Source: Tardiphaga sp. 709 (GTDB lineage: Bacteria; Pseudomonadota; Alphaproteobacteria; Rhizobiales; Xanthobacteraceae). From it: DNA of 64,000 bases. Shown one piece after another: positions 1 through 64,000 of this stretch. The position numbers and the translations under genes are program-made. Each line of letters begins with the position of its first letter. Positions within the stretch are counted from its first letter, which is position 1. Location: assembly GCF_032401055.1 (NCBI RefSeq), contig NZ_CP135529.1:1178001-1242000 (forward strand), read 5' to 3'. Under the pieces are notes generated by a model. The model saw only the letters and a list, made by a program, of their open reading frames with translations. It was not told the DNA's origin and made no database searches.

Positions 1-677
1 AGCGCCTTCTCGATCGGCAGCGAACGGTTCATGCCGGCGGAATCGGCGCCTTCCAGCATCAGCCACTTGGCGTTCGGCTTCAGCCCGGCTTCATCCAGCA
101 GTACTTTCAGCGGCACGCCGGTATACATCACATTGTGGATCATGCCGTGGGTGAACTGACAGCCATTGAGCTGGCTGCCGCGCCATTCCATGCCGGAATT
201 GGCGGCACATTCCAGGAAGTACACCTTGTTGACGCGCGGCATCCGCTTGATGTCGTCCATGGTGAAGACCAGCGGCTTGTCGACGAGGCCATTGATCATC
301 AGGCGATGATCCGCCGGATTGATCTCGGCGACGCCGCCATGGTGACGCTCGAAGCACAGGCCGGACGGGGTGATGATGCCGTCAAGGTCGTGCAGTGGCG
401 TGAAATTGACCGAGGACTCCGCAGACACGGTGAGCCACGGAACATCGCGCCGGATCACATTCTTTTCGAATTTCGACGGCACGCCGTAAGGATGCTTGTC
501 GACGCCATCGCCGAGATAGCGCTGCCAGTCCTGTACGTCGGTGATGAGTGCTTCGGATTTCGCCGTCTCTCCTGCAAGTGTGGGGATCGCCGACAATGCG
601 GCGCCTGCGCCGGCCAGACCTGCCGCACCGAGAAAGCGGCGGCGATTGAGCGTTTCCGCTGATGTTCGATCAGTCAT
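1..677 (-). CDS. soxC: Sulfane dehydrogenase subunit SoxC, truncated by window edge
   Basis: The reading frame is open from ATG at 677 down to base 1, so only the first 225 residues are seen. It begins with a twin-arginine signal (NRRRFLGA, residues 11-18). It carries the molybdopterin-binding sulfite-oxidase fold with the ligand cysteine in FLECAANSGMEW (Cys158), and THGM follows shortly after. This is the SoxC pattern, which forms the periplasmic SoxCD sulfur dehydrogenase with the cytochrome SoxD. SoxC removes six electrons from SoxY-bound sulfane sulfur. It lies 38 bp downstream of soxB in the soxYZBC operon. SoxD should follow outside the window on the left, which cannot be checked here. 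Confidence 0.95.
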   Translation of the reverse strand, partial: MTDRTSAETLNRRRFLGAAGLAGAGAALSAIPTLAGETAKSEALITDVQDWQRYLGDGVDKHPYGVPSKFEKNVIRRDVPWLTVSAESSVNFTPLHDLDGIITPSGLCFERHHGGVAEINPADHRLMINGLVDKPLVFTMDDIKRMPRVNKVYFLECAANSGMEWRGSQLNGCQFTHGMIHNVMYTGVPLKVLLDEAGLKPNAKWLMLEGADSAGMNRSLPIEKA

Positions 678-715
678 GCGACAAGCTTTCCTGTCTCTGC
701 ACTACGACGCCTGGA

Positions 716-2413
716 TCAGGCCCCGGTCACCTTGACCGCGGTGTTGGGTTCGATCCTGACGGTTGAGACCTTCGCTACATGCGCCGCGACCACATCCCAG
801 ATCGGGGGACCCTGCGTATTCTCGTTGACGCTGGCCCAGCCCGAGACCGTGTAGGTCTTGCTGGCCTCGATCGGCTTGCCGGACTTCAGATGGGTCATCG
901 CGGAAATGCGCGATCCCATCGGCTTGGAAATATCGATCGCGTAGCCCATGCCGCCCATGCGGACCATGTCGCCGCCGCCCTGGAAATACGGATCGGGATG
1001 GAAGATGTTGTCGGCGACATCCTCCAGCACTTCCTTGATCTGGGTGCCGGTCATCTGGTTGCGATAACAGTTCGGATAGGTGATCGCGGTGGCGTTGGTG
1101 ATCTGCTCCCAGGTGATCGCATCGCCGGGGATCAGCGTGCCGCCCCAGCGGAAGCCGGGCGACAGCACGATCTCCGCATCGCGCTCCGCCATCATCGCGT
1201 TGCAGATCAGATCGTCGAACGTGCCGTTGAAATTACCGCGGCGATACAGCAGCGAATCCGTCTTGCCGATTTCACGCGCCAGATCCTTGGCGAACGGCGC
1301 CCTCACCTTCTCCACCAGCGCGGTCATCGCCGCATCAGGTTTGATGGCATCGGCGAAGACCGGCATCAGCTTGAAGCGGATATCCGCAACTTTCTTGTCC
1401 TTCACCTCGATATCGAGACGCGACACGAACTTGCCATGCGAGCCCGTCGCGACCAGCACCGTATTGCCGACCTTGATCAGGCCTGGCATGGCGTCATGGG
1501 TATGCGCCGTCAGGATGACGTCGAGCCCCTTCACGCGGCCAGCCAGCTTGCGGTCGACATCGAAACCGTTATGCGACAGCAACACCACGATGGAGGCTCC
1601 GGCAGCGCGGGCTTCATCCACCTGTTTCTGGATGTCCTCCTCGCGAATGCCGAACTCCCAGTTGGGGAACATCCAGCGCGGATTGGCGACGGCCGTGCGC
1701 GGCAATGCCTGACCGATCACGGCGATGGTGGCGCCGCCGCGCTCGAACATCTTGCGCGCTTCGAACACCGGCTCCTGCCATTCGTTGTCGCGAATGTTCT
1801 GTGCCAGGAATGCGAAGGGCGCGGAGTCAGCGATCTGCTTGACGCGCTCGGCGCCATAGGTGAATTCCCAATGACCGACCATGGCATCGAGCTTCAGGGC
1901 CGACATCACATCGACCATGTCCTGCGCCTTGGTCTGCAGTGACGTCCAGCTTCCCTGCCAGCTATCGCCGCCATCCAGCAACAACACCTTGTCATCGCCG
2001 CGCTCGGCGCGCACGGCCCCGATCAGCGTGGCGATACGGTCCATGCCACCCATGCGGCCGTAGTTTTTGGCGAGTGCCACGAAATCATCGGCGGTCAGCG
2101 CGAAGGCATCGGTGGAGCCGGCTGCAATCTTGAAGTAGTTGCGAAACTCGGCATCCGTGAGATGTGGCGGCATGCCCTTCACTTCGCCGACGCCGAGATT
2201 CACCGACGGCTCGCGGAAGTGCAGCGGCATCAGTTGCGCGTGGGTATCGGCGACATAGAGGATCGTCACCGTACCCAGCGGATCGAACCGCAGGATATCG
2301 GCCTGTGTCAGGCGCTGCTGTGCCGCAGCCCGACCCAGCGGCCCAAGGCCGCTTCCGATCGTCAGCGCAGACGCAGCCGCGGTCGCTTGCAGGAAATCCC
2401 GCCTCGATATCAT
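716..2413 (-). CDS. soxB: Thiosulfohydrolase SoxB
   Basis: This 565-residue protein has the usual SoxB length. It starts with a Tat signal (SRRDFLQATAAAS, residues 3-15). The metallophosphoesterase / 5'-nucleotidase domain shows the dimetal ligand motifs VADTHAQ (Asp56, His58), DGGDSWQGSW near 147-156, GHWEFTYG near 180, LLSHNG and TAHTHD. A 5'-nucleotidase C-terminal domain fills the second half. SoxB hydrolyses the terminal sulfone of SoxY-S-thiosulfonate and releases sulfate in the periplasm. It is the third gene of the minus-strand soxYZBC operon, 51 bp after soxZ. Confidence 0.97.
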   Translation of the reverse strand: MISRRDFLQATAAASALTIGSGLGPLGRAAAQQRLTQADILRFDPLGTVTILYVADTHAQLMPLHFREPSVNLGVGEVKGMPPHLTDAEFRNYFKIAAGSTDAFALTADDFVALAKNYGRMGGMDRIATLIGAVRAERGDDKVLLLDGGDSWQGSWTSLQTKAQDMVDVMSALKLDAMVGHWEFTYGAERVKQIADSAPFAFLAQNIRDNEWQEPVFEARKMFERGGATIAVIGQALPRTAVANPRWMFPNWEFGIREEDIQKQVDEARAAGASIVVLLSHNGFDVDRKLAGRVKGLDVILTAHTHDAMPGLIKVGNTVLVATGSHGKFVSRLDIEVKDKKVADIRFKLMPVFADAIKPDAAMTALVEKVRAPFAKDLAREIGKTDSLLYRRGNFNGTFDDLICNAMMAERDAEIVLSPGFRWGGTLIPGDAITWEQITNATAITYPNCYRNQMTGTQIKEVLEDVADNIFHPDPYFQGGGDMVRMGGMGYAIDISKPMGSRISAMTHLKSGKPIEASKTYTVSGWASVNENTQGPPIWDVVAAHVAKVSTVRIEPNTAVKVTGA

Positions 2414-2464
2414 GATCCACCTATGATCCCTTCCGCTATGGAAGGGTGAATGTTCAGAAGAACG

Positions 2465-2794
2465 TCAGGCCACGGTCAGCTTGTTGGTCGCGACATAGTC
2501 GGAGCCGTCGTCATCCTTCCAGGTGAAGGTGAATTCGCCGGACTCGGCAGCCTTGTAGAAAAACGACTGATAGGGATTGGCCGAGATGGCGGGATTCCAG
2601 TCGGCCTCGAACACCGTCTTGCCGTTGAAGGCGGCGGTGAACTTGTTGATGATCTTGCGCGGCACGACCTTGCCGGCTGCATCCTTGCGCTGGCCGGATT
2701 CCATTTCGTGAGAGATCAGCGTCTTGATCTCGATCAGTTCGCCCGGCTTGGCCTGGGTCGGAACGCGAACGCGCGGGGTTGGTTTGGTTGCCAT
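2465..2794 (-). CDS. soxZ: Sulfur carrier complex subunit SoxZ
   Basis: This 109-residue protein has no signal peptide, as expected for SoxZ, which is exported together with SoxY. It has the SoxZ immunoglobulin-like fold with the typical start PRVRVPTQAKPGELIEIKTL, followed by HEMESGQ and the C-terminal NPYQSFFYKA and FTWKDDDG strands. It forms the SoxYZ heterodimer on which sulfur intermediates stay bound during the whole Sox cycle. It lies 48 bp after soxY and before soxB in one operon. Confidence 0.95.
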   Translation of the reverse strand: MATKPTPRVRVPTQAKPGELIEIKTLISHEMESGQRKDAAGKVVPRKIINKFTAAFNGKTVFEADWNPAISANPYQSFFYKAAESGEFTFTWKDDDGSDYVATNKLTVA

Positions 2795-2842
2795 GAGAAA
2801 GTCCTCGCCTGATAAATCTGTTCTGTGAACGAAGCCGCGCGA

Positions 2843-3307
2843 CTAGCCGCCGCAGCCGCCGATCGTGACTTTCACATTGGCTTTCGCCATGTGCAGCTTG
2901 CCGTTGGACATTTCGGCGATGCAGACGATGTTCTGGGTTTCCGCAAGACGCATGCGGGTCGAGGCCGAGGCCTTGCCGCAAGCTGGCGTGAACCGGTAGC
3001 TGACGACGGCCGGCAGCGGATTGCCTTCGGCGAACACATGCACCGACTTGACGTAGTCGGCGTCGGTCATCGGGCTTTCGACATCGACATTGACCGGGAC
3101 CACAAGGCCATTCTCGGCGATCTCGGGCACATCGAGCTTGATCTTGCCGCTTTCGAATTTCTTGTCGCCATACAGCTTCTTGATTTCGGCGGCGACGGCC
3201 TGCTCATCGGCCAGCGACAGTCTGGGAGCAAGGATTGCTGCGAGACCAGCGATCGCGGCCATGGCCAGCGTTTCGCGACGGGTCTTCTCGACCGACTTCA
3301 AAATCAT
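2843..3307 (-). CDS. soxY: Sulfur carrier protein SoxY
   Basis: The protein has 154 residues and begins with a Tat-like signal (KTRRETLAMAAIAG). The mature domain ends in the hallmark GGCGG at residues 150-154. Its Cys152 carries the thiosulfonate and persulfide intermediates on a flexible tail. The tail is intact and the stop follows directly. The gene heads the minus-strand soxYZBC operon and is divergent from soxA. The 165 bp between them contain the operator-like palindrome at 3403, so SoxR-type control is likely. Confidence 0.97.
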   Translation of the reverse strand: MILKSVEKTRRETLAMAAIAGLAAILAPRLSLADEQAVAAEIKKLYGDKKFESGKIKLDVPEIAENGLVVPVNVDVESPMTDADYVKSVHVFAEGNPLPAVVSYRFTPACGKASASTRMRLAETQNIVCIAEMSNGKLHMAKANVKVTIGGCGG

Positions 3308-3402
3308 GAGTGCTTCCTCCTGCGGGATTTGAGCAATCCCTTTACAATAGTATCGCTTGACGATTCCAAGTCTGATCTATCTTATCTGGGACATATCATT
3401 AT

Positions 3403-3418
3403 ATTCTTTTTCTTGAAT
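3403..3418. promoter_or_regulatory. Operator-like inverted repeat between soxY and soxA
   Basis: The sequence is ATTC-TTTTTCTT-GAAT, a perfect ATTC-N8-GAAT inverted repeat in the only divergent promoter region of the main sox operons. From memory, this is the half-site layout of operators bound by SqrR/BigR-type ArsR repressors, the family of the soxR product encoded at 7314. That SoxR binds it is inference. A TTGACG at about 3356 could be a minus-35 element for the soxA side. Confidence 0.55.
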
Positions 3419-3472
3419 GTAAAGATCTGAAATGCACAGGTGCCGCAGAGACGGCGATGTGGGAGGGGACAG

Positions 3473-4297
3473 ATGAGGAAGACCGTCATTCGGTCAGCGG
3501 CAGCGGCCATTCTGGTACTCTGCGCGGGGAGCTTCGGCAGTCATGCGCAGGACGCCAGCGAAAAAGAGATCGAACGCTATCGCGAGATGATCTCGGACCC
3601 GATGTCCAATCCCGGCTATCTCGCCGTCGATCGCGGCGAAGCGCTGTGGGGCGAAGCCCGCGGCACCAAGAACGTCTCGCTCGAAACCTGCAATCTCGGT
3701 CTCGGCGCCGGCAAACTCGAAGGCGCCTTCGCGCAATTGCCGCGCTACTTCGCCGATGCCGACAAGGTCATGGATCTCGAACAGCGCCTGTTGTGGTGCA
3801 TGCAGAACATTCAGGGACTTGATACCAAGGATGTCATCGCGCGGCGCTTTTCCGGCCCGGGCCGTGCGTCCGACATGGAAGACCTCGTCGCCTACATCGC
3901 CAACAAATCGAACGGCATGAAGATCGACATTCCGCTGAGCAATCCCAAGGAGCAGGAGATGGTGGCGGTCGGCGAAGCGCTGTTCTATCGCCGCGGCGGC
4001 GTCAACGATTTCTCCTGCGCCACCTGCCATGCCGACGAAGGCAAGCGCATCCGGCTGCAGGGACTGCCGAACTTCTCCAAGCCTGGCAAGCCGGCGCAGG
4101 AAACCATGGGCGGCTGGCCGACCTACCGCGTCTCGCAGGGCGCGCTGCGCACCATGCAGCATCGCCTGTGGGACTGCTTCCGCCAGCAGCGCTGGCCCGT
4201 TCCGGAATACGGCTCGGACGTCATAACCGCCCTCACCTCTTTCCTGCAGAAACAAGCGGTGGCCGGCGAACTCAACGTTCCGTCGATCAAGCGATAA
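3473..4297 (+). CDS. soxA: SoxA, monoheme L-cysteine S-thiosulfotransferase subunit
   Basis: This is the 274-residue subunit of the c-type cytochrome SoxAX, which oxidatively couples thiosulfate to Cys152 of SoxY. The ATG at 3473 is chosen because GGGAGGGGAC precedes it and a clean Sec signal follows (residues 1-25). There is a single heme motif, CATCH (Cys182, Cys185, His186). The N-terminal half keeps the Cys73/Cys109 pair but has no CxxCH, so this is the monoheme type of SoxA. Cys235 in [12 protein letters not shown] is the catalytic cysteine that forms the persulfide heme ligand. soxX follows after 11 bp. Confidence 0.95.
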
Positions 4298-4308
4298 GGA
4301 GCCTTGAG

Positions 4309-4932
4309 ATGAAACGCGTTTTGACACTCGCCGCGCTCGTTCTCGCAGCAGGCTCGTTCACGTCAGCCGCATCAGCGCAAACCGCCAAGGCGCCGGATCC
4401 AGCTCTCGTCGATGCCTATATGAAATCCACCTTCGGTAAAGCGCCGCCAGAATGGCAGGCGCGCATCGAGCCGGACGAAACGCTGAAGACCTGCAACGCC
4501 TATCACAATGAAGTTCCCAGCGCCGAGGCCGAGAAGATCACCGCGCGCGAAATGGCGCGGGTGGTGTATCCCGCCGACGGCAAATTCCTCGGCAACTGGA
4601 AGGAAGGCGCCAAGATCGCCAATAACGGTCGCGGCGGCCAGTTCTCGGATCCACCTGACACTGTCAGCGGCGGCAACTGCTATGCCTGCCATCAGATGGA
4701 GCAGAAGGAAGTCAGCTACGGCACGCTCGGGCCGAGCCTGACCAATTACGGCAAGGATCGCAAATACGATCCGCAGGAAATCAAGAACGCCTTCACCAAG
4801 GTCTATGACTCGCAAGCCGTATTCGCTTGCTCGAACATGCCGCGCTTCGGCGTCAACAAGGTGCTGAGTGAGCAGCAGATCAAGGATATCGTGGCTTTCC
4901 TGTTCGATCCGGAATCACCGGTGAACAAGTAA
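4309..4932 (+). CDS. soxX: SoxX, c-type cytochrome subunit of SoxAX
   Basis: This 207-residue cytochrome c is the electron-accepting subunit of SoxAX. The signal peptide ends at ASAQT near residue 24. The heme motif is CYACH (residues 124-128) and the distal ligand is probably Met177 in CSNMPRFG. An AAGGAGCC Shine-Dalgarno lies just before ATG 4309. The gene is 11 bp after soxA and 22 bp before the next gene, so the three form one operon. Confidence 0.95.
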   Translation: MKRVLTLAALVLAAGSFTSAASAQTAKAPDPALVDAYMKSTFGKAPPEWQARIEPDETLKTCNAYHNEVPSAEAEKITAREMARVVYPADGKFLGNWKEGAKIANNGRGGQFSDPPDTVSGGNCYACHQMEQKEVSYGTLGPSLTNYGKDRKYDPQEIKNAFTKVYDSQAVFACSNMPRFGVNKVLSEQQIKDIVAFLFDPESPVNK

Positions 4933-4954
4933 CGCGAACCGGGAGTGAATCGAC

Positions 4955-5455
4955 ATGACGAAGAGAAACGTGTGGTTTGCCGTCGTCCTGTCGATGCTCG
5001 CATCATCTGCAGCAAGGGCCGAGGAAGCCGTCGTCAGCTACAAGTCCCTCGGACTTGAGCTGGCGCTCGACGCCGCGCGTGCGGCACTAAAGGAGTGCCA
5101 GAAGCGCGGCTATCAAGTCGCCGTTGCTGTGGTCGATCGCTTCGGCACACCGCAAGTCCTGCTGCGCGATCGCTTTGCCGGACCGCACACGCCGCCGACG
5201 GCGACCGGCAAGGCCTGGACCTCCGCGACCTTCCGCAACAGCACCACCGAACTCAACGCGATCAGCCAGCCCGGCATGATGCAGGCCGGGCTGCGCAACC
5301 TGCCGAATGTCGTGATCATCGGTGGCGGCATGATGATCGAAGGCGGCGGTGCAATGCTTGGCGCCATCGGCGTCTCGGGCGCCCCCGGCGGCGATGCCGA
5401 CGAGGCCTGCGCCAAGGCAGGCATTGCCGCGATCCAGGACAAGCTTGATTTCTGA
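4955..5455 (+). CDS. Exported GlcG/HbpS-family (DUF336) protein
   Basis: The 166-residue protein has a signal peptide ending at ARA-EE (near residue 22). It carries a GlcG/HbpS fold with the strand VAVAVVDRFGTPQVLLRDR, a TATGKAWTSATF helix and the glycine-rich loop IIGGGMMIEGGGAMLGAIGVSG. HbpS-like members bind heme or act as small-molecule chaperones. It follows soxX by 22 bp and is probably cotranscribed with soxAX, which suggests a periplasmic helper in heme or sulfur handling. That role is inference. Gene and family are clear, the exact function is not. Confidence 0.8.
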   Translation: MTKRNVWFAVVLSMLASSAARAEEAVVSYKSLGLELALDAARAALKECQKRGYQVAVAVVDRFGTPQVLLRDRFAGPHTPPTATGKAWTSATFRNSTTELNAISQPGMMQAGLRNLPNVVIIGGGMMIEGGGAMLGAIGVSGAPGGDADEACAKAGIAAIQDKLDF

Positions 5456-5479
5456 CAAGCTCGACTTCTGAACTACCAG

Positions 5480-6067
5480 CTACGCCTGCTTCTTCAGCCA
5501 CTCCGGAAATGGCGCCGTCTCGTAGCCCTTCTGGCGCACGTAACGGAACATCGCGAGAAACTCCACCGGCTCCAGCAGCCCGGGCATCCGCGCGACTTCC
5601 CGCGCCTGCCCGCTTTTCGATGCGAGTCCCGCGATGGTCTCCGGAAAGAACTGGATCGTCGGCGTGAAGCGAATGACGTAGGCTTCGCCGAAAGCCTTCT
5701 CGCCACGCTTGCCGCCGTCGAAATCCGTCACCTCCCGTGCGCCGATGTGATTGAGATGCAGTATCTCAAAATTGTCGCGGATATAGGTCTCGATCTTCGG
5801 ATCGGTCATGTAGCTCTCATGCATGCGCTTACAGGCGGGACAGCCCTTGAGACCCCACATGATGGCGAAACGCTTGCCCTTGGCGGTCGCGCCCGCCAGA
5901 TCCTCGGAGAGATCGAGAAAGCTCTCCAGATACCAGTCCATCTGATAGAGCCCGTCGTCGCCGAGCGTCGCTTTCGCGGATGCCGGCGCCGTTCGTAATC
6001 CGAGCATGCCGATACCGAGTGCGGCAAGCGCATGCCGTCGGGTGATCACACCAGCTACTTCAGACAT
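5480..6067 (-). CDS. soxW: SoxW-like periplasmic thioredoxin
   Basis: This 195-residue thioredoxin-fold protein starts at ATG 6067, preceded by GGGAGGA. The N-terminus (TRRHALAALGIGMLGL) is a Tat-like export signal. The redox motif is GCPACKRMH (Cys76, Cys79). In sox clusters SoxW receives electrons from the CcdA-like SoxV next to it and keeps SoxYZ cysteines reduced. It is 19 bp downstream of soxV on the same strand. Confidence 0.88.
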   Translation of the reverse strand: MSEVAGVITRRHALAALGIGMLGLRTAPASAKATLGDDGLYQMDWYLESFLDLSEDLAGATAKGKRFAIMWGLKGCPACKRMHESYMTDPKIETYIRDNFEILHLNHIGAREVTDFDGGKRGEKAFGEAYVIRFTPTIQFFPETIAGLASKSGQAREVARMPGLLEPVEFLAMFRYVRQKGYETAPFPEWLKKQA

Positions 6068-6086
6068 TCGATCCTCCCGATCCACA

Positions 6087-6830
6087 TCACCCGACCGTAC
6101 CAAAGGCCGGAAAGGTCTCCAGTAACCAACCTGAAATGCGCGGCATTGCGCCAGTCAAAAACAGAACACCGGTCAGGACAAGGCCGACGCCGATCACCTT
6201 CTCGATAGCCAGCATATGCTGACGCAGCCGCGCCATCAGCCGCATGAATGGCCTCGAAAATAGCGAAGCCAGCATGAAAGGAATGCCGATACCGAGCGCA
6301 TAGGCGGCAAGCAGAAGCGCCCCCCGCGCCGGTGCGCCTTCGGCGCCTGCGACCATCAGAATGGCGGCCAGCACCGGCCCGACACAGGGCGTCCATCCGA
6401 AAGCAAAAGCGAGCCCGACCAGATAGGCGCCGAGAAAGCCCGCAGGCTTGCGCACGGCCTGAAAGCGCGCTTCGCGAAACAACAGTCCGATCCGGAAGAC
6501 GCCGAGAAAGTTCAGCCCGAGAATGACGATGAGCAGACCGGCGATGATGCCCAGCGTCTCGAAATGCGCCGTGATCGCCTTGCCGATCAGCGATGCCGAT
6601 GCGCCCAAGGCGACGAAGACCGTGGCGAAACCCAGCACGAAAGCGAAGGATAATGCGACTACGCGTCCGTTCGGGCGCCAGCCGGCCTGACCACCGCGAT
6701 CGTCGAGTTCGTCCAGGCTGACGCCTGCCAGAAAGCAGAGATAGGGCGGCACCAGCGGCAGAACGCATGGCGACAGGAACGACAACAGCCCTGCGCCCAG
6801 CGCACCAAGGAACGAGATTGAGGACACCAC
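6087..6830 (-). CDS. soxV: CcdA/DsbD-type thiol reductant transporter SoxV
   Basis: This inner-membrane protein has about six spans and the two CcdA half-motifs SFLSPCVLPLVPP and FGWTPCVGPVL, whose cysteines shuttle electrons from cytoplasmic thioredoxin to the periplasm. GTG 6830 places the start directly before the first conserved span and gives 247 residues. The frame stays open to ATG 6881, which would add 17 residues and overlap the soxS start, so the start is not settled. Its partner is SoxW, encoded immediately downstream. Confidence 0.9.
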   Translation of the reverse strand: MVSSISFLGALGAGLLSFLSPCVLPLVPPYLCFLAGVSLDELDDRGGQAGWRPNGRVVALSFAFVLGFATVFVALGASASLIGKAITAHFETLGIIAGLLIVILGLNFLGVFRIGLLFREARFQAVRKPAGFLGAYLVGLAFAFGWTPCVGPVLAAILMVAGAEGAPARGALLLAAYALGIGIPFMLASLFSRPFMRLMARLRQHMLAIEKVIGVGLVLTGVLFLTGAMPRISGWLLETFPAFGTVG

Positions 6831-6868
6831 GGCGGATCCGGTTCTGGCATAAATATTCGAATTCGTGT

Positions 6869-6881
6869 ATGTGTAACACAT
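6869..6881. promoter_or_regulatory. Palindrome at the soxV/soxS divergent start
   Basis: ATGTGT-A-ACACAT is a perfect 6-bp inverted repeat with one central base. It overlaps the soxS start codon. Just upstream, 6855-6870 reads ATTC-N8-GTAT, one mismatch from the ATTC-N8-GAAT site at 3403. Together they are good candidates for an operator controlling soxS-soxR-soxT and soxV-soxW. Binding is not demonstrated. Confidence 0.4.
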
Positions 6882-7278
6882 GACGTGGAAATTGCCTCTG
6901 AAAACCTCGTTGATCGCGACTTTGTTGGTGATGACTGCGGCGCTGTCGCCGCGCATCGCTGATGCGTCCGAACTACTGATGTTCGAGCGCGATGGCTGCG
7001 TCTGGTGCGCGCGCTGGAATCGCGAAATCGCTCCGGTCTACGACAAGACCGATGAAGCCAGGCTTCTTCCGCTGCGCCGCATCGACATGGATCGCGACAA
7101 ATCGCCCGGCGTGGCATTGGCCTCGCCGGTGCGTTTCACTCCGACCTTTCTGATCGTCGACAACGGCCACGAGATTGGCCGCATCACCGGCTACATGAAC
7201 GACGAATCTTTCTGGAGCCTGCTCGGGAAGTATGCTGCCAGACTGACCACCTCACAGCCCAACGCCAATCGTTCCTGA
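6880..7278 (+). CDS. soxS: SoxS-like periplasmic thioredoxin
   Basis: This 132-residue protein has a signal peptide ending at ADA-SE near residue 29. A thioredoxin-like domain follows, with the active site DGCVWCARW (Cys40, Cys43) and the cis-proline region RFTPTFLIV. SoxS proteins reactivate SoxYZ in other sulfur oxidisers. No Shine-Dalgarno precedes ATG 6880, which may be read leaderless or weakly. The alternative start at 6931 would destroy the signal peptide. It is followed by soxR after 35 bp. Confidence 0.88.
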   Translation: MTWKLPLKTSLIATLLVMTAALSPRIADASELLMFERDGCVWCARWNREIAPVYDKTDEARLLPLRRIDMDRDKSPGVALASPVRFTPTFLIVDNGHEIGRITGYMNDESFWSLLGKYAARLTTSQPNANRS

Positions 7279-7313
7279 TCCTCTTCAAACATTCGCGGGA
7301 TACGCGCGCTGCC

Positions 7314-7691
7314 ATGGCCTCCATCATTCCATCCGAACTCGAAGACGAACTGCGCGACGGCGCGGAGTATTCGCCCGAACTCGACCAGCTGATGCGCAAG
7401 GCCCGCAAGGCCAGCAACTTCCTGAAGGCGATCTCGCACGAAAACCGCCTGCTGCTGTTGTGTCTGCTGGCGGAGCGGGAGCGATCAGTATCCGAGCTTG
7501 AGAACATCCTGTCGCTGCGGCAGTCCGCGGTGTCCCAGCAACTCGCGCGTCTGCGCTACGACGGCATGGTGGAGACCCGCCGCGACGGCAAGACGATCTA
7601 TTACAGCCTGGCCAATGACGACGTGCGAAGCGTCATCTCGGTCATCTACGATATTTTCTGCGCTACACCGGCGCCGACCAAGAAAAAATAA
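7314..7691 (+). CDS. soxR: ArsR-family sulfur-responsive repressor SoxR
   Basis: This 125-residue winged-helix regulator has the recognition helix region LRQSAVSQQLARLRYDGMV and the wing TRRDGKTIYYSL. Two cysteines are placed as in the persulfide sensors SqrR, BigR and SoxR: Cys50 in LLLLCLLAE and Cys116 in IYDIFCAT. In that family the pair forms a tetrasulfide bridge and the protein leaves DNA. It sits between soxS and soxT and probably represses the sox transcripts through sites such as the one at 3403. Confidence 0.92.
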   Translation: MASIIPSELEDELRDGAEYSPELDQLMRKARKASNFLKAISHENRLLLLCLLAERERSVSELENILSLRQSAVSQQLARLRYDGMVETRRDGKTIYYSLANDDVRSVISVIYDIFCATPAPTKKK

Positions 7692-7760
7692 CGCCGCCGA
7701 ACCGGCAAGCGGAGGCGCGCGGCCCGTAAGGCCAGCGCACCTCACATCAGGAGGAAACCC

Positions 7761-8870
7761 ATGCAGAACATGTCTGCCTGGTTATCGGCGCTGGCAGGCT
7801 TTGCCATCGGCGCTGCTGCGGGATTTGCCGTGCGACGCGCGCGCCTTTGCACATTTGGCGCTATTGAAGATGCGTTGATGGGCGGTGACAACCGTCGCCT
7901 CAAGATTTTCGGTCTGGCGCTTGGCGTCGCCATGCTCGGCACGCAGGCGCTGATCCTGTCCGGCTTTCTCGCGCCCGAACACACCACTTACGTTCCCACC
8001 GCATTGCCCCTCATTGCGATCGTGATCGGCAGCATCATGTTCGGTACCGGCATGGCGATGGTCGGCACTTGCGGATTCGGCTCGCTGGTGCGGCTCGGCA
8101 CCGGCGATCTCAGGAGCCTGATCGTGATCCTCGTGCTGGGTGCGACGGCCTATGCCACTCTGCGCGGACTGTTCGCCGATCTTCGCATTGGCGTGCTTGA
8201 GCAGCTATCGATCCGGATGCCGGACGGCATACGCTCCGACTTTGCATCGCTACTGACGCAAGCAGCCGGCCGCGATCTGCGCGTGCCGCTCGCCATCATT
8301 GTCGGCAGCGGCCTTTGTTGGCTGGCACTCAGCGACAAACGCCTGCGCCGTGCGCCGCGCCTGCTCACTGCCGGTGTCGCACTCGGATTGCTCACGATTG
8401 CCGGCTGGATCGTCACGGTAGGATTGAACGACGACTTCGCTGGCCCGCCGCGTCCACAAAGCCTGACATTCGTATCGACTATCGGAAAAGCACTGTATGC
8501 CGGGGTTCTCAATGTCGCGAACTTCGCCGATTTCGGCGTCGGCAGCGTGTTCGGCGTCATTGCCGGTGCATGGGCTGCAGCGTGGTTCACGGCCGAACTG
8601 CGATGGGAAGCCTTCGACGATGATCACGAAATGCGCCGCCATCTCGTCGGTGCCTGCCTGATGGGTATCGGCGGCATCCTGGCCGGCGGCTGCACCATTG
8701 GTCAGGGCATCACCGCGGGATCGATGCTGGCGCTGTCCTGGCCGATTGCCGTCGGCGGCATGATACTTGGCGCGCGCATTGGCATTGCGATCCTGGTCGA
8801 TGGCTCGCCGCGCGACCTCATTCAGCGCAACTGGATGCTGCTGGCGCGGAAAGCGCCGCCATCCAAATAA
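7761..8870 (+). CDS. soxT: YeeE/YedE-family sulfur transporter SoxT (copy 1)
   Basis: This 369-residue integral membrane protein of the YeeE/YedE (DUF395) family has about nine to ten spans. Membrane cysteines lie in RARLCTFGA (Cys30), MVGTCGFGS (Cys104) and GGCTIGQG near residue 310, which in TsuA-like relatives relay thiosulfate or sulfane sulfur. AGGAGG lies 7 bp upstream of ATG 7761. It follows soxR in the same direction, so it may import the sulfur signal sensed by SoxR. A second homologue lies at 9921. Confidence 0.88.
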   Translation: MQNMSAWLSALAGFAIGAAAGFAVRRARLCTFGAIEDALMGGDNRRLKIFGLALGVAMLGTQALILSGFLAPEHTTYVPTALPLIAIVIGSIMFGTGMAMVGTCGFGSLVRLGTGDLRSLIVILVLGATAYATLRGLFADLRIGVLEQLSIRMPDGIRSDFASLLTQAAGRDLRVPLAIIVGSGLCWLALSDKRLRRAPRLLTAGVALGLLTIAGWIVTVGLNDDFAGPPRPQSLTFVSTIGKALYAGVLNVANFADFGVGSVFGVIAGAWAAAWFTAELRWEAFDDDHEMRRHLVGACLMGIGGILAGGCTIGQGITAGSMLALSWPIAVGGMILGARIGIAILVDGSPRDLIQRNWMLLARKAPPSK

Positions 8871-8876
8871 GTCGCA

Positions 8877-9329
8877 TCAAGGCTTGAGGTAGCTCCAGCC
8901 GGCTTCCTGCAATTCGATCAGCCTGACGGCGCCCGATGGCACCACCGTCGCCTCGGATACGACGCTGATCGCCTTGCCCTCACGCTTCTCCATGCCCTCT
9001 TTGGTATTTCCGCAGGCGATGAATTTGACGCTGGACGGGAAGCTCGCATCGACGATCTGCTTGATACGGTCCTTGACCGGCGAGGTGTCGTCGCGCAGCA
9101 TGTGCAAACCTGGCCCATAAGTGACGATCTCGATTTGAACGTCCTCGCCCTTGGCCTTGTAAAACTCCATGACGTTGGTCGCGTTGTTCAACGCCAGATT
9201 CATCAGGGCGGGATCGTTCTGATTGACCTGAATGGCGACACGGTGCTCCTTCGCGCCCGCTGCATAAGCGGACGAGGCGATCAGCGCAAACAGGAGAGCA
9301 CCGGCAATCGATCTCAACAATGATCGCAT
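8877..9329 (-). CDS. Exported DsrE-like protein (copy 1)
   Basis: This 150-residue protein has a Sec signal ending at AYA-AG near residue 24. The mature part has a DsrE/DsrF-like alpha/beta fold: strand HRVAIQVNQ, helix ALMNLALNNATN, strand IEIVTYGPGLHML and the cysteine motif KFIACGNT (Cys106). The cysteine fits a persulfide carrier site. It is tandem with a second relative (9360) and flanked by two SoxT transporters. A role as periplasmic sulfane carrier is inference. It is convergent with soxT, 6 bp apart. Confidence 0.8.
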   Translation of the reverse strand: MRSLLRSIAGALLFALIASSAYAAGAKEHRVAIQVNQNDPALMNLALNNATNVMEFYKAKGEDVQIEIVTYGPGLHMLRDDTSPVKDRIKQIVDASFPSSVKFIACGNTKEGMEKREGKAISVVSEATVVPSGAVRLIELQEAGWSYLKP

Positions 9330-9359
9330 CTCAAAACTCCTTTTCTGGGATGTACAATT

Positions 9360-9833
9360 TCAGGGACGCACGATCGTGAAACCGCGCTCTGTCAGATCCA
9401 GCAAATGGCCGACGCCGACCTGCACTTCCACCGCATGCGGATTGAGCGCCGGTCGTTTGCCGGTGTCGCGCTCGATCGAATCCAGCGTGTTGCCGCAGAC
9501 GCTGAAGCGCACGCCCTGGGTCACCAGACTATTGACCAGCGCACGATGTTCGTTGGTGTCGCGCAACAGATCGATGCCGGGGCCGAAAGCGACCACCTCG
9601 ACCGCGACCTTGTCCGGTCCATAGGCCTTCAGGAGATTGCTGGCGACGCTGAGAACGAGGCGTTCTTTCTTCGGATCGGAATCCGACAGCTGCAATGCGA
9701 TGAAATGCTCGGCGAAGGGCTTGTCCGGCGCCGCATCTTGTTTGGCGGGCCGTGTCTGTGCAGCGAGCGGCGGCGTCGCACATAGGACCAGCGCAAGAAC
9801 CGACAGACAGAAAAACAGTCTTCGCTTAGTCAT
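9360..9833 (-). CDS. Exported DsrE-like protein (copy 2)
   Basis: This 157-residue paralogue of the neighbouring gene has a signal peptide ending at PPLAA-QT. It repeats the same elements: FIALQLSDSD, VEVVAFGPGIDLL and the cysteine motif RFSVCGNT (Cys113). The pair differ clearly in sequence, so they may form a heterodimer or heterohexamer like DsrEF. ATG 9833 is preferred to an upstream alternative at 9842. It is 30 bp upstream of copy 1 and downstream of the second SoxT. Confidence 0.78.
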   Translation of the reverse strand: MTKRRLFFCLSVLALVLCATPPLAAQTRPAKQDAAPDKPFAEHFIALQLSDSDPKKERLVLSVASNLLKAYGPDKVAVEVVAFGPGIDLLRDTNEHRALVNSLVTQGVRFSVCGNTLDSIERDTGKRPALNPHAVEVQVGVGHLLDLTERGFTIVRP

Positions 9834-9920
9834 CGCGCGCAAAACCTCTGACGATCAGAGGATTGATTAGCAATCACCCTGCGCCGGCGCAATCAAACTC
9901 ACAAAGCTATGTGGAAGCTC

Positions 9921-10970
9921 TTATTGCGCCGCAAACGCTGGACGCAGCGCCAGGCCGCGGATCGCAACTGCAGCGCCCGCAAAGATGCCGGCGACGGCCA
10001 CAAAGGACGGCAGCGCAAGCGTGGACAAGCCTGTCAGCCCCTGCCCGATCGAGCAGCCATAGGCCATCGCGCCGCCGATCCCCATCAGTGCCGCGCCGGC
10101 CATCGAGCGGCCGGTATGACGCGCAGAGGTGTAGCCCTCGAATTCGAACCGGCCTGTCAGCAGAGCGGTCAGCAAACTGCCCACGAACACACCCGCTACA
10201 AGCGCAATTCCGAAATTCAACGTCATGCCCGTCGACAGCATGATGAATTGCAGCGTATCGGCAGCCGGCGACACGAAGGTGAGCGACGCCACAGGAATCG
10301 GATCGAACTCGTCGGCGCCAAGCCAGCCGGTCGCCAGCCAGCCCGCAATCACCAGAAGGCCCATCACCAGCCCCGCCACGAGCTGCCCCGGCGAACGACG
10401 AAGCTCGCGATGCGACAATGCAAAGACCAGCAATGCACCACCGACGATCAGCGTTGCCGCGATACGCGCAGTCGCTTCATGCAGACCGAGTGTCCCGAGC
10501 AGCGACGGCACCGAATTCGCGCCCGGCGTCATCTGCGTCCATTGCAGGATCGACAGCCGCATCGGCGCGAGCAAGCCCTTCAACGTCATCTGCGCCGTGA
10601 CGCCGATGATTGCGATCACGACCAGCGACCTCAGATTTCCCTTGCCGAGCAACACCAGCGCACGGGACGCGCAGCCGTTCGAGAGCACCATGCCGAGGCC
10701 GAACAACAGTCCGCCGACGAAGATCAACGGCGCCGAGAATGATGGCTGCAGATAAAGCGACTTCGCTATCTCGACGATCCCCGCACCGGCAATGAATTGT
10801 GTGCCGACAACCGCCACGGCAACCGCCAGCGCGTAGCTGCGGATCTTGCGTCCGTCATCGTGGGCCCACCAGTCGCGCAGGCTGCTCATGAGGCAGAACC
10901 CGCTCAACAGGCCGACCACGCCGAAAACGGCGCCAATCGCAAAACCCGCGACAACCGGGAGCGCAAACAT
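9921..10970 (-). CDS. YeeE/YedE-family transporter, second SoxT-like protein
   Basis: This 349-residue polytopic membrane protein is in the same family as the gene at 7761 but distinct. Conserved cysteines are in LLSGFCLMSS (Cys26), LSNGCASRAL and AYGCSIGQG. It leads a minus-strand operon with the two DsrE-like genes, so transporter and periplasmic carriers may work together to bring sulfane sulfur or thiosulfate across the membrane. Substrate and direction are not known from sequence. Confidence 0.85.
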   Translation of the reverse strand: MFALPVVAGFAIGAVFGVVGLLSGFCLMSSLRDWWAHDDGRKIRSYALAVAVAVVGTQFIAGAGIVEIAKSLYLQPSFSAPLIFVGGLLFGLGMVLSNGCASRALVLLGKGNLRSLVVIAIIGVTAQMTLKGLLAPMRLSILQWTQMTPGANSVPSLLGTLGLHEATARIAATLIVGGALLVFALSHRELRRSPGQLVAGLVMGLLVIAGWLATGWLGADEFDPIPVASLTFVSPAADTLQFIMLSTGMTLNFGIALVAGVFVGSLLTALLTGRFEFEGYTSARHTGRSMAGAALMGIGGAMAYGCSIGQGLTGLSTLALPSFVAVAGIFAGAAVAIRGLALRPAFAAQ

Positions 10971-11127
10971 CGAATGATCCGAACGTGATTTTGAGGTGAT
11001 GACGCCGGATTACTACTGGCAGTTTCAGAGGCGGTCCAGTTGACCCATGATTTAAGGAGGAAGTTCTACGTGTACTGAAAAACAGAGAACATAATTCCAT
11101 CAGATCCCGGAATGCGATGAAGAATGA

Positions 11128-11147
11128 CTATCGCTCTTGAGCGATAG
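11128..11147. promoter_or_regulatory. Perfect inverted repeat upstream of the 11208 gene
   Basis: CTATCGCTC-TT-GAGCGATAG has two perfect 9-bp arms. It lies in the 237-bp divergent gap between the second SoxT-like gene and the small membrane protein at 11208. No T-run follows, so an operator is more likely than a terminator. The regulator is unknown. Confidence 0.4.
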
Positions 11148-11207
11148 AGATCGAAAGTTGAACGAAATCGCCGCCAAGACCGACCAACGGATCTTGGAGA
11201 TGATTTT

Positions 11208-11573
11208 ATGAAGCGACTGCTCGTTTTCACGATGCTGTTTCCGCCACTCGTGCTGTTCGTCTACATCGCAGCCGATCAGTTGTTGCGCTATGGTTTTCCC
11301 GACATCGGGTTCCTGGCGTGGCTGGTGGGAATTGCGTATGTGCTCGCCATCATTCCTGCTTGGTTGACGGCAGGAGTGGACTGGGCGCTTTCTGGCCAGC
11401 CGCTTTACGTGCGGCTCATCGCGACGATGCCGGTGGCGGCTATCCTGGCCGAGCTTGTCGCACGCTACATGGGCCAGCCATATTTCGATGTGTCCGTTGC
11501 GATAGCGGGAGCTGTTCCAGCCGCGGTGTGTTCGTGGCTGTCAGATAAACCAATGAGAAGCGTGCATGCGTGA
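11208..11573 (+). CDS. Small membrane protein, DUF5413-like
   Basis: This 121-residue protein has four hydrophobic segments (roughly residues 5-23, 34-55, 70-88 and 95-110). It resembles the uncharacterised DUF5413 family of rhizobial membrane proteins. The ATG at 11208 follows TTGGAGATGATTTT. It is transcribed away from the sox block, and nothing in it suggests a sulfur role. The family assignment is tentative and the function unknown. Confidence 0.6.
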   Translation: MKRLLVFTMLFPPLVLFVYIAADQLLRYGFPDIGFLAWLVGIAYVLAIIPAWLTAGVDWALSGQPLYVRLIATMPVAAILAELVARYMGQPYFDVSVAIAGAVPAAVCSWLSDKPMRSVHA

Positions 11574-11655
11574 GCAAGCTTAGCACCACCACAGTCATGA
11601 CCAATCTGCGCAAGTCTTGGCGGCCACAAGTGATGACGCAGCCGTCCATCGCCAA

Positions 11656-11677
11656 GTTGTCTATTTTTATAGACAAC
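11656..11677. other. Perfect 9-bp hairpin
   Basis: GTTGTCTAT-TTTT-ATAGACAAC can fold into a hairpin with nine perfect pairs and a T4 loop. It sits between two small genes. There is no following T-tract, so termination is doubtful. It may be an operator or a remnant of a mobile element end. Confidence 0.35.
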
Positions 11678-11739
11678 ACGCCAATGACTGCGGTAGCGTT
11701 TGCAAACCTTTCGCAGCGATCACGGGGTGTGCTTCAGTC

Positions 11740-11934
11740 GTGGCCTACAGTATCTACGGGACCCCTCACAGGCAGCCGGAGAAGGTCTGCTACGGAACCG
11801 TACAGACCCTCGATCAGGCGGCGAGCGAGCTACGGAAGCTGCGTGAAGCTGGCGTCTTAGACGTCTACGCTATTGGCTTCGATCCCGAGACCGCCAACCT
11901 GCGGAAGCCGCCGTCGGCCCCCAAATCGAATTAG
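11740..11934 (+). CDS. Hypothetical small protein
   Basis: From GTG 11740 the product has 64 residues. It reads like a compact domain: YSIYGTPHRQPEKVCYGTVQ, a helix TLDQAASELRKLREAG and a strand LDVYAIGFDP. An alternative start at 11617 would add 41 poorly structured residues. The family is not recognised. It lies just outside the tRNA-Tyr-bounded island, in DNA that resembles the island end, and may belong to an older insertion. Confidence 0.4.
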   Translation: MAYSIYGTPHRQPEKVCYGTVQTLDQAASELRKLREAGVLDVYAIGFDPETANLRKPPSAPKSN

Positions 11935-12034
11935 GCTGGCGCGTTCGGAGCCAAGCAAATACGCGCTGCTTGAAGCGAACAAATACCGAAAATCGGATTG
12001 CTTACAGGCCGCCGCCCCGCAGAGCCAATTCGTC

Positions 12035-12103
12035 AGCGATTTGAAAATGGTGGGGGAAGAAGGACTCGAACCTTCGAAGTCATAAGACGGCTGATTTACA
12101 GTC
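12035..12103. repeat. att direct repeat, left (tRNA-Tyr 3' fragment)
   Basis: This copy is identical to 15844-15912 over 69 bp and then diverges. Bases 12048-12103 match the tRNA-Tyr 3' part from CCA back through the anticodon loop, while the 5' part of the tRNA is missing. It is an attachment-site copy and not a functional tRNA. Confidence 0.85.
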
Positions 12104-12147
12104 TCGCCCGACCTCTTGAAATCGTTGAGCTTTGTAACGAATTTTCC

Positions 12148-12540
12148 TCATTCCCGCTTTTTCCGAAAGGGCACCACATGCCCCGGTCCCGGCCGTTGTG
12201 GCAGCACCGGCTGTTTGGGCTTCGGCGGATCGTCGGGAAAGAACCGCTTCCAGCGATAAGCAGCGTATCCGTAGAAATAGTCCCACCAAGTTTCCGTAAC
12301 GCTGGCGTCACCCCACGGCATAGGATCTGGCTCTCCGCCGTCGTCATCCTTCGGGAGCGCAATCGGGATCGGTATTGCCGGGCTCTCCCACATGATGCCG
12401 CCAGGGCCCATGCGCGTATACTCGCACTCATCGGGCTCAGTGCATTCGTCAACGATGTCGATGAGCTGAACGATATTGTCGGCAGAGAAGATCCCGACGA
12501 GATCGTGGGTGTCGATTATTCGAACGAGATAGGTTGGCAT
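12148..12540 (-). CDS. Hypothetical protein of the tRNA-Tyr island
   Basis: This 130-residue protein starts with a compact domain (PTYLVRIIDTHDLVGIFSAD, then LIDIVDECTEPDECEY). The tail is rich in proline, tryptophan and aromatic residues and ends in a basic stretch (VVPFRKKRE). There is no signal peptide or membrane span. The codon pattern looks coding, but no family is recognised. It is the first gene inside the left att repeat. Confidence 0.55.
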   Translation of the reverse strand: MPTYLVRIIDTHDLVGIFSADNIVQLIDIVDECTEPDECEYTRMGPGGIMWESPAIPIPIALPKDDDGGEPDPMPWGDASVTETWWDYFYGYAAYRWKRFFPDDPPKPKQPVLPQRPGPGHVVPFRKKRE

Positions 12541-12590
12541 GCCATCTTACCGGCCTTGACTCGGCAGCCTTTGAGGCGCCGAACATTGCA

Positions 12591-12785
12591 ATGGCAAATA
12601 AAGCTCAGTTCTCCATTCTCGCTTACCAGCGGCGCCCAGGATTCTGGCGCGCAGCTATTTCCCGCAAAGATGGGGCCATCCTGACTATGAATGGCATTGC
12701 ATTAAAAAGCGTTGTCACGTCCGAGGATTTCCCATCAGAAGATGAAGCTTACACGGATGCCGAGAAGGCTATCCGTATGATTTAG
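12591..12785 (+). CDS. Hypothetical small protein
   Basis: This 64-residue product starts at ATG 12591. A first half with strand-like segments (AQFSILAYQRRPGFWRAAIS) leads to an acidic C-terminal helix (DFPSEDEAYTDAEKAIRMI). It lies inside the tRNA-Tyr island, divergent from the 12148 gene. No family is recognised. Confidence 0.45.
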   Translation: MANKAQFSILAYQRRPGFWRAAISRKDGAILTMNGIALKSVVTSEDFPSEDEAYTDAEKAIRMI

Positions 12786-12862
12786 GCTGCGGGTCTCCAC
12801 GCAGCAGGCGGCATCATCGGAATCAGACCGCCGAGTCCGGCGACTCCTGAGGGGGAGCGAGG

Positions 12863-13456
12863 TTGAAACAGATCGGCCTTTTCGAAATGCGCCGATTGGA
12901 GGCGTTGAGCAACACCATCTTCGGCGTTGCGATGACGTTGCTCGCCTACGATCTGCCGAAGGCCAGCAGGTTCGCACACGCGCCGGCCTGGATGGAGCTT
13001 GTCGGTGCCTATGCACAACCTGTCATCGCGCTGATGATCAGTTTTATCGTGGCCGGCGTCTTTTGGCTCAGCCATCATCGGCGACTCACTTTCGCGCCGG
13101 AAGGTAGCCGCGGCGAAGTCTTCCTCAATCTGATCTTCCTGCTATCGATTGTCATGCTTCCAGTGACGAATGGACTTTACGGCGCGTATCGGCTCGATAG
13201 TGTCGTCGCAGTAAGCTACGGCTTCCATCTGACAGTTATTGCTGGTTTGAACGCGCTGCTATGGGTTCTGGCGCTGCGAGGTCGCCGCAATTCTGAGTTG
13301 CTGGCAATCGCGGTCTTTCCGGTCTTCGCACTCGCGCTCGCAACGGTGATGGCCGCCGTCGCTCCATTCGTTGCACAATTCATGTGGTGCCTGGCCTTTG
13401 GCGCGCCTCTGGTGGGCTGGCTGGCGGCCCGGCGCTGGCCGCCGAGAACGAATTAG
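12863..13456 (+). CDS. TMEM175-like (DUF1211) potassium channel protein
   Basis: This 197-residue protein has about six membrane spans and begins with a variant of the TMEM175 signature: RLEALSNTIFGVAMTLLAYD, where RLEAFSDG..A..TLL is usual. Bacterial TMEM175 proteins form tetrameric potassium-selective channels. The TTG start at 12863 is preceded by GGGGGAGCGAGG. ATG 12887 would cut into the first conserved helix. It is the only recognisable cargo of the island. The Phe and Asp-Gly of the signature are replaced here, so ion selectivity may differ. Confidence 0.75.
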   Translation: MKQIGLFEMRRLEALSNTIFGVAMTLLAYDLPKASRFAHAPAWMELVGAYAQPVIALMISFIVAGVFWLSHHRRLTFAPEGSRGEVFLNLIFLLSIVMLPVTNGLYGAYRLDSVVAVSYGFHLTVIAGLNALLWVLALRGRRNSELLAIAVFPVFALALATVMAAVAPFVAQFMWCLAFGAPLVGWLAARRWPPRTN

Positions 13457-13544
13457 CCAGCTTGATCTCTGCTCCTCGTGTCAAGATGACGACGATATCG
13501 CAGATGCCAACCAGACCGACCGACGGGGTTATTTGAAATGAAAC

Positions 13545-13566
13545 AGGCCGCCCACTGAGGCGGCCT
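13545..13566. terminator. Hairpin terminator between convergent genes
   Basis: AGGCCGCC-CACTGA-GGCGGCCT is an 8-bp GC-rich stem. It ends at the first base of the stop codon of the minus-strand gene at 13566. On the minus strand it is followed by TGTTTCATTT, a moderate T-rich tail. It probably ends transcription from one or both sides. Confidence 0.5.
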
Positions 13567-13703
13567 TAGTTCATCTTGCGGAGCCTCCGAATGATCGCAC
13601 GAAGGTCGTTCGCGTATTCCTCAACGATCTGTCGCGCCTCCTCCAGCCGGGACGGCTTGGGCTCCTTCGCCTCAGTCTCGTTCGATTGGTCGCGCTTAGC
13701 CAT
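13566..13703 (-). CDS. Small charged coiled-coil protein
   Basis: This 45-residue product from ATG 13703 is highly charged (MAKRDQSNETEAKEPKPSR) and ends in a helix (EEARQIVEEYANDLRAIIRR). The upstream frame stays open but overlaps the HTH gene in another frame. The function is unknown, and a short accessory protein of the island is likely. Confidence 0.4.
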   Translation of the reverse strand: MAKRDQSNETEAKEPKPSRLEEARQIVEEYANDLRAIIRRLRKMN

Positions 13704-13758
13704 CAAGCCAAAGTCGATCCGGCGTGGGACGTTTCCTTGAGCCAGATCAAAAGTTAGC

Positions 13759-13953
13759 TCACCTCGTCTGGCCGTGCACCGCGGGTAAACTGTCACCTTC
13801 GCGGGGCGCGTTCTCCTCACTGGCAACCGCGTCTCTGATCATCCGGTTTACGGCAGGGCTCTTAACCCCAAATCGTTCTGCGATCAGCGACGAAAGAACC
13901 CCTGATCGATGTAGTTCAAGAACCTTTCGGCAGCGTGCTTGGTAGTCTGTCAC
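13759..13953 (-). CDS. Small helix-turn-helix protein
   Basis: From GTG 13953 the product has 64 residues. It holds a helix-turn-helix segment (VLELHRSGVLSSLIAERFG, then VKSPAVNRMIRDAV), like those of recombinases or transcription regulators. The frame is open upstream to 14058, so a longer product is possible. It overlaps in another frame the extension of the next small gene, and a frameshifted single gene cannot be excluded. Confidence 0.45.
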   Translation of the reverse strand: MTDYQARCRKVLELHRSGVLSSLIAERFGVKSPAVNRMIRDAVASEENAPREGDSLPAVHGQTR

Positions 13954-14119
13954 GTCATGTTCCCAGTCTCTTGGAGACGCTATGGCCCGCCTCTCAGATG
14001 AGGGAATATTTTGCAAACTTGCCCGGGAAAGTCCTGTGCACTTTGTGCCAAAAACCAAATCAGGCCACTGCCAAAATCAAACAAGGCCACTGACGCCGGA
14101 AACAGGCTAGTACCCGATA

Positions 14120-14410
14120 ATGGACCTTTGGATCGTCTGGTTGATGTTGTTTGTTGCGGGCCGGATACCGGGCAGCGCAATCGGTTATGCGCTCGTCAGA
14201 TTGCTCGTGGGCGTTGGCTGGCTTGTTTTTCTGGCCGCATATCTGGCGGCACTGGGAAGCTACCTCCTGTCGTTAGCTATCGTCTCGACATCGCAAGCGA
14301 CTACCATAGTGCACGGCCTCAACATCGGCTTGTTCGGGCCGCCAACTTTCGCGGCCACGCTCCTCCGTGTTTATTGGATTCGAAAGGGGGCATCCCCTCC
14401 CCACTCGTGA
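14120..14410 (+). CDS. Small membrane protein
   Basis: This 96-residue product has two to three hydrophobic stretches (about residues 3-15, 22-52 and 64-82). No family is recognised and no good Shine-Dalgarno precedes ATG 14120. It lies inside the tRNA-Tyr island. Confidence 0.4.
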   Translation: MDLWIVWLMLFVAGRIPGSAIGYALVRLLVGVGWLVFLAAYLAALGSYLLSLAIVSTSQATTIVHGLNIGLFGPPTFAATLLRVYWIRKGASPPHS

Positions 14411-14552
14411 GCAACCACAGTTGGAGCTCACCATGACGTATTAGGCCGAAGTCGCGAAAGATTACCGCGCAACGCCTTCCAATGAACCAGTGAATACGCG
14501 TTTGCGACAAACTCCTGCCGTGTGGGCACGAATCTGCCAGGAATGAAGACCG

Positions 14553-14741
14553 GTGATCCTTATCCCCTACATCATAGGCCTGATGGCCGTGGCGTGGTTG
14601 ATCGCGCTCTTTTTCGGCGAGCCGGTCAAATCGCAAATCGAGTCAGCCATGGTGGCAGTGTCGTCCGTCATGTGGCTGAGTGTAGCAGCGTATTTGGGCC
14701 GCCGATGGTGGAGGTTCCCCCTATTGTGCGTAACGCTGTGA
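14553..14741 (+). CDS. Small two-span membrane protein
   Basis: This 62-residue product starts at GTG 14553. It has two hydrophobic segments (IPYIIGLMAVAWLIALFF, and AMVAVSSVMWLSVAAYLG) and a C-terminal aromatic patch. It is probably an island accessory protein. Its function is unknown and the start uncertain. Confidence 0.4.
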   Translation: MILIPYIIGLMAVAWLIALFFGEPVKSQIESAMVAVSSVMWLSVAAYLGRRWWRFPLLCVTL

Positions 14742-14906
14742 CGCTTCGTTACGTCGCCATGACGGGCTAGAGGGTTAACCCTCAATAAGGTCGCCTGCCT
14801 TTAAGCCTATGGGTCACCGTTGGACCACTGCCGCCCGGAAACAGACCCCGCAAAATTCAACCTCAACGGGCTCGACATTTGTTCTCTATATGTTCCAGTC
14901 GAAGAC

Positions 14907-15311
14907 ATGAGTGACAGACCCGCGAGCTGGCGTATGCCGACGCCAAAACAGATGGAAAAGCTGGCCTCCAAGCCGAGCCGCCCGCCCGAGCCTGCGACCC
15001 CCACGCCTAGTCCGACAGACGACCTGCCGGAGGCCTATTGGGATTCCATCATCAGAGATCCGCGTGGACAAATCCGCACCGGCGTCCCTATCCAGCAGCG
15101 GCGCCTATCTGAGATTCCGCGGCATGTACTGCGCGTCTCCTGCCGCCGCTGCGACCGCATCGTGGAAATTCGGACCGTGGATGCTGTGCGTATCTATGGC
15201 CAACATGCTGTCTGGAAAGACGTCGGCATGAAGCTCCTCGACAACGGCTGCCAGGAACGCACGGGACGTCTCGAGGAGGACGCCTGCTGGCCATCATTTG
15301 AGACGAACTAG
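14907..15311 (+). CDS. Hypothetical protein with CxxC motif
   Basis: The 134-residue product has a proline-rich N-terminus (PSRPPEPATPTPSPTDD). Its C-terminal domain carries HVLRVSCRRCDRIVEIRTVD and later LDNGCQERTGRLEEDACWP. The four cysteines may bind zinc. ATG 14907 is chosen, although an upstream TTG at 14820 keeps the frame open. Similar small zinc-ribbon proteins are common in Bradyrhizobium, by recollection. It pairs with the next gene, which also has CxxC motifs. Confidence 0.6.
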   Translation: MSDRPASWRMPTPKQMEKLASKPSRPPEPATPTPSPTDDLPEAYWDSIIRDPRGQIRTGVPIQQRRLSEIPRHVLRVSCRRCDRIVEIRTVDAVRIYGQHAVWKDVGMKLLDNGCQERTGRLEEDACWPSFETN

Positions 15312-15350
15312 CATTTTGATTTTCCATTTTGACTGCGCCTGGATGCCCAT

Positions 15351-15845
15351 ATGGCTCCGAAATATCACCCTACGCCCCTATCGGGAGGCGACCGAAAAGC
15401 TCTGAGCAAAGAGCTCCGAAAAGCGCGTGGGATGACTTCCATCCTGGCTACTCAGTCCGACGAGATGCGGTCCAAAGGTGACGCGCTGATCAAGCAAGCC
15501 GACCGACTTCTCTGCGAAAGCTGGAACGAACGGATGTGGGCGGATGGCGAACCGATTGACCCTTCTCCTACAGTCGATCAGGCCGTCAACGGCGGATTCC
15601 TCTGGCTGGAGATTGAATGCTCGCGGTGCAAGACGCCAAACAATATCGACCTCGCTGCGCTACGATGTCCGCCGACCACCTTCGTCCACGACCTTTCAAG
15701 CCGCTTGCGTTGCCAGAAATGCGCTAGGGCGGGGGAAGCGGTCGGACGCGACTTCAAGCCCGCCGCGCGACGAGAACAAACACTGAAAATGGAATTGCTT
15801 ACAGGATTGCTTACAAGCTCGACCCCGTCAGGGGAAATTCGCTAG
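15351..15845 (+). CDS. Hypothetical zinc-ribbon-like protein
   Basis: This 164-residue protein has a helical N-terminal half (RKALSKELRKARGMTSIL). A C-terminal zinc-ribbon-like domain follows, with IECSRCKTPNNIDLAALRC and LRCQKCARAG (two CxxC pairs). No enzymatic motif is visible. Its stop codon ends at 15845, two bases into the right att repeat, so its C-terminus is set by the island boundary. The function is unknown. Confidence 0.6.
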   Translation: MAPKYHPTPLSGGDRKALSKELRKARGMTSILATQSDEMRSKGDALIKQADRLLCESWNERMWADGEPIDPSPTVDQAVNGGFLWLEIECSRCKTPNNIDLAALRCPPTTFVHDLSSRLRCQKCARAGEAVGRDFKPAARREQTLKMELLTGLLTSSTPSGEIR

Positions 15846-15912
15846 CGATTTGAAAATGGTGGGGGAAGAAGGACTCGAACCTTCGAAGTCATAAGACGGC
15901 TGATTTACAGTC
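15844..15912. repeat. att direct repeat, right (within tRNA-Tyr)
   Basis: This copy is identical to 12035-12103. It covers 13 bases downstream of the tRNA plus the tRNA-Tyr 3' half. With the left copy it marks the integration target. Confidence 0.85.
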
Positions 15913-15942
15913 AGCTCCCTTTGCCACTCGGGACACTCCCCC
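15857..15942 (-). tRNA. tRNA-Tyr (GTA)
   Basis: This 86-nt tRNA has a long variable arm, as tRNA-Tyr does. The acceptor stem is GGGGGAG paired with TTCCCCC, anticodon loop CTGTAAA gives GTA, the T-arm is GGTTCGAGTCC, and CCA is encoded (15857-15859). The 5' half lies outside the integrated island and the 3' half is the recombination target. Confidence 0.95.
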
Positions 15943-16186
15943 GCCTGACGCCATCGGACCAAGCCAACAAGACCTTGGCCCAACACGGCAGTCCCACCAA
16001 ATCAGTGGCTGGACGGCCATGGATGACGTTAAAACGCGCGCCCGTAAACGGGCTCCCGGTTGGCGCGTTTATGACGGAAGCCATGGGGCAAAGTCAACCG
16101 ATCCGGGCAGGAATATCCGCCCTCTCCGAACCTCTTTCCGGGGCCCCAAATTGCCATTATTCGGTCCGCGTGAGACAAGCCGTGCC

Positions 16187-17053
16187 ATGAGCGATCGAGA
16201 GCGAAAACAGCGATTCCAGCGCGGCCCTGACAAGGGGCGCGACGACCACGGCGGCCAAAGCCGCGACAAAACCCGTGATCAGGGCCGGGATCATGGAAGG
16301 CGCCCACCCCGCCGGGGCCGGGAATCCGGCGGTGGCGATGGTCCGGCCATCCTTTATGGCTGGCATACCGTCACCATGGCGCTGGCCAATCCGCAGCGGG
16401 TCATCCGCAGGCTGATTCTGACCGAAAACGCCGCCCGGCGCCTCGGGGAGGAGAAAATCGACACCCGCGTGGCGCCGATCCTGGTCCGTCCGGACGAGAT
16501 CGACCGCCGGCTGGGACCCGACGCCGTGCATCAGGGCCTGCTGGCCGAGGTCGAGCCGCTGGAATCGCCGGATCTCGACAGCCTGTCCCAGGACGGCATC
16601 GTGCTGGTGCTCGACCAGATCACCGATCCGCATAATGTCGGCGCCATCCTGCGCTCGGCCGCGGCCTTTGCGGTCAAGGCGATCATCACCACGGCCCGGC
16701 ACAGCCCGGAAGCCACCGGTGTCCTCGCGAAATCCGCCTCGGGCGCACTGGAACTGGTGCCGATGATCACGGTGCCCAATCTGGCGCGGGCGCTGAATGA
16801 ATTGAACGACCTCGGTTTCATGACCGTCGGTCTCGACAGCGAGGGAACCGAGAACATCAGCGCGATCCCGCTGCAACAGCCGCTGGCGCTGGTGCTCGGC
16901 GCCGAAGGCAGCGGATTGCGACGGCTGACGCGAGAGACCTGCAGCGTCGTCGCGCGGCTCGACATGCCCGGCGAGATCAAGAGCCTCAACGTGTCGAACG
17001 CCGCCGTGCTTGCGCTCTATGTCGGCGCCAGCAAGCTCGGCTTGATGGGCTAG
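16187..17053 (+). CDS. rlmB: 23S rRNA (guanosine-2'-O-)-methyltransferase RlmB / TrmH family
   Basis: The 288-residue protein begins at ATG 16187 with a basic, disordered tail (residues 1-50). The SpoU substrate-binding domain (ILYGWHTVTMALAN) follows. The SPOUT knot has its three motifs: DPHNVGAILRSAAAF, LVLGAEGSGLRRLT and DMPGEIKSLNVSNAAVLALY. It methylates the ribose of a conserved 23S rRNA guanosine, or another rRNA/tRNA site in close relatives. It stands alone between tRNA-Tyr and a strong terminator. Confidence 0.92.
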   Translation: MSDRERKQRFQRGPDKGRDDHGGQSRDKTRDQGRDHGRRPPRRGRESGGGDGPAILYGWHTVTMALANPQRVIRRLILTENAARRLGEEKIDTRVAPILVRPDEIDRRLGPDAVHQGLLAEVEPLESPDLDSLSQDGIVLVLDQITDPHNVGAILRSAAAFAVKAIITTARHSPEATGVLAKSASGALELVPMITVPNLARALNELNDLGFMTVGLDSEGTENISAIPLQQPLALVLGAEGSGLRRLTRETCSVVARLDMPGEIKSLNVSNAAVLALYVGASKLGLMG

Positions 17054-17084
17054 ATCCGCAGGCAACACAGCAGGCAACAAAAAA

Positions 17085-17110
17085 GCCCGCTCGCATCGCT
17101 GCGAGCGGGC
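17085..17110. terminator. Bidirectional rho-independent terminator
   Basis: A 10-bp stem GCCCGCTCGC / GCGAGCGGGC with loop ATCGCT is flanked by A6 on the left and T5 on the right. It can end rlmB on the plus strand and the convergent exported-protein gene on the minus strand. Confidence 0.9.
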
Positions 17111-17143
17111 TTTTTCTTTGCGTTCAGATCAGTGCCGATCAGA

Positions 17144-17794
17144 TCAGTACGAGCGGCGATGCTGCTGCGGCTGATGATAACCACGCTGCGGCCCTGCGGC
17201 GCGCGGCGCATACATCACCTTCGGCGCGCCATAGCGATGCGCCTGATGATAACCGGTGCGCGACACGTAGCTGCGCTGCGTAGTGCCGTAACGCGTGCGC
17301 GGCTGCATGCTGTAGCCGTAACGATAGCTCGGGCGCGCACGATACTGGCTGCGCGACGGATAGCTGTAGATCGCCGGCGCGCGATATGCCGGACCATAGG
17401 AGTAGTTCACCGGATTGGCATAGGGGCCGCCGTAATAGCCACGGCGATAGCCGGAGCCGTAACCCTGGCCATAGCCGCGCCAGCCGATCGCGGTCTCCTG
17501 ATAGGTCGGGACCGGCGCGAACATGCCCGGGCCGCTGAAGGTCGGGCCCTGGTTGGCGTAATAATACTGACGCGTCACCGGCGTCGGATCGGGCAGCCGC
17601 TCATAGGCGGCCACGCCGGCATAGCCGTAACCGGCGCTATAGCTCTGGCCGCAGGGGCTGACATAGGCCTGACCGCAAGGCGAGCAGCCGCCTGAGGTGA
17701 ACAGGCCGCCTCCGCAAGCCATGGCAGGCGCGGCGCCGGCCGTGGCGGTGACAACGGCAAACGCCGCAACCCATTTCGAAATCACGTTACGCAT
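17144..17794 (-). CDS. Exported Tyr/Gly/Arg-rich low-complexity protein
   Basis: The 216-residue protein has a signal peptide ending at PAMA-CG near residue 26. A short cysteine-containing segment follows (SGGCSPCGQAYVSPCGQ). The rest is tyrosine, arginine, glycine and proline rich (GYGSGYRRGYYGGPY, RARPSYRYGYS). Such proteins are common on rhizobial cell surfaces, but this one has no assigned function. The cysteine near the cleavage site is not in a convincing lipobox. Confidence 0.65.
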   Translation of the reverse strand: MRNVISKWVAAFAVVTATAGAAPAMACGGGLFTSGGCSPCGQAYVSPCGQSYSAGYGYAGVAAYERLPDPTPVTRQYYYANQGPTFSGPGMFAPVPTYQETAIGWRGYGQGYGSGYRRGYYGGPYANPVNYSYGPAYRAPAIYSYPSRSQYRARPSYRYGYSMQPRTRYGTTQRSYVSRTGYHQAHRYGAPKVMYAPRAAGPQRGYHQPQQHRRSY

Positions 17795-17844
17795 GAATAC
17801 TCTCTCCTGTCGGGTGTCTTTTTTTGGTGTTGGTGATTGATCGG

Positions 17845-18270
17845 TCAGCGCCGGAATTCCGGCGGTGCGACGATGACGTCAGGTGGATTGAACGGCACTT
17901 CATTTTGCCGCCCCATCGGTGCGGATTTCGCCGACCAGTGCTCGTGGAAGCTCTCGGCCGGCTGTGGCAATTTGCGATTGGCCGGCGGCTCGATCTCGAG
18001 ACGCCCGTAGCCGGGCTTGTGACCGAGGCTTGGATAGTAGTGGCCGACATTCGGCACCGGATCGACGTAACGACCGCCATAAACGGTCGGCTGAATATGA
18101 ATGCCGCGATCAAGGCCCCAGTCGCCTTCGATCACGCGATACGACGCGTCGACGCCGTTGATGATGATCGGCACGCCGGGACGACCGGGCACGACGATGT
18201 TGAAACCATCGGCGGCTGCGGCCGGAAGCGTGGTCGCGATCACGAAAAGCAGTGCTGAAAGGGTTCGCAT
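17845..18270 (-). CDS. Exported protein of unknown function
   Basis: This 141-residue product from ATG 18270 has AGGAC upstream at proper spacing. It has a signal peptide ending at AAA-DG and a mature part rich in Gly, Pro and Tyr (NIVVPGRPGVPIIINGVDAS). The C-terminus is VAPPEFRR. It may be a conserved envelope protein next to the other exported low-complexity proteins. No domain is recognised. Confidence 0.6.
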   Translation of the reverse strand: MRTLSALLFVIATTLPAAAADGFNIVVPGRPGVPIIINGVDASYRVIEGDWGLDRGIHIQPTVYGGRYVDPVPNVGHYYPSLGHKPGYGRLEIEPPANRKLPQPAESFHEHWSAKSAPMGRQNEVPFNPPDVIVAPPEFRR

Positions 18271-18554
18271 GGCCATGTCCTGCATCTCGGCGGTACGATA
18301 TTCGAACGCCTGGCAGGATGGGTTAAGGGCGCGGTCTAAACTGCCGGTAAGCCTAACGCGCAAGCATCAGGCGAAGTTCAAATGCGCGGGATCGCAGCGT
18401 GGATTCGTTAACACAACGGGCTCGCCTTGCGATCTGATCCCAGTAGAAAGGCGTCAAGCGCGCGCCGCGCGCATCTTGCGCATCGCCGTCGCAACGTGAT
18501 CTGATCCCTTCAGCCGTCGCAGACATCTGCAATCGTCATGTCCGGAGAGCCCCG

Positions 18555-18818
18555 ATGAAGTTTCTCAGTGCAGCCATCATCCTGTCGACGCTGGTCGCGA
18601 CCCCTGCTTTCGCGCGGCACTGGAAACATCATCACAGCGCCGAGACCTTCGTCTTTGCCGCACCCGGCCAGCCCTACCGGATCCAGTTCGGGCACAATTA
18701 CGGTCCGGGTCTGCAGCCGGGCACCTTCGCCTATTACGACGGTCCCCTCGCCGCCCGCTGCAAGCAATCGGCCGCGGCCTATCGCGGCCAGGACGGCCGG
18801 GCGTATCCCTGCTTCTGA
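18555..18818 (+). CDS. Small exported protein
   Basis: This 87-residue protein has a signal peptide ending at AFA-RH. The mature part begins with a His cluster (HWKHHH) and continues FVFAAPGQPYRIQFGHNYGP. It has two cysteines near the C-terminus (RCKQSAAAYRGQDGRAYPCF) that may form a disulfide. CCGGAGAG precedes the ATG. Its function is unknown. Confidence 0.6.
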   Translation: MKFLSAAIILSTLVATPAFARHWKHHHSAETFVFAAPGQPYRIQFGHNYGPGLQPGTFAYYDGPLAARCKQSAAAYRGQDGRAYPCF

Positions 18819-18911
18819 CCGAGGTTCCATGGGCCGGTTGACGGGTGGGCAGATTGGCCACTGCGATCGAACTATTCAACCTCCGCCGCGTTGCAGCGTC
18901 GGAGGTGGCAC

Positions 18912-19115
18912 ATGCCCTACGCGCTATTCGAAGACGACCAGAAGCTCAGCGAGGAATTCCCGACCGAGGAGGACGTCTGGCAACATGCCGACGAAGCCGG
19001 ACTCGTTGATGTTGTGGACGGCAAGACGGTGCTGGAGGACGGCTACACTATTCAGCCGTGCAGCACCGAAGAGGACACGGGCAAGCCGATCGCGGTACCG
19101 CCAGCAGTGACCTAG
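18912..19115 (+). CDS. Small acidic protein
   Basis: This 67-residue cytosolic protein from ATG 18912 has GGAGG upstream. The sequence is strongly acidic (PYALFEDDQKLSEEFPTEED, then VVDGKTVLEDGYTIQPC). Short acidic proteins of this type are widespread in Bradyrhizobium, by recollection. No function is known. Confidence 0.55.
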   Translation: MPYALFEDDQKLSEEFPTEEDVWQHADEAGLVDVVDGKTVLEDGYTIQPCSTEEDTGKPIAVPPAVT

Positions 19116-19124
19116 GAACGACTC

Positions 19125-19346
19125 TCACAGGTTTTGGTTGGAAGACTGAGCGTCCTGAGCGCAGGATGGACGTTCCGAAAGTCCTGCCACCTCTCTAAGG
19201 GTGGTGGGGCTTTTGCTGTCGTAGCCATTGGTATGCAGTAGCCGCACAAACTCATCCATGGACGCGTTCAGTCGCCTGGCGCGCTCTTCAGATTCGGGCG
19301 TTGAGGTGCTGCCGAAAAGCCGGTTGATGGATTCGCGAAAAGTCAT
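19125..19346 (-). CDS. Hypothetical small protein
   Basis: ATG 19346 is preferred over 19364 because AAGGGGAA lies at the right distance, giving 73 residues. The product is polar (TFRESINRLFGSTSTPESEE, and a helix ARRLNASMDEFVRLLHTNGY). No family is recognised. Confidence 0.45.
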   Translation of the reverse strand: MTFRESINRLFGSTSTPESEERARRLNASMDEFVRLLHTNGYDSKSPTTLREVAGLSERPSCAQDAQSSNQNL

Positions 19347-19498
19347 GCGATTCCCCTTACTCATTGAGAAGCGCGCTTAGGTCGCGCGAACGGCAAAATG
19401 GTTCAATTCGCCGCGGGGCTTATTCAACAGTTTAACACACACTCCGCTTGACGGCGAATCACATGAAGGATTCTCTATCCCCGTTCAGGGAGGCGGAG

Positions 19499-19642
19499 AT
19501 GGAAGACCACTTCACTCACCAGTATTTCAGCCGGCAGTGCTTCGAGCGACATCACGCACGCGAGGTTTTGGAGCGCGCCCTCTGCGCAGGCGCCCTACTC
19601 TTCGGCCTGACGGCCTCGGTCGCAGCCTGTCTGTTTATTTGA
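19499..19642 (+). CDS. Small single-span membrane protein
   Basis: GGGAGGCGGAG immediately precedes ATG 19499, a strong ribosome-binding site. The 47-residue product has a polar N-terminus (EDHFTHQYFSRQCFERHH) and one C-terminal membrane span (ALCAGALLFGLTASVAACLF). The function is unknown. Confidence 0.5.
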   Translation: MEDHFTHQYFSRQCFERHHAREVLERALCAGALLFGLTASVAACLFI

Positions 19643-19815
19643 CGCCCGTTCGCCTTCGGCGAACCTCCCACAGCCAGCCGCCCAAAGGCGTCAGCAGGTC
19701 GCTTGGAGACGCATTGGCGCTGATACGACAACGGAGCCAGATTCTGCACTGTCTCCGTTAGGCTTAACCCGCTGACACGCTTGCACTAACGTCGCTCGAT
19801 CTAAATGATGACGCC

Positions 19816-20127
19816 ATGAGTTGGGTCGAAGAGCGCGATCGTTTAATCGCGGAGACATTGGCATTTGTAAAAGAGGTCTCGGGCAACCAACCCGAGCTGG
19901 CCGCGAAACTGACCGTTGCGGTAGATGCCGAGATGAAAGCTGCTGAAAATCCGAAGCAGATCGTCCCGGAACCCGCGCAGCCGATGAAGCTGACTGATCT
20001 CCGGGAAGACATCCGAAATCGCGTGGCATCATTCAAGGCACGGCAGCAGGAAATGCAGGACAAGCGGGAGGCCGATTATCAGGAGGTCATCGCAAAAGTC
20101 CGGGCTACCCTGGAACAACGTTCATAG
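19816..20127 (+). CDS. Hypothetical helical protein
   Basis: The 103-residue soluble protein is almost entirely charged helix (WVEERDRLIAETLAFVKEV, then LREDIRNRVASFKARQQEMQ), with a proline break in the middle. It may form a coiled coil. No family is recognised. It lies upstream of, and convergent to, the tRNA-Thr gene. Confidence 0.5.
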   Translation: MSWVEERDRLIAETLAFVKEVSGNQPELAAKLTVAVDAEMKAAENPKQIVPEPAQPMKLTDLREDIRNRVASFKARQQEMQDKREADYQEVIAKVRATLEQRS

Positions 20128-20188
20128 GTCTAACCCACCGATGGCGAGTCGGTGCGAAAAGACCGTTTTGGCCAAGTTATTGAAATGG

Positions 20189-20263
20189 TGGTGCCGGTTG
20201 AGAGGATTGAACTCCCGACCTTCGGTTTACAAAACCGCTGCTCTACCGCTGAGCTAAACCGGC
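20189..20263 (-). tRNA. tRNA-Thr (TGT)
   Basis: This 75-nt tRNA has acceptor GCCGGTT / AACCGGC, D-arm AGCTCAGCGGTAGAGC, anticodon loop TTTGTAA (TGT), T-arm GGGAGTTCAATCC and an encoded CCA. The 27-43 pair of the anticodon stem looks mismatched. Confidence 0.92.
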
Positions 20264-20400
20264 AACAGGATCAATGGGTTAATTGATTACCCAAGATCGA
20301 GATGAGACGTCCGGATCAGTCGCCTGCCCGCGTCGCGCAGTCAGATATCAGAGTTGCCCGGCAAGGGCTACTCCCGCGCGCGCCAAACCGGCGCACGCGC

Positions 20401-20508
20401 TCACAGCCACGCGTAAAGCAGCAGCAGATTGACCGCACAGGCGGCCATCAGGGCGACCGTGAGCGCCACCTGCACCCCGTCGCTGCGGATATTGTCGATC
20501 ATTCTCAT
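20401..20508 (-). CDS. Possible 35-residue membrane peptide
   Basis: A short frame from ATG 20508 to TGA at 20401 encodes a polar start (MRMIDNIRSDG) and one membrane span (VQVALTVALMAACAVNLLLL, then YAWL). The amphipathic plan is typical of small membrane proteins. The ribosome-binding site is weak, so it may also be chance. Confidence 0.35.
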   Translation of the reverse strand: MRMIDNIRSDGVQVALTVALMAACAVNLLLLYAWL

Positions 20509-20640
20509 CGCCCGACAACCATCAAGCGATTCTGGCAAGGGAGTCTCGAACCTTATTTTTCCCCGGATTCAGGACTCGTTTACTTTCGATTCCTGGGTCC
20601 GAGGGCAGCGGAGAGCTCGACTGTCTACTGCCCCGCGCTC

Positions 20641-20818
20641 GTCATTCCTGGGCGCGGTCTCGGCGTAGCCGAGAGAGCGAGCCTCAGCCACTCCACTTGG
20701 AGTGGCGGGGAATCCCGGTATGTTTTGCGCTGAACAGGTCAGGATTCCGGGCTCGGTCCCGTCGCCTGCGGCGCCGGCCGCGCCCCAGGCAAACCAATTG
20801 GTTTGCCTGGGAATGACG
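20641..20818. repeat. GTCATTCC palindromic repeat (copy 1)
   Basis: The block begins GTCATTCCTGGGCGCGG and ends GCCTGGGAATGAC. Inside are further inverted repeats (CCACTCC-ACTT-GGAGTGG, CAAACCAATTGGTTTG). The same type of block occurs at 56007-56128. It looks like an extragenic palindromic (REP/BIME-like) repeat. With the downstream promoter block it forms a larger unit. Confidence 0.7.
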
Positions 20819-20842
20819 GTGTGGGGCGGCAAGACAGCACTT

Positions 20843-20890
20843 AAACATTTTTTCCTATCCCGTTGACAACATCCCCATCAGGTTTATATT
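20843..20890 (+). promoter_or_regulatory. Near-consensus sigma70 promoter inside a dispersed repeat
   Basis: The conserved 14-mer AAACATTTTTTCCT (20843) is followed by TTGACA (20863-20868), a 16-bp spacer and TATATT (20885-20890). The same order recurs on the minus strand at 55981-55932. No convincing open reading frame follows directly, so the transcript may be non-coding. Confidence 0.6.
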
Positions 20891-21445
20891 CTCTTCCGTC
20901 CTGCCCCACCGAGAGGGGCGATCGCGATCGTCACGTTCGCGGGGCAGGATGCGGTGGACGCCGGAGATGCGGCGTCACGCGGTTCATGGGTGACGTCTGT
21001 CTTCGGGCAGGACGGATCTGCGCCAGCACTGCCACTGGCAAGGAGACGGCCGAGTTTGGGATGGAAAGAAGCCTGGACAGTGTGACGGACGACCAAAGTC
21101 AAAACGTGTCCGGCCTATTCGCTTGAGGCTCCCTTCCCATCGCCTTGGGACTTTGATTCGGTGATCGGATCGTTCGCTGAGGCAAAGTGCAAGCAACCGA
21201 AAAAACACCGCAGGCGGAACGTCGGGCACTTGCTCGGCGCCTCCGAAAGTCCTGATGCATTATCCTTGCGGAAGACCGCATCGCATCAGGCCCAAGGGTG
21301 CAACGGGCACCCGGCGTTCCGCACGCCCTCTTGATGGAGGGGTGGAATGCGAAACACGACGGCGCCCCCGCGCCGCAAATAATGGGGGCGATGACGCATG
21401 CCTGAAGCACCGTGGCTGTTTGACAGTTGAATCGGACGCAACGTG
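20891..21445 (+). other. Long non-coding stretch behind a strong promoter, probably a dispersed repeat
   Basis: About 550 bp without a believable gene follow the promoter at 20863. The only longer plus-strand frame (to 21126) starts inside the promoter and has no domain. Recognisable pieces are CCACCGAGAGGGGCGATCGC at the 5' end and GCACCCGGCGTTCCGC near 21307. From memory, similar sequences recur many times in Bradyrhizobium genomes. Structured RNA or a decayed repeat are both possible. Confidence 0.4.
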
Positions 21446-21472
21446 ACGCTCCGTCGTCACTCCACACTCCGC

Positions 21473-21559
21473 CGTCATGCCCGGCGAATGCCGGGTATCC
21501 ACGCCTTGGCTACAAGAGACGTCAGACGTGGATGGCCGGGACAAGCCCGGCCATGACGT
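21473..21559. repeat. GTCATGCCCGGC palindromic repeat
   Basis: The block starts GTCATGCCCGGCGAATGCCGGG and ends GGATGGCCGGGACAAGCCCGG plus CCATGAC. It consists of two GC-rich hairpins in inverted array. A partial third unit (GCCCGGCCATGACG) follows near 21600. The same type is present at 28728-28834. It looks like a REP-type extragenic element. Confidence 0.7.
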
Positions 21560-21687
21560 GGTGATAGACCTGAGAGCATCGCGAAGCTCGCTTCCCGCCG
21601 CCCGGCCATGACGACTGAGAGCGTTACGCGAGATCACAGGATGGGGTGAGCGCAGGCGCAAGCATGCTCACACATCGGCAAACAAAA

Positions 21688-21710
21688 AAGGCCGGCGTGA
21701 TGCCGGCCTT
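21688..21710 (-). terminator. Terminator of the outer membrane protein gene
   Basis: AAGGCCGGC-GTGAT-GCCGGCCTT is a 9-bp stem. Read on the minus strand it is followed by a T-run (complement of the A6 at 21684-21689). It lies 33 bp behind the omp stop codon. Confidence 0.85.
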
Positions 21711-21742
21711 TCCGTCAAAGATCGAATTCGCGTCGTACTTGC

Positions 21743-22462
21743 TCAGTACTTGGCGACCACCGGGCCACCCCAGCCGAAGCGATAGTTCAGGCCGGCCTTG
21801 ATGGTGTGCTCGTCGTTGTTGAAGCTCGTCGAGCCGCCAGGAATGGCCGTCGAGGTGATCGTGGTGTTGCCGAAGTTATAGTACTGATATTCGACCTTGC
21901 CCGACCAGTTCGGCGAGAACATGTATTCGAGACCGCCACCGACCGTGTAGCCGTCCTTCTTGTTGCCATCGATGACCGCAACCGCGGGAGCCACAGCGGC
22001 GATGGTCAGATTGTTGTTATCCTTCCAGGCGTAACCGCCCTTGGCGTAGAGCAGTGCCGGACCCCAGGTGTAACCGAGACGACCGGTGACCGAGCCGAGC
22101 TGATCGTTACCGCCGCCCGTGATGGTCGTGCCATTCGGGAAGACGAGGCTAGTATTGCTGCTCGCCAGCCAGCTGTACTGGGCTTCGACACCGACCACCC
22201 AGTTGGTGGCGAACTGATAGTCGAAGCCACCCTGCACACCGCCCATGAAGCGGCCGCTATCGCCGACGAGGCTGTTGCTGTCACCGAAAGCGCCGCCGAG
22301 ATGGCCGCCGATGTAGAAACCGGTCCAATTGTAGACCAAAGCCGGCGCCGTATAGGCCGGGGCCTTGGTATAGGTCCGCGCCGGAAGGTCGGCAGCGAAG
22401 GCTGAAGACGAGATCGCGGCCACGGCAACAATGGCCGACGCGCTGAGCAGAAGCTTCTTCAT
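21743..22462 (-). CDS. Omp31/Opa-like outer membrane beta-barrel protein
   Basis: This 239-residue protein from ATG 22462 has GGGGAAC upstream. The signal peptide ends at AFA-AD. The mature part opens with the typical YNWTGFYIGGHLGGAFG and runs through alternating barrel strands (QGGFDYQFATNWVVGVEAQY, SGKVEYQYYNFG). It ends in aromatic YRFGWGGPVVAKY. It is a small porin-like surface protein common in Hyphomicrobiales, possibly structural. It stands alone with its own terminator. Confidence 0.9.
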   Translation of the reverse strand: MKKLLLSASAIVAVAAISSSAFAADLPARTYTKAPAYTAPALVYNWTGFYIGGHLGGAFGDSNSLVGDSGRFMGGVQGGFDYQFATNWVVGVEAQYSWLASSNTSLVFPNGTTITGGGNDQLGSVTGRLGYTWGPALLYAKGGYAWKDNNNLTIAAVAPAVAVIDGNKKDGYTVGGGLEYMFSPNWSGKVEYQYYNFGNTTITSTAIPGGSTSFNNDEHTIKAGLNYRFGWGGPVVAKY

Positions 22463-22705
22463 GGTTGTTCCCCTGTGTTGCGTAATGACCATCGAAAAAC
22501 AACGTGGCGGCAGTTTGGTTGCTTCACGGCAGGCGTTGCCACATCGATGTTTGCCGACTGCGACAAAGCAGCAACACTTTTGGATTTATTCATTTTCAGG
22601 CGGAGCAGAAGCGCTTTTGGTTCATCGCTCACGCGAACTTGATCGGGTTTTTCAGTGTCATGATACCCCGGAAGCGGGTGCGGCAATCCTGCGGCAGCGT
22701 TGCGA

Positions 22706-23182
22706 TCAATTGAGGGCGACTACGCCGGCATTGATGGTGCTCGCATAGAGCACCCAGCAGAGATACGGAACCAGCAACCAGGCTGCAATCCGGTCCACCT
22801 GCAAAGCCGAAACGATGGTGGCGGCGATGGTGACGACCATCAGCACGATGATCGCGAGGCCGGTGCGGATGCCATGCCAGCCAAAGAATACCGGCGACCA
22901 TGCGGCGTTGAGCGCGAGCTGAATGGCGAATAGAACCATCGCGCGGCTGCGCGGCGCCGACGGCGCGGTTCGGTCCCATAATCGCCAGAACGCGATGGCC
23001 ATCAGGACGTAGAGCGTCGTCCATGCGATCGGGAACACGCCAGGCGGCGGCGTCCAGAATGGTTTGGCGATGCCCGCATACCATCCGGCGATTTCCGGCT
23101 TCGTCGAGAGCGAGCCCACGACGCCGATGCCGAGACAGACCACGAGACAAAGCAGCAAGCGGCCGATGGATTTGATGGGCAT
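22706..23182 (-). CDS. tspO: TspO/MBR family tryptophan-rich sensory protein
   Basis: This 158-residue protein has five membrane spans and TspO signatures: WYAGIAKPFWTPPPGVFPIAW, then LALNAAWSPVFFGWHG, and PYLCWVLYASTINAGVVALN at the C-terminus. TspO binds tetrapyrroles and cholesterol-like ligands. In Rhodobacter it tunes pigment gene expression under oxygen. It is monocistronic here. The name fits by family, the ligand is not known. Confidence 0.93.
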   Translation of the reverse strand: MPIKSIGRLLLCLVVCLGIGVVGSLSTKPEIAGWYAGIAKPFWTPPPGVFPIAWTTLYVLMAIAFWRLWDRTAPSAPRSRAMVLFAIQLALNAAWSPVFFGWHGIRTGLAIIVLMVVTIAATIVSALQVDRIAAWLLVPYLCWVLYASTINAGVVALN

Positions 23183-23252
23183 CGATGCACCGGTTGAGCG
23201 CGCGCAAGAATATCCGACTGCCCGGACGTGAAATGTTCGGACAGCTAACGCG

Positions 23253-23681
23253 CTAGCGCGTCATTTTCTCCATCTCGGGGAACGGCGCATAGGTGGCGCC
23301 GGCACACGCCTCTGCGACATTGTCGACGATCCGATCGAGCCGCTTGTCCACATAGGACACCGCCTTCTCCTGCGGCGCCGTGTATCGGCCATCGAAATCC
23401 TTCGCCGTATAGCGCACGCAACTGACATAGCGCAGACGACCGCCCACGGTGCGTTGCACCGGTTCCGCCATCATGGCGTCGCGGACACCGACGGGATTGT
23501 TCAGATAGGTCTTGAAGAACGCCAGCAGATCGACGCGATAATTGGTCGGAAATGGCTGCGCGGCAACGCCCTGATCATCCGTGAAGCTGATGCCACCGGC
23601 GCCGCCTCCTCCGCATGCTGCAAGCCAAAGCGGCAGCATTACCGCTGCCCGTCTCAAAGATATCCCCAAATGCCGTCTCAT
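23253..23681 (-). CDS. Putative lipoprotein
   Basis: This 142-residue protein has a lipobox LAAC at residues 20-23, followed by GGGGAGG, a typical lipoprotein linker. The mature part contains NNPVGVRDAMMAEPVQ and a cysteine pair (SCVRYTAKDFDGRY, and NVAEACAGATY). A similar domain is found in uncharacterised rhizobial lipoproteins. The function is unknown. Confidence 0.7.
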   Translation of the reverse strand: MRRHLGISLRRAAVMLPLWLAACGGGGAGGISFTDDQGVAAQPFPTNYRVDLLAFFKTYLNNPVGVRDAMMAEPVQRTVGGRLRYVSCVRYTAKDFDGRYTAPQEKAVSYVDKRLDRIVDNVAEACAGATYAPFPEMEKMTR

Positions 23682-23902
23682 CCGTCGTGCCGTCTCAATT
23701 ACGCAAGCGTGTCCCCGTCATGCCTGTCCTAGACGGTTCGCTCCGGAATTGGAATTCGCATCTCGGTGACGGACCCACACAAACGAACCGGCCTGCCGCA
23801 CCTCAGGGATGTTATGCATCCCAGGAGATAGGTGCAGCAGGCCGGCCGTTGAAACTCCGCGATCGCGACTGGGCAATATGAGGCCGCGACCGCGGAGCCC
23901 CC

Positions 23903-24187
23903 TCAGCCGCGCTTGTGCACGACTGTGGTCTGGATGGCGGTGTGCTTGTGAACTTTGTGAACGCTCATCTTCTTGTGGAAGCGATGATGAGGACGGGCAT
24001 GGCGGTGATGATGGCGGACCATTTTCGCATTTGCGTTCAGCACGCCGGGCTTGGCCTGCACCTTGTTATCGGCCGACGTCACCGGCTTGGTGATCGGCGC
24101 CGGCGTGGTCTTGGCGATACCGGCAGCCATCGCGGGAGCGGCAAGCATGGAAACTACGATCAACGCGGTGGAAATTTTCTTCAACAT
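23903..24187 (-). CDS. Small exported His/Lys-rich protein
   Basis: ATG 24187 has ACAGGAGACG upstream and gives 94 residues. A signal peptide ends at AMA-AG. The C-terminal half is dominated by histidine (RHHHRHARPHHRFHKKMSVH and onwards). Metal or nucleic-acid binding is plausible but unproven. It is divergent from the TPR gene at 24480. Confidence 0.6.
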   Translation of the reverse strand: MLKKISTALIVVSMLAAPAMAAGIAKTTPAPITKPVTSADNKVQAKPGVLNANAKMVRHHHRHARPHHRFHKKMSVHKVHKHTAIQTTVVHKRG

Positions 24188-24479
24188 GGTCGTCTCCTGT
24201 CGGTCTCGATCACGAAGTTGACCGGTCGGTTGGCCGGGCTTGTCGATCAATGCAGTCAGACTAGCGACGCTGCGCTGAACCCACTCTGAGGAAGCCGGAC
24301 AGGCTTCGTTCATCTCGGTGACATCCTCGTCATGATCGCTGGGTCAGGCGTCCTGCCCCAAGTCTGCTGCCACAAGTCTGCTCCCCACGTCGGCACAAGC
24401 GGGAATGAACACCCACGTCCGGTGTTCACAACCTGAGACTTCCGTGTCAGATTATTGCTGTTGCAAACAGGAGCGCTGC

Positions 24480-25040
24480 ATGACCCACCTCGCGATCAGG
24501 CTGACGACGCTGGCAATGTTTTCCGTGGCCGTTGCCGCCACGCCCTCGTTGACCCCGGCCTATGCCGCAGGCGGCGATACGCCTTCCGCACCGCCGGCGT
24601 CCGACACCAAGGGCACCAAGGACAAGAAGAAGAAAACCGAGACCAGGAATCCGAACAGCGAGAATACCGCGTTCCTCGCCAACTATCGCGCTGCCTATGC
24701 CACGGTCTATGACAAGCAGGACTACACGGCCGCCATCGCGCAGCTCAAGGCGCTAGGCCAGGACGACCGCGCCGATGTCGCCAACCTGATCGGCTACTCC
24801 TATCGCAAGCTCGGCGACTACAAGGTCTCGCAGATCTGGTACGAGCGCGCGCTGAAGGCCGACCCCGCCCATGTCCGCACCTGGCAGTATTACGGCTTGT
24901 GGCAGGTCGAACAGGGCAACCGCGATCAGGCGCAGTATCATCTCAACAAGATTGCTTCGCTGAGCGGCAAAGATTCAGCCGAATATAAATCGCTCGCTGC
25001 TGCGCTGGAAAAGGCGCCCGGCTCCGGTCCCACCTACTGA
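24480..25040 (+). CDS. Exported TPR-repeat protein
   Basis: This 186-residue protein from ATG 24480 is preceded by AACAGGAGC. The signal peptide ends at AYA-AG near residue 30. A Lys-rich linker (KGTKDKKKKTETRN) leads to two to three tetratricopeptide repeats (YDKQDYTAAIAQLKALGQDD, NLIGYSYRKLGDYKVSQIWY). It is a periplasmic scaffold protein, partner unknown. It is transcribed towards the hydrolase at 25156 and may share its transcript. Confidence 0.8.
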   Translation: MTHLAIRLTTLAMFSVAVAATPSLTPAYAAGGDTPSAPPASDTKGTKDKKKKTETRNPNSENTAFLANYRAAYATVYDKQDYTAAIAQLKALGQDDRADVANLIGYSYRKLGDYKVSQIWYERALKADPAHVRTWQYYGLWQVEQGNRDQAQYHLNKIASLSGKDSAEYKSLAAALEKAPGSGPTY

Positions 25041-25155
25041 TCCCGTTCGCGGATCGGTCAGCCGGCGCAGTCCTTCGGATTGTGCCGGCTTTGTTATGGC
25101 TGAGAGATCAGCTCATATTCGCGGCTGCGACGCTCTCCTCACATTGAGACCTCTG

Positions 25156-26544
25156 ATGGATCCCTGGCTGAAGCCCGCGCTCGACTACATCCACGACTGG
25201 CTCTCATTCCAGATGGCAACGACGCAGCAACCCGGCTGCCTCGTGGCCATCGCGCATCGCGGCAAGATCGTCGCTGAATATGCCTTCGGTCACGCCGACC
25301 TCGCGACCGGCGAGAAGCTGACGCCGCGGCATCGCTTCCGGATCGCCTCGCATTCGAAAAGCTTCACATCTGCCGGACTGATGAAGCTCCGCGAACAACG
25401 CAAATTGCGCCTCGACGATCCCGTTGGCGACCATGTGAAAGGCCTGCATCCGCAGGTCGCTGCAACGACGATCGGACAACTACTGTCGCATAGCGCCGGC
25501 CTCACGCGCGACGGCGTCGATGCCGGGCAGTTCATCGACAGCCGCCCCTATCTCGACAAGAAGGAGCTATTGTCCGAGCTGCAGCAACCGCTCGCGATTG
25601 CGCCCGGCACGCGGCTGAAATATTTCAACCATGGCTTTGGCCTGCTCGGCCTCGTCATCGAAGCTGTCACCGGCGAGCCCTATCGCGACTGGATCAGGCG
25701 CGAGATCATTGATGCGGTCGGCCTGCGCGAGACCCAACCCGACATGCCGCTGACAAAGGGCGCGCCCCTCGCGCAAGGTCATACGCCGCGGCTTCCGCTC
25801 GACCGCCGTCTGGTCATTCCCGGCGACACGCCGTGCCACGCCATCACGCCTGCCGCGGGCTTCGTCAGCACCGCAGCCGACATCGCGCGCTTCTTCGCGG
25901 AGCTTGCACCCAATGCAAAGCACAGCGTGCTGTCTGCGGCGGGCCGGCGTGAGATGACACGGCGGCACTGGCGCAATCCGCACGCAACTATCGAGAGCTA
26001 TTACGGCCTCGGCACTATGAACGGCACCACCGCCGGCTGGGACTGGTTCGGCCACAATGGCGGGTTTCATGGCTATATCTCGCGCACCGCCGTGATACCG
26101 GCCTGCGAGCTGACGATCTCGGTTTTCACCAATGCCACCGACGGCTGGGCACCCATCTGGGTTGATGGCGCCGTGCATATCCTGCGCGCATTCGCCCAGC
26201 GCGGCGCGCCGCAAAAGCGCGTCCGCGACTGGACGGGACGCATGTGGACCTCATGGAGCGCGTTTGATCTGGTGCCCATCGGAGACCGGGTGCTGGTCGC
26301 CACGCCTCAGGCGATCAATCCCTTCATGGACGTCGCCGAGATCGAGGTGACCGGCAAGGACAAGGGCACGATCGCCGCGGCCGCGGGTTATTCCAGTTAT
26401 GGGGAAGCAGTCCGGAGGGTCCGTGGCAAGACCGGGAAAGTGACCGAGGTTTGGCTCGCCGGCAGCAAATTAAGGCCCGAAAAGGCGGTCGCGGAGGAGC
26501 TGACCCGCAAATATGGAGCAACCGGGCGCCGCTCGCCCCGTTAA
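25156..26544 (+). CDS. Beta-lactamase-fold serine hydrolase (class C / EstB-like)
   Basis: This 462-residue protein has the serine beta-lactamase-like domain with the SxxK motif in RIASHSKSF (Ser65, Lys68), the YxN-type motif in LKYFNHGFGLLG and a third motif HNGGFHG. No signal peptide is seen, so a cytosolic esterase or peptidase is more likely than a beta-lactamase. ATG 25156 starts just before the domain, and an upstream ATG at 25096 is also in frame. Confidence 0.82.
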   Translation: MDPWLKPALDYIHDWLSFQMATTQQPGCLVAIAHRGKIVAEYAFGHADLATGEKLTPRHRFRIASHSKSFTSAGLMKLREQRKLRLDDPVGDHVKGLHPQVAATTIGQLLSHSAGLTRDGVDAGQFIDSRPYLDKKELLSELQQPLAIAPGTRLKYFNHGFGLLGLVIEAVTGEPYRDWIRREIIDAVGLRETQPDMPLTKGAPLAQGHTPRLPLDRRLVIPGDTPCHAITPAAGFVSTAADIARFFAELAPNAKHSVLSAAGRREMTRRHWRNPHATIESYYGLGTMNGTTAGWDWFGHNGGFHGYISRTAVIPACELTISVFTNATDGWAPIWVDGAVHILRAFAQRGAPQKRVRDWTGRMWTSWSAFDLVPIGDRVLVATPQAINPFMDVAEIEVTGKDKGTIAAAAGYSSYGEAVRRVRGKTGKVTEVWLAGSKLRPEKAVAEELTRKYGATGRRSPR

Positions 26545-26666
26545 CGATGCGGCGCTCCCTGCAGCCCGGCCGTCTCAAAGACCTGCTATCCTTTCGCTCG
26601 ACAAGCCCCAGCGAGGTCGGCTAGACGACCCCGCGCAATCACACAGCATGAGCCGGCGATCCCCTG

Positions 26667-27446
26667 ATGAACCCGTCCAAGCGCTATGACCGGATCGCCT
26701 TCGTGGCCAGCACCAGTGCGGAAGCGCAGGCAGCGCTCGATCAGCTGACACAGCTCTATGGCAATGCCGATCCGGAGACCGCCGACATCATCGTCGCGCT
26801 GGGTGGCGACGGGTTGATGCTGAAGACGCTGCACGACTTCATGCGCACTGGCAAACCGATCTACGGCATGCATCGCGGCACCGTCGGTTTTCTGATGAAC
26901 GAGTTCTCAACGCATGATCTGCATCCGCGCCTCGCCGCGGCGCGCGAGACGTTGATCAATCCCCTGCTCATGCGCGCCACGGACGTCCATGGCGGCGTAC
27001 ACATCCATCACGCCATCAACGAGGTCTCGCTGTTTCGCCAGACGCATCAACTGGCGCGCCTGCGCATCCTCATCGATGAACGCGAACGGATGGCCGAACT
27101 TGCCGCCGATGGCATTCTAGTTGCGACGCCCGCCGGCTCCACCGCCTATAACCTGTCGGCGCAGGGACCGATCCTGCCGATCAATGCCGCGCTGCTGGCG
27201 CTGACGCCGATCAGCGCGTTCCGCCCGCGGCGCTGGCGCGGCGCGCTGCTTCCCAATACGGCGATCGTCGCCATCGAGGTGCTGGAAGGCGAAAAGCGCC
27301 CGGTGGCCGCCGTCGCCGACAACGAGGAAGCCCGCGACGTCCGGCGGGTCGAAATCATCTCCGACAAGTCGATTTCGATGCGCATGATGTTCGACCCCGG
27401 CCACAGCCTGGAAGAACGCATCCTGAGCGAACAATTCGGATATTGA
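26667..27446 (+). CDS. nadK: NAD kinase
   Basis: The 259-residue protein shows the NAD kinase motif GGDG in [16 protein letters not shown] and the NE motif in HHAINEVSL. The second signature is [20 protein letters not shown], and the C-terminal [10 protein letters not shown] loop is also present. It phosphorylates NAD to NADP in the cytosol. It precedes a CheY-like gene by 87 bp. Confidence 0.95.
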
Positions 27447-27533
27447 GGCGCCTGCCCGCCTCAACCATTCGTTAAGACGCGGCGCGGTATGGTTAACACC
27501 GGGTAACGGTCCCAGCCCGGTTCGAGCCGCATC

Positions 27534-28079
27534 ATGTTCCGTATCGACTTCAACAAGCTGCGTTTTCTGGTCTGCGACGACAATCCGCACATGCGGCGCA
27601 TCCTGCGCACGCTGCTGCATTCGTTCGGCGCCCGCGAAGTCTATGAGGCCGAGGACGGCGCCACGGCGCTGGAAATGTACAGCCACTATGTGCCCGACAT
27701 CGTGATCGCCGACTGGGCGATGCCGATTTTCGACGGGCTGGAACTGGCACAGATGATCCGGCAGCCGGATTCCAAGGGCAATCCTTACGCGCCGATCATC
27801 ATGCTAACCGGCCATTCCGAAAAGCGCCGCATCACCATGGCGCGCGATGCCGGCGTCACCGAATTTCTGGCCAAGCCGATCTCGGCCAAGGGGCTCTATC
27901 TGCGCATCATGAGCGTGGTCGCGCATCCCCGCCCCTTCATCAAGACGAAGAACTATTTCGGGCCCGACCGCCGCCGCAACACAACCGTCGCCTATATCGG
28001 ACCGGAACGCCGCAATGGCGGTGAAGCCGAGGTTCTGCAGCAGCCGTCGCTGCTGGATAAAGCCCGTGTCACCGGCTAG
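27534..28079 (+). CDS. CheY-like single-domain response regulator
   Basis: The 181-residue protein has one receiver domain (residues 8-125) with Asp15/Asp16, phospho-acceptor Asp60 in IVIADWAMP, Thr92 and Lys114 in FLAKPIS. A 55-residue tail (FGPDRRRNTTVAYIGPERRN) without output domain follows. It is directly followed by an HPt-domain protein, a likely phosphotransfer partner. The pair may act in motility or cell-cycle signalling, which is inference. Confidence 0.9.
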   Translation: MFRIDFNKLRFLVCDDNPHMRRILRTLLHSFGAREVYEAEDGATALEMYSHYVPDIVIADWAMPIFDGLELAQMIRQPDSKGNPYAPIIMLTGHSEKRRITMARDAGVTEFLAKPISAKGLYLRIMSVVAHPRPFIKTKNYFGPDRRRNTTVAYIGPERRNGGEAEVLQQPSLLDKARVTG

Positions 28080-28101
28080 CGCAATGTTCGGAGAAACGAC
28101 C

Positions 28102-28683
28102 ATGGCCAAGAACAAAGCGCCGGCGCCGCCGAAGGTGCAGGCTTTCGCCGATCACCAGGTCATCACGCCGCCGAACACACTGAAGCACGCGATCCGCCGC
28201 GTCATCGATCGCGAACTCGACGATCCCGTGGCGCGCGCCGAACAGGCTCTGGCCAATCTCTCCGGCGAGTTCAAGACCTGGATGCGCAGCGAATGCGACC
28301 GCCTTGCCGCAGCACATGCCGCGATCCTGAAGAAGGGCTTCGATACGCACACCCGCGGTGAGCTGTTTCGCGCCGCTCACGACATCAAGGGCGACGCCTC
28401 GACCTTCGGCTTCCCCGCAGCCGGTGTGGCCGCCGAGAGTCTGTGCCGGATTCTCGAACACGCCCCCGATCTCGATGCGGTGCCGGCGGATCTGATCCAG
28501 CACCATATCGATGCGATCCAGGCGATCGTGCGCGAGCACAACACCATCGAGAAGGCCGGCGTGGCCAACGAACTCAGCGCACGCCTGCGTGCCGTCGCGG
28601 ATGATTATCTGACGCTGGTCAATCGCGATCGGCCGGATCATCTCGAGATGATCTCGGCGCCAAGCATCGTGCCGAAGGAATAG
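28102..28683 (+). CDS. HPt-domain phosphotransfer protein
   Basis: This 193-residue helical protein has the HPt motif FRAAHDIKGDASTFGF, in which His93 should carry the phosphoryl group. It starts 22 bp after the CheY-like gene at ATG 28102. No kinase is encoded nearby, so the signal must come from elsewhere. Confidence 0.88.
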   Translation: MAKNKAPAPPKVQAFADHQVITPPNTLKHAIRRVIDRELDDPVARAEQALANLSGEFKTWMRSECDRLAAAHAAILKKGFDTHTRGELFRAAHDIKGDASTFGFPAAGVAAESLCRILEHAPDLDAVPADLIQHHIDAIQAIVREHNTIEKAGVANELSARLRAVADDYLTLVNRDRPDHLEMISAPSIVPKE

Positions 28684-28727
28684 CGTCGCTCCGCAATTTC
28701 GTTTGATGCGATCGAAACACTCTCCAT

Positions 28728-28834
28728 GTCATGGCCGGGCAGTGCGAAGCAGCTTCGCTTGATGACCCGGCCATCCATCTATTGAAATGCGCTGATGTCG
28801 AACGATGGATGCCCGGCTCAAGGCCGGGCATGAC
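28728..28834. repeat. GTCATGGCCGGG/GCCGGGCATGAC palindromic repeat
   Basis: Two inverted GC-rich hairpins are present: GTCATGGCCGGG with CCCGGCCATCCAT, and ATGGATGCCCGGC with GCCGGGCATGACG. It is the same family as 21473-21559. It sits between the convergent HPt and DUF2336 genes and may also act as a terminator. Confidence 0.7.
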
Positions 28835-28852
28835 GACTGAGATATTTGATGC

Positions 28853-30025
28853 TTACGCCGCGATCAGCTGATACTCGTCGCGTGAATTCGCCTGTTCGGC
28901 CAGTTCATCGCAGAACACACGCGCTTCCTCGCGGGCCGACTCCGTTGCGAAACGCCGCAGCAGGATCAACAGCGGCTCGGACGCCGCCTCATCGGTCTCG
29001 CACACCGTCAACACCCGCTCGACCATGCGACGGCGCAGACGCACAGCGCCACCAACAGAGCCGATGAAACCGATTTCATTGCGCGCAGCGAGAGCGGCGC
29101 GGAAGGCAGGGAATGTCGACTCCGGCAGACCTGCGCGGGCAAGCAATGCGTTCAGCCCGGCACCGACGCCGTCATAGACCAGCGCGGCCACGCGGCTCTG
29201 CGGCAGGCCGGACAGCTCCACCAGCGCCTGGTCGAACAGGTCGAGATTGCCCGACAGCAGGGCGCGGAGGATCAGGCCGACGGTCAGTTGCCCGGTTTCG
29301 CGCAGGTGATGCACGAGATCGCGCATCTCGTCGCCGCGCGAACGTGACGCAATATTGACCGTGGAGCGCGCCATCGCCTCGTCGGCAATGCGCTCGGCAC
29401 GATCCGGCGACAGCCAGTTACGCGCAACGACGAAGCGGGTCAGTGTTTCGGAGAGCTTGGCCACCAGCGCCAGGCGCGTCGTGGCTGGCAGATTGTCAAG
29501 GGCCAGCATCGCTTCGCGGATGGCGGCGAGATGACCGTGACGCTCGACGATACGGTCCCAGGAGAACGGCGCCAGTTCGGCATATGGATTTTCGATGAGT
29601 TCGAGCGCCGCAGCGGCAGAACCGACTTCGGCAATGGCGGCGCAGATCGAGATCGGAAGATTGATGCGGCGCGCGACGGCGCATTGCAGCTCGCTATTCC
29701 CGGTGGCAACGATGTCGACCAGATCGGCATCGATCAGCAGCGGCGAATGTTCGAGCACCGGAAGCGACACACAGGGCTGATCCACCGACAGCGCCTGCAC
29801 GATGGCCGGGGGCGCCGACGGCGCGCGGGCAAACACCTGCGCCATGGCCTGGCGCACCAGCGGCGATGCGTCATCGAGCAGCATCAGCAGCGCGCCTTCG
29901 GCGGCGGCACGGTCGTCGTCTGACAGATCAGAAAAAATCCAGGCCCGCGCCAAAGAGCGCGTTGCCTCTGCCCGCTCGCTGGCTGGAGCGGTCCGTACCC
30001 AACTGATGAACTGCCGAACAATCAT
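28853..30025 (-). CDS. DUF2336 (HEAT-like) protein
   Basis: This 390-residue all-helical protein without signal or membrane span matches the DUF2336 family. It has HEAT-like segments such as LLDDASPLVRQAMAQVFAR and a C-terminal LLRRFATESAREEARVFCDE. The family is restricted to Alphaproteobacteria and is often near flagellar or cell-cycle genes. It is probably a regulatory scaffold. A CtrA-like box lies 75 bp upstream. Confidence 0.82.
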   Translation of the reverse strand: MIVRQFISWVRTAPASERAEATRSLARAWIFSDLSDDDRAAAEGALLMLLDDASPLVRQAMAQVFARAPSAPPAIVQALSVDQPCVSLPVLEHSPLLIDADLVDIVATGNSELQCAVARRINLPISICAAIAEVGSAAAALELIENPYAELAPFSWDRIVERHGHLAAIREAMLALDNLPATTRLALVAKLSETLTRFVVARNWLSPDRAERIADEAMARSTVNIASRSRGDEMRDLVHHLRETGQLTVGLILRALLSGNLDLFDQALVELSGLPQSRVAALVYDGVGAGLNALLARAGLPESTFPAFRAALAARNEIGFIGSVGGAVRLRRRMVERVLTVCETDEAASEPLLILLRRFATESAREEARVFCDELAEQANSRDEYQLIAA

Positions 30026-30326
30026 GGTTCTGCCAGCCTACGCAACAAGATCAACACCGAAACGCGATGCCACTGTCAGAGAAAATAAACCATCTCACTT
30101 AACAAACGGTTCACCATAAGCTTATGGGTTTGTTGAGGTTTTATTAAGGGATCGGACACGCTGGGAAATGTGCGGCCTACCCCGGACGTCTGCCACGCGG
30201 ATAAATCTCCGCGCAATCCGCCATACGGTCGTCGGAAGATAGTAGTGTATTTGAAAGTGTAGTTCAGGCCTGCGGGATCAAATCCGGACTGCGCCACGCC
30301 GCATCCGAATTGCGTTAGCGCACTAC
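30026..30326. other. Intergenic region with palindrome and CtrA-like site
   Basis: No gene is seen here. It contains CCATAAGCTTATGG (30113-30126), a perfect 14-bp palindrome, and the site at 30099. A weak minus-strand frame (30076-30297) has no domain and is not called. Confidence 0.4.
30099..30114. promoter_or_regulatory. CtrA-like box upstream of DUF2336 gene
   Basis: TTAA-CAAACGG-TTCAC matches TTAA-N7-TTAAC with one mismatch. It lies 74 bp upstream of the DUF2336 start. Binding is inferred from the motif only. Confidence 0.35.
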
Positions 30327-31315
30327 CTAACTACTAAAAGTCCCGGCACGATCGCTGAACAGATCGAGCGGCTTGGGCACGCCGACTTCAGGTGCTTTCG
30401 GCAGCGACGTGGACGTCAGTGATGTGCGGTTGCCCCATAATTCCTGCACCGCCGGCGACACAGGTTGCGCACGATCGCCACCCTGGAACAGCGACCGGAA
30501 AATCGGTTGTTCCTGCACGGCTGACGATGACTGATCGGATGCAAAGCTTGCGACCTGCGCAGTGCTCAGATCCGGGAAGCGCGACAGGAAAGTCGCATTG
30601 CTGGATGGCGTCAGTGGCGAGACCGCCTGCGCCGTCACCACGCCCGCGGACGCCATCGCCGTCCGTGTCGCGGTGGAATTCGCAGCACCGTCATAGCGCG
30701 CCGACAGCACCGAATAGACCTGCGACACGCTGCGGGCGCTGCCGCTCTGATCGTAGAAGATCGACCGGTTCGCTGCGGCGGCATTCGGAAACAACGCCGC
30801 GCCCGATGCGCTCGGATTATTCGCCGCATTGTTGATCAGCTTGGAGGCGCCGCTGACGCCCATGAAATGCGCCATATAGAGTTCGGCATCGCTGGGACGA
30901 CGACCGATCTCGCCCGTAAGCTTGAAACCGTTGGACTGCGTCAGCACGCCGGCCATCGCTGAACTCGCGACGGGATCGTCACGCAGTTTCAGGATTTCGG
31001 CCTTCGCAGCCGGATCGTTCACCGAATAACTTCCCGAAGGTGACTTGGTGATGGCGTCGGCATATTTGCCGTAGCCGAGCTGCGTCCCGGCCTCCTTCAC
31101 GGTGCCGAGCCAGGTCTGCTCGATGAACTGGAACAGGCCCTTGGCCGAGGACGTCGAAGCCGTGGCCGAGGGATTGAAATTGATTCCATCTTGGCGGTGG
31201 CGAGCAGATATTCGAAGCTCGTGCCCGTGGTGCCGGCAGCATTCTTGATCGCGCCGGTCACCTGACTGCGCGTTGACGAGAGTGCTGATGCGAGGTTGGT
31301 CGCGTCGACCGCCAT
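30327..31315 (-). pseudogene. Lytic transglycosylase (SLT) gene with frameshift
   Basis: From ATG 31315 the first frame encodes AVDATNLASALSSTRSQVTG, and later SFEYLLATAKMES. The second frame continues exactly where the first leaves the family pattern: NFNPSATASTSSAKGLFQFI, EQTWLGTVKEAG. One base is missing at about 31181/31182 (GAA-TC-AAT, where GAA-TCN-AAT is expected). The catalytic Glu is in MES. Restored, the protein has about 329 residues: an SLT domain and a long Ser/Ala-rich tail. A CtrA-like site is upstream. It may be a real pseudogene or a sequencing error. Confidence 0.75.
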
Positions 31316-31403
31316 AGTGTGGTGCCCCGCTGCCGCGACATGACCACCGGGAATCGTGCCCTGTCAGCCGTGCGGAAGCCGCGGACACAGTGGGACATTC
31401 ATG

Positions 31404-31418
31404 GTTAACGAAACGCTA
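31404..31418. promoter_or_regulatory. CtrA-like box between divergent genes
   Basis: Read on the minus strand it is TTAG-N7-TTAACC, one mismatch from TTAA-N7-TTAAC. It lies between the transglycosylase (minus) and the 31544 gene (plus), 89 bp and 126 bp from their starts. Confidence 0.4.
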
Positions 31419-31543
31419 AGAGGGTTTTGGCGCCCAACACCTCCATCCTTGGTTGCATGTTTTACAGAGCATTAACGCGAGGGTGTTTCCGTATGTGTCT
31501 GACGGAGATCTCGCTCCCGTCGGCAGCGGGAATGGAGATCACG

Positions 31544-32239
31544 ATGGTTGCGGTCGCAAATGGCGCAAACGCGCGTTCGACGTCGGCACAATCGTGGGAC
31601 AAGACGACCCCCGCCGCCCTTGCCTCCGCCAAGCCATCCGCCTCATCCGACAAGCCTGCAGCTGCGCCGGTAGCTCCTGCTGCCTTCGTATCGCTGTCGG
31701 ACCGCGCCAAGGCGATCATCGAAAAGGCCAAGGCCGATCAGGCCGCGACCGAAGGGCTCACCGATACATTCGACGAAATGCTGACAAAGCGGACCGACGC
31801 CCTAGCCGACCGCCTCTCCAAAGCGTTCGAGAAAATGAACATCCCGCCCGAATATGCGACCCACATGAAGGTCGACAAATTTGGCAACGTGACTGCCGAA
31901 GGCCCCTGGAAGGCGAAGATCGAGAAGATGTTCAGCGACGATCCGGCGCTCGCCAAGGAGATGAAGGAAGTCTCGGGCCTGAATGCCCTGAAGGCCGCGC
32001 AAGCTTCGCTCGATCTCTACAACGAGCAGAAAAAATCGACCAATAGCGAAGCGAAACAGGCGGAAGCCTGGAAGAACTACAATCTCCGTTCGATGAACAT
32101 CCAGACCCTGTCTGGCGTCATGACTATGAAGGACGGCAAGCTCCGGTCAGCGGCCGTTGATTACATGGACATGATCGCCGATCCAACCGGCATCAGCGCC
32201 GCCAAATCCCGGCAGGATTTCGCCAGCCGGCTGGCGTGA
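31544..32239 (+). CDS. Conserved helical protein of unknown function
   Basis: ATG 31544 has GGAG six bases upstream and gives 231 residues. An Ala/Pro/Ser-rich start (ASAKPSASSDKPAAAPVAPA) leads to helices (LSDRAKAIIEKAKADQAATE; DEMLTKRTDALADRLSKAFE). The product is soluble, with no signal. It is divergent from the transglycosylase gene under a common CtrA-like site, which may point to a link with flagella or envelope. The function is not recognised. Confidence 0.6.
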   Translation: MVAVANGANARSTSAQSWDKTTPAALASAKPSASSDKPAAAPVAPAAFVSLSDRAKAIIEKAKADQAATEGLTDTFDEMLTKRTDALADRLSKAFEKMNIPPEYATHMKVDKFGNVTAEGPWKAKIEKMFSDDPALAKEMKEVSGLNALKAAQASLDLYNEQKKSTNSEAKQAEAWKNYNLRSMNIQTLSGVMTMKDGKLRSAAVDYMDMIADPTGISAAKSRQDFASRLA

Positions 32240-32257
32240 CCCAAGATCGAAGCCAGT

Positions 32258-32698
32258 TCAGCTTCCGTAGACCGACGCCGGATCGAACACCTTGTCCGCA
32301 TCGATGAACGACACCTTCGCTGCCCCAGCCTCGCCCTTGGTGATCGCGCGGTAGAAACACGAGCGGCGGCCGGTGTGGCAGGCGGCTCCGCCGATCTGCT
32401 CAACCTTGATCCAGATCGCATCCTGGTCGCAATCCATCCGCATCTCGACCACGCGCTGGGTCTTGCCCGAGCTCTCGCCCTTGCGCCATAGCGCCTTGCG
32501 CGAACGGCTGTAATACCAGGCATCGCCGGTTTCGATGGTATTGCGCAGCGCCTCGTCATTCATATGCGCCACCATCAGCACGTCGCCATTCGCCACGTCG
32601 GTCGTCACGACGGTGACGAGACCGGCAGCGTCGAATTTCGGCGTGAGCGCGAGGCCTTCTTCGAGATCATGGCTGTGCGCGTGTGATGTATTGGACAC
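32258..32698 (-). CDS. hisI: Phosphoribosyl-AMP cyclohydrolase
   Basis: The 146-residue monofunctional HisI catalyses the third step of histidine synthesis. Zinc and substrate motifs are visible: [36 protein letters not shown], and [12 protein letters not shown] with two cysteines. The fused HisE domain found in enterics is absent, as usual in Alphaproteobacteria. The His-containing N-terminus ([13 protein letters not shown]) is a lineage feature. folE lies upstream on the same strand. Confidence 0.95.
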
Positions 32699-32800
32699 TG
32701 AAAATCTCTCACAGTAGTCGTCAAACGAAAATCGGGCGCCTCATGCGCCCGATACTCTAGCAGCAAATCACGGTCGTCGCGCGATCAGCGAGACGTGGGT

Positions 32801-33508
32801 TTAGCGCGACATGGACTGGATCATCGACATGAACCGCGCCTGCTCGGCAGGATTGTCGCGGAAATTGCCGGTGAAACGGGTCGTGAAAGTGCGCGAGCCT
32901 TCCTTGCGGATGCCGCGGGCCGACATGCAGGTGTGCTCGGCCTCGACCATCACGGCAACGCCGCGCGGCTTCAGCACTTCATCAACCGCAGCAGCAAGCT
33001 GCGCGGTCAGATGCTCCTGGGTCTGCAGCCGATGGCCGAAGATATCCACGAGACGCGCCAGCTTGGAGAGACCAACGACGCGCTCCACCGGCGTATAGGC
33101 AATATGCGCCTTGCCGTAGAACGGCATCATGTGGTGCTCGCAATGGGAGACGAAGGCCATGTCGCGGATCAGCACGAAATCGTCATAGCCGGCGGTCTCG
33201 CCGAAGGTCCGGTTCAGGACCTCGGCCGGGCACTGATGATAGCCCTGGAACAACTCGTCATAGGCCTCGACTACCCGGCGCGGGGTGTCCATGAGGCCTT
33301 CGCGCTGCGGATTCTCGCCGATATAGGCGAGCAGTGTCTGCACGGCCTGCTCGGCCTCAGCGCGCGAGGGCCGCAGCTGGTCGGGATTTACCGCCGCAGC
33401 CAGAAACTCGGCGGGATCGAGCTCCGCCGGCCGGAATTCCTGCACTTTGCTCTCGGTCGGCTTGCCATCCGGGGATTTGCCGCGAAGCGGCTTGATCACT
33501 GCGTCCAT
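32801..33508 (-). CDS. folE: GTP cyclohydrolase I
   Basis: The 235-residue enzyme catalyses GTP to dihydroneopterin triphosphate, the entry to folate. It has a variable N-terminal 55 residues. The catalytic domain includes [34 protein letters not shown] (zinc ligands) and [14 protein letters not shown]. It is the type I, zinc-dependent form. It lies 102 bp upstream of hisI. Confidence 0.96.
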
Positions 33509-33995
33509 CTTTACTCCGTTCGACCGGCCCCACGGGAGGCCGGAGTGTCACCGGGCAGACGGGGCGGCCAAGCCGCCGGACGCCTGAGTCCGTCAATAAA
33601 ACATCGTCTTGCGACAATAACACCGAGGCCGCCGAACTGAATTCTCAAATTCCGGCGATCTGGAGAACGCCCGGCGCTCTGTTAGCCGGGCTCCGCCCTA
33701 TATAGTGAACCATTACGATCGTTGCCAGCCATCAGGCAACCCACTCATCACATTTAAATCGTTGGTCTTTTTCCTATTTTTCCCAGTGCACCATTCAAGG
33801 GCAATGCGGGCAGTTCCCATGTGAGCCTAGGGTGATGACCCGATACTTCAGAACGGCCCGGAGGAACAATCTCGGCAGCGCGCATCGCGTCAAACAGCAC
33901 CCCGCGCGCCTCTTATGGAGGACGCTGGTTCTGAGGGAGGTGCGAAAAACAGCGCGACCGATCCGTAACCCAGCCATTGGTTGGAGGAAAAGGCG
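33509..33995. other. Gene-free intergenic stretch
   Basis: About 490 bp have no supported gene. A hairpin GCCCGGC-N9-GCCGGGC lies at 33669-33691. An AT-rich part around 33750-33785 is the probable promoter area of the 33996 gene or folE. A minus-strand frame at 33795-34070 has no support. Confidence 0.4.
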
Positions 33996-34526
33996 ATGGC
34001 GGCATCCTGCAGGTATGAAATCAGCATTCTGAAACACGACGAGCAAGAAATCGTGCTTGCTACTCATCATCCCGCCATCGGCGAACTAACGCGCGACAAG
34101 CTGGAGAGCCTTCGCTCGAGGCTACGGGATTTTCATGGCAAGGAGCACACCCTTGCGCGGCATCGGCAGCGCGAAGCAAGAGGAAAAGCCGAACCGCGGG
34201 GCGGCAGCTTTTCGGGAACAGCCGAGCATGCAACTCAGCGCAAGCAAGTCTTCGTCGCTGCGATAAAACGCGTTAGCAAGGAGCTAAAGCGCCTGCAGAA
34301 CTTCGAAGCAAAAAAGGAACTCGGAGAGGCCGCCAGGCGCGCATTGGCCCAGCGACGAGCACAGCAATTCTCTCGACCGCAGAATGATCTGCGCCCCGGT
34401 GAAGGAATGCGCGCCATCCCGAGCCGGCGCCGGAATATCAAGATTCCTCCTTCACGGATTGGGAGGGTGTCGCAGGCCAACAAGCGCGCGCAGGCTCGGC
34501 GAGACGTCAGCCGCGGAAGCGATTAA
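33996..34526 (+). CDS. Basic protein of unknown function
   Basis: ATG 33996 follows TTGGAGGAAAAGGCG. The 176-residue protein is very rich in Arg and Lys and mostly helical (RDKLESLRSRLRDFHGKEHT, AAIKRVSKELKRLQNFEAKK). Its basic tail (NKRAQARRDVSRGSD) suggests nucleic-acid binding. No signal or family is recognised. Confidence 0.5.
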   Translation: MAASCRYEISILKHDEQEIVLATHHPAIGELTRDKLESLRSRLRDFHGKEHTLARHRQREARGKAEPRGGSFSGTAEHATQRKQVFVAAIKRVSKELKRLQNFEAKKELGEAARRALAQRRAQQFSRPQNDLRPGEGMRAIPSRRRNIKIPPSRIGRVSQANKRAQARRDVSRGSD

Positions 34527-34863
34527 GCGGCGCGGAGAGGTCCGAAATTCTTTTTGTCTGTCCCAAGGACGAGCGCCGGCTGATCGAAGGCATCGAGCCT
34601 TTGGATCTGTTCCCATCACGGATCGCATGTGATCCGATCGGCACGCCTTCTTTCTGAAGATGTGGGCAGTCGCTAGAGCGTCCCTACATGACGGGGACAG
34701 CTGCGACGTGCAAAATCCGTGCGCCGCCAAAAACATAACGGCTCACAGACCATTGAAACTGCTGATCTTTTATTTCATGGAATGGACGCTATATAGAGTC
34801 CAGTTCCTCGCGCGCCAAGGACGTGATCCCAGTGACCGATGGCACAGTTAAGGTCCGAACCAG
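34527..34863. other. Gene-free intergenic stretch
   Basis: These 337 bp hold no supported gene. A small inverted repeat GGATC-GCATGT-GATCC is at about 34618-34633. AT-rich DNA at 34760-34800 is the probable promoter of the Fe-S scaffold gene. Confidence 0.35.
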
Positions 34864-35328
34864 ATGCTGAACGACATCTATAACAAGCGCATCATCGAGC
34901 TCGCCGGTAACATTCCCCGGCTGGGCCGCCTCCCTGCCCCCGATGCGTCAGCCACCGCCCATTCCAAGCTTTGCGGATCGACCGTCAAGATCGACCTCAT
35001 GATGGATGCCGATGTGGTCACCGACTTCGCCCATGACGTGAAGGCCTGCGCGCTTGGCCAGGCCTCATCGTCGATCATGGCAAGTCATGTGGTCGGCTCG
35101 ACTGCCGAAGAATTGCGTGCGCTGCGTGAGACCGTGCGCAAGATGCTGAAGGAAAACGGCGCACCACCATCGGGCGGAAAGTGGGCGGATATCGCCCTGC
35201 TCGAACCGGTGCGCGACTACAAGGCGCGCCACGCCTCAACCCTCCTCACATTCGATGCGGTCGTGGACGCCATCGGGCAGATTGAAGCCAAGTCAAACGC
35301 CGGAGCCAGCCAGCCGACGCCGGCGTAA
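34864..35328 (+). CDS. NifU/SufU-like iron-sulfur cluster scaffold
   Basis: The 154-residue protein has the IscU/SufU fold with two of the three cluster cysteines visible: SKLCGSTVKIDL and DVKACALGQASSS. The third site reads YKARHASTLL, where a Cys is expected, so His/Ala replaces it. Close relatives in Hyphomicrobiales share this by recollection. It may be a cluster carrier or have lost full scaffold function. Confidence 0.82.
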   Translation: MLNDIYNKRIIELAGNIPRLGRLPAPDASATAHSKLCGSTVKIDLMMDADVVTDFAHDVKACALGQASSSIMASHVVGSTAEELRALRETVRKMLKENGAPPSGGKWADIALLEPVRDYKARHASTLLTFDAVVDAIGQIEAKSNAGASQPTPA

Positions 35329-35339
35329 CGCCAGCGCGG

Positions 35340-36278
35340 CTATTTCCCTGACGGTGCCGATGCGACGCCGCCAGTCGGCACCGAGGCCTCGGCCGTCTTG
35401 GTCGACTTCGTCGAAGACACGACCGGCGCTGAAGCGACCGGGGTGTTTTCATTCTCCGGCCCGCTCACGAAACGATCCTGTACCGACTTCGGCACCAGTG
35501 ATGCGACCGGCGCCTGCTGCTCGCGAGGCTCGGGCAACACATCATCGACACTATGGCTGGTGACCAGATTGGTCAGCTTCAACTCGGCTTCCGTAAGCCG
35601 ATGCAGATCGTCCCACGGCGGCACGCTGAGCGACAATGACAAGAGATCGCCCGTGCCTCCCATGTCGAAGGTGTATTTGGCAAGACGGCCGATATCCCGC
35701 TCGACGATCATCAGGTCGTTTGCCGTATAGCTCGCAGCCTTCGGGTCGTCGGCGCGGTCGCCCATCCAGATCTGATGGACGCGTACAAGGGATTCTTCGG
35801 CCACATAGCGGGTCTTGCCCGCCAGCAGCAGAAAGACGCACATGGATTCGCAATAGGCCTGCGGCACGACCGCCGGCTTCATGACGCCCGAGGATGATTG
35901 CAGGTCAACCGTGATACCGACTGTGGTGCGCAGACCAAGCTTGCGCCAGCGCCGGCCCATGGTGATGGCGTCATTGACCGAGCCGCCGCTGGAATCCAGA
36001 ACCACCGTCGCGTCAGTCAGATCGCGGCCTTTGGAAAACTCGTCGAAATCCCTGACGGTGTCGCCGGTGACAATCCCCACCGCGCCGATCCAGCCACGGC
36101 AATTCGGCTCGCAGGCGACCCAGGTGAAGCGCATCGGGAGTTTGCGTTCTTCGAGAACGGCTGCAGCTTGGGCAGAGGACGCGGCCGAAGCCATCAGGCC
36201 GGCCGCGAGTCCGGGAAGAACGATGCAAAAGGCCGCGGCGCGAAACAGCGCCGAACTACCTGATCGAAGCGACCTCAT
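35340..36278 (-). CDS. Exported protein with ClpP/crotonase-like fold
   Basis: This 312-residue protein has a signal peptide ending near SAQAAA. The central domain, VVLDSSGGSVNDAITMGRRW, then QAYCESMCVFLLLAGKTRYV, looks like the ClpP/crotonase-type alpha/beta fold of periplasmic proteases. The serine of the second motif is replaced around ESMC, and the usual catalytic residues are not all clear. The Pro/Ser/Thr-rich tail is disordered. The start ATG 36278 replaces an upstream TTG. Confidence 0.65.
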   Translation of the reverse strand: MRSLRSGSSALFRAAAFCIVLPGLAAGLMASAASSAQAAAVLEERKLPMRFTWVACEPNCRGWIGAVGIVTGDTVRDFDEFSKGRDLTDATVVLDSSGGSVNDAITMGRRWRKLGLRTTVGITVDLQSSSGVMKPAVVPQAYCESMCVFLLLAGKTRYVAEESLVRVHQIWMGDRADDPKAASYTANDLMIVERDIGRLAKYTFDMGGTGDLLSLSLSVPPWDDLHRLTEAELKLTNLVTSHSVDDVLPEPREQQAPVASLVPKSVQDRFVSGPENENTPVASAPVVSSTKSTKTAEASVPTGGVASAPSGK

Positions 36279-36461
36279 ACGTCCCAAGTCGGTTCCTTCC
36301 CCGCACTCTCATGAGCAATGGCAACGGCCCCAAACAACGCTCATAATTCTGTCACACGGGCGTTACGTGAAAACCTAACGGGCTTCGCCGCAGCGTCCAG
36401 TTACTTTTGCTGCACTGCATGCGATAAATTGGCAGGTGTGTCTCCAATGCATAAGTAGATG

Positions 36462-36493
36462 GGTTCCATGCAAAGGAACCGGGCAAAACCCGG
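36462..36493. promoter_or_regulatory. Two overlapping hairpins upstream of yidD
   Basis: GGTTCC-ATGCAAA-GGAACC and CCGGG-CAAAA-CCCGG share the CC at 36479-36480, so only one stem can form fully at a time. They lie 23 bp upstream of the yidD start. A small leader switch is possible, and it may also be chance. Confidence 0.3.
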
Positions 36494-36515
36494 CTGATCT
36501 GATAGCAATCCGACC

Positions 36516-36854
36516 ATGAAACATTCATCCATGTGCCCGAACTGCGTCGGTACTATTCAACGGCTGCCACGCAACGCCGGTCGCGGCATGATCTGGATAT
36601 ACCGCCACACGCTGTCGCCGTTGGTCGGATACAATTGCCGTCACCTCCCGACCTGCTCGGTCTATGGCGACGAAGCGATCGAACGCTACGGATTGTGGGC
36701 CGGCGGCTGGATGACACTGGCCCGGCTGCTCCGCTGCCAGCCATGGGGCACTTCGGGTATCGATAACGTGCCGGCCAAGCTGTCGCCCGATGCCCGTTGG
36801 TATACACCGTGGCGCTACGCGCGTTGGCGCGGTGTCAATGACAGCGCAAGCTAG
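36516..36854 (+). CDS. yidD: Membrane protein insertion efficiency factor YidD
   Basis: This 112-residue protein has the YidD signature GMIWIYRHTLSPLVGYNCRH, then LPTCSVYGDEAIERYG and a Trp-rich LLRCQPWGTSGIDNVP. Three conserved cysteines are present. It assists YidC in membrane protein insertion. Its stop overlaps the convergent lipoprotein gene by four bases. Confidence 0.93.
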   Translation: MKHSSMCPNCVGTIQRLPRNAGRGMIWIYRHTLSPLVGYNCRHLPTCSVYGDEAIERYGLWAGGWMTLARLLRCQPWGTSGIDNVPAKLSPDARWYTPWRYARWRGVNDSAS

Positions 36855-37282
36855 AAGCTTACGCAGGCATTGCCGACTTTCGTGAGCACGGACTGCTGAC
36901 TGAACTGCCGCTTATAGCTTTCCGCGATGGCAACGAGATCGGCACGTTTCTGAGCGCCGTCGGCGAAGGTGATCAGAACGACCTTTGCCCTTTCGCGAAC
37001 ATCAACATTACGCACGCCGTCGCGCCACTGCCCGTCTCCATCGATGACAGTGAGACCATCGGGAAAGCGCGGCGTGATTTCCCTTGCGACGAAATTTGCA
37101 AATGCAGATTCGCTGATACCAGGCCGATCGCCAATGTTGCGGCCGAAGATCATCTCCACGGACACCATCATGCGCGACGGCAGCAGGCACGATGGTGGCA
37201 GCGATGCACAGCCGCTCATCAATACGCTGATCGTTAATGTAGCAACGCATGCAGAAAACAGTTGGCGGATATGTCGCGGCAC
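36851..37282 (-). CDS. DUF3574 lipoprotein
   Basis: The 143-residue product starts at GTG 37282, with GAGG upstream. The signal ends in a lipobox-like LMSGC. The DUF3574 domain has MMVSVEMIFGRNIGDRPGIS, FVAREITPRFPDGLTVIDGD and QWRDG. The function is unknown, and the fold resembles small enzyme domains. TTG 37294 is a possible alternative start. Confidence 0.75.
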   Translation of the reverse strand: MPRHIRQLFSACVATLTISVLMSGCASLPPSCLLPSRMMVSVEMIFGRNIGDRPGISESAFANFVAREITPRFPDGLTVIDGDGQWRDGVRNVDVRERAKVVLITFADGAQKRADLVAIAESYKRQFSQQSVLTKVGNACVSF

Positions 37283-37421
37283 CCCGAACCTCAAATTATC
37301 AAAGCTATTTTTACAAAATGCCTACTGTTGGGATTGTTGAATAACATTTGATACCATAGGGTGCCGCCACTTCATCTCGCCAAATTCATCTTCACTTAAC
37401 ATCACTGCCCGGGGCACTCAG

Positions 37422-37748
37422 GTGGAAGACGGCCTATACGAAGTACATTTTCATACTATTCATGGCACCGGGACCGGCGTCGTCTATGCAATCGGCGGTA
37501 AGCTACGCGGCGGCAACTCCGCTTTCGCCTTCATGGGCAACTATCAAAACAGAGGCGAGACCATCTCTGTCAAGGTGTCATCGAAACGCTACAACCCGGA
37601 TCAGACCTTCAAGTCGGTGTTCGGCTTTGAAGGTGTCACACTGGCATTGACCGGCCGCGTCAATGGCGACCTGCTCGATTTCGAAGGCAGTGCGCTGCAA
37701 TTGCCCGGCGTGCCGTTCAAGGCGCAACTGACCCGCATCTGCGACTAA
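37422..37748 (+). CDS. GrlR-family regulator-like protein
   Basis: The 108-residue product from GTG 37422 matches the GrlR beta-barrel fold: EDGLYEVHFHTIHGTGTGVV, then KLRGGNSAFAFMGNYQNRGE and FGFEGVTLALTGRVNGDLLD. In enteric pathogens GrlR restrains a type III secretion activator. In rhizobia these genes are widespread and may bind lipids or regulators. The stop overlaps the convergent MFS gene. Confidence 0.75.
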   Translation: MEDGLYEVHFHTIHGTGTGVVYAIGGKLRGGNSAFAFMGNYQNRGETISVKVSSKRYNPDQTFKSVFGFEGVTLALTGRVNGDLLDFEGSALQLPGVPFKAQLTRICD

Positions 37749-38905
37749 GCGACACGTCCCGACATTTTACGGCTGAACGCGATGGCCACCAGTGCCGTCG
37801 TCAGGAAACCCATCGCGACGAACCCCGACGCATGGAAGTATCCGCCGGCGAACAGTGCGCCACCGATGCCCGATCCAATCGCCTGGCCGACATAGAGCAT
37901 CGATGTATTGAGCGAGACCGAAGCCGCTCCGGCCGACGGTGCCGCCATGATCAAGCGGACCTGCTGCATCGACGTGATGGCGCCGAAGCCGAGCCCCCAG
38001 ATCGCGACGCCGAGCGCCATCACGGGCAGATGGCCTGCGCCGAGCGTCCAGACCGTTATGCCCGCAAGCGCCAGCGACGTCGACAGGATGGACGTATTGA
38101 GCGCGCCCCAGCCATCGACGATCCGCGTCGCGGTCATGATGCCGAGAAAGCCGCAGACGCCATAGATCGCGAAGACGGACGCTGCCGCATCGTGCCCTGC
38201 CCCGGCGAGCCGCTCGAGGAGCGGCGCCATGAATGTGAAAATCGCAAACTGCCCCGAAAGCTGTAGCGTCGTGATAATTAGCAGCAGCACGACTAGACGA
38301 TTGCGGGCCAGCGAAGACCAAGTGCTGAGATCGACAGGCGCGCCGAACAGCCCGCGCGGCAATCGCCACGCCAGCAGCATGAAGCTCAGGCAGCTCATCA
38401 CACCGACGGATGCGTAAACCTCCCGCCAGCCATAACGGCTGGCAATGAAGGTCACCAGCGGCAGACCGACCGCAGCCGCCAGCGTCCAGCCGAGAAACAC
38501 ATAGGCAACGCTGCTGCCACGCTTGTCCGGAGGCACCAGCATCCCGACCGCGCCCGCGGCCTGCGGTGTATAGGGCGCGGCAGCGATGCACATCACCAGG
38601 CGGATCGCCAGCAGCACGGCAAAATTCGGCGCGAAGGCCGATGCGAGATTGGCGGCCGCTACCACCGCGATGATAAACAGCAACAGATGCCGCCGTTCGA
38701 TCCGGCTGGTCAGCCACGACATCAGGGGCGAGCAGATGCACAGCATCACTGCGCCGAAGGTGATCAAAAGCCCCGCCTCGCGGATGGTGACACCCAGCCC
38801 CGCCGACAACTCGCCAAGCATCGCCGTCGGGCCTATCAGGCCAATGCCGGTGACAAAATTGCCGATCATGAGTGCGGTGGGGGCATAGGGGCGAGCGACT
38901 GTCAA
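37745..38905 (-). CDS. MFS transporter (DHA1-like)
   Basis: A twelve-span MFS protein of about 386 residues. The first span carries [20 protein letters not shown], the loop 2-3 region reads [14 protein letters not shown], and a proline/glycine-rich TM5 ([20 protein letters not shown]) resembles drug:H+ antiporters. The start is uncertain: TTG 38905 is used here, ATG 38869 would trim the first helix, and the frame runs to 38956. The substrate is unknown. Confidence 0.85.
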
Positions 38906-39066
38906 GATATCGCATCTTATGGATGCAACTGCATGCAAGTCAAACCTGCCCGCCAAGCGTGCAAATCAGGTCAGTTAGACTGGTGTTGCAACGCCCGAAT
39001 CGGCTGCTATACCGCTCGTCCGCTTACCTGCGCCCGTGTGCAGGAGTGAGCCACAGGAGAGAAGAC

Positions 39067-41100
39067 ATGACTGAGAATGAAGGCTCGGGATTCAAGTTCG
39101 GCCTCGCCAACCTCACCCCCGCCGAAACCAACAACATCACCGTTACTTTCCCTGACGGCGCCAAGCGCGAATTCGCGAAGGGCACGACCGGTTTCGAGAT
39201 CGCCAAGGGCATCTCGCCGTCGCTGGCCAAGCGTACCGTCGCAATGGCGCTGGACGGTACCGTCTCGGATCTCTCCGATCCGATCGACGCCGACGCCAAG
39301 ATCGATTTCATCAACCGCGACGACTCCCGCGCGCTGGAGCTGATCCGGCATGACGCGGCGCATGTGCTCGCCGAAGCCGTGCAGACGCTGTGGCCGGGCA
39401 CCCAGGTGACCATCGGTCCGGTGATCGAGAACGGTTTCTATTACGACTTCTTCCGCAACGAGCCATTCACGCCCGAGGACTTCGGCGCGATCGAGAAGAA
39501 AATGCGCGAGATCATCGCGCGCGACAAACCGTTCACCAAGGACGTCTGGGATCGCGCGAAGACCAAGCAGGTATTCCGCGACAAGGGCGAAGCCTTCAAG
39601 GTCGAGCTGGTCGATGCCATTCCCGGCAACGAGCCGATCAAGATCTACTACCAGGGCGACTGGTTCGATCTCTGCCGCGGCCCGCATATGACGTCGGTCG
39701 GCAAGGTCGGCAACGCCTTCAAACTGATGAAGGTGGCCGGCGCCTATTGGCGTGGCGACAGCAACAATCCGATGCTCACGCGCATCTACGGCACGGCCTT
39801 CGCCAAGCAGGAAGACCTCGACGCGTATCTGAAACAGATCGAGGAAGCGGAGAAGCGCGATCACCGTAAACTGGGCCGTGAACTCGACCTCTTCCACTTC
39901 CAGGAAGAAGGCCCGGGCGTCGTGTTCTGGCACCCCAAGGGCTGGACCATCTTCCAGGCGCTGATCGCCTATATGCGCCGCCGCCTCAATGGCGACTACA
40001 GCGAAGTCAATGCGCCGCAGATCCTCGACAAGGTCCTGTGGGAAACCTCAGGCCACTGGGAATGGTATCGCGAGAACATGTTCGCGGCGCAGTCGGCCGG
40101 CGACGAAGCCGAGGACAAGCGCTGGTTTGCGCTGAAGCCGATGAACTGCCCCGGCCACGTACAGATCTTCAAGCACGGGTTGAAGAGCTACCGCGACCTG
40201 CCGCTGCGCCTCGCCGAATTTGGCGTCGTGCATCGCTATGAGCCGTCGGGCGCCATGCACGGCTTGATGCGCGTGCGCGGCTTCACCCAGGACGACGCCC
40301 ATGTGTTCTGTACCGAGCAGCAGCTCGCCGAGGAATGCCTCAAGATCAACGACCTGATCCTGTCGACCTATTCCGACTTCGGCTTCGGCGACATCGTCGT
40401 CAAGCTGTCGACGCGGCCGGAGAAGCGCGTCGGCACCGATGAGATGTGGGATCACGCCGAGCGCGTGATGGCCACCGTGCTGTCGGTGATCGAGAGCCAG
40501 TCCGGCGGCCGCATCAAGACCGAGATATCGCCTGGCGAGGGCGCGTTCTACGGACCGAAGTTCGAATATGTGCTGCGCGACGCCATCGGCCGCGACTGGC
40601 AGTGCGGCACCACGCAGGTCGACTTCAACCTGCCGGAACGTTTCGGTGCGTTCTATATCGACGCCGACGGCTCGAAGAAGGCACCGGTCATGGTGCATCG
40701 CGCGATCTGCGGTTCGATGGAGCGTTTCATCGGTATCCTGATCGAGCACTTCGCCGGCAACTTCCCGCTCTGGCTGTCGCCGGTGCAGGTGGTGGTCACC
40801 ACGATCACCTCGGAAGGCGATGAATACGCCAAGGTCGTTGCTGCAGCCGCCCGAAAGGCCGGGCTGCGTGTCGAGATCGATCTGCGCAACGAAAAGATCA
40901 ACTACAAGGTCCGCGAGCACTCGCTGGCCAAGATCCCTGCTCTGCTCGTGGTCGGCAAGAAGGAAGCCGAAACCGGCCAGGTCTCGGTGCGCCGTCTCGG
41001 CAGCGATGGCCAGAAGGTGAGTTCGCTCGAGGAAGCACTTGCCGCACTGGTCGATGAGGCGACACCGCCGGACGTGAAACGCGCGAAAGCGGAGGCCTGA
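39067..41100 (+). CDS. thrS: Threonyl-tRNA synthetase
   Basis: The 677-residue class II synthetase from ATG 39067 has ACAGGAGAGAAG upstream. It has a TGS domain (about 20-85) and an editing SAD domain with [12 protein letters not shown]. The catalytic core follows with [30 protein letters not shown] and [13 protein letters not shown], then the anticodon-binding domain (about 575-665). No T-box leader is present. The next gene follows within five bases. Confidence 0.97.
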
Positions 41101-41104
41101 GCCG

Positions 41105-41317
41105 ATGAGTGACGACGACGAGGTCGAGATCGAAGCCTATCCGCTTCGATCCTATCAGGTGATCGCCGATCCGAACCGGCCGGACGTGGTCGCGATTGCA
41201 TTCGAGACGGAGCGTGGCCACAGCCTCTATCTGGCCTCACGGGCCGTGCTGGAGGATCTGGGCCGCGATCTGCTGGATCGTGCGTCCAAAATGCCGGAGC
41301 GCAAGACGGCCGATTGA
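41105..41317 (+). CDS. Small conserved protein downstream of thrS
   Basis: This 70-residue soluble protein is rich in acidic residues (SDDDEVEIEAYPLRSYQVIA). Its C-terminus is FETERGHSLYLASRAVLEDL. It starts four bases after the thrS stop and ends before a strong terminator, so it is cotranscribed with thrS. No family is recognised. Confidence 0.65.
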   Translation: MSDDDEVEIEAYPLRSYQVIADPNRPDVVAIAFETERGHSLYLASRAVLEDLGRDLLDRASKMPERKTAD

Positions 41318-41362
41318 GCGGGCTCTGAACAGGTCGCGCGGTCACAATCCGTCTAAATCAGC

Positions 41363-41388
41363 AAGGCCCGCCTCGTGGCGGGCCTTTT
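41363..41388 (+). terminator. Terminator of the thrS operon
   Basis: AAGGCCCGCC-TCGT-GGCGGGCCTT is a 10-bp stem with a T4 tail (41385-41388). It lies 45 bp behind the 41105-41317 stop codon. Confidence 0.9.
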
Positions 41389-41451
41389 CGCGTGGTAAGT
41401 GGTCATTCAATTCCTGCAAATTCTGCGCATCCTCATCTGTGAGAACTGCCC

Positions 41452-42018
41452 GTGCCTGACATCATCGACTTCCTGAAGACCCGCCGCTCCGTCAAACCGC
41501 GCGAAATGATCGGCTCCGGCCCCTCATCCGCAGAACTCGAAACCATCCTGACCATTGGGGCACGGGTGCCGGACCACGGCAAGCTGGCGCCATGGCGCTT
41601 CATCATTTTCGAGGGCGACGCCCGCAAACGCGCCGGCAACGTCATCGCCACCGTATTCGCACGGAAGAATCCCGATGCACCGGTCGAAGATATCGAGGCG
41701 CAGAAACACAAACTGACGGAAGCGCCGCTGGTGATCGGCGTGGTGAGCATCATCAAGCCGCATCCGAAGATTCCGTCATGGGAGCAGGAACTGTCCGCAG
41801 GTGCGAGCTGCATGAATATTGTATCGGCCGCCACAGCCATGGGTTATGGCGCCAACTGGCTGACCGGCTGGATGGTCTATGACCGCGACGTGCTGGAAGG
41901 CCTCCGCCTCGCCGCCAATGAAAAACTGGCCGGCTTTATCCATATTGGCGGCAAGCCTGACAAGGTGATCGAGGACCGGCCGCGGCCAGAACTCAAGGAC
42001 GTCGTGACCCGGTTCTGA
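41452..42018 (+). CDS. Nitroreductase-family flavoprotein
   Basis: The 188-residue protein starts at GTG 41452. It has the nitroreductase FMN-binding pattern IIDFLKTRRSVKP, LTIGARVPDHGKLAPWRFII, and GASCMNIVSAATAMGYGANW. It resembles the YdjA subfamily. The substrate is unknown. It is convergent with the large GGDEF-EAL gene. Confidence 0.88.
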   Translation: MPDIIDFLKTRRSVKPREMIGSGPSSAELETILTIGARVPDHGKLAPWRFIIFEGDARKRAGNVIATVFARKNPDAPVEDIEAQKHKLTEAPLVIGVVSIIKPHPKIPSWEQELSAGASCMNIVSAATAMGYGANWLTGWMVYDRDVLEGLRLAANEKLAGFIHIGGKPDKVIEDRPRPELKDVVTRF

Positions 42019-42025
42019 ACCGGGC

Positions 42026-44494
42026 TTACGCGGCCTGGGACGCCTGGCTGCCAAACCGGCGCAGCAGGTTCTCGATTTCCGATGCTGGCTTTGCAGGGCT
42101 GAACAGAAAGCCCTGCACCTCGTTGCAGCCTTCCGCGCGCAGCCAGTCCAGCTGATCGATCGTCTCGACGCCCTCAGCCGTTGTGGTGATGTTCATACTG
42201 CGACCGAGCCCGGAGATCGCGCGTACGATGGCAACGCAATCCGGCCGCTCAATCAGATCCTTCACGAAAGACCGGTCGATCTTGATCTTGTCGAACGGAA
42301 AACTCCGCAGATAGCTCAGGCTGGAATAGCCGGTGCCGAAATCATCCATCGAGATGCGGACGCCCAGCGCGCGCAGTTGATGCAGGATCGCGAGATTGGC
42401 CTCGGTTTCCGCAAGAAACACCGACTCGGTAATTTCCAGCTCCAGGCGATGCGGCGACAGTCCGGAATAAGCCAGCGCAGCGACCACGACCTGCACCAGA
42501 TTGCGGCTGCGGAACTGCACCGGCGAGAGATTGACCGCCACCTTGATATCATCAGGCCATTTGGCAGCTTCGGCGCAGGCCCTGCGCAGCACCCACTCGC
42601 CGAGCGTGACGATGAGGCCGATATCCTCGGCGACGGGGATGAAATCGGCCGGCGAGATCATGCCCTTGTCGGGATGTTTCCAGCGCAGCAACGCTTCGAA
42701 GCCGGTGATGCGGTCCGCGGCCAAATCCACCAATGGCTGGTAGTGCAATTCAAAGTCACCATCGGCGAAAGCGCTGCGCAGATCGAGCTCCATGTCGCGG
42801 CGCTTCTGCGCCTGGCGATCCATCTCGCGCTCGAAGAAGCGATGCACACCGCCGCCTTCGGACTTGGCCCGATACAGTGCCATATCGGCATTACGCATCA
42901 GCTCTTCGCTGGTATCGCCATCGCCCGGTGACATGGCGATACCGATGCTGGCGCCGATCACAACTTCGACGCCGTTCATGTCATAGGGCGCGCTGATGAT
43001 CTCGATCAGCCGCGCGGCAAAATCGTTGGCTTCGTTGGGTGTGATATCGGCGGCCAGCACCACGGCAAATTCGTCGCCGCCCAGCCGCGCCGCGAGATTG
43101 TTGCCGCGGACCTCGGCGCGCATCCGCGCGGCGACCATCTTCAGCAGCCGATCGCCCATCGGATGACCGAAGGAATCGTTCACGTTTTTGAACAGGTCGA
43201 GATCGATGCACAGAACCGCGACATGCTTGCTCGGATCGTCGTGATCCAGCGCTTGGGCCAAACGCTCCTGATAGAAGGTACGGTTCGGCAGATCGGTCAG
43301 GGCATCGTGATGCGCCATATGCGCCACGCGCGCTTCGGCCTTGCGACGTTCGGTGATGTCGACGACAGCCACGAGGAACCCGTCGCGGCCTTCGAACATC
43401 ACGCGGCGGCCATAGGTCAGCACCTCGATCTCGCTTCCGTCGGCCTTCAGGTGGCGCCAGTTGCGATCCGACTGATAGATATCTCCGAGCTGCATCAACG
43501 CGCGCGTATGAATCTCCCACTCGTCGCGCGGCCAGATTTCCTTGAGCTGCATGCGGAGGAAAGCGGCGCGATCGTATCCGTAATGCGCGACAGCCGCGTC
43601 ATTGACGCTGAGAAAATCCATCGTCTGGGCATCGAACACCCACATCGGCATCGGATTGCTGTCGAACAGCAGCCGAAACGAGGCCTCGCGGCGCTTGATG
43701 TCGGTCACGTCGGAGACCGTGAGGGACACGAGATCGCCGAAGGCCGTCGCGCTGAGCCGAAGGTTGCGATCGTCGCTGTCGATTTCGAGCTGGCCGCTCT
43801 GGCCGTTGGCGATCATCGACAGCAGCCACTGTGTCACACTGGGCAGCGACAACGCGTGACCGCCTGCGCTCAGCTTGCGCCACTGAAGATCGGTGGGTGA
43901 TACTTTCAGCAGGCGCGAAGCGCCCTGATTATGATGCACGATCTGGAAGTCAAAAGCCTGGCTGGCGGAATCCCGGATTGCCGCAAGCGACACGATGCCT
44001 TCGTCCGTCGACGAGAAGATCGCATCGACCAGATTGTAGCGGGTGCCCTGCTCGTTGACATAGACGCCGACCAGTCGGCCGCCCCAGCGCGACGCTGTCG
44101 GCAGCGCGAGAATGTCATAGGTGTGAACCAGACCGTCACGCACGCAATGCGCCACCATCAAATGCGGTCGGTTGGCTTGCAGAGCACAGTTCGCGGCTTC
44201 CGTCAGCGCACGCACGCAGTCAGGTGCCAGCACGTCGAGCGGAATGTCCCAGCGATCGTCGCCCAGCCACTGTTGCACATAGCGGCCGCTGCGTGACACT
44301 TCGAGCGTCTCGCCCTCGACCTTCAGCAGGACGATGTGGTCAGCCATACGCCCAAGACTGCCGAGCATCACTTCTTCATAGCCGGGCAGAATTTGGCCGG
44401 GACGAACGGCCGCCCGCCATTTGCGTTGCAAGGCGGGAATGTCGTCGAACAATTTGACGTCCGGGCTTCCGGATAACTGTCTTGCCGCGGTCAC
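42026..44494 (-). CDS. PAS-GGDEF-EAL cyclic-di-GMP protein
   Basis: This 822-residue protein has an N-terminal PAS-like domain (residues 45-130). A further sensor region and a PAS domain (about 280-380) follow with LLFDSNPMPMWVFDAQ. The GGDEF domain (about 400-560) has an intact RLGGDEFAVVL. The EAL domain (about 580-815) has FEALLRWKHP and DDFGTGYSSLSYL. Both active-site motifs are intact, so cyclase and phosphodiesterase activities are both possible. It is cytosolic, with no membrane span. A CtrA-like box lies 53 bp upstream. Confidence 0.93.
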   Translation of the reverse strand: MTAARQLSGSPDVKLFDDIPALQRKWRAAVRPGQILPGYEEVMLGSLGRMADHIVLLKVEGETLEVSRSGRYVQQWLGDDRWDIPLDVLAPDCVRALTEAANCALQANRPHLMVAHCVRDGLVHTYDILALPTASRWGGRLVGVYVNEQGTRYNLVDAIFSSTDEGIVSLAAIRDSASQAFDFQIVHHNQGASRLLKVSPTDLQWRKLSAGGHALSLPSVTQWLLSMIANGQSGQLEIDSDDRNLRLSATAFGDLVSLTVSDVTDIKRREASFRLLFDSNPMPMWVFDAQTMDFLSVNDAAVAHYGYDRAAFLRMQLKEIWPRDEWEIHTRALMQLGDIYQSDRNWRHLKADGSEIEVLTYGRRVMFEGRDGFLVAVVDITERRKAEARVAHMAHHDALTDLPNRTFYQERLAQALDHDDPSKHVAVLCIDLDLFKNVNDSFGHPMGDRLLKMVAARMRAEVRGNNLAARLGGDEFAVVLAADITPNEANDFAARLIEIISAPYDMNGVEVVIGASIGIAMSPGDGDTSEELMRNADMALYRAKSEGGGVHRFFEREMDRQAQKRRDMELDLRSAFADGDFELHYQPLVDLAADRITGFEALLRWKHPDKGMISPADFIPVAEDIGLIVTLGEWVLRRACAEAAKWPDDIKVAVNLSPVQFRSRNLVQVVVAALAYSGLSPHRLELEITESVFLAETEANLAILHQLRALGVRISMDDFGTGYSSLSYLRSFPFDKIKIDRSFVKDLIERPDCVAIVRAISGLGRSMNITTTAEGVETIDQLDWLRAEGCNEVQGFLFSPAKPASEIENLLRRFGSQASQAA

Positions 44495-44546
44495 GACATC
44501 CCCTTCGGAACACTTCTAGCGATACTTGCTATTCGGGCTATCGGGA

Positions 44547-44562
44547 TTAACGTCATGTAAAC
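44547..44562. promoter_or_regulatory. CtrA-like box upstream of the GGDEF-EAL gene
   Basis: TTAA-CGTCATG-TAAAC matches TTAA-N7-TTAAC with one mismatch. It lies 53 bp upstream of the 44494 start. The assignment rests on the motif alone. Confidence 0.35.
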
Positions 44563-44734
44563 GTTCAGCGGCCGCGTACAGCAACAACGCGTGGTGACGC
44601 GACAAACTGGCACAATGGTTAGTTGGCGATTCAGGACCATGACACACGCGTGACAAATCGATCGTTTTTGAGACGTGTTGTCTGCGAGACGGATCTGATT
44701 TTGAAATCGCTGGCGTAAGAAGCGCCGTCGAAAA

Positions 44735-45804
44735 TTAGCGCGCGATGACTTCGATCTCGCCGTCGACGCCGTTCACGACGTTGAAGGGGCGCTCGAACAC
44801 CTTGCCTTCGTTCTTGGCGATGGCGCGGTACTCACCTTCCGCCAGCGTGACGCGCGGGAAGGCGCCGATCGATTCCTTGATGACGTCGCCGGCCGGCGTG
44901 ATCACCGACCATGCGGTGTTGGCCAAGGCCTCGCCGCCCTTGTCGCTCACCAGCTTCATGGTGATGACTGCCGCACGATGCGTGATGGTCACGTCGGTGA
45001 GCTTGCTCGCCTGCACGCGGATGTCGGAGCGCACCACCGAATTGGCGTCGCCGTAATTCGAGATGATATAGTAGGTGCCTTCCTGCAGCAGCACGACATC
45101 ACCGGCAGGAACGCTCGGCAGCAGCGGCGTGCGCTCGCCGCCTTCGAACTGGCTGCCCTTGTAGATCGAGAACGAGATCTGGTTCTGCGGAATCTTCGTG
45201 GTGCCGACGCGGCCCTCGATCCGCAATCCGCCGGCGGGCAGCACAAACGCTTCACGATCCGTCTCGGACTTGATGGTCACCGGACGAACGGCGCTCACGA
45301 GGCCCAGCGCCACGTGCACCACATAGCTGCCCGGCGGCAGCACGATGTTGGGCGTCGCGCCGCGATCCTCGCGGATCAGCTTGAAGGCACCGGTCTCGTC
45401 CGGCCGATCCGAATAGACCCGCCAGACAAGCCCGCTATTGATGACCGGCATATCCTTGCCATAGCGCGCCGTCAGCGCCAGCACGCCCTGTGCGGGCCCG
45501 GTTGGAGCAGCCTGGACCGGCGACGGCACAGGCGGGGCGACATTGGCAACCGGCGGCTGCGTCAGCGGCGTCGGCAACAGGGGGTGGAAGCAGGACCGGA
45601 CGGCGGCGCGAGGCTGATGGCGGGACCCGACGGGACATCCGGGATCGAGCCCGGCGGAACCGGTGCCGGGCGGTCCGAAAAGAACTGTGCGGACGCTATC
45701 CGGGGCAAGGCAACAGCCTGCAGCAGAGCGAGGGCCAGCACCATAGCCAGCCGTCCGCTCCGGCCGGATGTTCGCAAATCATGGCCCCGTGCAGTCATGG
45801 TCAT
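44735..45804 (-). pseudogene. Exported beta-sandwich-like protein, frameshifted
   Basis: From ATG 45804 (GGGTGAAAAGC upstream) the first frame gives a signal peptide (LAMVLALALLQAVALPRIAS) and a proline-rich start, then stops at 45562. The second frame, 44735-45577, carries the remaining 280 residues. The C5 run (G5 at 45580-45584) is one base short: with six C the reading continues STPLLPTPLTQPPVAN. The body has repeated beta-strands (GSYVVHVALGLVSAVRPVTI, PAGDVVLLQEGTYYIISNY), like carboxypeptidase-regulatory or PEGA-type modules. It may be a true pseudogene or a homopolymer error. Confidence 0.7.
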
Positions 45805-46046
45805 GCTTTTCACCCAAAACGCGACAAATTCAAGCCTTGACGCGGCTGTCCCGCCGCCAGACCCACAATCGCGTGAGGTTCCCCATGAACCGGTGTACCG
45901 TGCGGTAACGGGTCGCTCTGCAGTCACATTTGGTGCCTAAATCTCGCAAACGCGACATAAATCATGAATTAGCTACCGTCTGGAATGATGGCGTTGCTGC
46001 ATTTAATATCGGCGGCGTCGAGGAGCTTGGTGTGCTGGAGATTTTG

Positions 46047-47084
46047 ATGGGGCGCGGCCAGAATGGCGCGAACGGTCGCGACAAGCCTGGTTTGGGAAGC
46101 GTTCGACGTCCGATCATCGGTCTGGCGCTCGGCGGTGGTGCGGCGCGCGGTTTCGCCCATATCGGCATCCTCCGCACTTTGCTTGCCCATGGCATTGTCC
46201 CGAACGTCGTGGTGGGCACGTCGATCGGTGCCGTAGTTGGCGGATCCTACGCCGCCGGCCACCTTGATACGCTCGAGGAATGGGCCCGCGGTCTGCAACC
46301 CCGCAATATTCTCAGCTATCTCGACATCCGCCTGAACGGTTCCGGCTTGATTGGCGGCAACAAGCTGGCCGCGCAGCTCGAGGCATCGCTGGGCCATACA
46401 CTGATCGAGGATCTCCCGCTGAAATTCGCCAGCGTCGCCACCGAGGTGCGTACCGGCCATGAAATCTGGCTGACTCATGGTCGCCTGGTCGATGCGATGC
46501 GTGCGTCCTACGCGCTGCCGGGCATCTTCTCGCCGGTTCTGGTCGGCGATCGCTGGCTGGTCGATGGCGCGCTGGTCAATCCGGTGCCGGTATCGGCGGC
46601 GCGTGCTCTGGGCGCCGAGATCGTCATCGCAGCCAATCTCAGCAATGATGTATTTGGCCATTCGACCACGATTTTCGACCATGGCACGGGACCGGAAGTG
46701 GCCGAGCCCATCATCGAAGTCGAAGAACCGAAGCGCGGTTTCAGCAAGTTCTTCTCGGCGGAGCGCACCATGAAACGCGAATTCTTTGGCGGCGGCGGAC
46801 GACCGGGTATCTCTACCGTAATGGTCGATGCCTTCAACATCATGCAGGACCGCATCACCCGCGCGCGCCTTGCCGGCGATCCGCCGGATCTCCTGATCGC
46901 ACCACGCGTTGGCCGCATTGGCTGGTTCGATTTCCACCGCGCCGAAGAAATGATCACGCTCGGCGCGCGTGCCGCAGAGCGCGCTGTCGAGTCCATTCAA
47001 GAGGCGATCGAAATCCTCGCCCCCGAAGTGGCAAACTCGCCTGCGCCCGTCGTTGCGCAGAAGCCGACCACTTCGCAGAGCTGA
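46047..47084 (+). CDS. Patatin-like phospholipase (RssA/YchK type)
   Basis: The 345-residue product starts at ATG 46047, with GGAG seven bases before. Oxyanion motif GGGAARG at 29-35, nucleophile GTSIG (Ser59) and the DGA dyad (Asp173) are intact. The enzyme is cytosolic, without signal, of the bacterial RssA-like patatin family. The substrate lipid is unknown. An upstream in-frame extension from 45930 looks non-coding. Confidence 0.9.
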   Translation: MGRGQNGANGRDKPGLGSVRRPIIGLALGGGAARGFAHIGILRTLLAHGIVPNVVVGTSIGAVVGGSYAAGHLDTLEEWARGLQPRNILSYLDIRLNGSGLIGGNKLAAQLEASLGHTLIEDLPLKFASVATEVRTGHEIWLTHGRLVDAMRASYALPGIFSPVLVGDRWLVDGALVNPVPVSAARALGAEIVIAANLSNDVFGHSTTIFDHGTGPEVAEPIIEVEEPKRGFSKFFSAERTMKREFFGGGGRPGISTVMVDAFNIMQDRITRARLAGDPPDLLIAPRVGRIGWFDFHRAEEMITLGARAAERAVESIQEAIEILAPEVANSPAPVVAQKPTTSQS

Positions 47085-47095
47085 GCGCGGCGGGC

Positions 47096-47524
47096 TCAGG
47101 CAGTCGCAATATATTCGCGCAGCGCTTCCTGTTCGCGTTCGAATTCACGCAAGCGAAATTTGACGACGTCACCGATCGAGATCAGGCCAACGACCTTTTC
47201 GTCTTCGATAACGGGCAGATGCCTGAATTTTCCGGTCGTCATCTTTTCCATGATTGCACCGACCGTATCGGACGGTTTGCAGCCAATGACCTTGTGCGTC
47301 ATCACGGCGCTCACGTCTTCATCCAGTGCCGCGGCGCCGCGCTCTCCAATCACCCGCACGATATCACGCTCGGACAGGATACCATCGATGTGGTGATGGC
47401 TCATCACCAGCACGGCACCTATTTTTCGCTGTGACAGCAGCTGCACCACCGACGAGACCTTATCGCTCGGCGAGACGCTGATGATCTGGTGGCCTTTGGA
47501 ATCGAGAATTGCACGTACCGTCAT
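47096..47524 (-). CDS. CBS-domain protein
   Basis: The 142-residue protein has two CBS motifs (DKVSSVVQLLSQRKIGAVLV and SDTVGAIMEKMTTGKFRHLP), the usual adenosine-nucleotide sensor module. No other domain is attached. It is convergent with the patatin gene, 11 bp apart. Confidence 0.9.
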   Translation of the reverse strand: MTVRAILDSKGHQIISVSPSDKVSSVVQLLSQRKIGAVLVMSHHHIDGILSERDIVRVIGERGAAALDEDVSAVMTHKVIGCKPSDTVGAIMEKMTTGKFRHLPVIEDEKVVGLISIGDVVKFRLREFEREQEALREYIATA

Positions 47525-47761
47525 TGTCGCCTCCTAAGTCGACCATGCCCTTTGTCGGGCGCGGTCTTTCATTCTTGGGTCGTCAGACAGACGCAGTGTA
47601 ACAGCGCAGTTCAACAGTCGTTCAGATGTGGTGACCGAACTGACACACCGTTCGCGCCGGGAACGGAATCGACCTCAAGGGCCGAACCTGCCAACGTGAG
47701 TCACCTGTCGAATACATAAGATGGATCAAATGCGTCGGCCTCGCAAGAAGCCGGTACACGC

Positions 47762-48544
47762 TCAATGCAGGTCGGACATGTCCGGAGACGATGTCTGCGA
47801 ACCCGTGCGCTGCAACCTCGGAATGGGATCGAACAGCGAGAATAGCAGCAGCCCGGCGAAGAAGCCGCCGATATGCGCCTGCCATGCAACGCTCGCCCCG
47901 TCTGCACCGATCGCAATCGAGCCAACGCCAAAGATGATATTGACGCCGAACCAGACCGCCAGAAATCCGATCACGCGCGGATCGCGCAATGAACGCAACA
48001 GCGGAAGCGCCGGCACGCGCGCCGCTTCATCGGCATCGCCGCGGTTGAACGACAGGAAGCTGCCGCGCACGAAGGCAAAACGGATGGCCGCGGCCATGGC
48101 GCCGGAGACCGAAGCCGAGGCGCCGATCATCGGGGCGAGCGCGTGTTCATGGGTAACCAGATGCGCAGCGGCGCCAGCCACCGCCGTCACCGCCATGAAG
48201 ATGAAGAAGCGGACCGCGCCGAAGCGCCGCGCCAGCGCGCTGCCGAACGGCAGCAGCCACAACACATTGAAGCCGATATGGCTGAGATTGGCATGCAACA
48301 GGGAGTAAGTGACGAAACTCCAGACCTTGGCGCCATTGCCGCCGGGAAACGGCATGGACAGCAGCGTTTGGTCGTAGCGCTTCGGAATGAAACCGAAGAC
48401 CTCAATGGTCCAGTATTCCAGATCCACCGGCAGCAGCATGCGGACGATGTGGATCACGGCGAGCAACCCGACATAGGCCGTCAGCGCCGCCGGCAGGGTC
48501 AGGATCGGTTCACGCGGAGGAGCGGGGGAATCCAATGTGTCCAA
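47762..48544 (-). CDS. Rhomboid-family intramembrane serine protease
   Basis: The 260-residue protein has six membrane spans and the rhomboid motifs: HANLSHIGFNVLWLLPFGSA (histidine region), GASASVSGAM with the catalytic Ser, and WQAHIGGFFAG with the catalytic His. The start codon is TTG 48544 and is not certain. The substrate is unknown. Confidence 0.88.
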   Translation of the reverse strand: MDTLDSPAPPREPILTLPAALTAYVGLLAVIHIVRMLLPVDLEYWTIEVFGFIPKRYDQTLLSMPFPGGNGAKVWSFVTYSLLHANLSHIGFNVLWLLPFGSALARRFGAVRFFIFMAVTAVAGAAAHLVTHEHALAPMIGASASVSGAMAAAIRFAFVRGSFLSFNRGDADEAARVPALPLLRSLRDPRVIGFLAVWFGVNIIFGVGSIAIGADGASVAWQAHIGGFFAGLLLFSLFDPIPRLQRTGSQTSSPDMSDLH

Positions 48545-48658
48545 GGGAATAACGGCCTGTCAGCAGCTCTGGCGAGCGATGCCCCAGATAGTCGGCTTTG
48601 CCGGTGCGGTGCAAGCTCAGGATCGCCGCAGGACTGCAAACCCGCCTGAAAAGAAAAA

Positions 48659-48685
48659 GGGAGAGCCTCTGAGAAAGGCTCTCCC
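48659..48685 (-). terminator. Strong terminator with no obvious gene
   Basis: GGGAGAGCCT-CTGAGAA-AGGCTCTCCC is a 10-bp stem. On the minus strand it is followed by CTTTTTCTTTTC at 48650-48658. No minus-strand gene ends here, so the terminator may belong to a small RNA starting near 48880. Confidence 0.65.
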
Positions 48686-48885
48686 GGGTCCGTCTTGATC
48701 TTTTCCCGCGGATGGATGTCCCGGTGTGCCGGACAAGCCGACATCCCCACCCCTCCCCGCGTGACGACCAATTCTGTTTTCAGCCACCTGTTTATCGAAG
48801 CGCGTCACGAACTGCTGGAGACAGTCCGCTCCGCTCTGGAGTGAGGAGAAGACTACCGGTTATCCCCGCGATGCCAAGCGCATGC

Positions 48886-48901
48886 TTAATTCAAAGTTAA
48901 C
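48886..48901. promoter_or_regulatory. Perfect CtrA box
   Basis: TTAA-TTCAAAG-TTAAC matches the TTAA-N7-TTAAC consensus exactly. It lies 224 bp upstream of the PAS gene at 49125 and could also serve a minus-strand transcript. Confidence 0.55.
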
Positions 48902-49124
48902 GACGCGGCGGTGGCCTTGGCCAGAAATCAGACGGTTAATGAGATCCTTAAAATCATAGTAAATTTAACCTTAGCTTCTGATACCCGCCCGAACACGGTG
49001 GAAAACGCGCGTTCGGCATGGACGCTGCAATGACTGATCTGCACAACATGTAGCGGCGAGCGATGGATGGATTCGGGACAGAAATGTCCCCGATCCACTG
49101 CAAGCCGGGTCAGGGATCAGGCGA

Positions 49125-49682
49125 ATGAAACATCCATCCAGCCGCGCGTTCTTCGCCTATTGGGACGACAAGCGCGGTTTTGCCCGCGCTCCCGATCGGA
49201 GTGAGCTGGAACCCGGCCCGGTGCGCGAGTTGCTCGGTGACATCTTCGTGCTGTCCTGTGACCAGCCCGTCGAATTCCCGTTCCGGGTGGCCGGCACAAG
49301 AGTTTGTGCCCTGCTCGGCCGCGACCTGAAGAACCAAGCGTTTCCGTTGCTGTTCGCGCCCGAGTGCCGCGATGAGATCCGGGACATGATCACCGTCGTA
49401 TCCGAGGAACAGCTCGTCGCCGTCGCGGGCGTGACCGCAATGACCGAATTCGGTCAGAAGGCGCATCTGGAACTGCTGTTGCTGCCGTTCGCGGCGCGCG
49501 CGCATTCCCCCATCAGCCTGACCGGCCTACTGGCGCCGATGTATGAAGTCCGCGGCCGGCTCGGCGCATTCCAGCTGACCTCGTTCCGCTATCTCGCCCA
49601 CCAGCCGCAGCGCTTTGCGCCGCGCGCCCTGCGCAAGCTGCAGGCTGCCCGCGGCCTGATGGTCTATGAAGGGCTGCGCTAA
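49125..49682 (+). CDS. PAS-domain protein (PAS_5 / DUF1488-like)
   Basis: The 185-residue protein is one PAS-like domain (about 15-140), with FFAYWDDKRG and PFRVAGTRVCALLGRDLKNQ. The tail includes LTSFRYLAHQPQRFAP. The PAS_5 family is a stand-alone cytosolic sensor common in Alphaproteobacteria. It precedes a PilZ protein and is near two CtrA-like boxes, so it may take part in motility or polarity control. Confidence 0.82.
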   Translation: MKHPSSRAFFAYWDDKRGFARAPDRSELEPGPVRELLGDIFVLSCDQPVEFPFRVAGTRVCALLGRDLKNQAFPLLFAPECRDEIRDMITVVSEEQLVAVAGVTAMTEFGQKAHLELLLLPFAARAHSPISLTGLLAPMYEVRGRLGAFQLTSFRYLAHQPQRFAPRALRKLQAARGLMVYEGLR

Positions 49683-49761
49683 ACAGCCTTCGATGCGCCT
49701 CGCTCACTGTAGGTGTCGCACAGAACATGCACGCCGCCTGGTTGCGCCACATTGGTATTTG

Positions 49762-49777
49762 CTAACGCGGCATTAAC
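49762..49777. promoter_or_regulatory. CtrA-like box upstream of PilZ gene
   Basis: CTAA-CGCGGCA-TTAAC, one mismatch from TTAA-N7-TTAAC, lies 36 bp upstream of the PilZ start at 49814. This is the spacing expected for a minus-35-overlapping site. Confidence 0.45.
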
Positions 49778-49813
49778 CCTGTGGGCCGTAGGGTCGGTCG
49801 AAACTCGACCTGT

Positions 49814-50446
49814 ATGACCGGCACAGCACTGATGGCGTTCGCGCAAACAAAATCGATTCTTCCGTCTGCAGAAGAACGCCGTCGCTTTCAGCGGGTGAAA
49901 GTGCACCTGCTTGGCCGCTATATGCTGCCGGATCGCCGCGAGTTTCCGTGTCAGGTCATCAATATGTCGCCCGGCGGCCTCGCGCTGCTCGGTCCCGGCA
50001 TCGGCAATGTGGGCGACCGCGTCATCGCCTATCTCGACCATATCGGCCGTGTCGAAGGTAAGATAACCCGGATCATCGACAACGGCTTCGCCATGACCGT
50101 GGGTGCGACGCCGCGCAAACGGGACAAGCTGGCCGCCCAGCTGACCTGGCTCGCCAACCGCGACATTCTCAATCTGCCGGAAGACCGCCGCCACGACCGT
50201 ATCGTGCCGCGCAATCCGATGGTGCTCCTCACCCTCGAGGATGGCGTCCAGATGAACGGCCGCATTATCGACCTGTCGCTGTCCGGCGCCGCCATTGCGG
50301 CAGAGAAGCGTCCGCCGCTGAACTCGATTGTCATGCTCGGCCGAATCCAGTCCCGTGTGGTCCGCCATCTCGAAGAAGGCTTCGCTCTGGAGTTCTTCCA
50401 CGAGCAGTTGGCAGAGACGCTCGAAGACAGCGTCAACGCCCGGTAA
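49814..50446 (+). CDS. PilZ-domain protein with two PilZ modules
   Basis: The 210-residue product starts at ATG 49814. The first PilZ domain has ERRRFQRVKVHLLGRY and NMSPGGLAL. The second has RRHDRIVPRNP and IIDLSLSGAAIAA. The RxxxR and (D/N)xSxxG pattern is kept in both, so it probably binds cyclic di-GMP, perhaps made or degraded by the GGDEF-EAL protein at 42026. It is a good candidate motility effector. Confidence 0.87.
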   Translation: MTGTALMAFAQTKSILPSAEERRRFQRVKVHLLGRYMLPDRREFPCQVINMSPGGLALLGPGIGNVGDRVIAYLDHIGRVEGKITRIIDNGFAMTVGATPRKRDKLAAQLTWLANRDILNLPEDRRHDRIVPRNPMVLLTLEDGVQMNGRIIDLSLSGAAIAAEKRPPLNSIVMLGRIQSRVVRHLEEGFALEFFHEQLAETLEDSVNAR

Positions 50447-50777
50447 ACGGCCGAACGCCTCCGATCCCGGTTTTCGAATGGCCCGAAGGCCCTATCCGCG
50501 TCCGCGGATACCGTTGCGCGTCCTCTGCACTCTATCGCGAGCGGTTAATTTCACGCCGCTTTGCGCACGCAAGTTCCTGAATTGCAGCATTCAAGCCATT
50601 AACGCGTAAAATTTGAATCAAATGCAATTAGCTAAAATTTGAATCGAATTCGATTCAAGTATAGTTTGAATTCGCCGCTCCTTTTACTTGTAATCGCTTC
50701 AATTGTACTTGAGCGATTTAGCGGCGACGAAAATCCTTTGTGCGAAACATGGTCCCAACAAGAAAACGGGGGCCACA
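50447..50777. other. AT-rich regulatory region upstream of the BTLCP gene
   Basis: About 330 bp without a gene. Apart from the repeats at 50612-50671 there is AT-rich DNA that must hold the promoter of the 50778 gene. Confidence 0.4.
50612..50671. repeat. TTTGAAT repeats with a 20-bp perfect palindrome
   Basis: TTTGAAT occurs at 50612, 50638 and 50665 (spacing 26 and 27 bases). TTGAATCGAATTCGATTCAA at 50639-50658 is a perfect 20-bp palindrome. The set lies 107-166 bp upstream of the BTLCP start and looks like a multi-site operator. The regulator is unknown. Confidence 0.45.
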
Positions 50778-51401
50778 ATGTTTGGTAACAAGGGGCGATA
50801 CTTCGGACTGGCCGTTTTAGCAGTCCTTCTTGGAGTGACTTCGTCGGCACGTGCCGGCAACGAAAAACTCTACGCAAGCCTGGGCGACAGCACGCGCGCA
50901 CCGATCGGATGGGTCGAATTCTGTTCAGATAATCCCGTCGACTGCCGCAGCGGCGCGACGCAGCCACGCGACATCGTCATCACGCAGACTGCGTGGAAGG
51001 ATCTGGTGCGGGTCAATCGCTGGGTCAACGAGACCATCAAGCCGATGACCGACATGGATCATTGGGGCGTCATCGAGAAGTGGTCGCTGCCATCAGACGG
51101 TTACGGCGACTGCGAGGACTATGTGCTCCTGAAGCGCAAGATGCTGATCGAAGCGGGCTGGCCACGCGAGGCGCTGCTGATCACCGTGGTGCGCGACAAG
51201 AAGGGCGACGGTCACGCGGTGCTCACGGTGAAGACGGACAAGGGCGAATACGTTCTGGACAACCAGAATGAGAACGTCCTCGCATGGACCGAGACCGGCT
51301 ACCGCTTCGTCAAACGCCAGTCACAGAGCGATCCGAATGTGTGGGTCTCGCTCGGCGACAACCGTCCTGCGGTGGCTACGGCCAGCGCGCGGGATCGCTA
51401 A
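50778..51401 (+). CDS. Transglutaminase-like cysteine protease (BTLCP)
   Basis: The 207-residue protein from ATG 50778 has a signal peptide ending at ARA-GN. The transglutaminase-like domain has GDCEDYVLLKRKMLIEAGWP (catalytic Cys), KGDGHAVLTVKTD (His) and VLDNQNENV (Asp). Bacterial BTLCPs are periplasmic; the LapG group cleaves adhesins under c-di-GMP control, and this one is shorter and of unknown substrate. It is plausibly linked to the nearby PilZ and GGDEF-EAL genes. Confidence 0.87.
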   Translation: MFGNKGRYFGLAVLAVLLGVTSSARAGNEKLYASLGDSTRAPIGWVEFCSDNPVDCRSGATQPRDIVITQTAWKDLVRVNRWVNETIKPMTDMDHWGVIEKWSLPSDGYGDCEDYVLLKRKMLIEAGWPREALLITVVRDKKGDGHAVLTVKTDKGEYVLDNQNENVLAWTETGYRFVKRQSQSDPNVWVSLGDNRPAVATASARDR

Positions 51402-51416
51402 ACAACACGAATTGGA

Positions 51417-51507
51417 GACACGCGACCCGGTCACATCCCCACCCCTCCCCGTCCCAGACCGGATCGCGCGCGGCCGAACCTCCCCCAAGGTTCGGCCGCA
51501 ACTTTTT
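51417..51507 (+). ncRNA. Candidate small RNA or 3'UTR with C-rich loop
   Basis: A hairpin CCGGTC (51427-51432) ... GACCGG (51457-51462) carries a C-rich loop, ACATCCCCACCCCTCCCCG (51433-51451). A terminator stem GCGGCCGAACCT/AGGTTCGGCCGC (51470-51499) with a T5 tail follows. C-rich loops of this kind are found in alphaproteobacterial sRNAs that mask ribosome-binding sites. It may also be the 3'UTR of the BTLCP mRNA. The terminator itself is well supported. Confidence 0.45.
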
Positions 51508-51649
51508 GGGGTGCTGCTCGCGCAGCTTCCGACAGAAAGTTGCCGAATATGCGCGGAAACAGATGCAGGTTTGGCTGACGAACTACAAAGTGCCTGACTC
51601 ATCCCGGACTGACGTCCGAGAAACACGAACAGACAAGAAAATCGCCGTG

Positions 51650-51844
51650 CTAGTCGCGGCGATTTGCGTTTCGGTCGATGGTGCCGTCGGGCCGATAGCC
51701 GAAGCGCACAAGTGCAATCGCTGTCAACCGCTTCCCGAACCGACGTTCGAACTCACAGAACATCCAGACGAAAGCCATCACCAGCCCAAAGACGGTGGTG
51801 ACAAACAGTAGCGTGAGACTGGCAATGTCGAGGGTCATGGTCAT
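51650..51844 (-). CDS. Small membrane protein
   Basis: The 64-residue product has one strong span (ASLTLLFVTTVFGLVMAFVW) near the N-terminus and a polar C-terminus (RFGYRPDGTIDRNANRRD). No family is recognised. It is convergent with the BTLCP transcript. Confidence 0.5.
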   Translation of the reverse strand: MTMTLDIASLTLLFVTTVFGLVMAFVWMFCEFERRFGKRLTAIALVRFGYRPDGTIDRNANRRD

Positions 51845-51954
51845 CGTTTCGATTTTGCAAAACGCGTACCAGACGATCTAGCCAGCCATGATGTGGCTCC
51901 AGCGCAGCTATGCCGGAGCCAATGAGGTAATCAGGTGGCGTCGCTCAAGGCCAA

Positions 51955-52329
51955 TCAGTCACAAACCTCGACACGACGCACCCGATATCCAGCCGGTGTC
52001 CATACGCGTTTACGAGTTACATAACATCCGCCTTCGTCATCATAACCGCCATAAGCGTAAGGGTACCCACCGTAATATGCATAGGGGCCGTAGCCGTAGT
52101 AGCCGCCATAAAGGCCGGCGCCGGCAAGACCGAGCCCAAAGCCGATACCAGCACCGCGCCATCCGCGACCGAAGCCGCCGCCATGCCAGCCACCGCCACC
52201 ATGGAATCCACCGCCGTGGAATCCGCCGCCACCGTGCCCGCCGCCACCCCGCGCCGATGCGGCTGTCGGCGCGACCAGCGCGACTGCGGCGAGGGTCACC
52301 AGACCAAACACCAATTTGCGTAACATCAA
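51955..52329 (-). CDS. Exported Gly/Tyr-rich protein
   Basis: The 124-residue protein has a signal peptide ending at ASA-RG, then a glycine-histidine stretch (GGGGHGGGGFHGGGFHGGGG). A hydrophobic segment (GIGFGLGLAGAG) precedes YGGYYGYGPYAYYGGYPYAY. The C-terminus has CYVTRKRVWTPAGYRVRRVE and a second Cys. Surface proteins of this plan are frequent in Bradyrhizobium. The function is unknown. Confidence 0.65.
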   Translation of the reverse strand: MMLRKLVFGLVTLAAVALVAPTAASARGGGGHGGGGFHGGGFHGGGGWHGGGFGRGWRGAGIGFGLGLAGAGLYGGYYGYGPYAYYGGYPYAYGGYDDEGGCYVTRKRVWTPAGYRVRRVEVCD

Positions 52330-52482
52330 CTACACTCCGTCACGGGTCACCTTCAGCGCCGCCCTTCCCAGATAGGTAGCTCTTTCGTTCGTGAACCGCC
52401 ACGGTGTGACGATCAATAGCCGTCACTTGTTCGCGACTGTCGGTTACGGCGTGTTGCTGAACGCCTGTCGCGCAACGTTGCG

Positions 52483-52779
52483 CTAGCAACCCTTGCAGAT
52501 GCTCTTCACCTTGCGATCGACGGCACGATCCTGCGCATCGACCGCTGCATCGCCCGTCGCCGGCTTGCCATCGGGCGACGCCTGTCCGGTCCCGCTCGCG
52601 CCTGCCGTGATCCCGGTCGCGGCTCGTCCACCGCTCGCGTTCGCGGTGCCTGCACTATTGGTGCCCGCAGCGCCACCTGTCGCGCCGCCGCCTGCGCCGC
52701 CGGATTGAGCGACCGCCGCGGCCGAGGACAACAGGACGGCAGCCGTTGCAGCCGCGATGAGTTTCGAGGAATGCGCCAT
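52483..52779 (-). CDS. Exported Gly/Ala/Thr-rich protein
   Basis: ATG 52779 gives 98 residues. A signal peptide ends at AVA-QS. The mature part is low-complexity (GGAGGGATGGAAGTNSAGTA). The C-terminus DRKVKSICKGC has a cysteine pair. The function is unknown. Confidence 0.55.
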   Translation of the reverse strand: MAHSSKLIAAATAAVLLSSAAAVAQSGGAGGGATGGAAGTNSAGTANASGGRAATGITAGASGTGQASPDGKPATGDAAVDAQDRAVDRKVKSICKGC

Positions 52780-52887
52780 TGGAAATCTCCTTTGGCGTTC
52801 AACGAGACCAGTGGAAACGGGTTCCGCAGCGGGAACGAATTTGGCGCCGGCGGCTTGAATCCCCGACATTGCCGAGGAGAAGCCTGC

Positions 52888-53169
52888 GTGTCCTGGGACA
52901 AGCCGTTTCGCGAACCGATCGAATTGCCCGACGGCAACACGCTGGTGTCGTTACGCGATGCCGGCGCTTACATCACACAGCTTCCGCAATCTGAACACGA
53001 TGCAGAGGAGTGGCAGACCGCAATGCATTGCCTGATCGAGGCCGCGGACTACGGCGGCCCTGTTAGCTTCGCCCGCCTCGGCATTGCGCAAGCGCTGCAT
53101 CGCCATCAGGAAAAAGTATTCGACCCGACGCGCAAGCGGTCGCGCTGGCGCAAGCCGGGCCTTGGTTAG
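52888..53169 (+). CDS. Small conserved cytosolic protein
   Basis: GTG 52888 has GAGGAGAAGC upstream and gives 93 residues (SWDKPFREPIELPDGNTLVS, YITQLPQSEHDAEEWQTAMH). Short proteins of this type are common in rhizobial genomes by recollection. It lies eight bases before the next gene, so the two are probably cotranscribed. Confidence 0.6.
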   Translation: MSWDKPFREPIELPDGNTLVSLRDAGAYITQLPQSEHDAEEWQTAMHCLIEAADYGGPVSFARLGIAQALHRHQEKVFDPTRKRSRWRKPGLG

Positions 53170-53177
53170 CAGATGTC

Positions 53178-53456
53178 ATGCGCAAGCTGATCGACTTCGA
53201 CGACGAGACCCTCGACAAGCTCATCCAGCTCGGTCGCGACCGTATGGCGACGACGCAAGAACTTGCCGATGAAGCTTTCGCCGACCTCCTGAAGAAGCAC
53301 GGCGTTCCGATCGACCTCACGGACGCCTTGCGCAAAAGCGCAAAAGCCGCCGGCTCATCATCCGCATCAAGCCGCAAGACTGCGCTGCGCTCCGCCCCGT
53401 CACGTCCAGCAAGGAAGAAGGCCCATGCCAAACGATCCACAAAAAGATCCATTTGA
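53178..53456 (+). CDS. Small basic-tailed protein
   Basis: The 92-residue product opens with RKLIDFDDETLDKLIQLGRD, which resembles a ribbon-helix-helix start. It ends in a long Lys/Arg/Ser tail (SRPARKKAHAKRSTKRSI). DNA binding is plausible but not proven. The end overlaps the RMF-like gene by 32 bases. Confidence 0.55.
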   Translation: MRKLIDFDDETLDKLIQLGRDRMATTQELADEAFADLLKKHGVPIDLTDALRKSAKAAGSSSASSRKTALRSAPSRPARKKAHAKRSTKRSI

Positions 53457-53598
53457 GGAAGGCGAGCGTGCCGCCAGCGAGGGCATTCCTGCCGAGGCCA
53501 ATCCCTATCAGGACGGCACCGAGGAGCATTCGCTATGGAGCGCCGGCCACGAGCGCGTGGCCGGCGAGACCGAAGCCAATGAGTCCGAAGGGACGTGA
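53425..53598 (+). CDS. RMF/CrpP-like 57-residue protein
   Basis: ATG 53425 starts a 57-residue frame that ends with TGA at 53598. The sequence (DPFEEGERAASEGIPAEANP, then HSLWSAGHERVAGE) has the EG..A...NPY...W..GHERV layout of small ribosome-modulation-factor-like proteins. The product is acidic at both ends. It overlaps the 53178 gene in another frame, so translational coupling is likely. Confidence 0.6.
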   Translation: MPNDPQKDPFEEGERAASEGIPAEANPYQDGTEEHSLWSAGHERVAGETEANESEGT

Positions 53599-53614
53599 TC
53601 GCGCGCAGCGCGAT

Positions 53615-54146
53615 CTAGCCGATCTTCTTGAGACCTTTTTGAAAGCGCGGGCCGTTTGCCGCGTAGAACCGCGCCGCGCTGCTCATCGCCATCACCTGCT
53701 CCGGCGACAGCGTGCGAATGACGCGCGCAGGAGATCCGATGATCAGCGAATTCTCGGGAAATTCCTTGCCCTCGGTGATCACCGAGCCGGCGCCCACGAT
53801 GCTGTTCTTGCCGATCTTCGCGCCGTTCATCACGATCGAGCCCATGCCGATCAGCGCGCCGTCCTCGATCGTGCAGCCGTGCAGGATGACGTTGTGACCG
53901 ACGGTGCAGTTCTTGCCGATGGTCAGGGGAAAGCCCTTGTCGGTATGGCACGTGCAGTTGTCCTGCACATTGGAGCCTTCACCGATCTCGATCCACTCGT
54001 TGTCGCCGCGCAGCACCGCGCCGAACCAGACACTCGCCTGCTCCAGCAAACGAGATCTTGCCGATCACATCGGCCGTGTCGGCGATGAAGTAATTTCCGC
54101 TGGCCGGAAGATCCGGTCCCTGCCCGTCGAGTTCGTAGATTGCCAT
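53615..54146 (-). pseudogene. Gamma carbonic anhydrase family gene with frameshift
   Basis: From ATG 54146 the first frame gives AIYELDGQGPDLPASGNYFI, ADTADVIGKIS. It then loses the family pattern at 54048-54050, where TTT is one base longer than needed. With one T less it continues LLEQASVWFGAVLRGDNEWI and reads the whole left-handed beta-helix with hexapeptide repeats (NVQDNCTCHTDKGFPLTIGK, CTVGHNVILHGCTIEDGALI). The zinc histidines are visible. It may be a pseudogene or a sequencing error. The intact length would be about 176 residues. Confidence 0.75.
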
Positions 54147-54193
54147 GATTGAAGCGTCTCCTTTGCGGGAGACACTGCCATGGATTCTTGCGC

Positions 54194-54523
54194 TTAGGCC
54201 AGTATGCCCAGCGCTTCCAGCGTCATCACGATGAAGGTGCCCGACATCAGGCTCCAGAGGCCAGCCAGCACTGTCGCGATCATCACGAACTGAACGCGAT
54301 GCTGCTCGGCCGCGCCGTTGCGCAGGGTATTGCGCATGATGATGAAGGGAGCCGTGAAGACGAGCAGCGGAACGGCTGCGAAGGCTTCAGGGGACGGCCC
54401 CTGCTGGAGCAGGCTGAAGCTCGGGGGACGTTTGGCAAAGGCCTGATAGGCGCTTGCAATAGCGCCTGCGAGCGCGAAGCCAATGCATAGCTGGAAGAAT
54501 GAATTCAACGCATCGGGGGACAT
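54194..54523 (-). CDS. Three-span membrane protein of unknown function
   Basis: From ATG 54523 the product has 109 residues and three spans (about 5-22, 50-65 and 80-105). The first half includes FFQLCIGFALAGAIASAYQA and AKRPPSFSLLQQGPSPEAF. This resembles uncharacterised DUF6949-type rhizobial proteins, but the family name is not certain. Confidence 0.6.
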   Translation of the reverse strand: MSPDALNSFFQLCIGFALAGAIASAYQAFAKRPPSFSLLQQGPSPEAFAAVPLLVFTAPFIIMRNTLRNGAAEQHRVQFVMIATVLAGLWSLMSGTFIVMTLEALGILA

Positions 54524-54589
54524 CGAAGCTCTTTCACATACAAACACCGCCCTGCATCGCAAAGCGCGAGGCTCCCCGCCAGCATAACG

Positions 54590-54605
54590 TTAATAAAGGG
54601 TTAAC
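54590..54605. promoter_or_regulatory. Perfect CtrA box
   Basis: TTAA-TAAAGGG-TTAAC matches TTAA-N7-TTAAC exactly. It lies 143 bp upstream of the 54748 gene and 67 bp upstream of the divergent 54523 gene. Confidence 0.55.
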
Positions 54606-54747
54606 GGCGCGGTCGGGAACCGCGTGCGGTGCATGGCTCCCGGATACCGCCTGCGGCGAGGCGCGCGAGGCCGTTAACCATCGGCTGGCATATTCGCGGT
54701 TGATTCGCCCACCCGGTACACCGTCCCAGTTCCAATTTAGCGTGCGC

Positions 54748-55458
54748 ATGTCTCTGCTGTTTCCGACCCACCCGACGACGCGGCCGCGGCGCCGCCATCG
54801 CCGCCGCAGCCACGTCGTACCGATGCTGGTCGGTGCAGCGCTTGCAGCCCCCGCTATCGCAGTGGTGGCGTATCTGTTGTGGCCGACCTGGCAGAGCCAG
54901 AAGCCCGGCGATCCCGACCGCATTCCGGTGAGCGTGGGCGCCACACTGTTCAACGTCCCGACCCATGCGTTTCGCCGCAAGGTGCAGAAACATTCAGGAC
55001 CGCAGGAACGCGTCGATCTGAGCTATGTCTATCCATCGCTCGAAGCGAGCAACCTGCCGAGGCATGTCAGCGTCGAGAATTTCGACGAGAACGCGCAGCC
55101 GATCGATCGCATCTTCGTCTCGATCTCGGCGCATCACGATGCGACCTCGCCGGACACGCGCTTGCGCACGATCTATCCGCGCTATATCGACCGCGCGACA
55201 TCAAGCGAAGACGGCCTGACCACGCAGCCATTCCGCGACAACTCGCCTTACAGCAATGAAGATCTCTATCTCGGCACGACGCCGGCGCTGGTGGCGCGCT
55301 GTACACGCGACGGCGCCACGCCCGGCATGTGCATGAGCGAACGACGCATCGGCGGCGCCGATCTCATCTTTCGCTTTCCACGTAGCTGGCTTGAGCAATG
55401 GCGCGATGTCGGTAACGCCATGGATCGACTGACGATGCAGCTCAGCGGGCTGCGCTGA
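54748..55458 (+). CDS. Membrane-anchored protein of unknown function
   Basis: The 236-residue protein from ATG 54748 has an Arg-rich cytosolic start (RPRRRHRRRSHVV). A single span at about 24-47 follows (MLVGAALAAPAIAVVAYLLW), then a long periplasmic part with VSVGATLFNVPTHAFRRKV, RIFVSISAHHDATSPD and two cysteines (LVARCTRDGATPGMCMSERR) that probably form a disulfide. No family is recognised. A CtrA box is upstream. Confidence 0.65.
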   Translation: MSLLFPTHPTTRPRRRHRRRSHVVPMLVGAALAAPAIAVVAYLLWPTWQSQKPGDPDRIPVSVGATLFNVPTHAFRRKVQKHSGPQERVDLSYVYPSLEASNLPRHVSVENFDENAQPIDRIFVSISAHHDATSPDTRLRTIYPRYIDRATSSEDGLTTQPFRDNSPYSNEDLYLGTTPALVARCTRDGATPGMCMSERRIGGADLIFRFPRSWLEQWRDVGNAMDRLTMQLSGLR

Positions 55459-55931
55459 TCGCTCGCGGCGTCATTTGCGTTGATCATCGGATGCAATTGT
55501 CAAACAGCCACGCTCTCGCAGTCTCGCGGCGCCCATGGCGTCCGAGGTGTGAGCAGTCCCCTCAAACGATGAGGGGTGGCGACGCGCCGTGAGGCGCAAA
55601 GGGTGGTTTTATCGCGATCCGCTCCACCGGAACGCCGGCAAGCTGCAACCGCGCAACGCCTCACGGCGCGCCACCGCGGCGATTTCTGTCCCCGGGACCG
55701 TTCTTCCGGGCAAAGGCGCAGAGCTCCGCACTCCGCTGATCCCGACGGTTTCCCGCCGTTCACCAATGCCACGTCCAGCCAGCATGAGTGGCAGACCCCC
55801 GTAGTGGGGTCGGACGGTGACCCAAGGCCTCCCGAGTGCGCGGGGTACGTCACCCCACACCCGCAGGCGCCGCATCCCTGTTCCACCTCAAGACGCCTCT
55901 AGAAGCGCCCCTCGCGAACCGGATAATTCGG
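55459..55931 (-). other. Non-coding stretch behind the minus-strand promoter, repeat copy 2
   Basis: No supported gene. The sequence is palindrome-rich (CTCCCGAGTGCGCGGGGTAC near 55828). Read on the minus strand it has the promoter-proximal GAGGGGCG and a later CCGGCGTTCCG in common with 20891-21445. Overall similarity between the two stretches is low away from these pieces. Confidence 0.4.
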
Positions 55932-55981
55932 ATAATAATCCTTATAGGTATATTGTCAATAGAATGCAGGAAAAAATGTTT
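55932..55981 (-). promoter_or_regulatory. Near-consensus sigma70 promoter, copy 2 of the repeat
   Basis: On the minus strand AAACATTTTTTCCT (55981-55968) is followed by TTGACA (55959-55954), a 16-bp spacer and TATTAT (55937-55932). This is the same arrangement as at 20843-20890. It points into the non-coding region 55459-55931. Confidence 0.6.
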
Positions 55982-56006
55982 GGGCGCCGTTTTGCCGCCC
56001 CAGCTC

Positions 56007-56128
56007 GTCATTCCGGGGCGCGGGCGCGCCTTCGCGCACGTGAACCCGGAATCCCGACATGTTCAGCGCAAAACACAACGAGATTCCGGGTTCGCGTCCG
56101 GCAAGTGCCGGCCGCGCCCCGGAATGAC
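56007..56128. repeat. GTCATTCC palindromic repeat (copy 2)
   Basis: The block is flanked by GTCATTCCGGGGCGCGG and its inverse CCGCGCCCCGGAATGAC. It is the same family as 20641-20818. Next to it, on the promoter side, lies the conserved GGGGCGGCAA block. A degenerate second unit follows at 56140-56190. Confidence 0.7.
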
Positions 56129-56223
56129 GAGCAAGGACAAAGCCCCGGAATGACGTTTGAGCAAAACACTCTGAGATTCCCCGCCACCCCAAGCGGAGTT
56201 AACGCTCGCGCCGGCCATCACCG

Positions 56224-56829
56224 CTACGGCACATCTTTGGCCGGCAGGACGGGCACGGGCAGCGGGGCGAATGTGATGGACTGGGAGTCGCCGCGCATGA
56301 AAGCGGGGTCCAGCAGACCACCGCCGGATGGATCGCCGCCGGGCTCGCCGCTGGCGAACAACGCGCCCTGTGGACCGCCAGGGGGCAACTCACCCTCGCC
56401 GGATCCGAACTGCGCGGCGCGGCCACCTTGCGGATGCCCCGCGGCGATCTCAGTGCGCGCACGCTCGGCCTTGCGCGCCAGCGCGGTGGAGTAAGGCCGC
56501 CGATAGGCCCGAGGCACCCCGCTCGGCAGATTGTCGTCGTCGAGGGCCTCGACCCACATGTGGATGGCGCCGGGCTCGCCCTGGGCGATGTTGGGCTCGA
56601 CGCTGCGCACCCACAACAACTGGAAGTTCGGCGGCAGCGGATCGTCCGCCGACCAACCGAGCAGGCCCTGGGTGCGGAAGAACACCAGCACGTAAAACGC
56701 CGAAGTCACCGCCACCGCGCCGGCCTTCACCGGCCACGGCAGCCGCGTCCGCACTACCGCGAGCAACAGCAACAGGCCGAGCAGCGCGTAGCCGAGTGAC
56801 AGACCGAGAATGCTGGCTTGCAGACTCAT
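56224..56829 (-). CDS. Membrane protein, third gene of the MotA/TolQ-like operon
   Basis: This 201-residue product has two N-terminal spans (ILGLSLGYALLGLLLLLAVV, and AGAVAVTSAFYVLVFF). A periplasmic domain follows (NFQLLWVRSVEPNIAQGEPG, IHMWVEALDDDNLPSGVPRA), then a Gly/Pro-rich tail. It starts four bases after the stop of the second operon gene. No family is recognised. Confidence 0.65.
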   Translation of the reverse strand: MSLQASILGLSLGYALLGLLLLLAVVRTRLPWPVKAGAVAVTSAFYVLVFFRTQGLLGWSADDPLPPNFQLLWVRSVEPNIAQGEPGAIHMWVEALDDDNLPSGVPRAYRRPYSTALARKAERARTEIAAGHPQGGRAAQFGSGEGELPPGGPQGALFASGEPGGDPSGGGLLDPAFMRGDSQSITFAPLPVPVLPAKDVP

Positions 56830-56833
56830 CGCT

Positions 56834-57472
56834 TCATCCAGCCTTGCGCTCCCTGTACCGCTTGTTCAGCATCTGCACGAGCGACGTCTGGTCGTGATTG
56901 ACCTCGGTAACATTGCCGGCCTTGTCCATGATGAAGCGCACCGCGGTTGTCTCGGCGCCGCCATGATCAACATTGACGGTGTCGTAGTGCACCACCTGTA
57001 CTTTCGGATTCAGCTTCTCGACCTTGACCGTCACTGGCACTGGCTGTCCGGTCAGCGCCGCGAAATGGTAGATGTTGACGATGTACTCGCCGGCCACGAT
57101 GCCGCGCACGCTGACGATCTCCTGCCGGATCGGCGAGAGCACCTTCTGGCCGTTGACCATGATGAAATCGTTGAGCCCGCCGCGATCATCGCGGTCGAGT
57201 ACCATGAAGCCGGTCTCACGGCGCCGGTACCACACAATATTGCCGATCGGGTCCTGCACGAACATGTCGATGTCGTCCGGGTGCTTGTCGGGCCAGCTCA
57301 CCGTGATCAAAAACTCCAGCTTGGGGTCGACCTTGCCTTCGTCGTCATGGGTCTTGATCGCCAGCAGCGCGATGAAGAACAGGAACGCGATCACCTGCAG
57401 CGCCTTGAACAGCATGACGCCAAGCGGATCGAACGACGCTGCAGAAGGTTCGAATTCGAACTCGTCGATCAC
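56834..57472 (-). CDS. Single-span partner of the MotA/TolQ-like protein
   Basis: The 212-residue product has one span at about 20-40 (LFKALQVIAFLFFIALLAIK), placed as in ExbD/MotB. A periplasmic domain follows (LEFLITVSWPDKHPDDIDMF, IVWYRRRETGFMVLDRDDRG, IYHFAALTGQPVPVTVKVEK). No OmpA-type peptidoglycan motif is visible, so it is neither MotB nor typical ExbD/TolR. The start overlaps the upstream gene by four bases. Confidence 0.7.
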   Translation of the reverse strand: MIDEFEFEPSAASFDPLGVMLFKALQVIAFLFFIALLAIKTHDDEGKVDPKLEFLITVSWPDKHPDDIDMFVQDPIGNIVWYRRRETGFMVLDRDDRGGLNDFIMVNGQKVLSPIRQEIVSVRGIVAGEYIVNIYHFAALTGQPVPVTVKVEKLNPKVQVVHYDTVNVDHGGAETTAVRFIMDKAGNVTEVNHDQTSLVQMLNKRYRERKAG

Positions 57473-58233
57473 CTCGCATGCTCCGCTTCACGTTCGAGCA
57501 GCGACACGGCGTGGACGTCGATGACGCCGACGGCAAAGGCGAACAGTTTGGCGGTTGCGTCCTCCAGCATGTAATACTGGATGCGAATCAGGATCGAACC
57601 GATCAGCCCTGCCAGCGTGGTATACATCGCCACCGCCATGCCCTCGCTCATCAGGTTCATGGAGGCCTTGATGGCGCCCTGATTGCCGGTGTCGAGGCCG
57701 GCAATCGGCGCCAGCATCATGATGAAGCCAACTATCGTGCCGATCAGGCCGAGTTTCATCAGCGTGTCGCCGGCAAAGCCGCCGAAGCCGTTAGAGCCGC
57801 GCAGATTGCCGGCGAGACGACGCAGCAGCAGCGTCTGGTCGAGCCGTCGCCCGCTTTGCAGCGCGGACTTCACGGCGAGGTCGCGGATATGCGACGCCAT
57901 CATTCCTTTCGGCAACATGCCCACGCCGTCGATCGCGACACCGTCGCCGGCCACGACGACGCGTTGGCCGCCCTGCGCGAACAGCTGCGCTGCACCCCGC
58001 GCCGCATCGGCTTCGCGCGACACCGCGATCAGACGCCACAGACAATGCAGCGACGCACCGAAATAAAGCAGCACGATCACCGACGAGATATAGGTACGAT
58101 CGACGGCAAGCATCTGCCGCACCAAGCCATAGTGCCAGAGCAGAACCGCGGCGAACAGGCAGAGCCCGGTAAAGATCAACCAGTGCAGCAGCGGCGCGCG
58201 ATCTGCCGGATCGAGATGATGCCGGCTCACCAC
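57469..58233 (-). CDS. MotA/TolQ/ExbB proton channel family protein
   Basis: This 254-residue product has three to four spans (about 15-35, 48-66, 160-180 and 195-220). The family core is GDTLMKLGLIGTIVGFIMML, then GMAVAMYTTLAGLIGSILIR. It starts the three-gene minus-strand operon 58233-56224. Ion-driven force on a periplasmic target is the family theme, but the target is unknown. Confidence 0.8.
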   Translation of the reverse strand: MVSRHHLDPADRAPLLHWLIFTGLCLFAAVLLWHYGLVRQMLAVDRTYISSVIVLLYFGASLHCLWRLIAVSREADAARGAAQLFAQGGQRVVVAGDGVAIDGVGMLPKGMMASHIRDLAVKSALQSGRRLDQTLLLRRLAGNLRGSNGFGGFAGDTLMKLGLIGTIVGFIMMLAPIAGLDTGNQGAIKASMNLMSEGMAVAMYTTLAGLIGSILIRIQYYMLEDATAKLFAFAVGVIDVHAVSLLEREAEHAR

Positions 58234-58425
58234 TTGTCCCTCCTGCTGGTTGTTTCACCGATCACGATCGGGCGATTGGCTTCAATCTGCCGCCTGTATG
58301 ACTGAGCCTCCAAGGGCATCGCACCCGTCACATACCGGGCAAATTGCCCAAACGATGCAGAACCGCTTGCCAGACCACGGCGCGTGTCGCTTTAATATCA
58401 ACGTCTCACCGCGGGGAATGTGATC

Positions 58426-59805
58426 ATGCGCCTGCTGATACATCTCGTCCTTCGTCTCGTTGCCGTGGTACTGCTCTGTCTGGCCTGTACGGTCGGATGG
58501 ATTCTGGTCGATGCGCACCGCACCATCGAGGCCGACACTGCCGCCTCCGCCGACCGCGCGGCGGCAACCCTGCAGAACCTGTACTGGCGCGAATTGCTGT
58601 GGCGCGATGGCACTTACCGCGATGCACTGCTGCCGCTGCCGGACTGGAAATCCATTGCGACCATGAAGGTGATCGCGCCAGGCGTGTGCATTGACTTCCG
58701 GCTCGGCAGCGCACCGCCCTTCGACTTGTGCAGCCAGACCGAAGACATCGGCAGCCCGTCGCCGTCATGGTTCGTCAGTCTCTACGGCGCGCTGTTCGGG
58801 CCACATGCCACGGAGACGCGGCCGCTTACCGTGCGGCAGCGCGATGCAGGCACCGTGCAAGCCCGTGTCGACCCCGCCACCGCCGTGCGTCAGGCATGGC
58901 GGCAGGTGACCGTGATGGTCAGCATCGCCGCGGCGATGGCGCTGGGCATCAGTCTGCTCGCGATCCTCCTGGTCGGCCATGCGCTGATGCCGGCCCGGAG
59001 CATCGTACGCGGCCTGCGTCGTCTCGAACATGGTGACCACCGCCATCGCCTGCCCGCTTTCGGCGCCACCGAATTCAGCCATATCGCCCGCGCCGTCAAC
59101 GATCTCGCCGGCCGTCTCGCGGCCACCACCGCCGAACGCGTCGCACTGACCAAGCGACTGTTTCAGGTACAGGAAGAAGAACGCCGCGCACTGGCGCGCG
59201 ATCTGCACGACGAGTTCGGCCAGTGCCTCACCGCCACCGCGGCGCTCGCTGCAGCCATCGAGACCGGCGCCACGCCGTCCCGTCCCGATCTGGCCGACGA
59301 TGCCCGCGCCATCGCCCGCATCACCGGCCAGATGATGACGACGCTGCGCAGCGCGCTGGCGCGGCTGCGCTCACAGGATCTCGAGGAACTGGGATTGCAG
59401 GCCAGCCTTGTGCAACTGGTGGCGCAGTGGAATGCCAGCACAACGCGGCGCGCCGTGTTTCATCTCGACGTAACCGGCGATCTCACCGCCGTCCCCGCAG
59501 AAGCCGCCGTCAACATCTACCGCATCGCGCAGGAATGCCTGACCAACGCCGCACGCCACGGCCGGCCGCAGCACGTTCATCTCCGCGTCAGCCATGGGGA
59601 AGAGGTCCGCGACGCCGTCGCCGTCAGTGTCGAGGATGACGGCGGCGGCGACGCCGCACAGGCCCACACCGCCTCCGGCCACGGCATTCTCGGCATCCGC
59701 GAACGCATCGCAGCGCTTGGCGGCAGCCTGTCGATCGCCCCGGCGGCACACGGTATCCGCGTGGCCGCAGTGATTCCGCTGCTGCCACGACAAGCAGCGG
59801 CATGA
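58426..59805 (+). CDS. NarL-type sensor histidine kinase
   Basis: The 459-residue protein has two spans (about 7-28 and 163-184) enclosing a periplasmic sensor region with two cysteines (IAPGVCIDFR and FDLCSQTED). A HAMP-like segment leads to HisKA_3 with ALARDLHDEFGQCLTA (His261). The ATPase has NAARHG and GHGILGIRERIAALGG. It resembles MxaY/MoxY-type kinases. GTG 58420 is an alternative start. It overlaps the response regulator gene by four bases. Confidence 0.88.
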   Translation: MRLLIHLVLRLVAVVLLCLACTVGWILVDAHRTIEADTAASADRAAATLQNLYWRELLWRDGTYRDALLPLPDWKSIATMKVIAPGVCIDFRLGSAPPFDLCSQTEDIGSPSPSWFVSLYGALFGPHATETRPLTVRQRDAGTVQARVDPATAVRQAWRQVTVMVSIAAAMALGISLLAILLVGHALMPARSIVRGLRRLEHGDHRHRLPAFGATEFSHIARAVNDLAGRLAATTAERVALTKRLFQVQEEERRALARDLHDEFGQCLTATAALAAAIETGATPSRPDLADDARAIARITGQMMTTLRSALARLRSQDLEELGLQASLVQLVAQWNASTTRRAVFHLDVTGDLTAVPAEAAVNIYRIAQECLTNAARHGRPQHVHLRVSHGEEVRDAVAVSVEDDGGGDAAQAHTASGHGILGIRERIAALGGSLSIAPAAHGIRVAAVIPLLPRQAAA

Positions 59806-60452
59806 CCGCCGTCAGCATCCTGCTGGTCGACGACCATCCGGTCGTGCGCGAAGGTTATCGCCGGCTACTGGAGCGGCAGGTCGGTTTTCGCGTGAGCGCG
59901 GAGGCCGAGGATGCCGCTGCGGCCTATCGCGCCTATCAGGCAGAGCGCCCGGACGTGGTGGTGATGGATCTGTCGCTGCCGGGCCCCGGCGGGCTGGAAG
60001 CGATCCGGCATATCCGGCAATGGGATCGCACCGCGCGCCTGCTGGTGTTCACCATGCATGCGAGCGCTGCGTTCGCTCTGAAAGCGTTCGAGGCTGGCGC
60101 CTGCGGCTACATCACAAAGAGCAGCGCGCCGCACGAACTGGTGCGCGCCATCGCCACCGTCGCCCGCGGCGGCCGTGCATTGAGCGAAGACATCGCGCGC
60201 GAAATCGCCAGCGAGCGGCTCGGCAACGAACGGTCGCTGGTGGAAGATCTCGGGCCGCGCGAAACGGAAATCCTGCGGCTGGTGGCGTCAGGCTGGACCA
60301 CGGAGCAGATCGCGACATCGCTCAATCTGAGCACCAAGACCGTGCAGAATTATCACTACCAGATCAAGTCGAAGATCGGCGCGCGCACCGACGCGCACCT
60401 GGTCTGGCTTGCCACCGCCGCCGGCCTGGTCGCGCCGGACAACGCGGCCTAG
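59802..60452 (+). CDS. NarL/FixJ-type response regulator
   Basis: The 216-residue protein has a receiver domain (Asp10, Asp11, phospho-acceptor Asp56 in VVVMDLSLPG, and GYITKSSAP). The LuxR-type HTH follows (GPRETEILRLVASGWTTEQI, STKTVQNYHYQIKSKIG). It forms a pair with the kinase at 58426. The target genes are not known. Confidence 0.92.
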   Translation: MTAVSILLVDDHPVVREGYRRLLERQVGFRVSAEAEDAAAAYRAYQAERPDVVVMDLSLPGPGGLEAIRHIRQWDRTARLLVFTMHASAAFALKAFEAGACGYITKSSAPHELVRAIATVARGGRALSEDIAREIASERLGNERSLVEDLGPRETEILRLVASGWTTEQIATSLNLSTKTVQNYHYQIKSKIGARTDAHLVWLATAAGLVAPDNAA

Positions 60453-60532
60453 CGTGAGATGTACAGAGCGCGAAGGCCCGCGCCGGCGCTTGCGCTGATC
60501 TCGCCGCCACCAAGCGGGGGCAAGGCGCCTCC

Positions 60533-60751
60533 TCAGCCGTTGTCGACGAGGTCTTCTTCGAGGATCGCCATCTGGAACTGGAACGAGCGATCATCGTCTT
60601 CGTCATCGACGAACAGCACGCCGATGAATTCTTCGCCGATATAGACTTCGGCGGAGTCGTCCTTCTTCGGGCGCGGCACCACGCGAAGCTTCTGATTGCC
60701 GAACACGCGCTTGAGATAGGCGTCGAGCTTTCTGACTTCCTGAACGTCCAC
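60533..60751 (-). CDS. DUF3126 protein
   Basis: GTG 60751 has GGAG six bases upstream and gives 72 residues. DUF3126 is a small conserved alphaproteobacterial family (EVRKLDAYLKRVFGNQKLRV, DSAEVYIGEEFIGVLFVDDE, FQFQMAILEEDL). The function is unknown. An upstream TTG at 60763 is less likely. Confidence 0.85.
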   Translation of the reverse strand: MDVQEVRKLDAYLKRVFGNQKLRVVPRPKKDDSAEVYIGEEFIGVLFVDDEDDDRSFQFQMAILEEDLVDNG

Positions 60752-60925
60752 AGGTGTCTCCAATGCAGTTGATGTCTGTTGAGCTGATGGAGAGAAGCTT
60801 TAATGCGAGATGACGGCCACGGCTAGGCCGTTTCTCGAAAAATCACGCCATCCCACAAGTGAACGAAAACGCGTGCAATATCAGCGCTTGCAAATCGCAA
60901 GCCCAGAAGCCTCAGCCCCTGAAAA

Positions 60926-61753
60926 TCAGAGCCCGATCGCGTTCAGCATCTGGTTCATGGTGCGCGACGGCTCCGAACAGCCGGCTTCGCCGACGATCTT
61001 CGCCGGCACGCCCGCCACGGTGACATTGTGCGGCACAGGCTTGACGACGACGGAGCCCGCGGCAATCCGCGCGCAATGGCCGACTTCGATATTGCCGAGA
61101 ATCTTGGCGCCGGCGCCGATCAGCACACCGTGACGAATCTTCGGATGGCGGTCCTCGTTTTCCTTGCCGGTGCCGCCGAGCGTGACGCCGTGCAGAATCG
61201 AAACATCGTCCTCGATGACCGCAGTTTCACCAACAACGAAGCCCGTCGCGTGATCGAGAAAGATACCGCGGCCGATCTTGGCGGCGGGATTGATGTCGGT
61301 CTGAAAAGCGGCCGACGAGCGGCTCTGCAGATACCACGCAAAGTCCTTGCGGCCCTTTTTGTGGAGCCAATGCGCAAGACGATGCGCCTGGATGGCATGG
61401 AAGCCCTTGAAGTACAGCAGCGGATCGATGAAGCGCGTGGTGGCGGGATCGCGGTCGAACACGGCGACGAGGTCGGCGCGGAACGCATTGCCAAGATCCG
61501 GCTCGTCGCGCAGCGCTTCGTCGAAGGTCTGGCGGATCAGGTCGCCGGACAGCGCCGCATGATCGAGACGCTCCGCAACGCGATGCACCACCGAATCTTC
61601 CAGACGGTTGTGATGCAGCACGGTCGAATAGATGAAGGATGCGAGTTCAGGCTCGCGATGGACGATGTCTTCCGCCTCGGAACGGATGCGATCCCAGATC
61701 GGATCCAGCGTTGCGAGTTTTGAATTCTGCGGATTGATGCTCTGCACGGCCAT
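60926..61753 (-). CDS. cysE: Serine O-acetyltransferase
   Basis: The 275-residue protein from ATG 61753 has the CysE N-terminal helical domain and a left-handed beta-helix with hexapeptide repeats. Motifs are DINPAAKIGRGIFLDHATGF (catalytic Asp/His), GVTLGGTGKENEDRHPKI and AGSVVVKPVPHNVTVAGVPA. It makes O-acetylserine for cysteine synthesis. The frame stays open to 61783. It is not in the sox cluster, but it feeds on its product, sulfide. Confidence 0.93.
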   Translation of the reverse strand: MAVQSINPQNSKLATLDPIWDRIRSEAEDIVHREPELASFIYSTVLHHNRLEDSVVHRVAERLDHAALSGDLIRQTFDEALRDEPDLGNAFRADLVAVFDRDPATTRFIDPLLYFKGFHAIQAHRLAHWLHKKGRKDFAWYLQSRSSAAFQTDINPAAKIGRGIFLDHATGFVVGETAVIEDDVSILHGVTLGGTGKENEDRHPKIRHGVLIGAGAKILGNIEVGHCARIAAGSVVVKPVPHNVTVAGVPAKIVGEAGCSEPSRTMNQMLNAIGL

Positions 61754-61979
61754 GGCGGACTCGCAATTTCCTGAATAGTGCATCGGTTATAGCACAAGAA
61801 GCGTCGCTGTCGTGACACGGCTCCTGCCATCGTGAACGGTGGCTTACCCGGCAATCCCCCGCTAACACGTTGAAAGCGCAGACATTCCCGGCACGACCCC
61901 ACCCCGCCCACAAACCGGGCGTGCATCAGAAGTGGGCGCTCGTGTGATCAAAACAAGGTGCGCCCCTCGCCAATTATCA

Positions 61980-62732
61980 TCACGGGCGGCGGCACAGGAA
62001 ATCCAGCACGCCTTCCTTGTAAACGCGATCGCCGACCGCCCGCATGTGATCGCGGTTCGGGATATCCAGCACTTCGGAGCCGGCGATGACCTTCTGCAAC
62101 TCCTGCGCGGAGCCGCTGATCTCGTCGGTCGTTCCCACCGCGATCAGCAGCGGCACCTTGATGGCGGCGGCTTCCTCATTCGTCATCAGCCGGCGCGAGC
62201 CGCGCAGACAGGCTGCGAGCGCGCGGCGATCCGAACGGGTCTGATCGGCGAAAGCGCGGAACGTGCGGCCGACGGGGTCGGTGACGTCGTCGAGCGAGTC
62301 CGCCTCGAGCGCAAGCGCAACGTTCTCGCCGGGACCGCCGCCCTTGATGAGGCCGATGCCGAGACCGCCGAAGATCGCGCTGCGGATCAATTCGGGATGG
62401 CTATAGGCGATATAGGCAGTGATGCGCGCCCCCATCGAATAACCCATCATATCGGTGCGCACGATACCAAGATGCGCGAGCAGCGCGCGCACGTCGGCGG
62501 CCATCGCACCGATGCTGTATTGTTCGGAATCGTAGAGCTTGCTGGAATCGCCATGGCCGCGATTGTCGAGCGCGATGACGCGGCGATTGTGCTTCTTCAA
62601 TTCCGACACCCAGGTCGGATAGACCCAGTTGACGTTCTTGCTCGATGCGAAGCCGTGCACGAGAACGATCGGATCGCCCTCGCCTTCATCGAGATAAGCA
62701 ATTTCGACAGCGCCGTTGTGAAAGCTCGGCAT
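61980..62732 (-). CDS. Alpha/beta hydrolase
   Basis: The 250-residue product has HGFASSKNVNW (oxyanion), nucleophile elbow MGYSMGARI (Ser), and a His near DIPNRDHMRAVGD. It is a cytosolic esterase-like enzyme. The substrate is unknown. Confidence 0.88.
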   Translation of the reverse strand: MPSFHNGAVEIAYLDEGEGDPIVLVHGFASSKNVNWVYPTWVSELKKHNRRVIALDNRGHGDSSKLYDSEQYSIGAMAADVRALLAHLGIVRTDMMGYSMGARITAYIAYSHPELIRSAIFGGLGIGLIKGGGPGENVALALEADSLDDVTDPVGRTFRAFADQTRSDRRALAACLRGSRRLMTNEEAAAIKVPLLIAVGTTDEISGSAQELQKVIAGSEVLDIPNRDHMRAVGDRVYKEGVLDFLCRRP

Positions 62733-62802
62733 CCAGAATTCCGTTACGATTGAGATGATGGGTGATTGAGAGAATGAATGGTGGTGATGGGAGGCGCGCA
62801 GT

Positions 62803-64000
62803 TTACCCGCGGACGAGCACCGGCGCCAGTGAGTGGGCCGGCGCCGGATGGCGGAGAGCCATGTCCCTGAGTAATGCGTCCTTGCGTGAGATGTCCTGCA
62901 GCAGAGCGTCCTGTCGTACCGCCAGGTCGCGGCGCGCGCGCTTCGCTTTGGAGCGCTGCAGCCACGACCAGGTGATGCGCTCGGTGGTGGCCTTGATCGA
63001 CACGACAAATCCAAGCAGCGCGAACAATGCCCAGAACACCCACATCGAAAGATTGAAGGCGCCAGCCGCCAGCAGCAGCGCACCGCGCCCAAACATCTTC
63101 ATGATCGCGCGGGTCTGGCCGCCTTTCACTTCGGCGAGCCGCGCCGCGCGCGCGACGTCCTTCGGGCTCTGGGCGATACGCAGCGTATCGAGCGCGCCGC
63201 GCGTGCCGGCCTTCTCGCCGACACGACCGACATCGCCGGCGAGACGGACGATGCCGCCCGCCTTCTCGGTGCGGAACGCCGCCTTCACCGCGGTGATGGT
63301 CTGGCCCGGCCGCAGCAGGGAGGCATCGGCCACCGCAGCCCGCAGCATCGGACCATCCACCACGCCGCGCGCCGAGCGCGCCGCCCAGGTGGTAAGCCCC
63401 TCGCCGATCCGTCCGACCTTGCGCGCATCCTTCACCAGCGTGAGGCCCGCACGCACCGGCGCGACGCCGCCAACGCTGACATAGGTCGCGGCGGTCACAG
63501 CGAGGCCTGCGGCAGCAAGGCCGAGAATGAGATGATCGGTGTCCTCGCCCATCGCCATGTGCTTGCCCTCGCGCACCACGTCGCGGATATCGCCGAACAC
63601 GAAGAGATCGCCGGCAACGGTGCCGGACAGGCTGCCGACATCGTCGGCATTGCCGGTGACGAAACCGGTCGCAAAGCGGCTGGCGAAATGGGAGGCGGAA
63701 TTCTCGTCCGCAACCGCCTCGGTCACACGTCTGGCGAGGTCGTCCGGCAGTTGAACATTTCTGGCAGCCGCAACGTCGGCAAAGCTCTTGGCGAGGTCGG
63801 CATCCCTGGCCGCAAGGGCCTCCTCGATATTGCGGGCGAGCACCGCGGGATCCTTCCGCAATGCAGAGCTGAGTTGCGCATCGGCCAGAGCAACCGGGTC
63901 CTCCTGCGCGGCCAGCACGGCGCCGGCATCGCGGGCATGCGGCAGCAACAGCAGGCCGGCGGTCGCGCAGACCGCTACCCCCGTCAAAGCTGTGTCGAGC
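62803..64000 (-). CDS. Membrane protein, N-terminus beyond the window edge
   Basis: The frame is open up to base 64000, so the start is not seen. More than 395 residues are visible. There is a hydrophobic start (GVAVCATAGLLLLP), a long helical periplasmic or cytosolic middle (ADAQLSSALRKDPAVLARNI and more), a span near residues 160-180 and one near 320-345 (LAAGAFNLSMWVFWALFALL, GFVVS). The end is a charged helix (LQRSKAKRARRDLAVRQDAL). The family is not recognised. Confidence 0.65.
   Translation of the reverse strand, partial: LDTALTGVAVCATAGLLLLPHARDAGAVLAAQEDPVALADAQLSSALRKDPAVLARNIEEALAARDADLAKSFADVAAARNVQLPDDLARRVTEAVADENSASHFASRFATGFVTGNADDVGSLSGTVAGDLFVFGDIRDVVREGKHMAMGEDTDHLILGLAAAGLAVTAATYVSVGGVAPVRAGLTLVKDARKVGRIGEGLTTWAARSARGVVDGPMLRAAVADASLLRPGQTITAVKAAFRTEKAGGIVRLAGDVGRVGEKAGTRGALDTLRIAQSPKDVARAARLAEVKGGQTRAIMKMFGRGALLLAAGAFNLSMWVFWALFALLGFVVSIKATTERITWSWLQRSKAKRARRDLAVRQDALLQDISRKDALLRDMALRHPAPAHSLAPVLVRG

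Follow-up and report, generated by a model that had tools for sequence, protein, structure and literature searches.

Two loci of the window (the whole stretch of 64,000 nucleotides analysed here) very probably carry stand-alone genes for large structured non-coding RNAs, each type being present in multiple copies. This conclusion was reached by sequence comparison within the Tardiphaga-like genome (6.36 Mb in two contigs; Nitrobacteraceae) and across its relatives. The copy number, the apparent concerted evolution and the deep covariation of the elements suggest that they are under real selection. The features of the two loci, copy A and copy B, are as follows.

20641..20817, plus strand: Br-REP-like palindromes, GTCATTCC ... 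GGAATGAC, which precede copy A and belong to a separate interspersed repeat.
20843..20856, plus strand: AAACATTTTTTCCT block, possibly an UP-like A/T-rich element, shared by the majority of the 28 copies of type A.
20863..20890, plus strand: sigma70-type promoter, TTGACA-16-TATATT.
20898..21433, plus strand: putative gene for the type A RNA, about 536 nt long if measured from its predicted start site through the 3' tag, delimited by identity boundaries and lacking a coding signal.
20897..20962, plus strand: 5' structured domain (model R2), GUCCUGCCCC...GGGGCAGGAU, from covariation in 56 sequences (51 distinct).
21204..21331, plus strand: 3' structured domain (model R1), GCGGAACG...CGUUCCGC, from covariation in 54 sequences.
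21412..21433, plus strand: boxA-like 3' tag GTGGCTGTTTGACAGTTGAATC, from the identity of GGCTGTTTGACA with the rRNA leader and from counts of GTGGCTGTTTGA.
55932..55959, minus strand: promoter of copy B, TTGACA-16-TATTAT, from the sequence.
55490..55924, minus strand: putative type B RNA gene, about 435 nt, with about 10 copies in the genome; its start is placed by analogy with type A.
55490..55511, minus strand: boxA-like 3' tag of copy B, GTGGCTGTTTGACAATTGCATC, from its match to the 3' end of copy A.
56003..56160, minus strand: Br-REP-like palindromes upstream of copy B, an inverted repeat seen in the sequence.

From the repeat comparison, we observed that the palindrome GTCATTCC/GGAATGAC, the elements GGGGCGGCAA and AAACATTTTTTCCT, and a promoter of the form TTGACA-16 bp-TATATT/TATTAT follow each other in the same order at both loci, which lie inverted about 35 kb apart, as the original prediction had it. 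When the own-genome copies of each locus are considered, the resemblance is far beyond chance. The 3' ends, overlooked earlier, are also common to both (21411-21436 and 55487-55512, 88%), and the bodies in between are unlike, with type A at 20898-21433 and the diverged type B at 55924-55490. The substitutions in the shared 52-nt block had been described as mostly purine-purine transitions; by manual count about 7 of 10 are transitions, but just 4 are purine-purine. The promoter had been placed inside the dispersed repeat, and although it is conserved in nearly every copy, it lies outside the GTCATTCC repeat. These palindromes give short separate matches elsewhere in the genome (query positions 1-200) and do not stand in the same form at all copies. 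Judged by this distribution, they are a separate repeat, usually located just upstream of what we take to be an independent transcription unit.

The loci are far from being the only two. Using an 831-base query from the first locus, BLAST returned 28 near full-length copies in the same genome with E values of 1e-190 or better (about 500-830 bases, 83-94% identity), besides short pieces, and a query from the second locus returned a second set, type B, of about 10 copies. Covariance models R1 to R3, which were built from members of the same RNA family, extended this picture to the whole family of bacteria: type A (R1) was found in 243 of 392 genomes and 21 of 46 genera, and type B (R3) in 102 of 292 genomes and 25 of 41 genera. 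The highest count seen for the 5' domain (R2) was 107 matches in one genome of 7.8 Mb (G297); some of the searches score few candidates per genome, and copy numbers from those are lower bounds. The large genus g49 is presumably Bradyrhizobium, which is probably among the carriers. In an order-wide sample of 397 genomes, R1 matched in only 4 genomes outside the home family. Two genomes of another family of the order (G688 and G699) gave two or three R1 matches with a best E value of 1.6e-8, reflecting either an old origin or transfer. R2 also finds three B copies weakly (L066, E 8e-6; L067, 8e-5; L068, 7e-4), and the two types may have a common ancestral 5' domain.

At the gathering threshold, Rfam 15 had no match in 14 element loci, and its matches in the window were two tRNAs only. 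Relaxed thresholds brought no credible weak match in either window copy or in a relative; a weak S6-S18 leader match (E 0.91) and several to miRNAs were judged to be chance. The open-access main texts covered contained no description of this RNA, only papers on Br-REPs and on Bradyrhizobium start sites and sRNAs, and it may have been noted before under a different name. The elements thus apparently form a large, undescribed family of long folded RNAs. Many Tardiphaga draft contigs (L084-L188) end within an element, where the repeat breaks short-read assemblies.

A separate feature of the window is an 88% direct repeat (11995-12103 and 15804-15912), made up of the 3' part of a tRNA-Tyr gene (15857-15942, minus strand) and a partial copy 3.8 kb away, a pattern of the kind that integration at a tRNA gene leaves behind. 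Among the ORFs between the repeats, the sole Pfam match was to a TMEM175-like channel, and none of them was seen to be an integrase.

Next, the limits of the type A unit were read from the 28 aligned copies. Pairwise identity is patchy upstream (0.5-0.9) and amounts to 0.72-0.83 in the promoter region, climbs to 0.95-0.99 exactly at 20898, stays at or above 0.81 through 21417, and drops to 0.62 where the tag ends and to 0.46 past 21438. The own promoter of the element sits at the 5' edge of this conservation. The motif could be located in 27 copies, and each of these has TTGAC with a 16-nt spacer to TATxxT. In copy A the boxes are at 20863-20868 and 20885-20890, and in copy B, on the minus strand, at 55959-55954 and 55937-55932. 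Since TTGACA at 20863 is followed by a 16-base spacer and by TATATT at 20885-20890, we predicted the start at 20898, the very position at which the first helix GUCCUGCCCC begins; the earlier estimate, near 20897, was within one base and is revised accordingly. From the edges of conservation and the position of the promoter, the conserved unit is therefore predicted to be the transcription unit, of about 536 nt. By analogy, type B would start at 55924.

We then assessed the secondary structure. For the 5' domain (R2; 56 elements, 51 of them distinct, from several genera), 96.6% of the cells are paired and 9 of 21 pairs carry two-sided changes, and none of 500 shuffles reached the observed value on any of the five measures, whereas slid controls were only 33-59% paired. 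The 3' domain (R1, 54 elements) is 96.0% paired, with a covariation score of 0.258 against 0.136 (0 of 500 shuffles for either measure), and its 8 pairs with two-sided changes were not above the shuffles (152 of 500); these two alignments (A4 and A6) were fitted to the models and hence lean towards them. The first R1 alignment (A5) was left out, as reverse-strand matches were mixed in. One long helix of the 3' domain reads GCGUGCGGAACGCC/GGCGUUCCGCGCGC in Tardiphaga and GCGCAGGGAAUGCC/GGCAUUCCCUGCGC in large-genome relatives. Of 100 pairs predicted for type B, 31 show compensatory changes, with 96.5% paired (0 of 500 shuffles), in an alignment (A8) made from sequence only out of nine paralogues of one genome, from which the structure was also predicted. 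Both window copies fold more stably than shuffled sequences (z of -3.3 and -3.2). Compensatory base changes thus support a secondary structure strongly in both types, and covariation and copy number both agree with the original prediction of a family of perhaps structured RNAs.

At about 21330-21405 of the window, the 3' hairpin module of type A elements takes one of two forms, GGCGCCCCCGCGCCGCAAACAAYRGGGGCG or CUCGGRCGC..GCGCCGCGAG. These swap between copies and species, and type B has the second one; the alternation is modular shuffling.

The last conserved part of the element is the tag, which in type A has the form GTGGCTGTTTGACA-N2-TGAATC and just past which conservation collapses. We observed that GGCTGTTTGACA recurs unchanged in the own rRNA leader, 263 bases ahead of the 16S start, where it agrees with the rRNA boxA in 12 of 12 core bases, and that the same 12-mer or a one-base variant stands at -227 to -280 in seven relatives; the bases flanking the tag differ from those of the rRNA boxA. 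Exact GTGGCTGTTTGA occurs at 27 sites in the genome, 26 of them within A or B elements, and its reversed control at none. The lone match outside (L277) lies in apparent coding sequence and was taken as chance. With at most 2 mismatches the tag is found in 17 of 48 diverse A elements (shuffles, under 1%), and among 20 copies of two large-genome relatives 7 are within 5 mismatches of the 19-mer (expected, 0.1%), a clear tag being present in about 7-10 of the 20. It is also found in some B elements of other genera. By these counts the tag is real and common to types A and B, and not universal. A reading of it as a further -35 box was rejected, as by eye no -10 box lies at the right distance.

Where present, the tag may bind NusB-NusE (S10) and perhaps SuhB. 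A link of the RNAs to the Nus/rRNA antitermination machinery, drawn from the tag alone, is possible and to be held only tentatively. The boxA elements known so far exert their effect on the RNA that follows them. A tag at the 3' end is therefore unlikely to serve classical antitermination of its own RNA, and retention, 3'-end formation or titration would fit this position more naturally.

Taking these data together, we favour, with some reserve, the following model. Each gene would give an RNA of about 435-590 nt from promoter to tag, started at a strong sigma70-type promoter. In type A, a 5' domain that is conserved and covaries is followed by a middle part that varies, by a conserved 3' domain and usually by the tag; type B has a different, heavily covarying body, usually with a boxA-like tag at its 3' end. 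The copies are dispersed over the chromosome at sites that related species share, and are apparently kept alike by gene conversion; the RNAs would act free, in trans. Binding of NusB-NusE(S10), perhaps with SuhB, to the tag would couple the RNA to rRNA antitermination and ribosome assembly, by way of 3'-end formation, processing or a decoy function. The more specific idea that the elements form a dispersed, high-dosage decoy or partner for this machinery and tune the output of the single rRNA operon is decidedly doubtful. Titration of CsrA was also considered; the excess of GGA (1145 against 716 TCC) is unconvincing in a G-rich RNA.

The elements could instead be cis-acting modules, whose promoter and boxA-like tag drive termination-resistant transcription so that neighbours are regulated, silenced or insulated. 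The tag is indeed the last conserved feature, boxA acts by modifying RNA polymerase for what lies downstream (PMC5725501), and at some loci (such as L021) a same-strand gene follows about 110 nt past the tag. However, for 24 of the 38 copies in this genome the nearest called downstream gene points towards the element (a manual count on rough gene calls, and modest as evidence), no function is common to the 20 downstream neighbours scanned, conservation ends directly past the tag, and the long covarying body would be superfluous. Unrelated neighbours and convergent orientation speak against regulation of the adjoining genes and favour a trans-acting RNA; we regard cis action as unlikely.

Alternatively, the elements might be a selfish or formerly mobile repeat (MITE-like, or a non-autonomous retroelement), in which the promoter is incidental and the folds are those of palindromes. 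Up to 107 dispersed intergenic copies per genome, their similarity and the rearranged flanks at some of them would fit this. However, positions are kept between species: each of the 28 A copies is bordered, on one side or both, by sequence that matches a locus with an element in another species, and the downstream flank of L021 adjoins an element in Rhodopseudomonas and Nitrobacter too. Nor did four queries match any of 72,556 plasmids, the 20 neighbours scanned include no gene in common, and the compensatory changes extend across genera. A selfish origin seems improbable, slightly more so than cis action.

A role at the DNA level, with the elements as recombination or chromosome-organising sites and the RNA structure incidental, would draw on the apparent gene conversion and on the exchange of flanks and of types. 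Between this genome and NFR13, the 7 same-position pairs (A/B swap included) are 88.6% identical and different-position pairs 91.0%; the values for P9-11 are 87.3 and 88.1, and copies within the own genome are at 91.5. Sharing a position therefore does not make copies more similar, the pattern that concerted evolution would give. At the B locus of the window, the same flanks enclose a type A element in P9-11 and NFR13, with identity of ~0.4-0.6 inside and of >0.9 again outside, and we read this replacement of A by B as probable gene conversion or cassette replacement. One element of P9-11 (L137) has the upstream flank of the own-genome element L004 and the downstream flank of window copy A, which is a rearrangement with its breakpoint in the repeat. 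The DNA-level role is nevertheless very unlikely, because conservation starts at the predicted transcription start, the covariation is RNA-like and the promoter is kept. That the repeats contain small protein genes has a negligible chance, since the open frames of >100 amino acids are as expected at high G+C, 190 of the 192 indels counted over the 28 type A cores break the frame (2 are multiples of three), variable columns fall evenly on the three codon positions (62/55/60), no frame is kept across the cores, and ORFs inside the elements have no Pfam match, which together rule out a coding reading of type A.

Returning to the reading of these elements as genes for structured RNAs, they would constitute a superfamily of ~0.5 kb RNAs with tens to about a hundred copies per genome in many genera, absent from Rfam. 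The element also explains why drafts of these genomes often break off at one and the same common repeat. If the tag is a working boxA, it would be a first sign that RNAs other than rRNA are loaded with the Nus complex on a large scale, and the control of rRNA synthesis in these bacteria would become directly testable. If the decoy idea is true, a free structured RNA would tune rRNA output, as 6S RNA tunes RNA polymerase.

Finally, we compared the elements with known systems. The Br-REP1 and Br-REP2 repeats of Bradyrhizobium (Hahn et al. 2016) are short intergenic palindromes, often at gene 3' ends (PMC5082802). By eye, the GTCATTCC/GGAATGAC palindromes upstream of both copies (20641-20817 at copy A) resemble the Br-REP2 consensus given there. 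The RNA unit at 20898-21433 is not similar to the Br-REPs and has no description in the sections of that paper covered here; it lies downstream, is about 435-590 nt long, and has its own promoter and a different structure. Of the boxA elements of the rRNA leader (the NusB/NusE site) and of the suhB leader, the former shares the 12-mer GGCTGTTTGACA with the tag in the own genome; those boxA elements precede rRNA or a gene, whereas here the tag ends a putative non-coding RNA and the flanking bases differ. The survey of boxA elements by Baniulyte et al. (2017) did not consider non-coding RNAs, as stated there (PMC5725501). If a complex of transcription factors is titrated by the tag, 6S RNA and other abundant trans-acting RNAs might be analogues; the present RNAs differ from them in having no sequence or structure match, a much greater length and many copies. 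OLE, GOLLD, ROOL and HEARO are long, highly structured, conserved non-coding RNAs. The elements described here are likewise long, structured and conserved, and are set apart from these by the lack of an Rfam match, by tens of dispersed chromosomal copies, each with its own promoter, and by no linked protein gene being seen.
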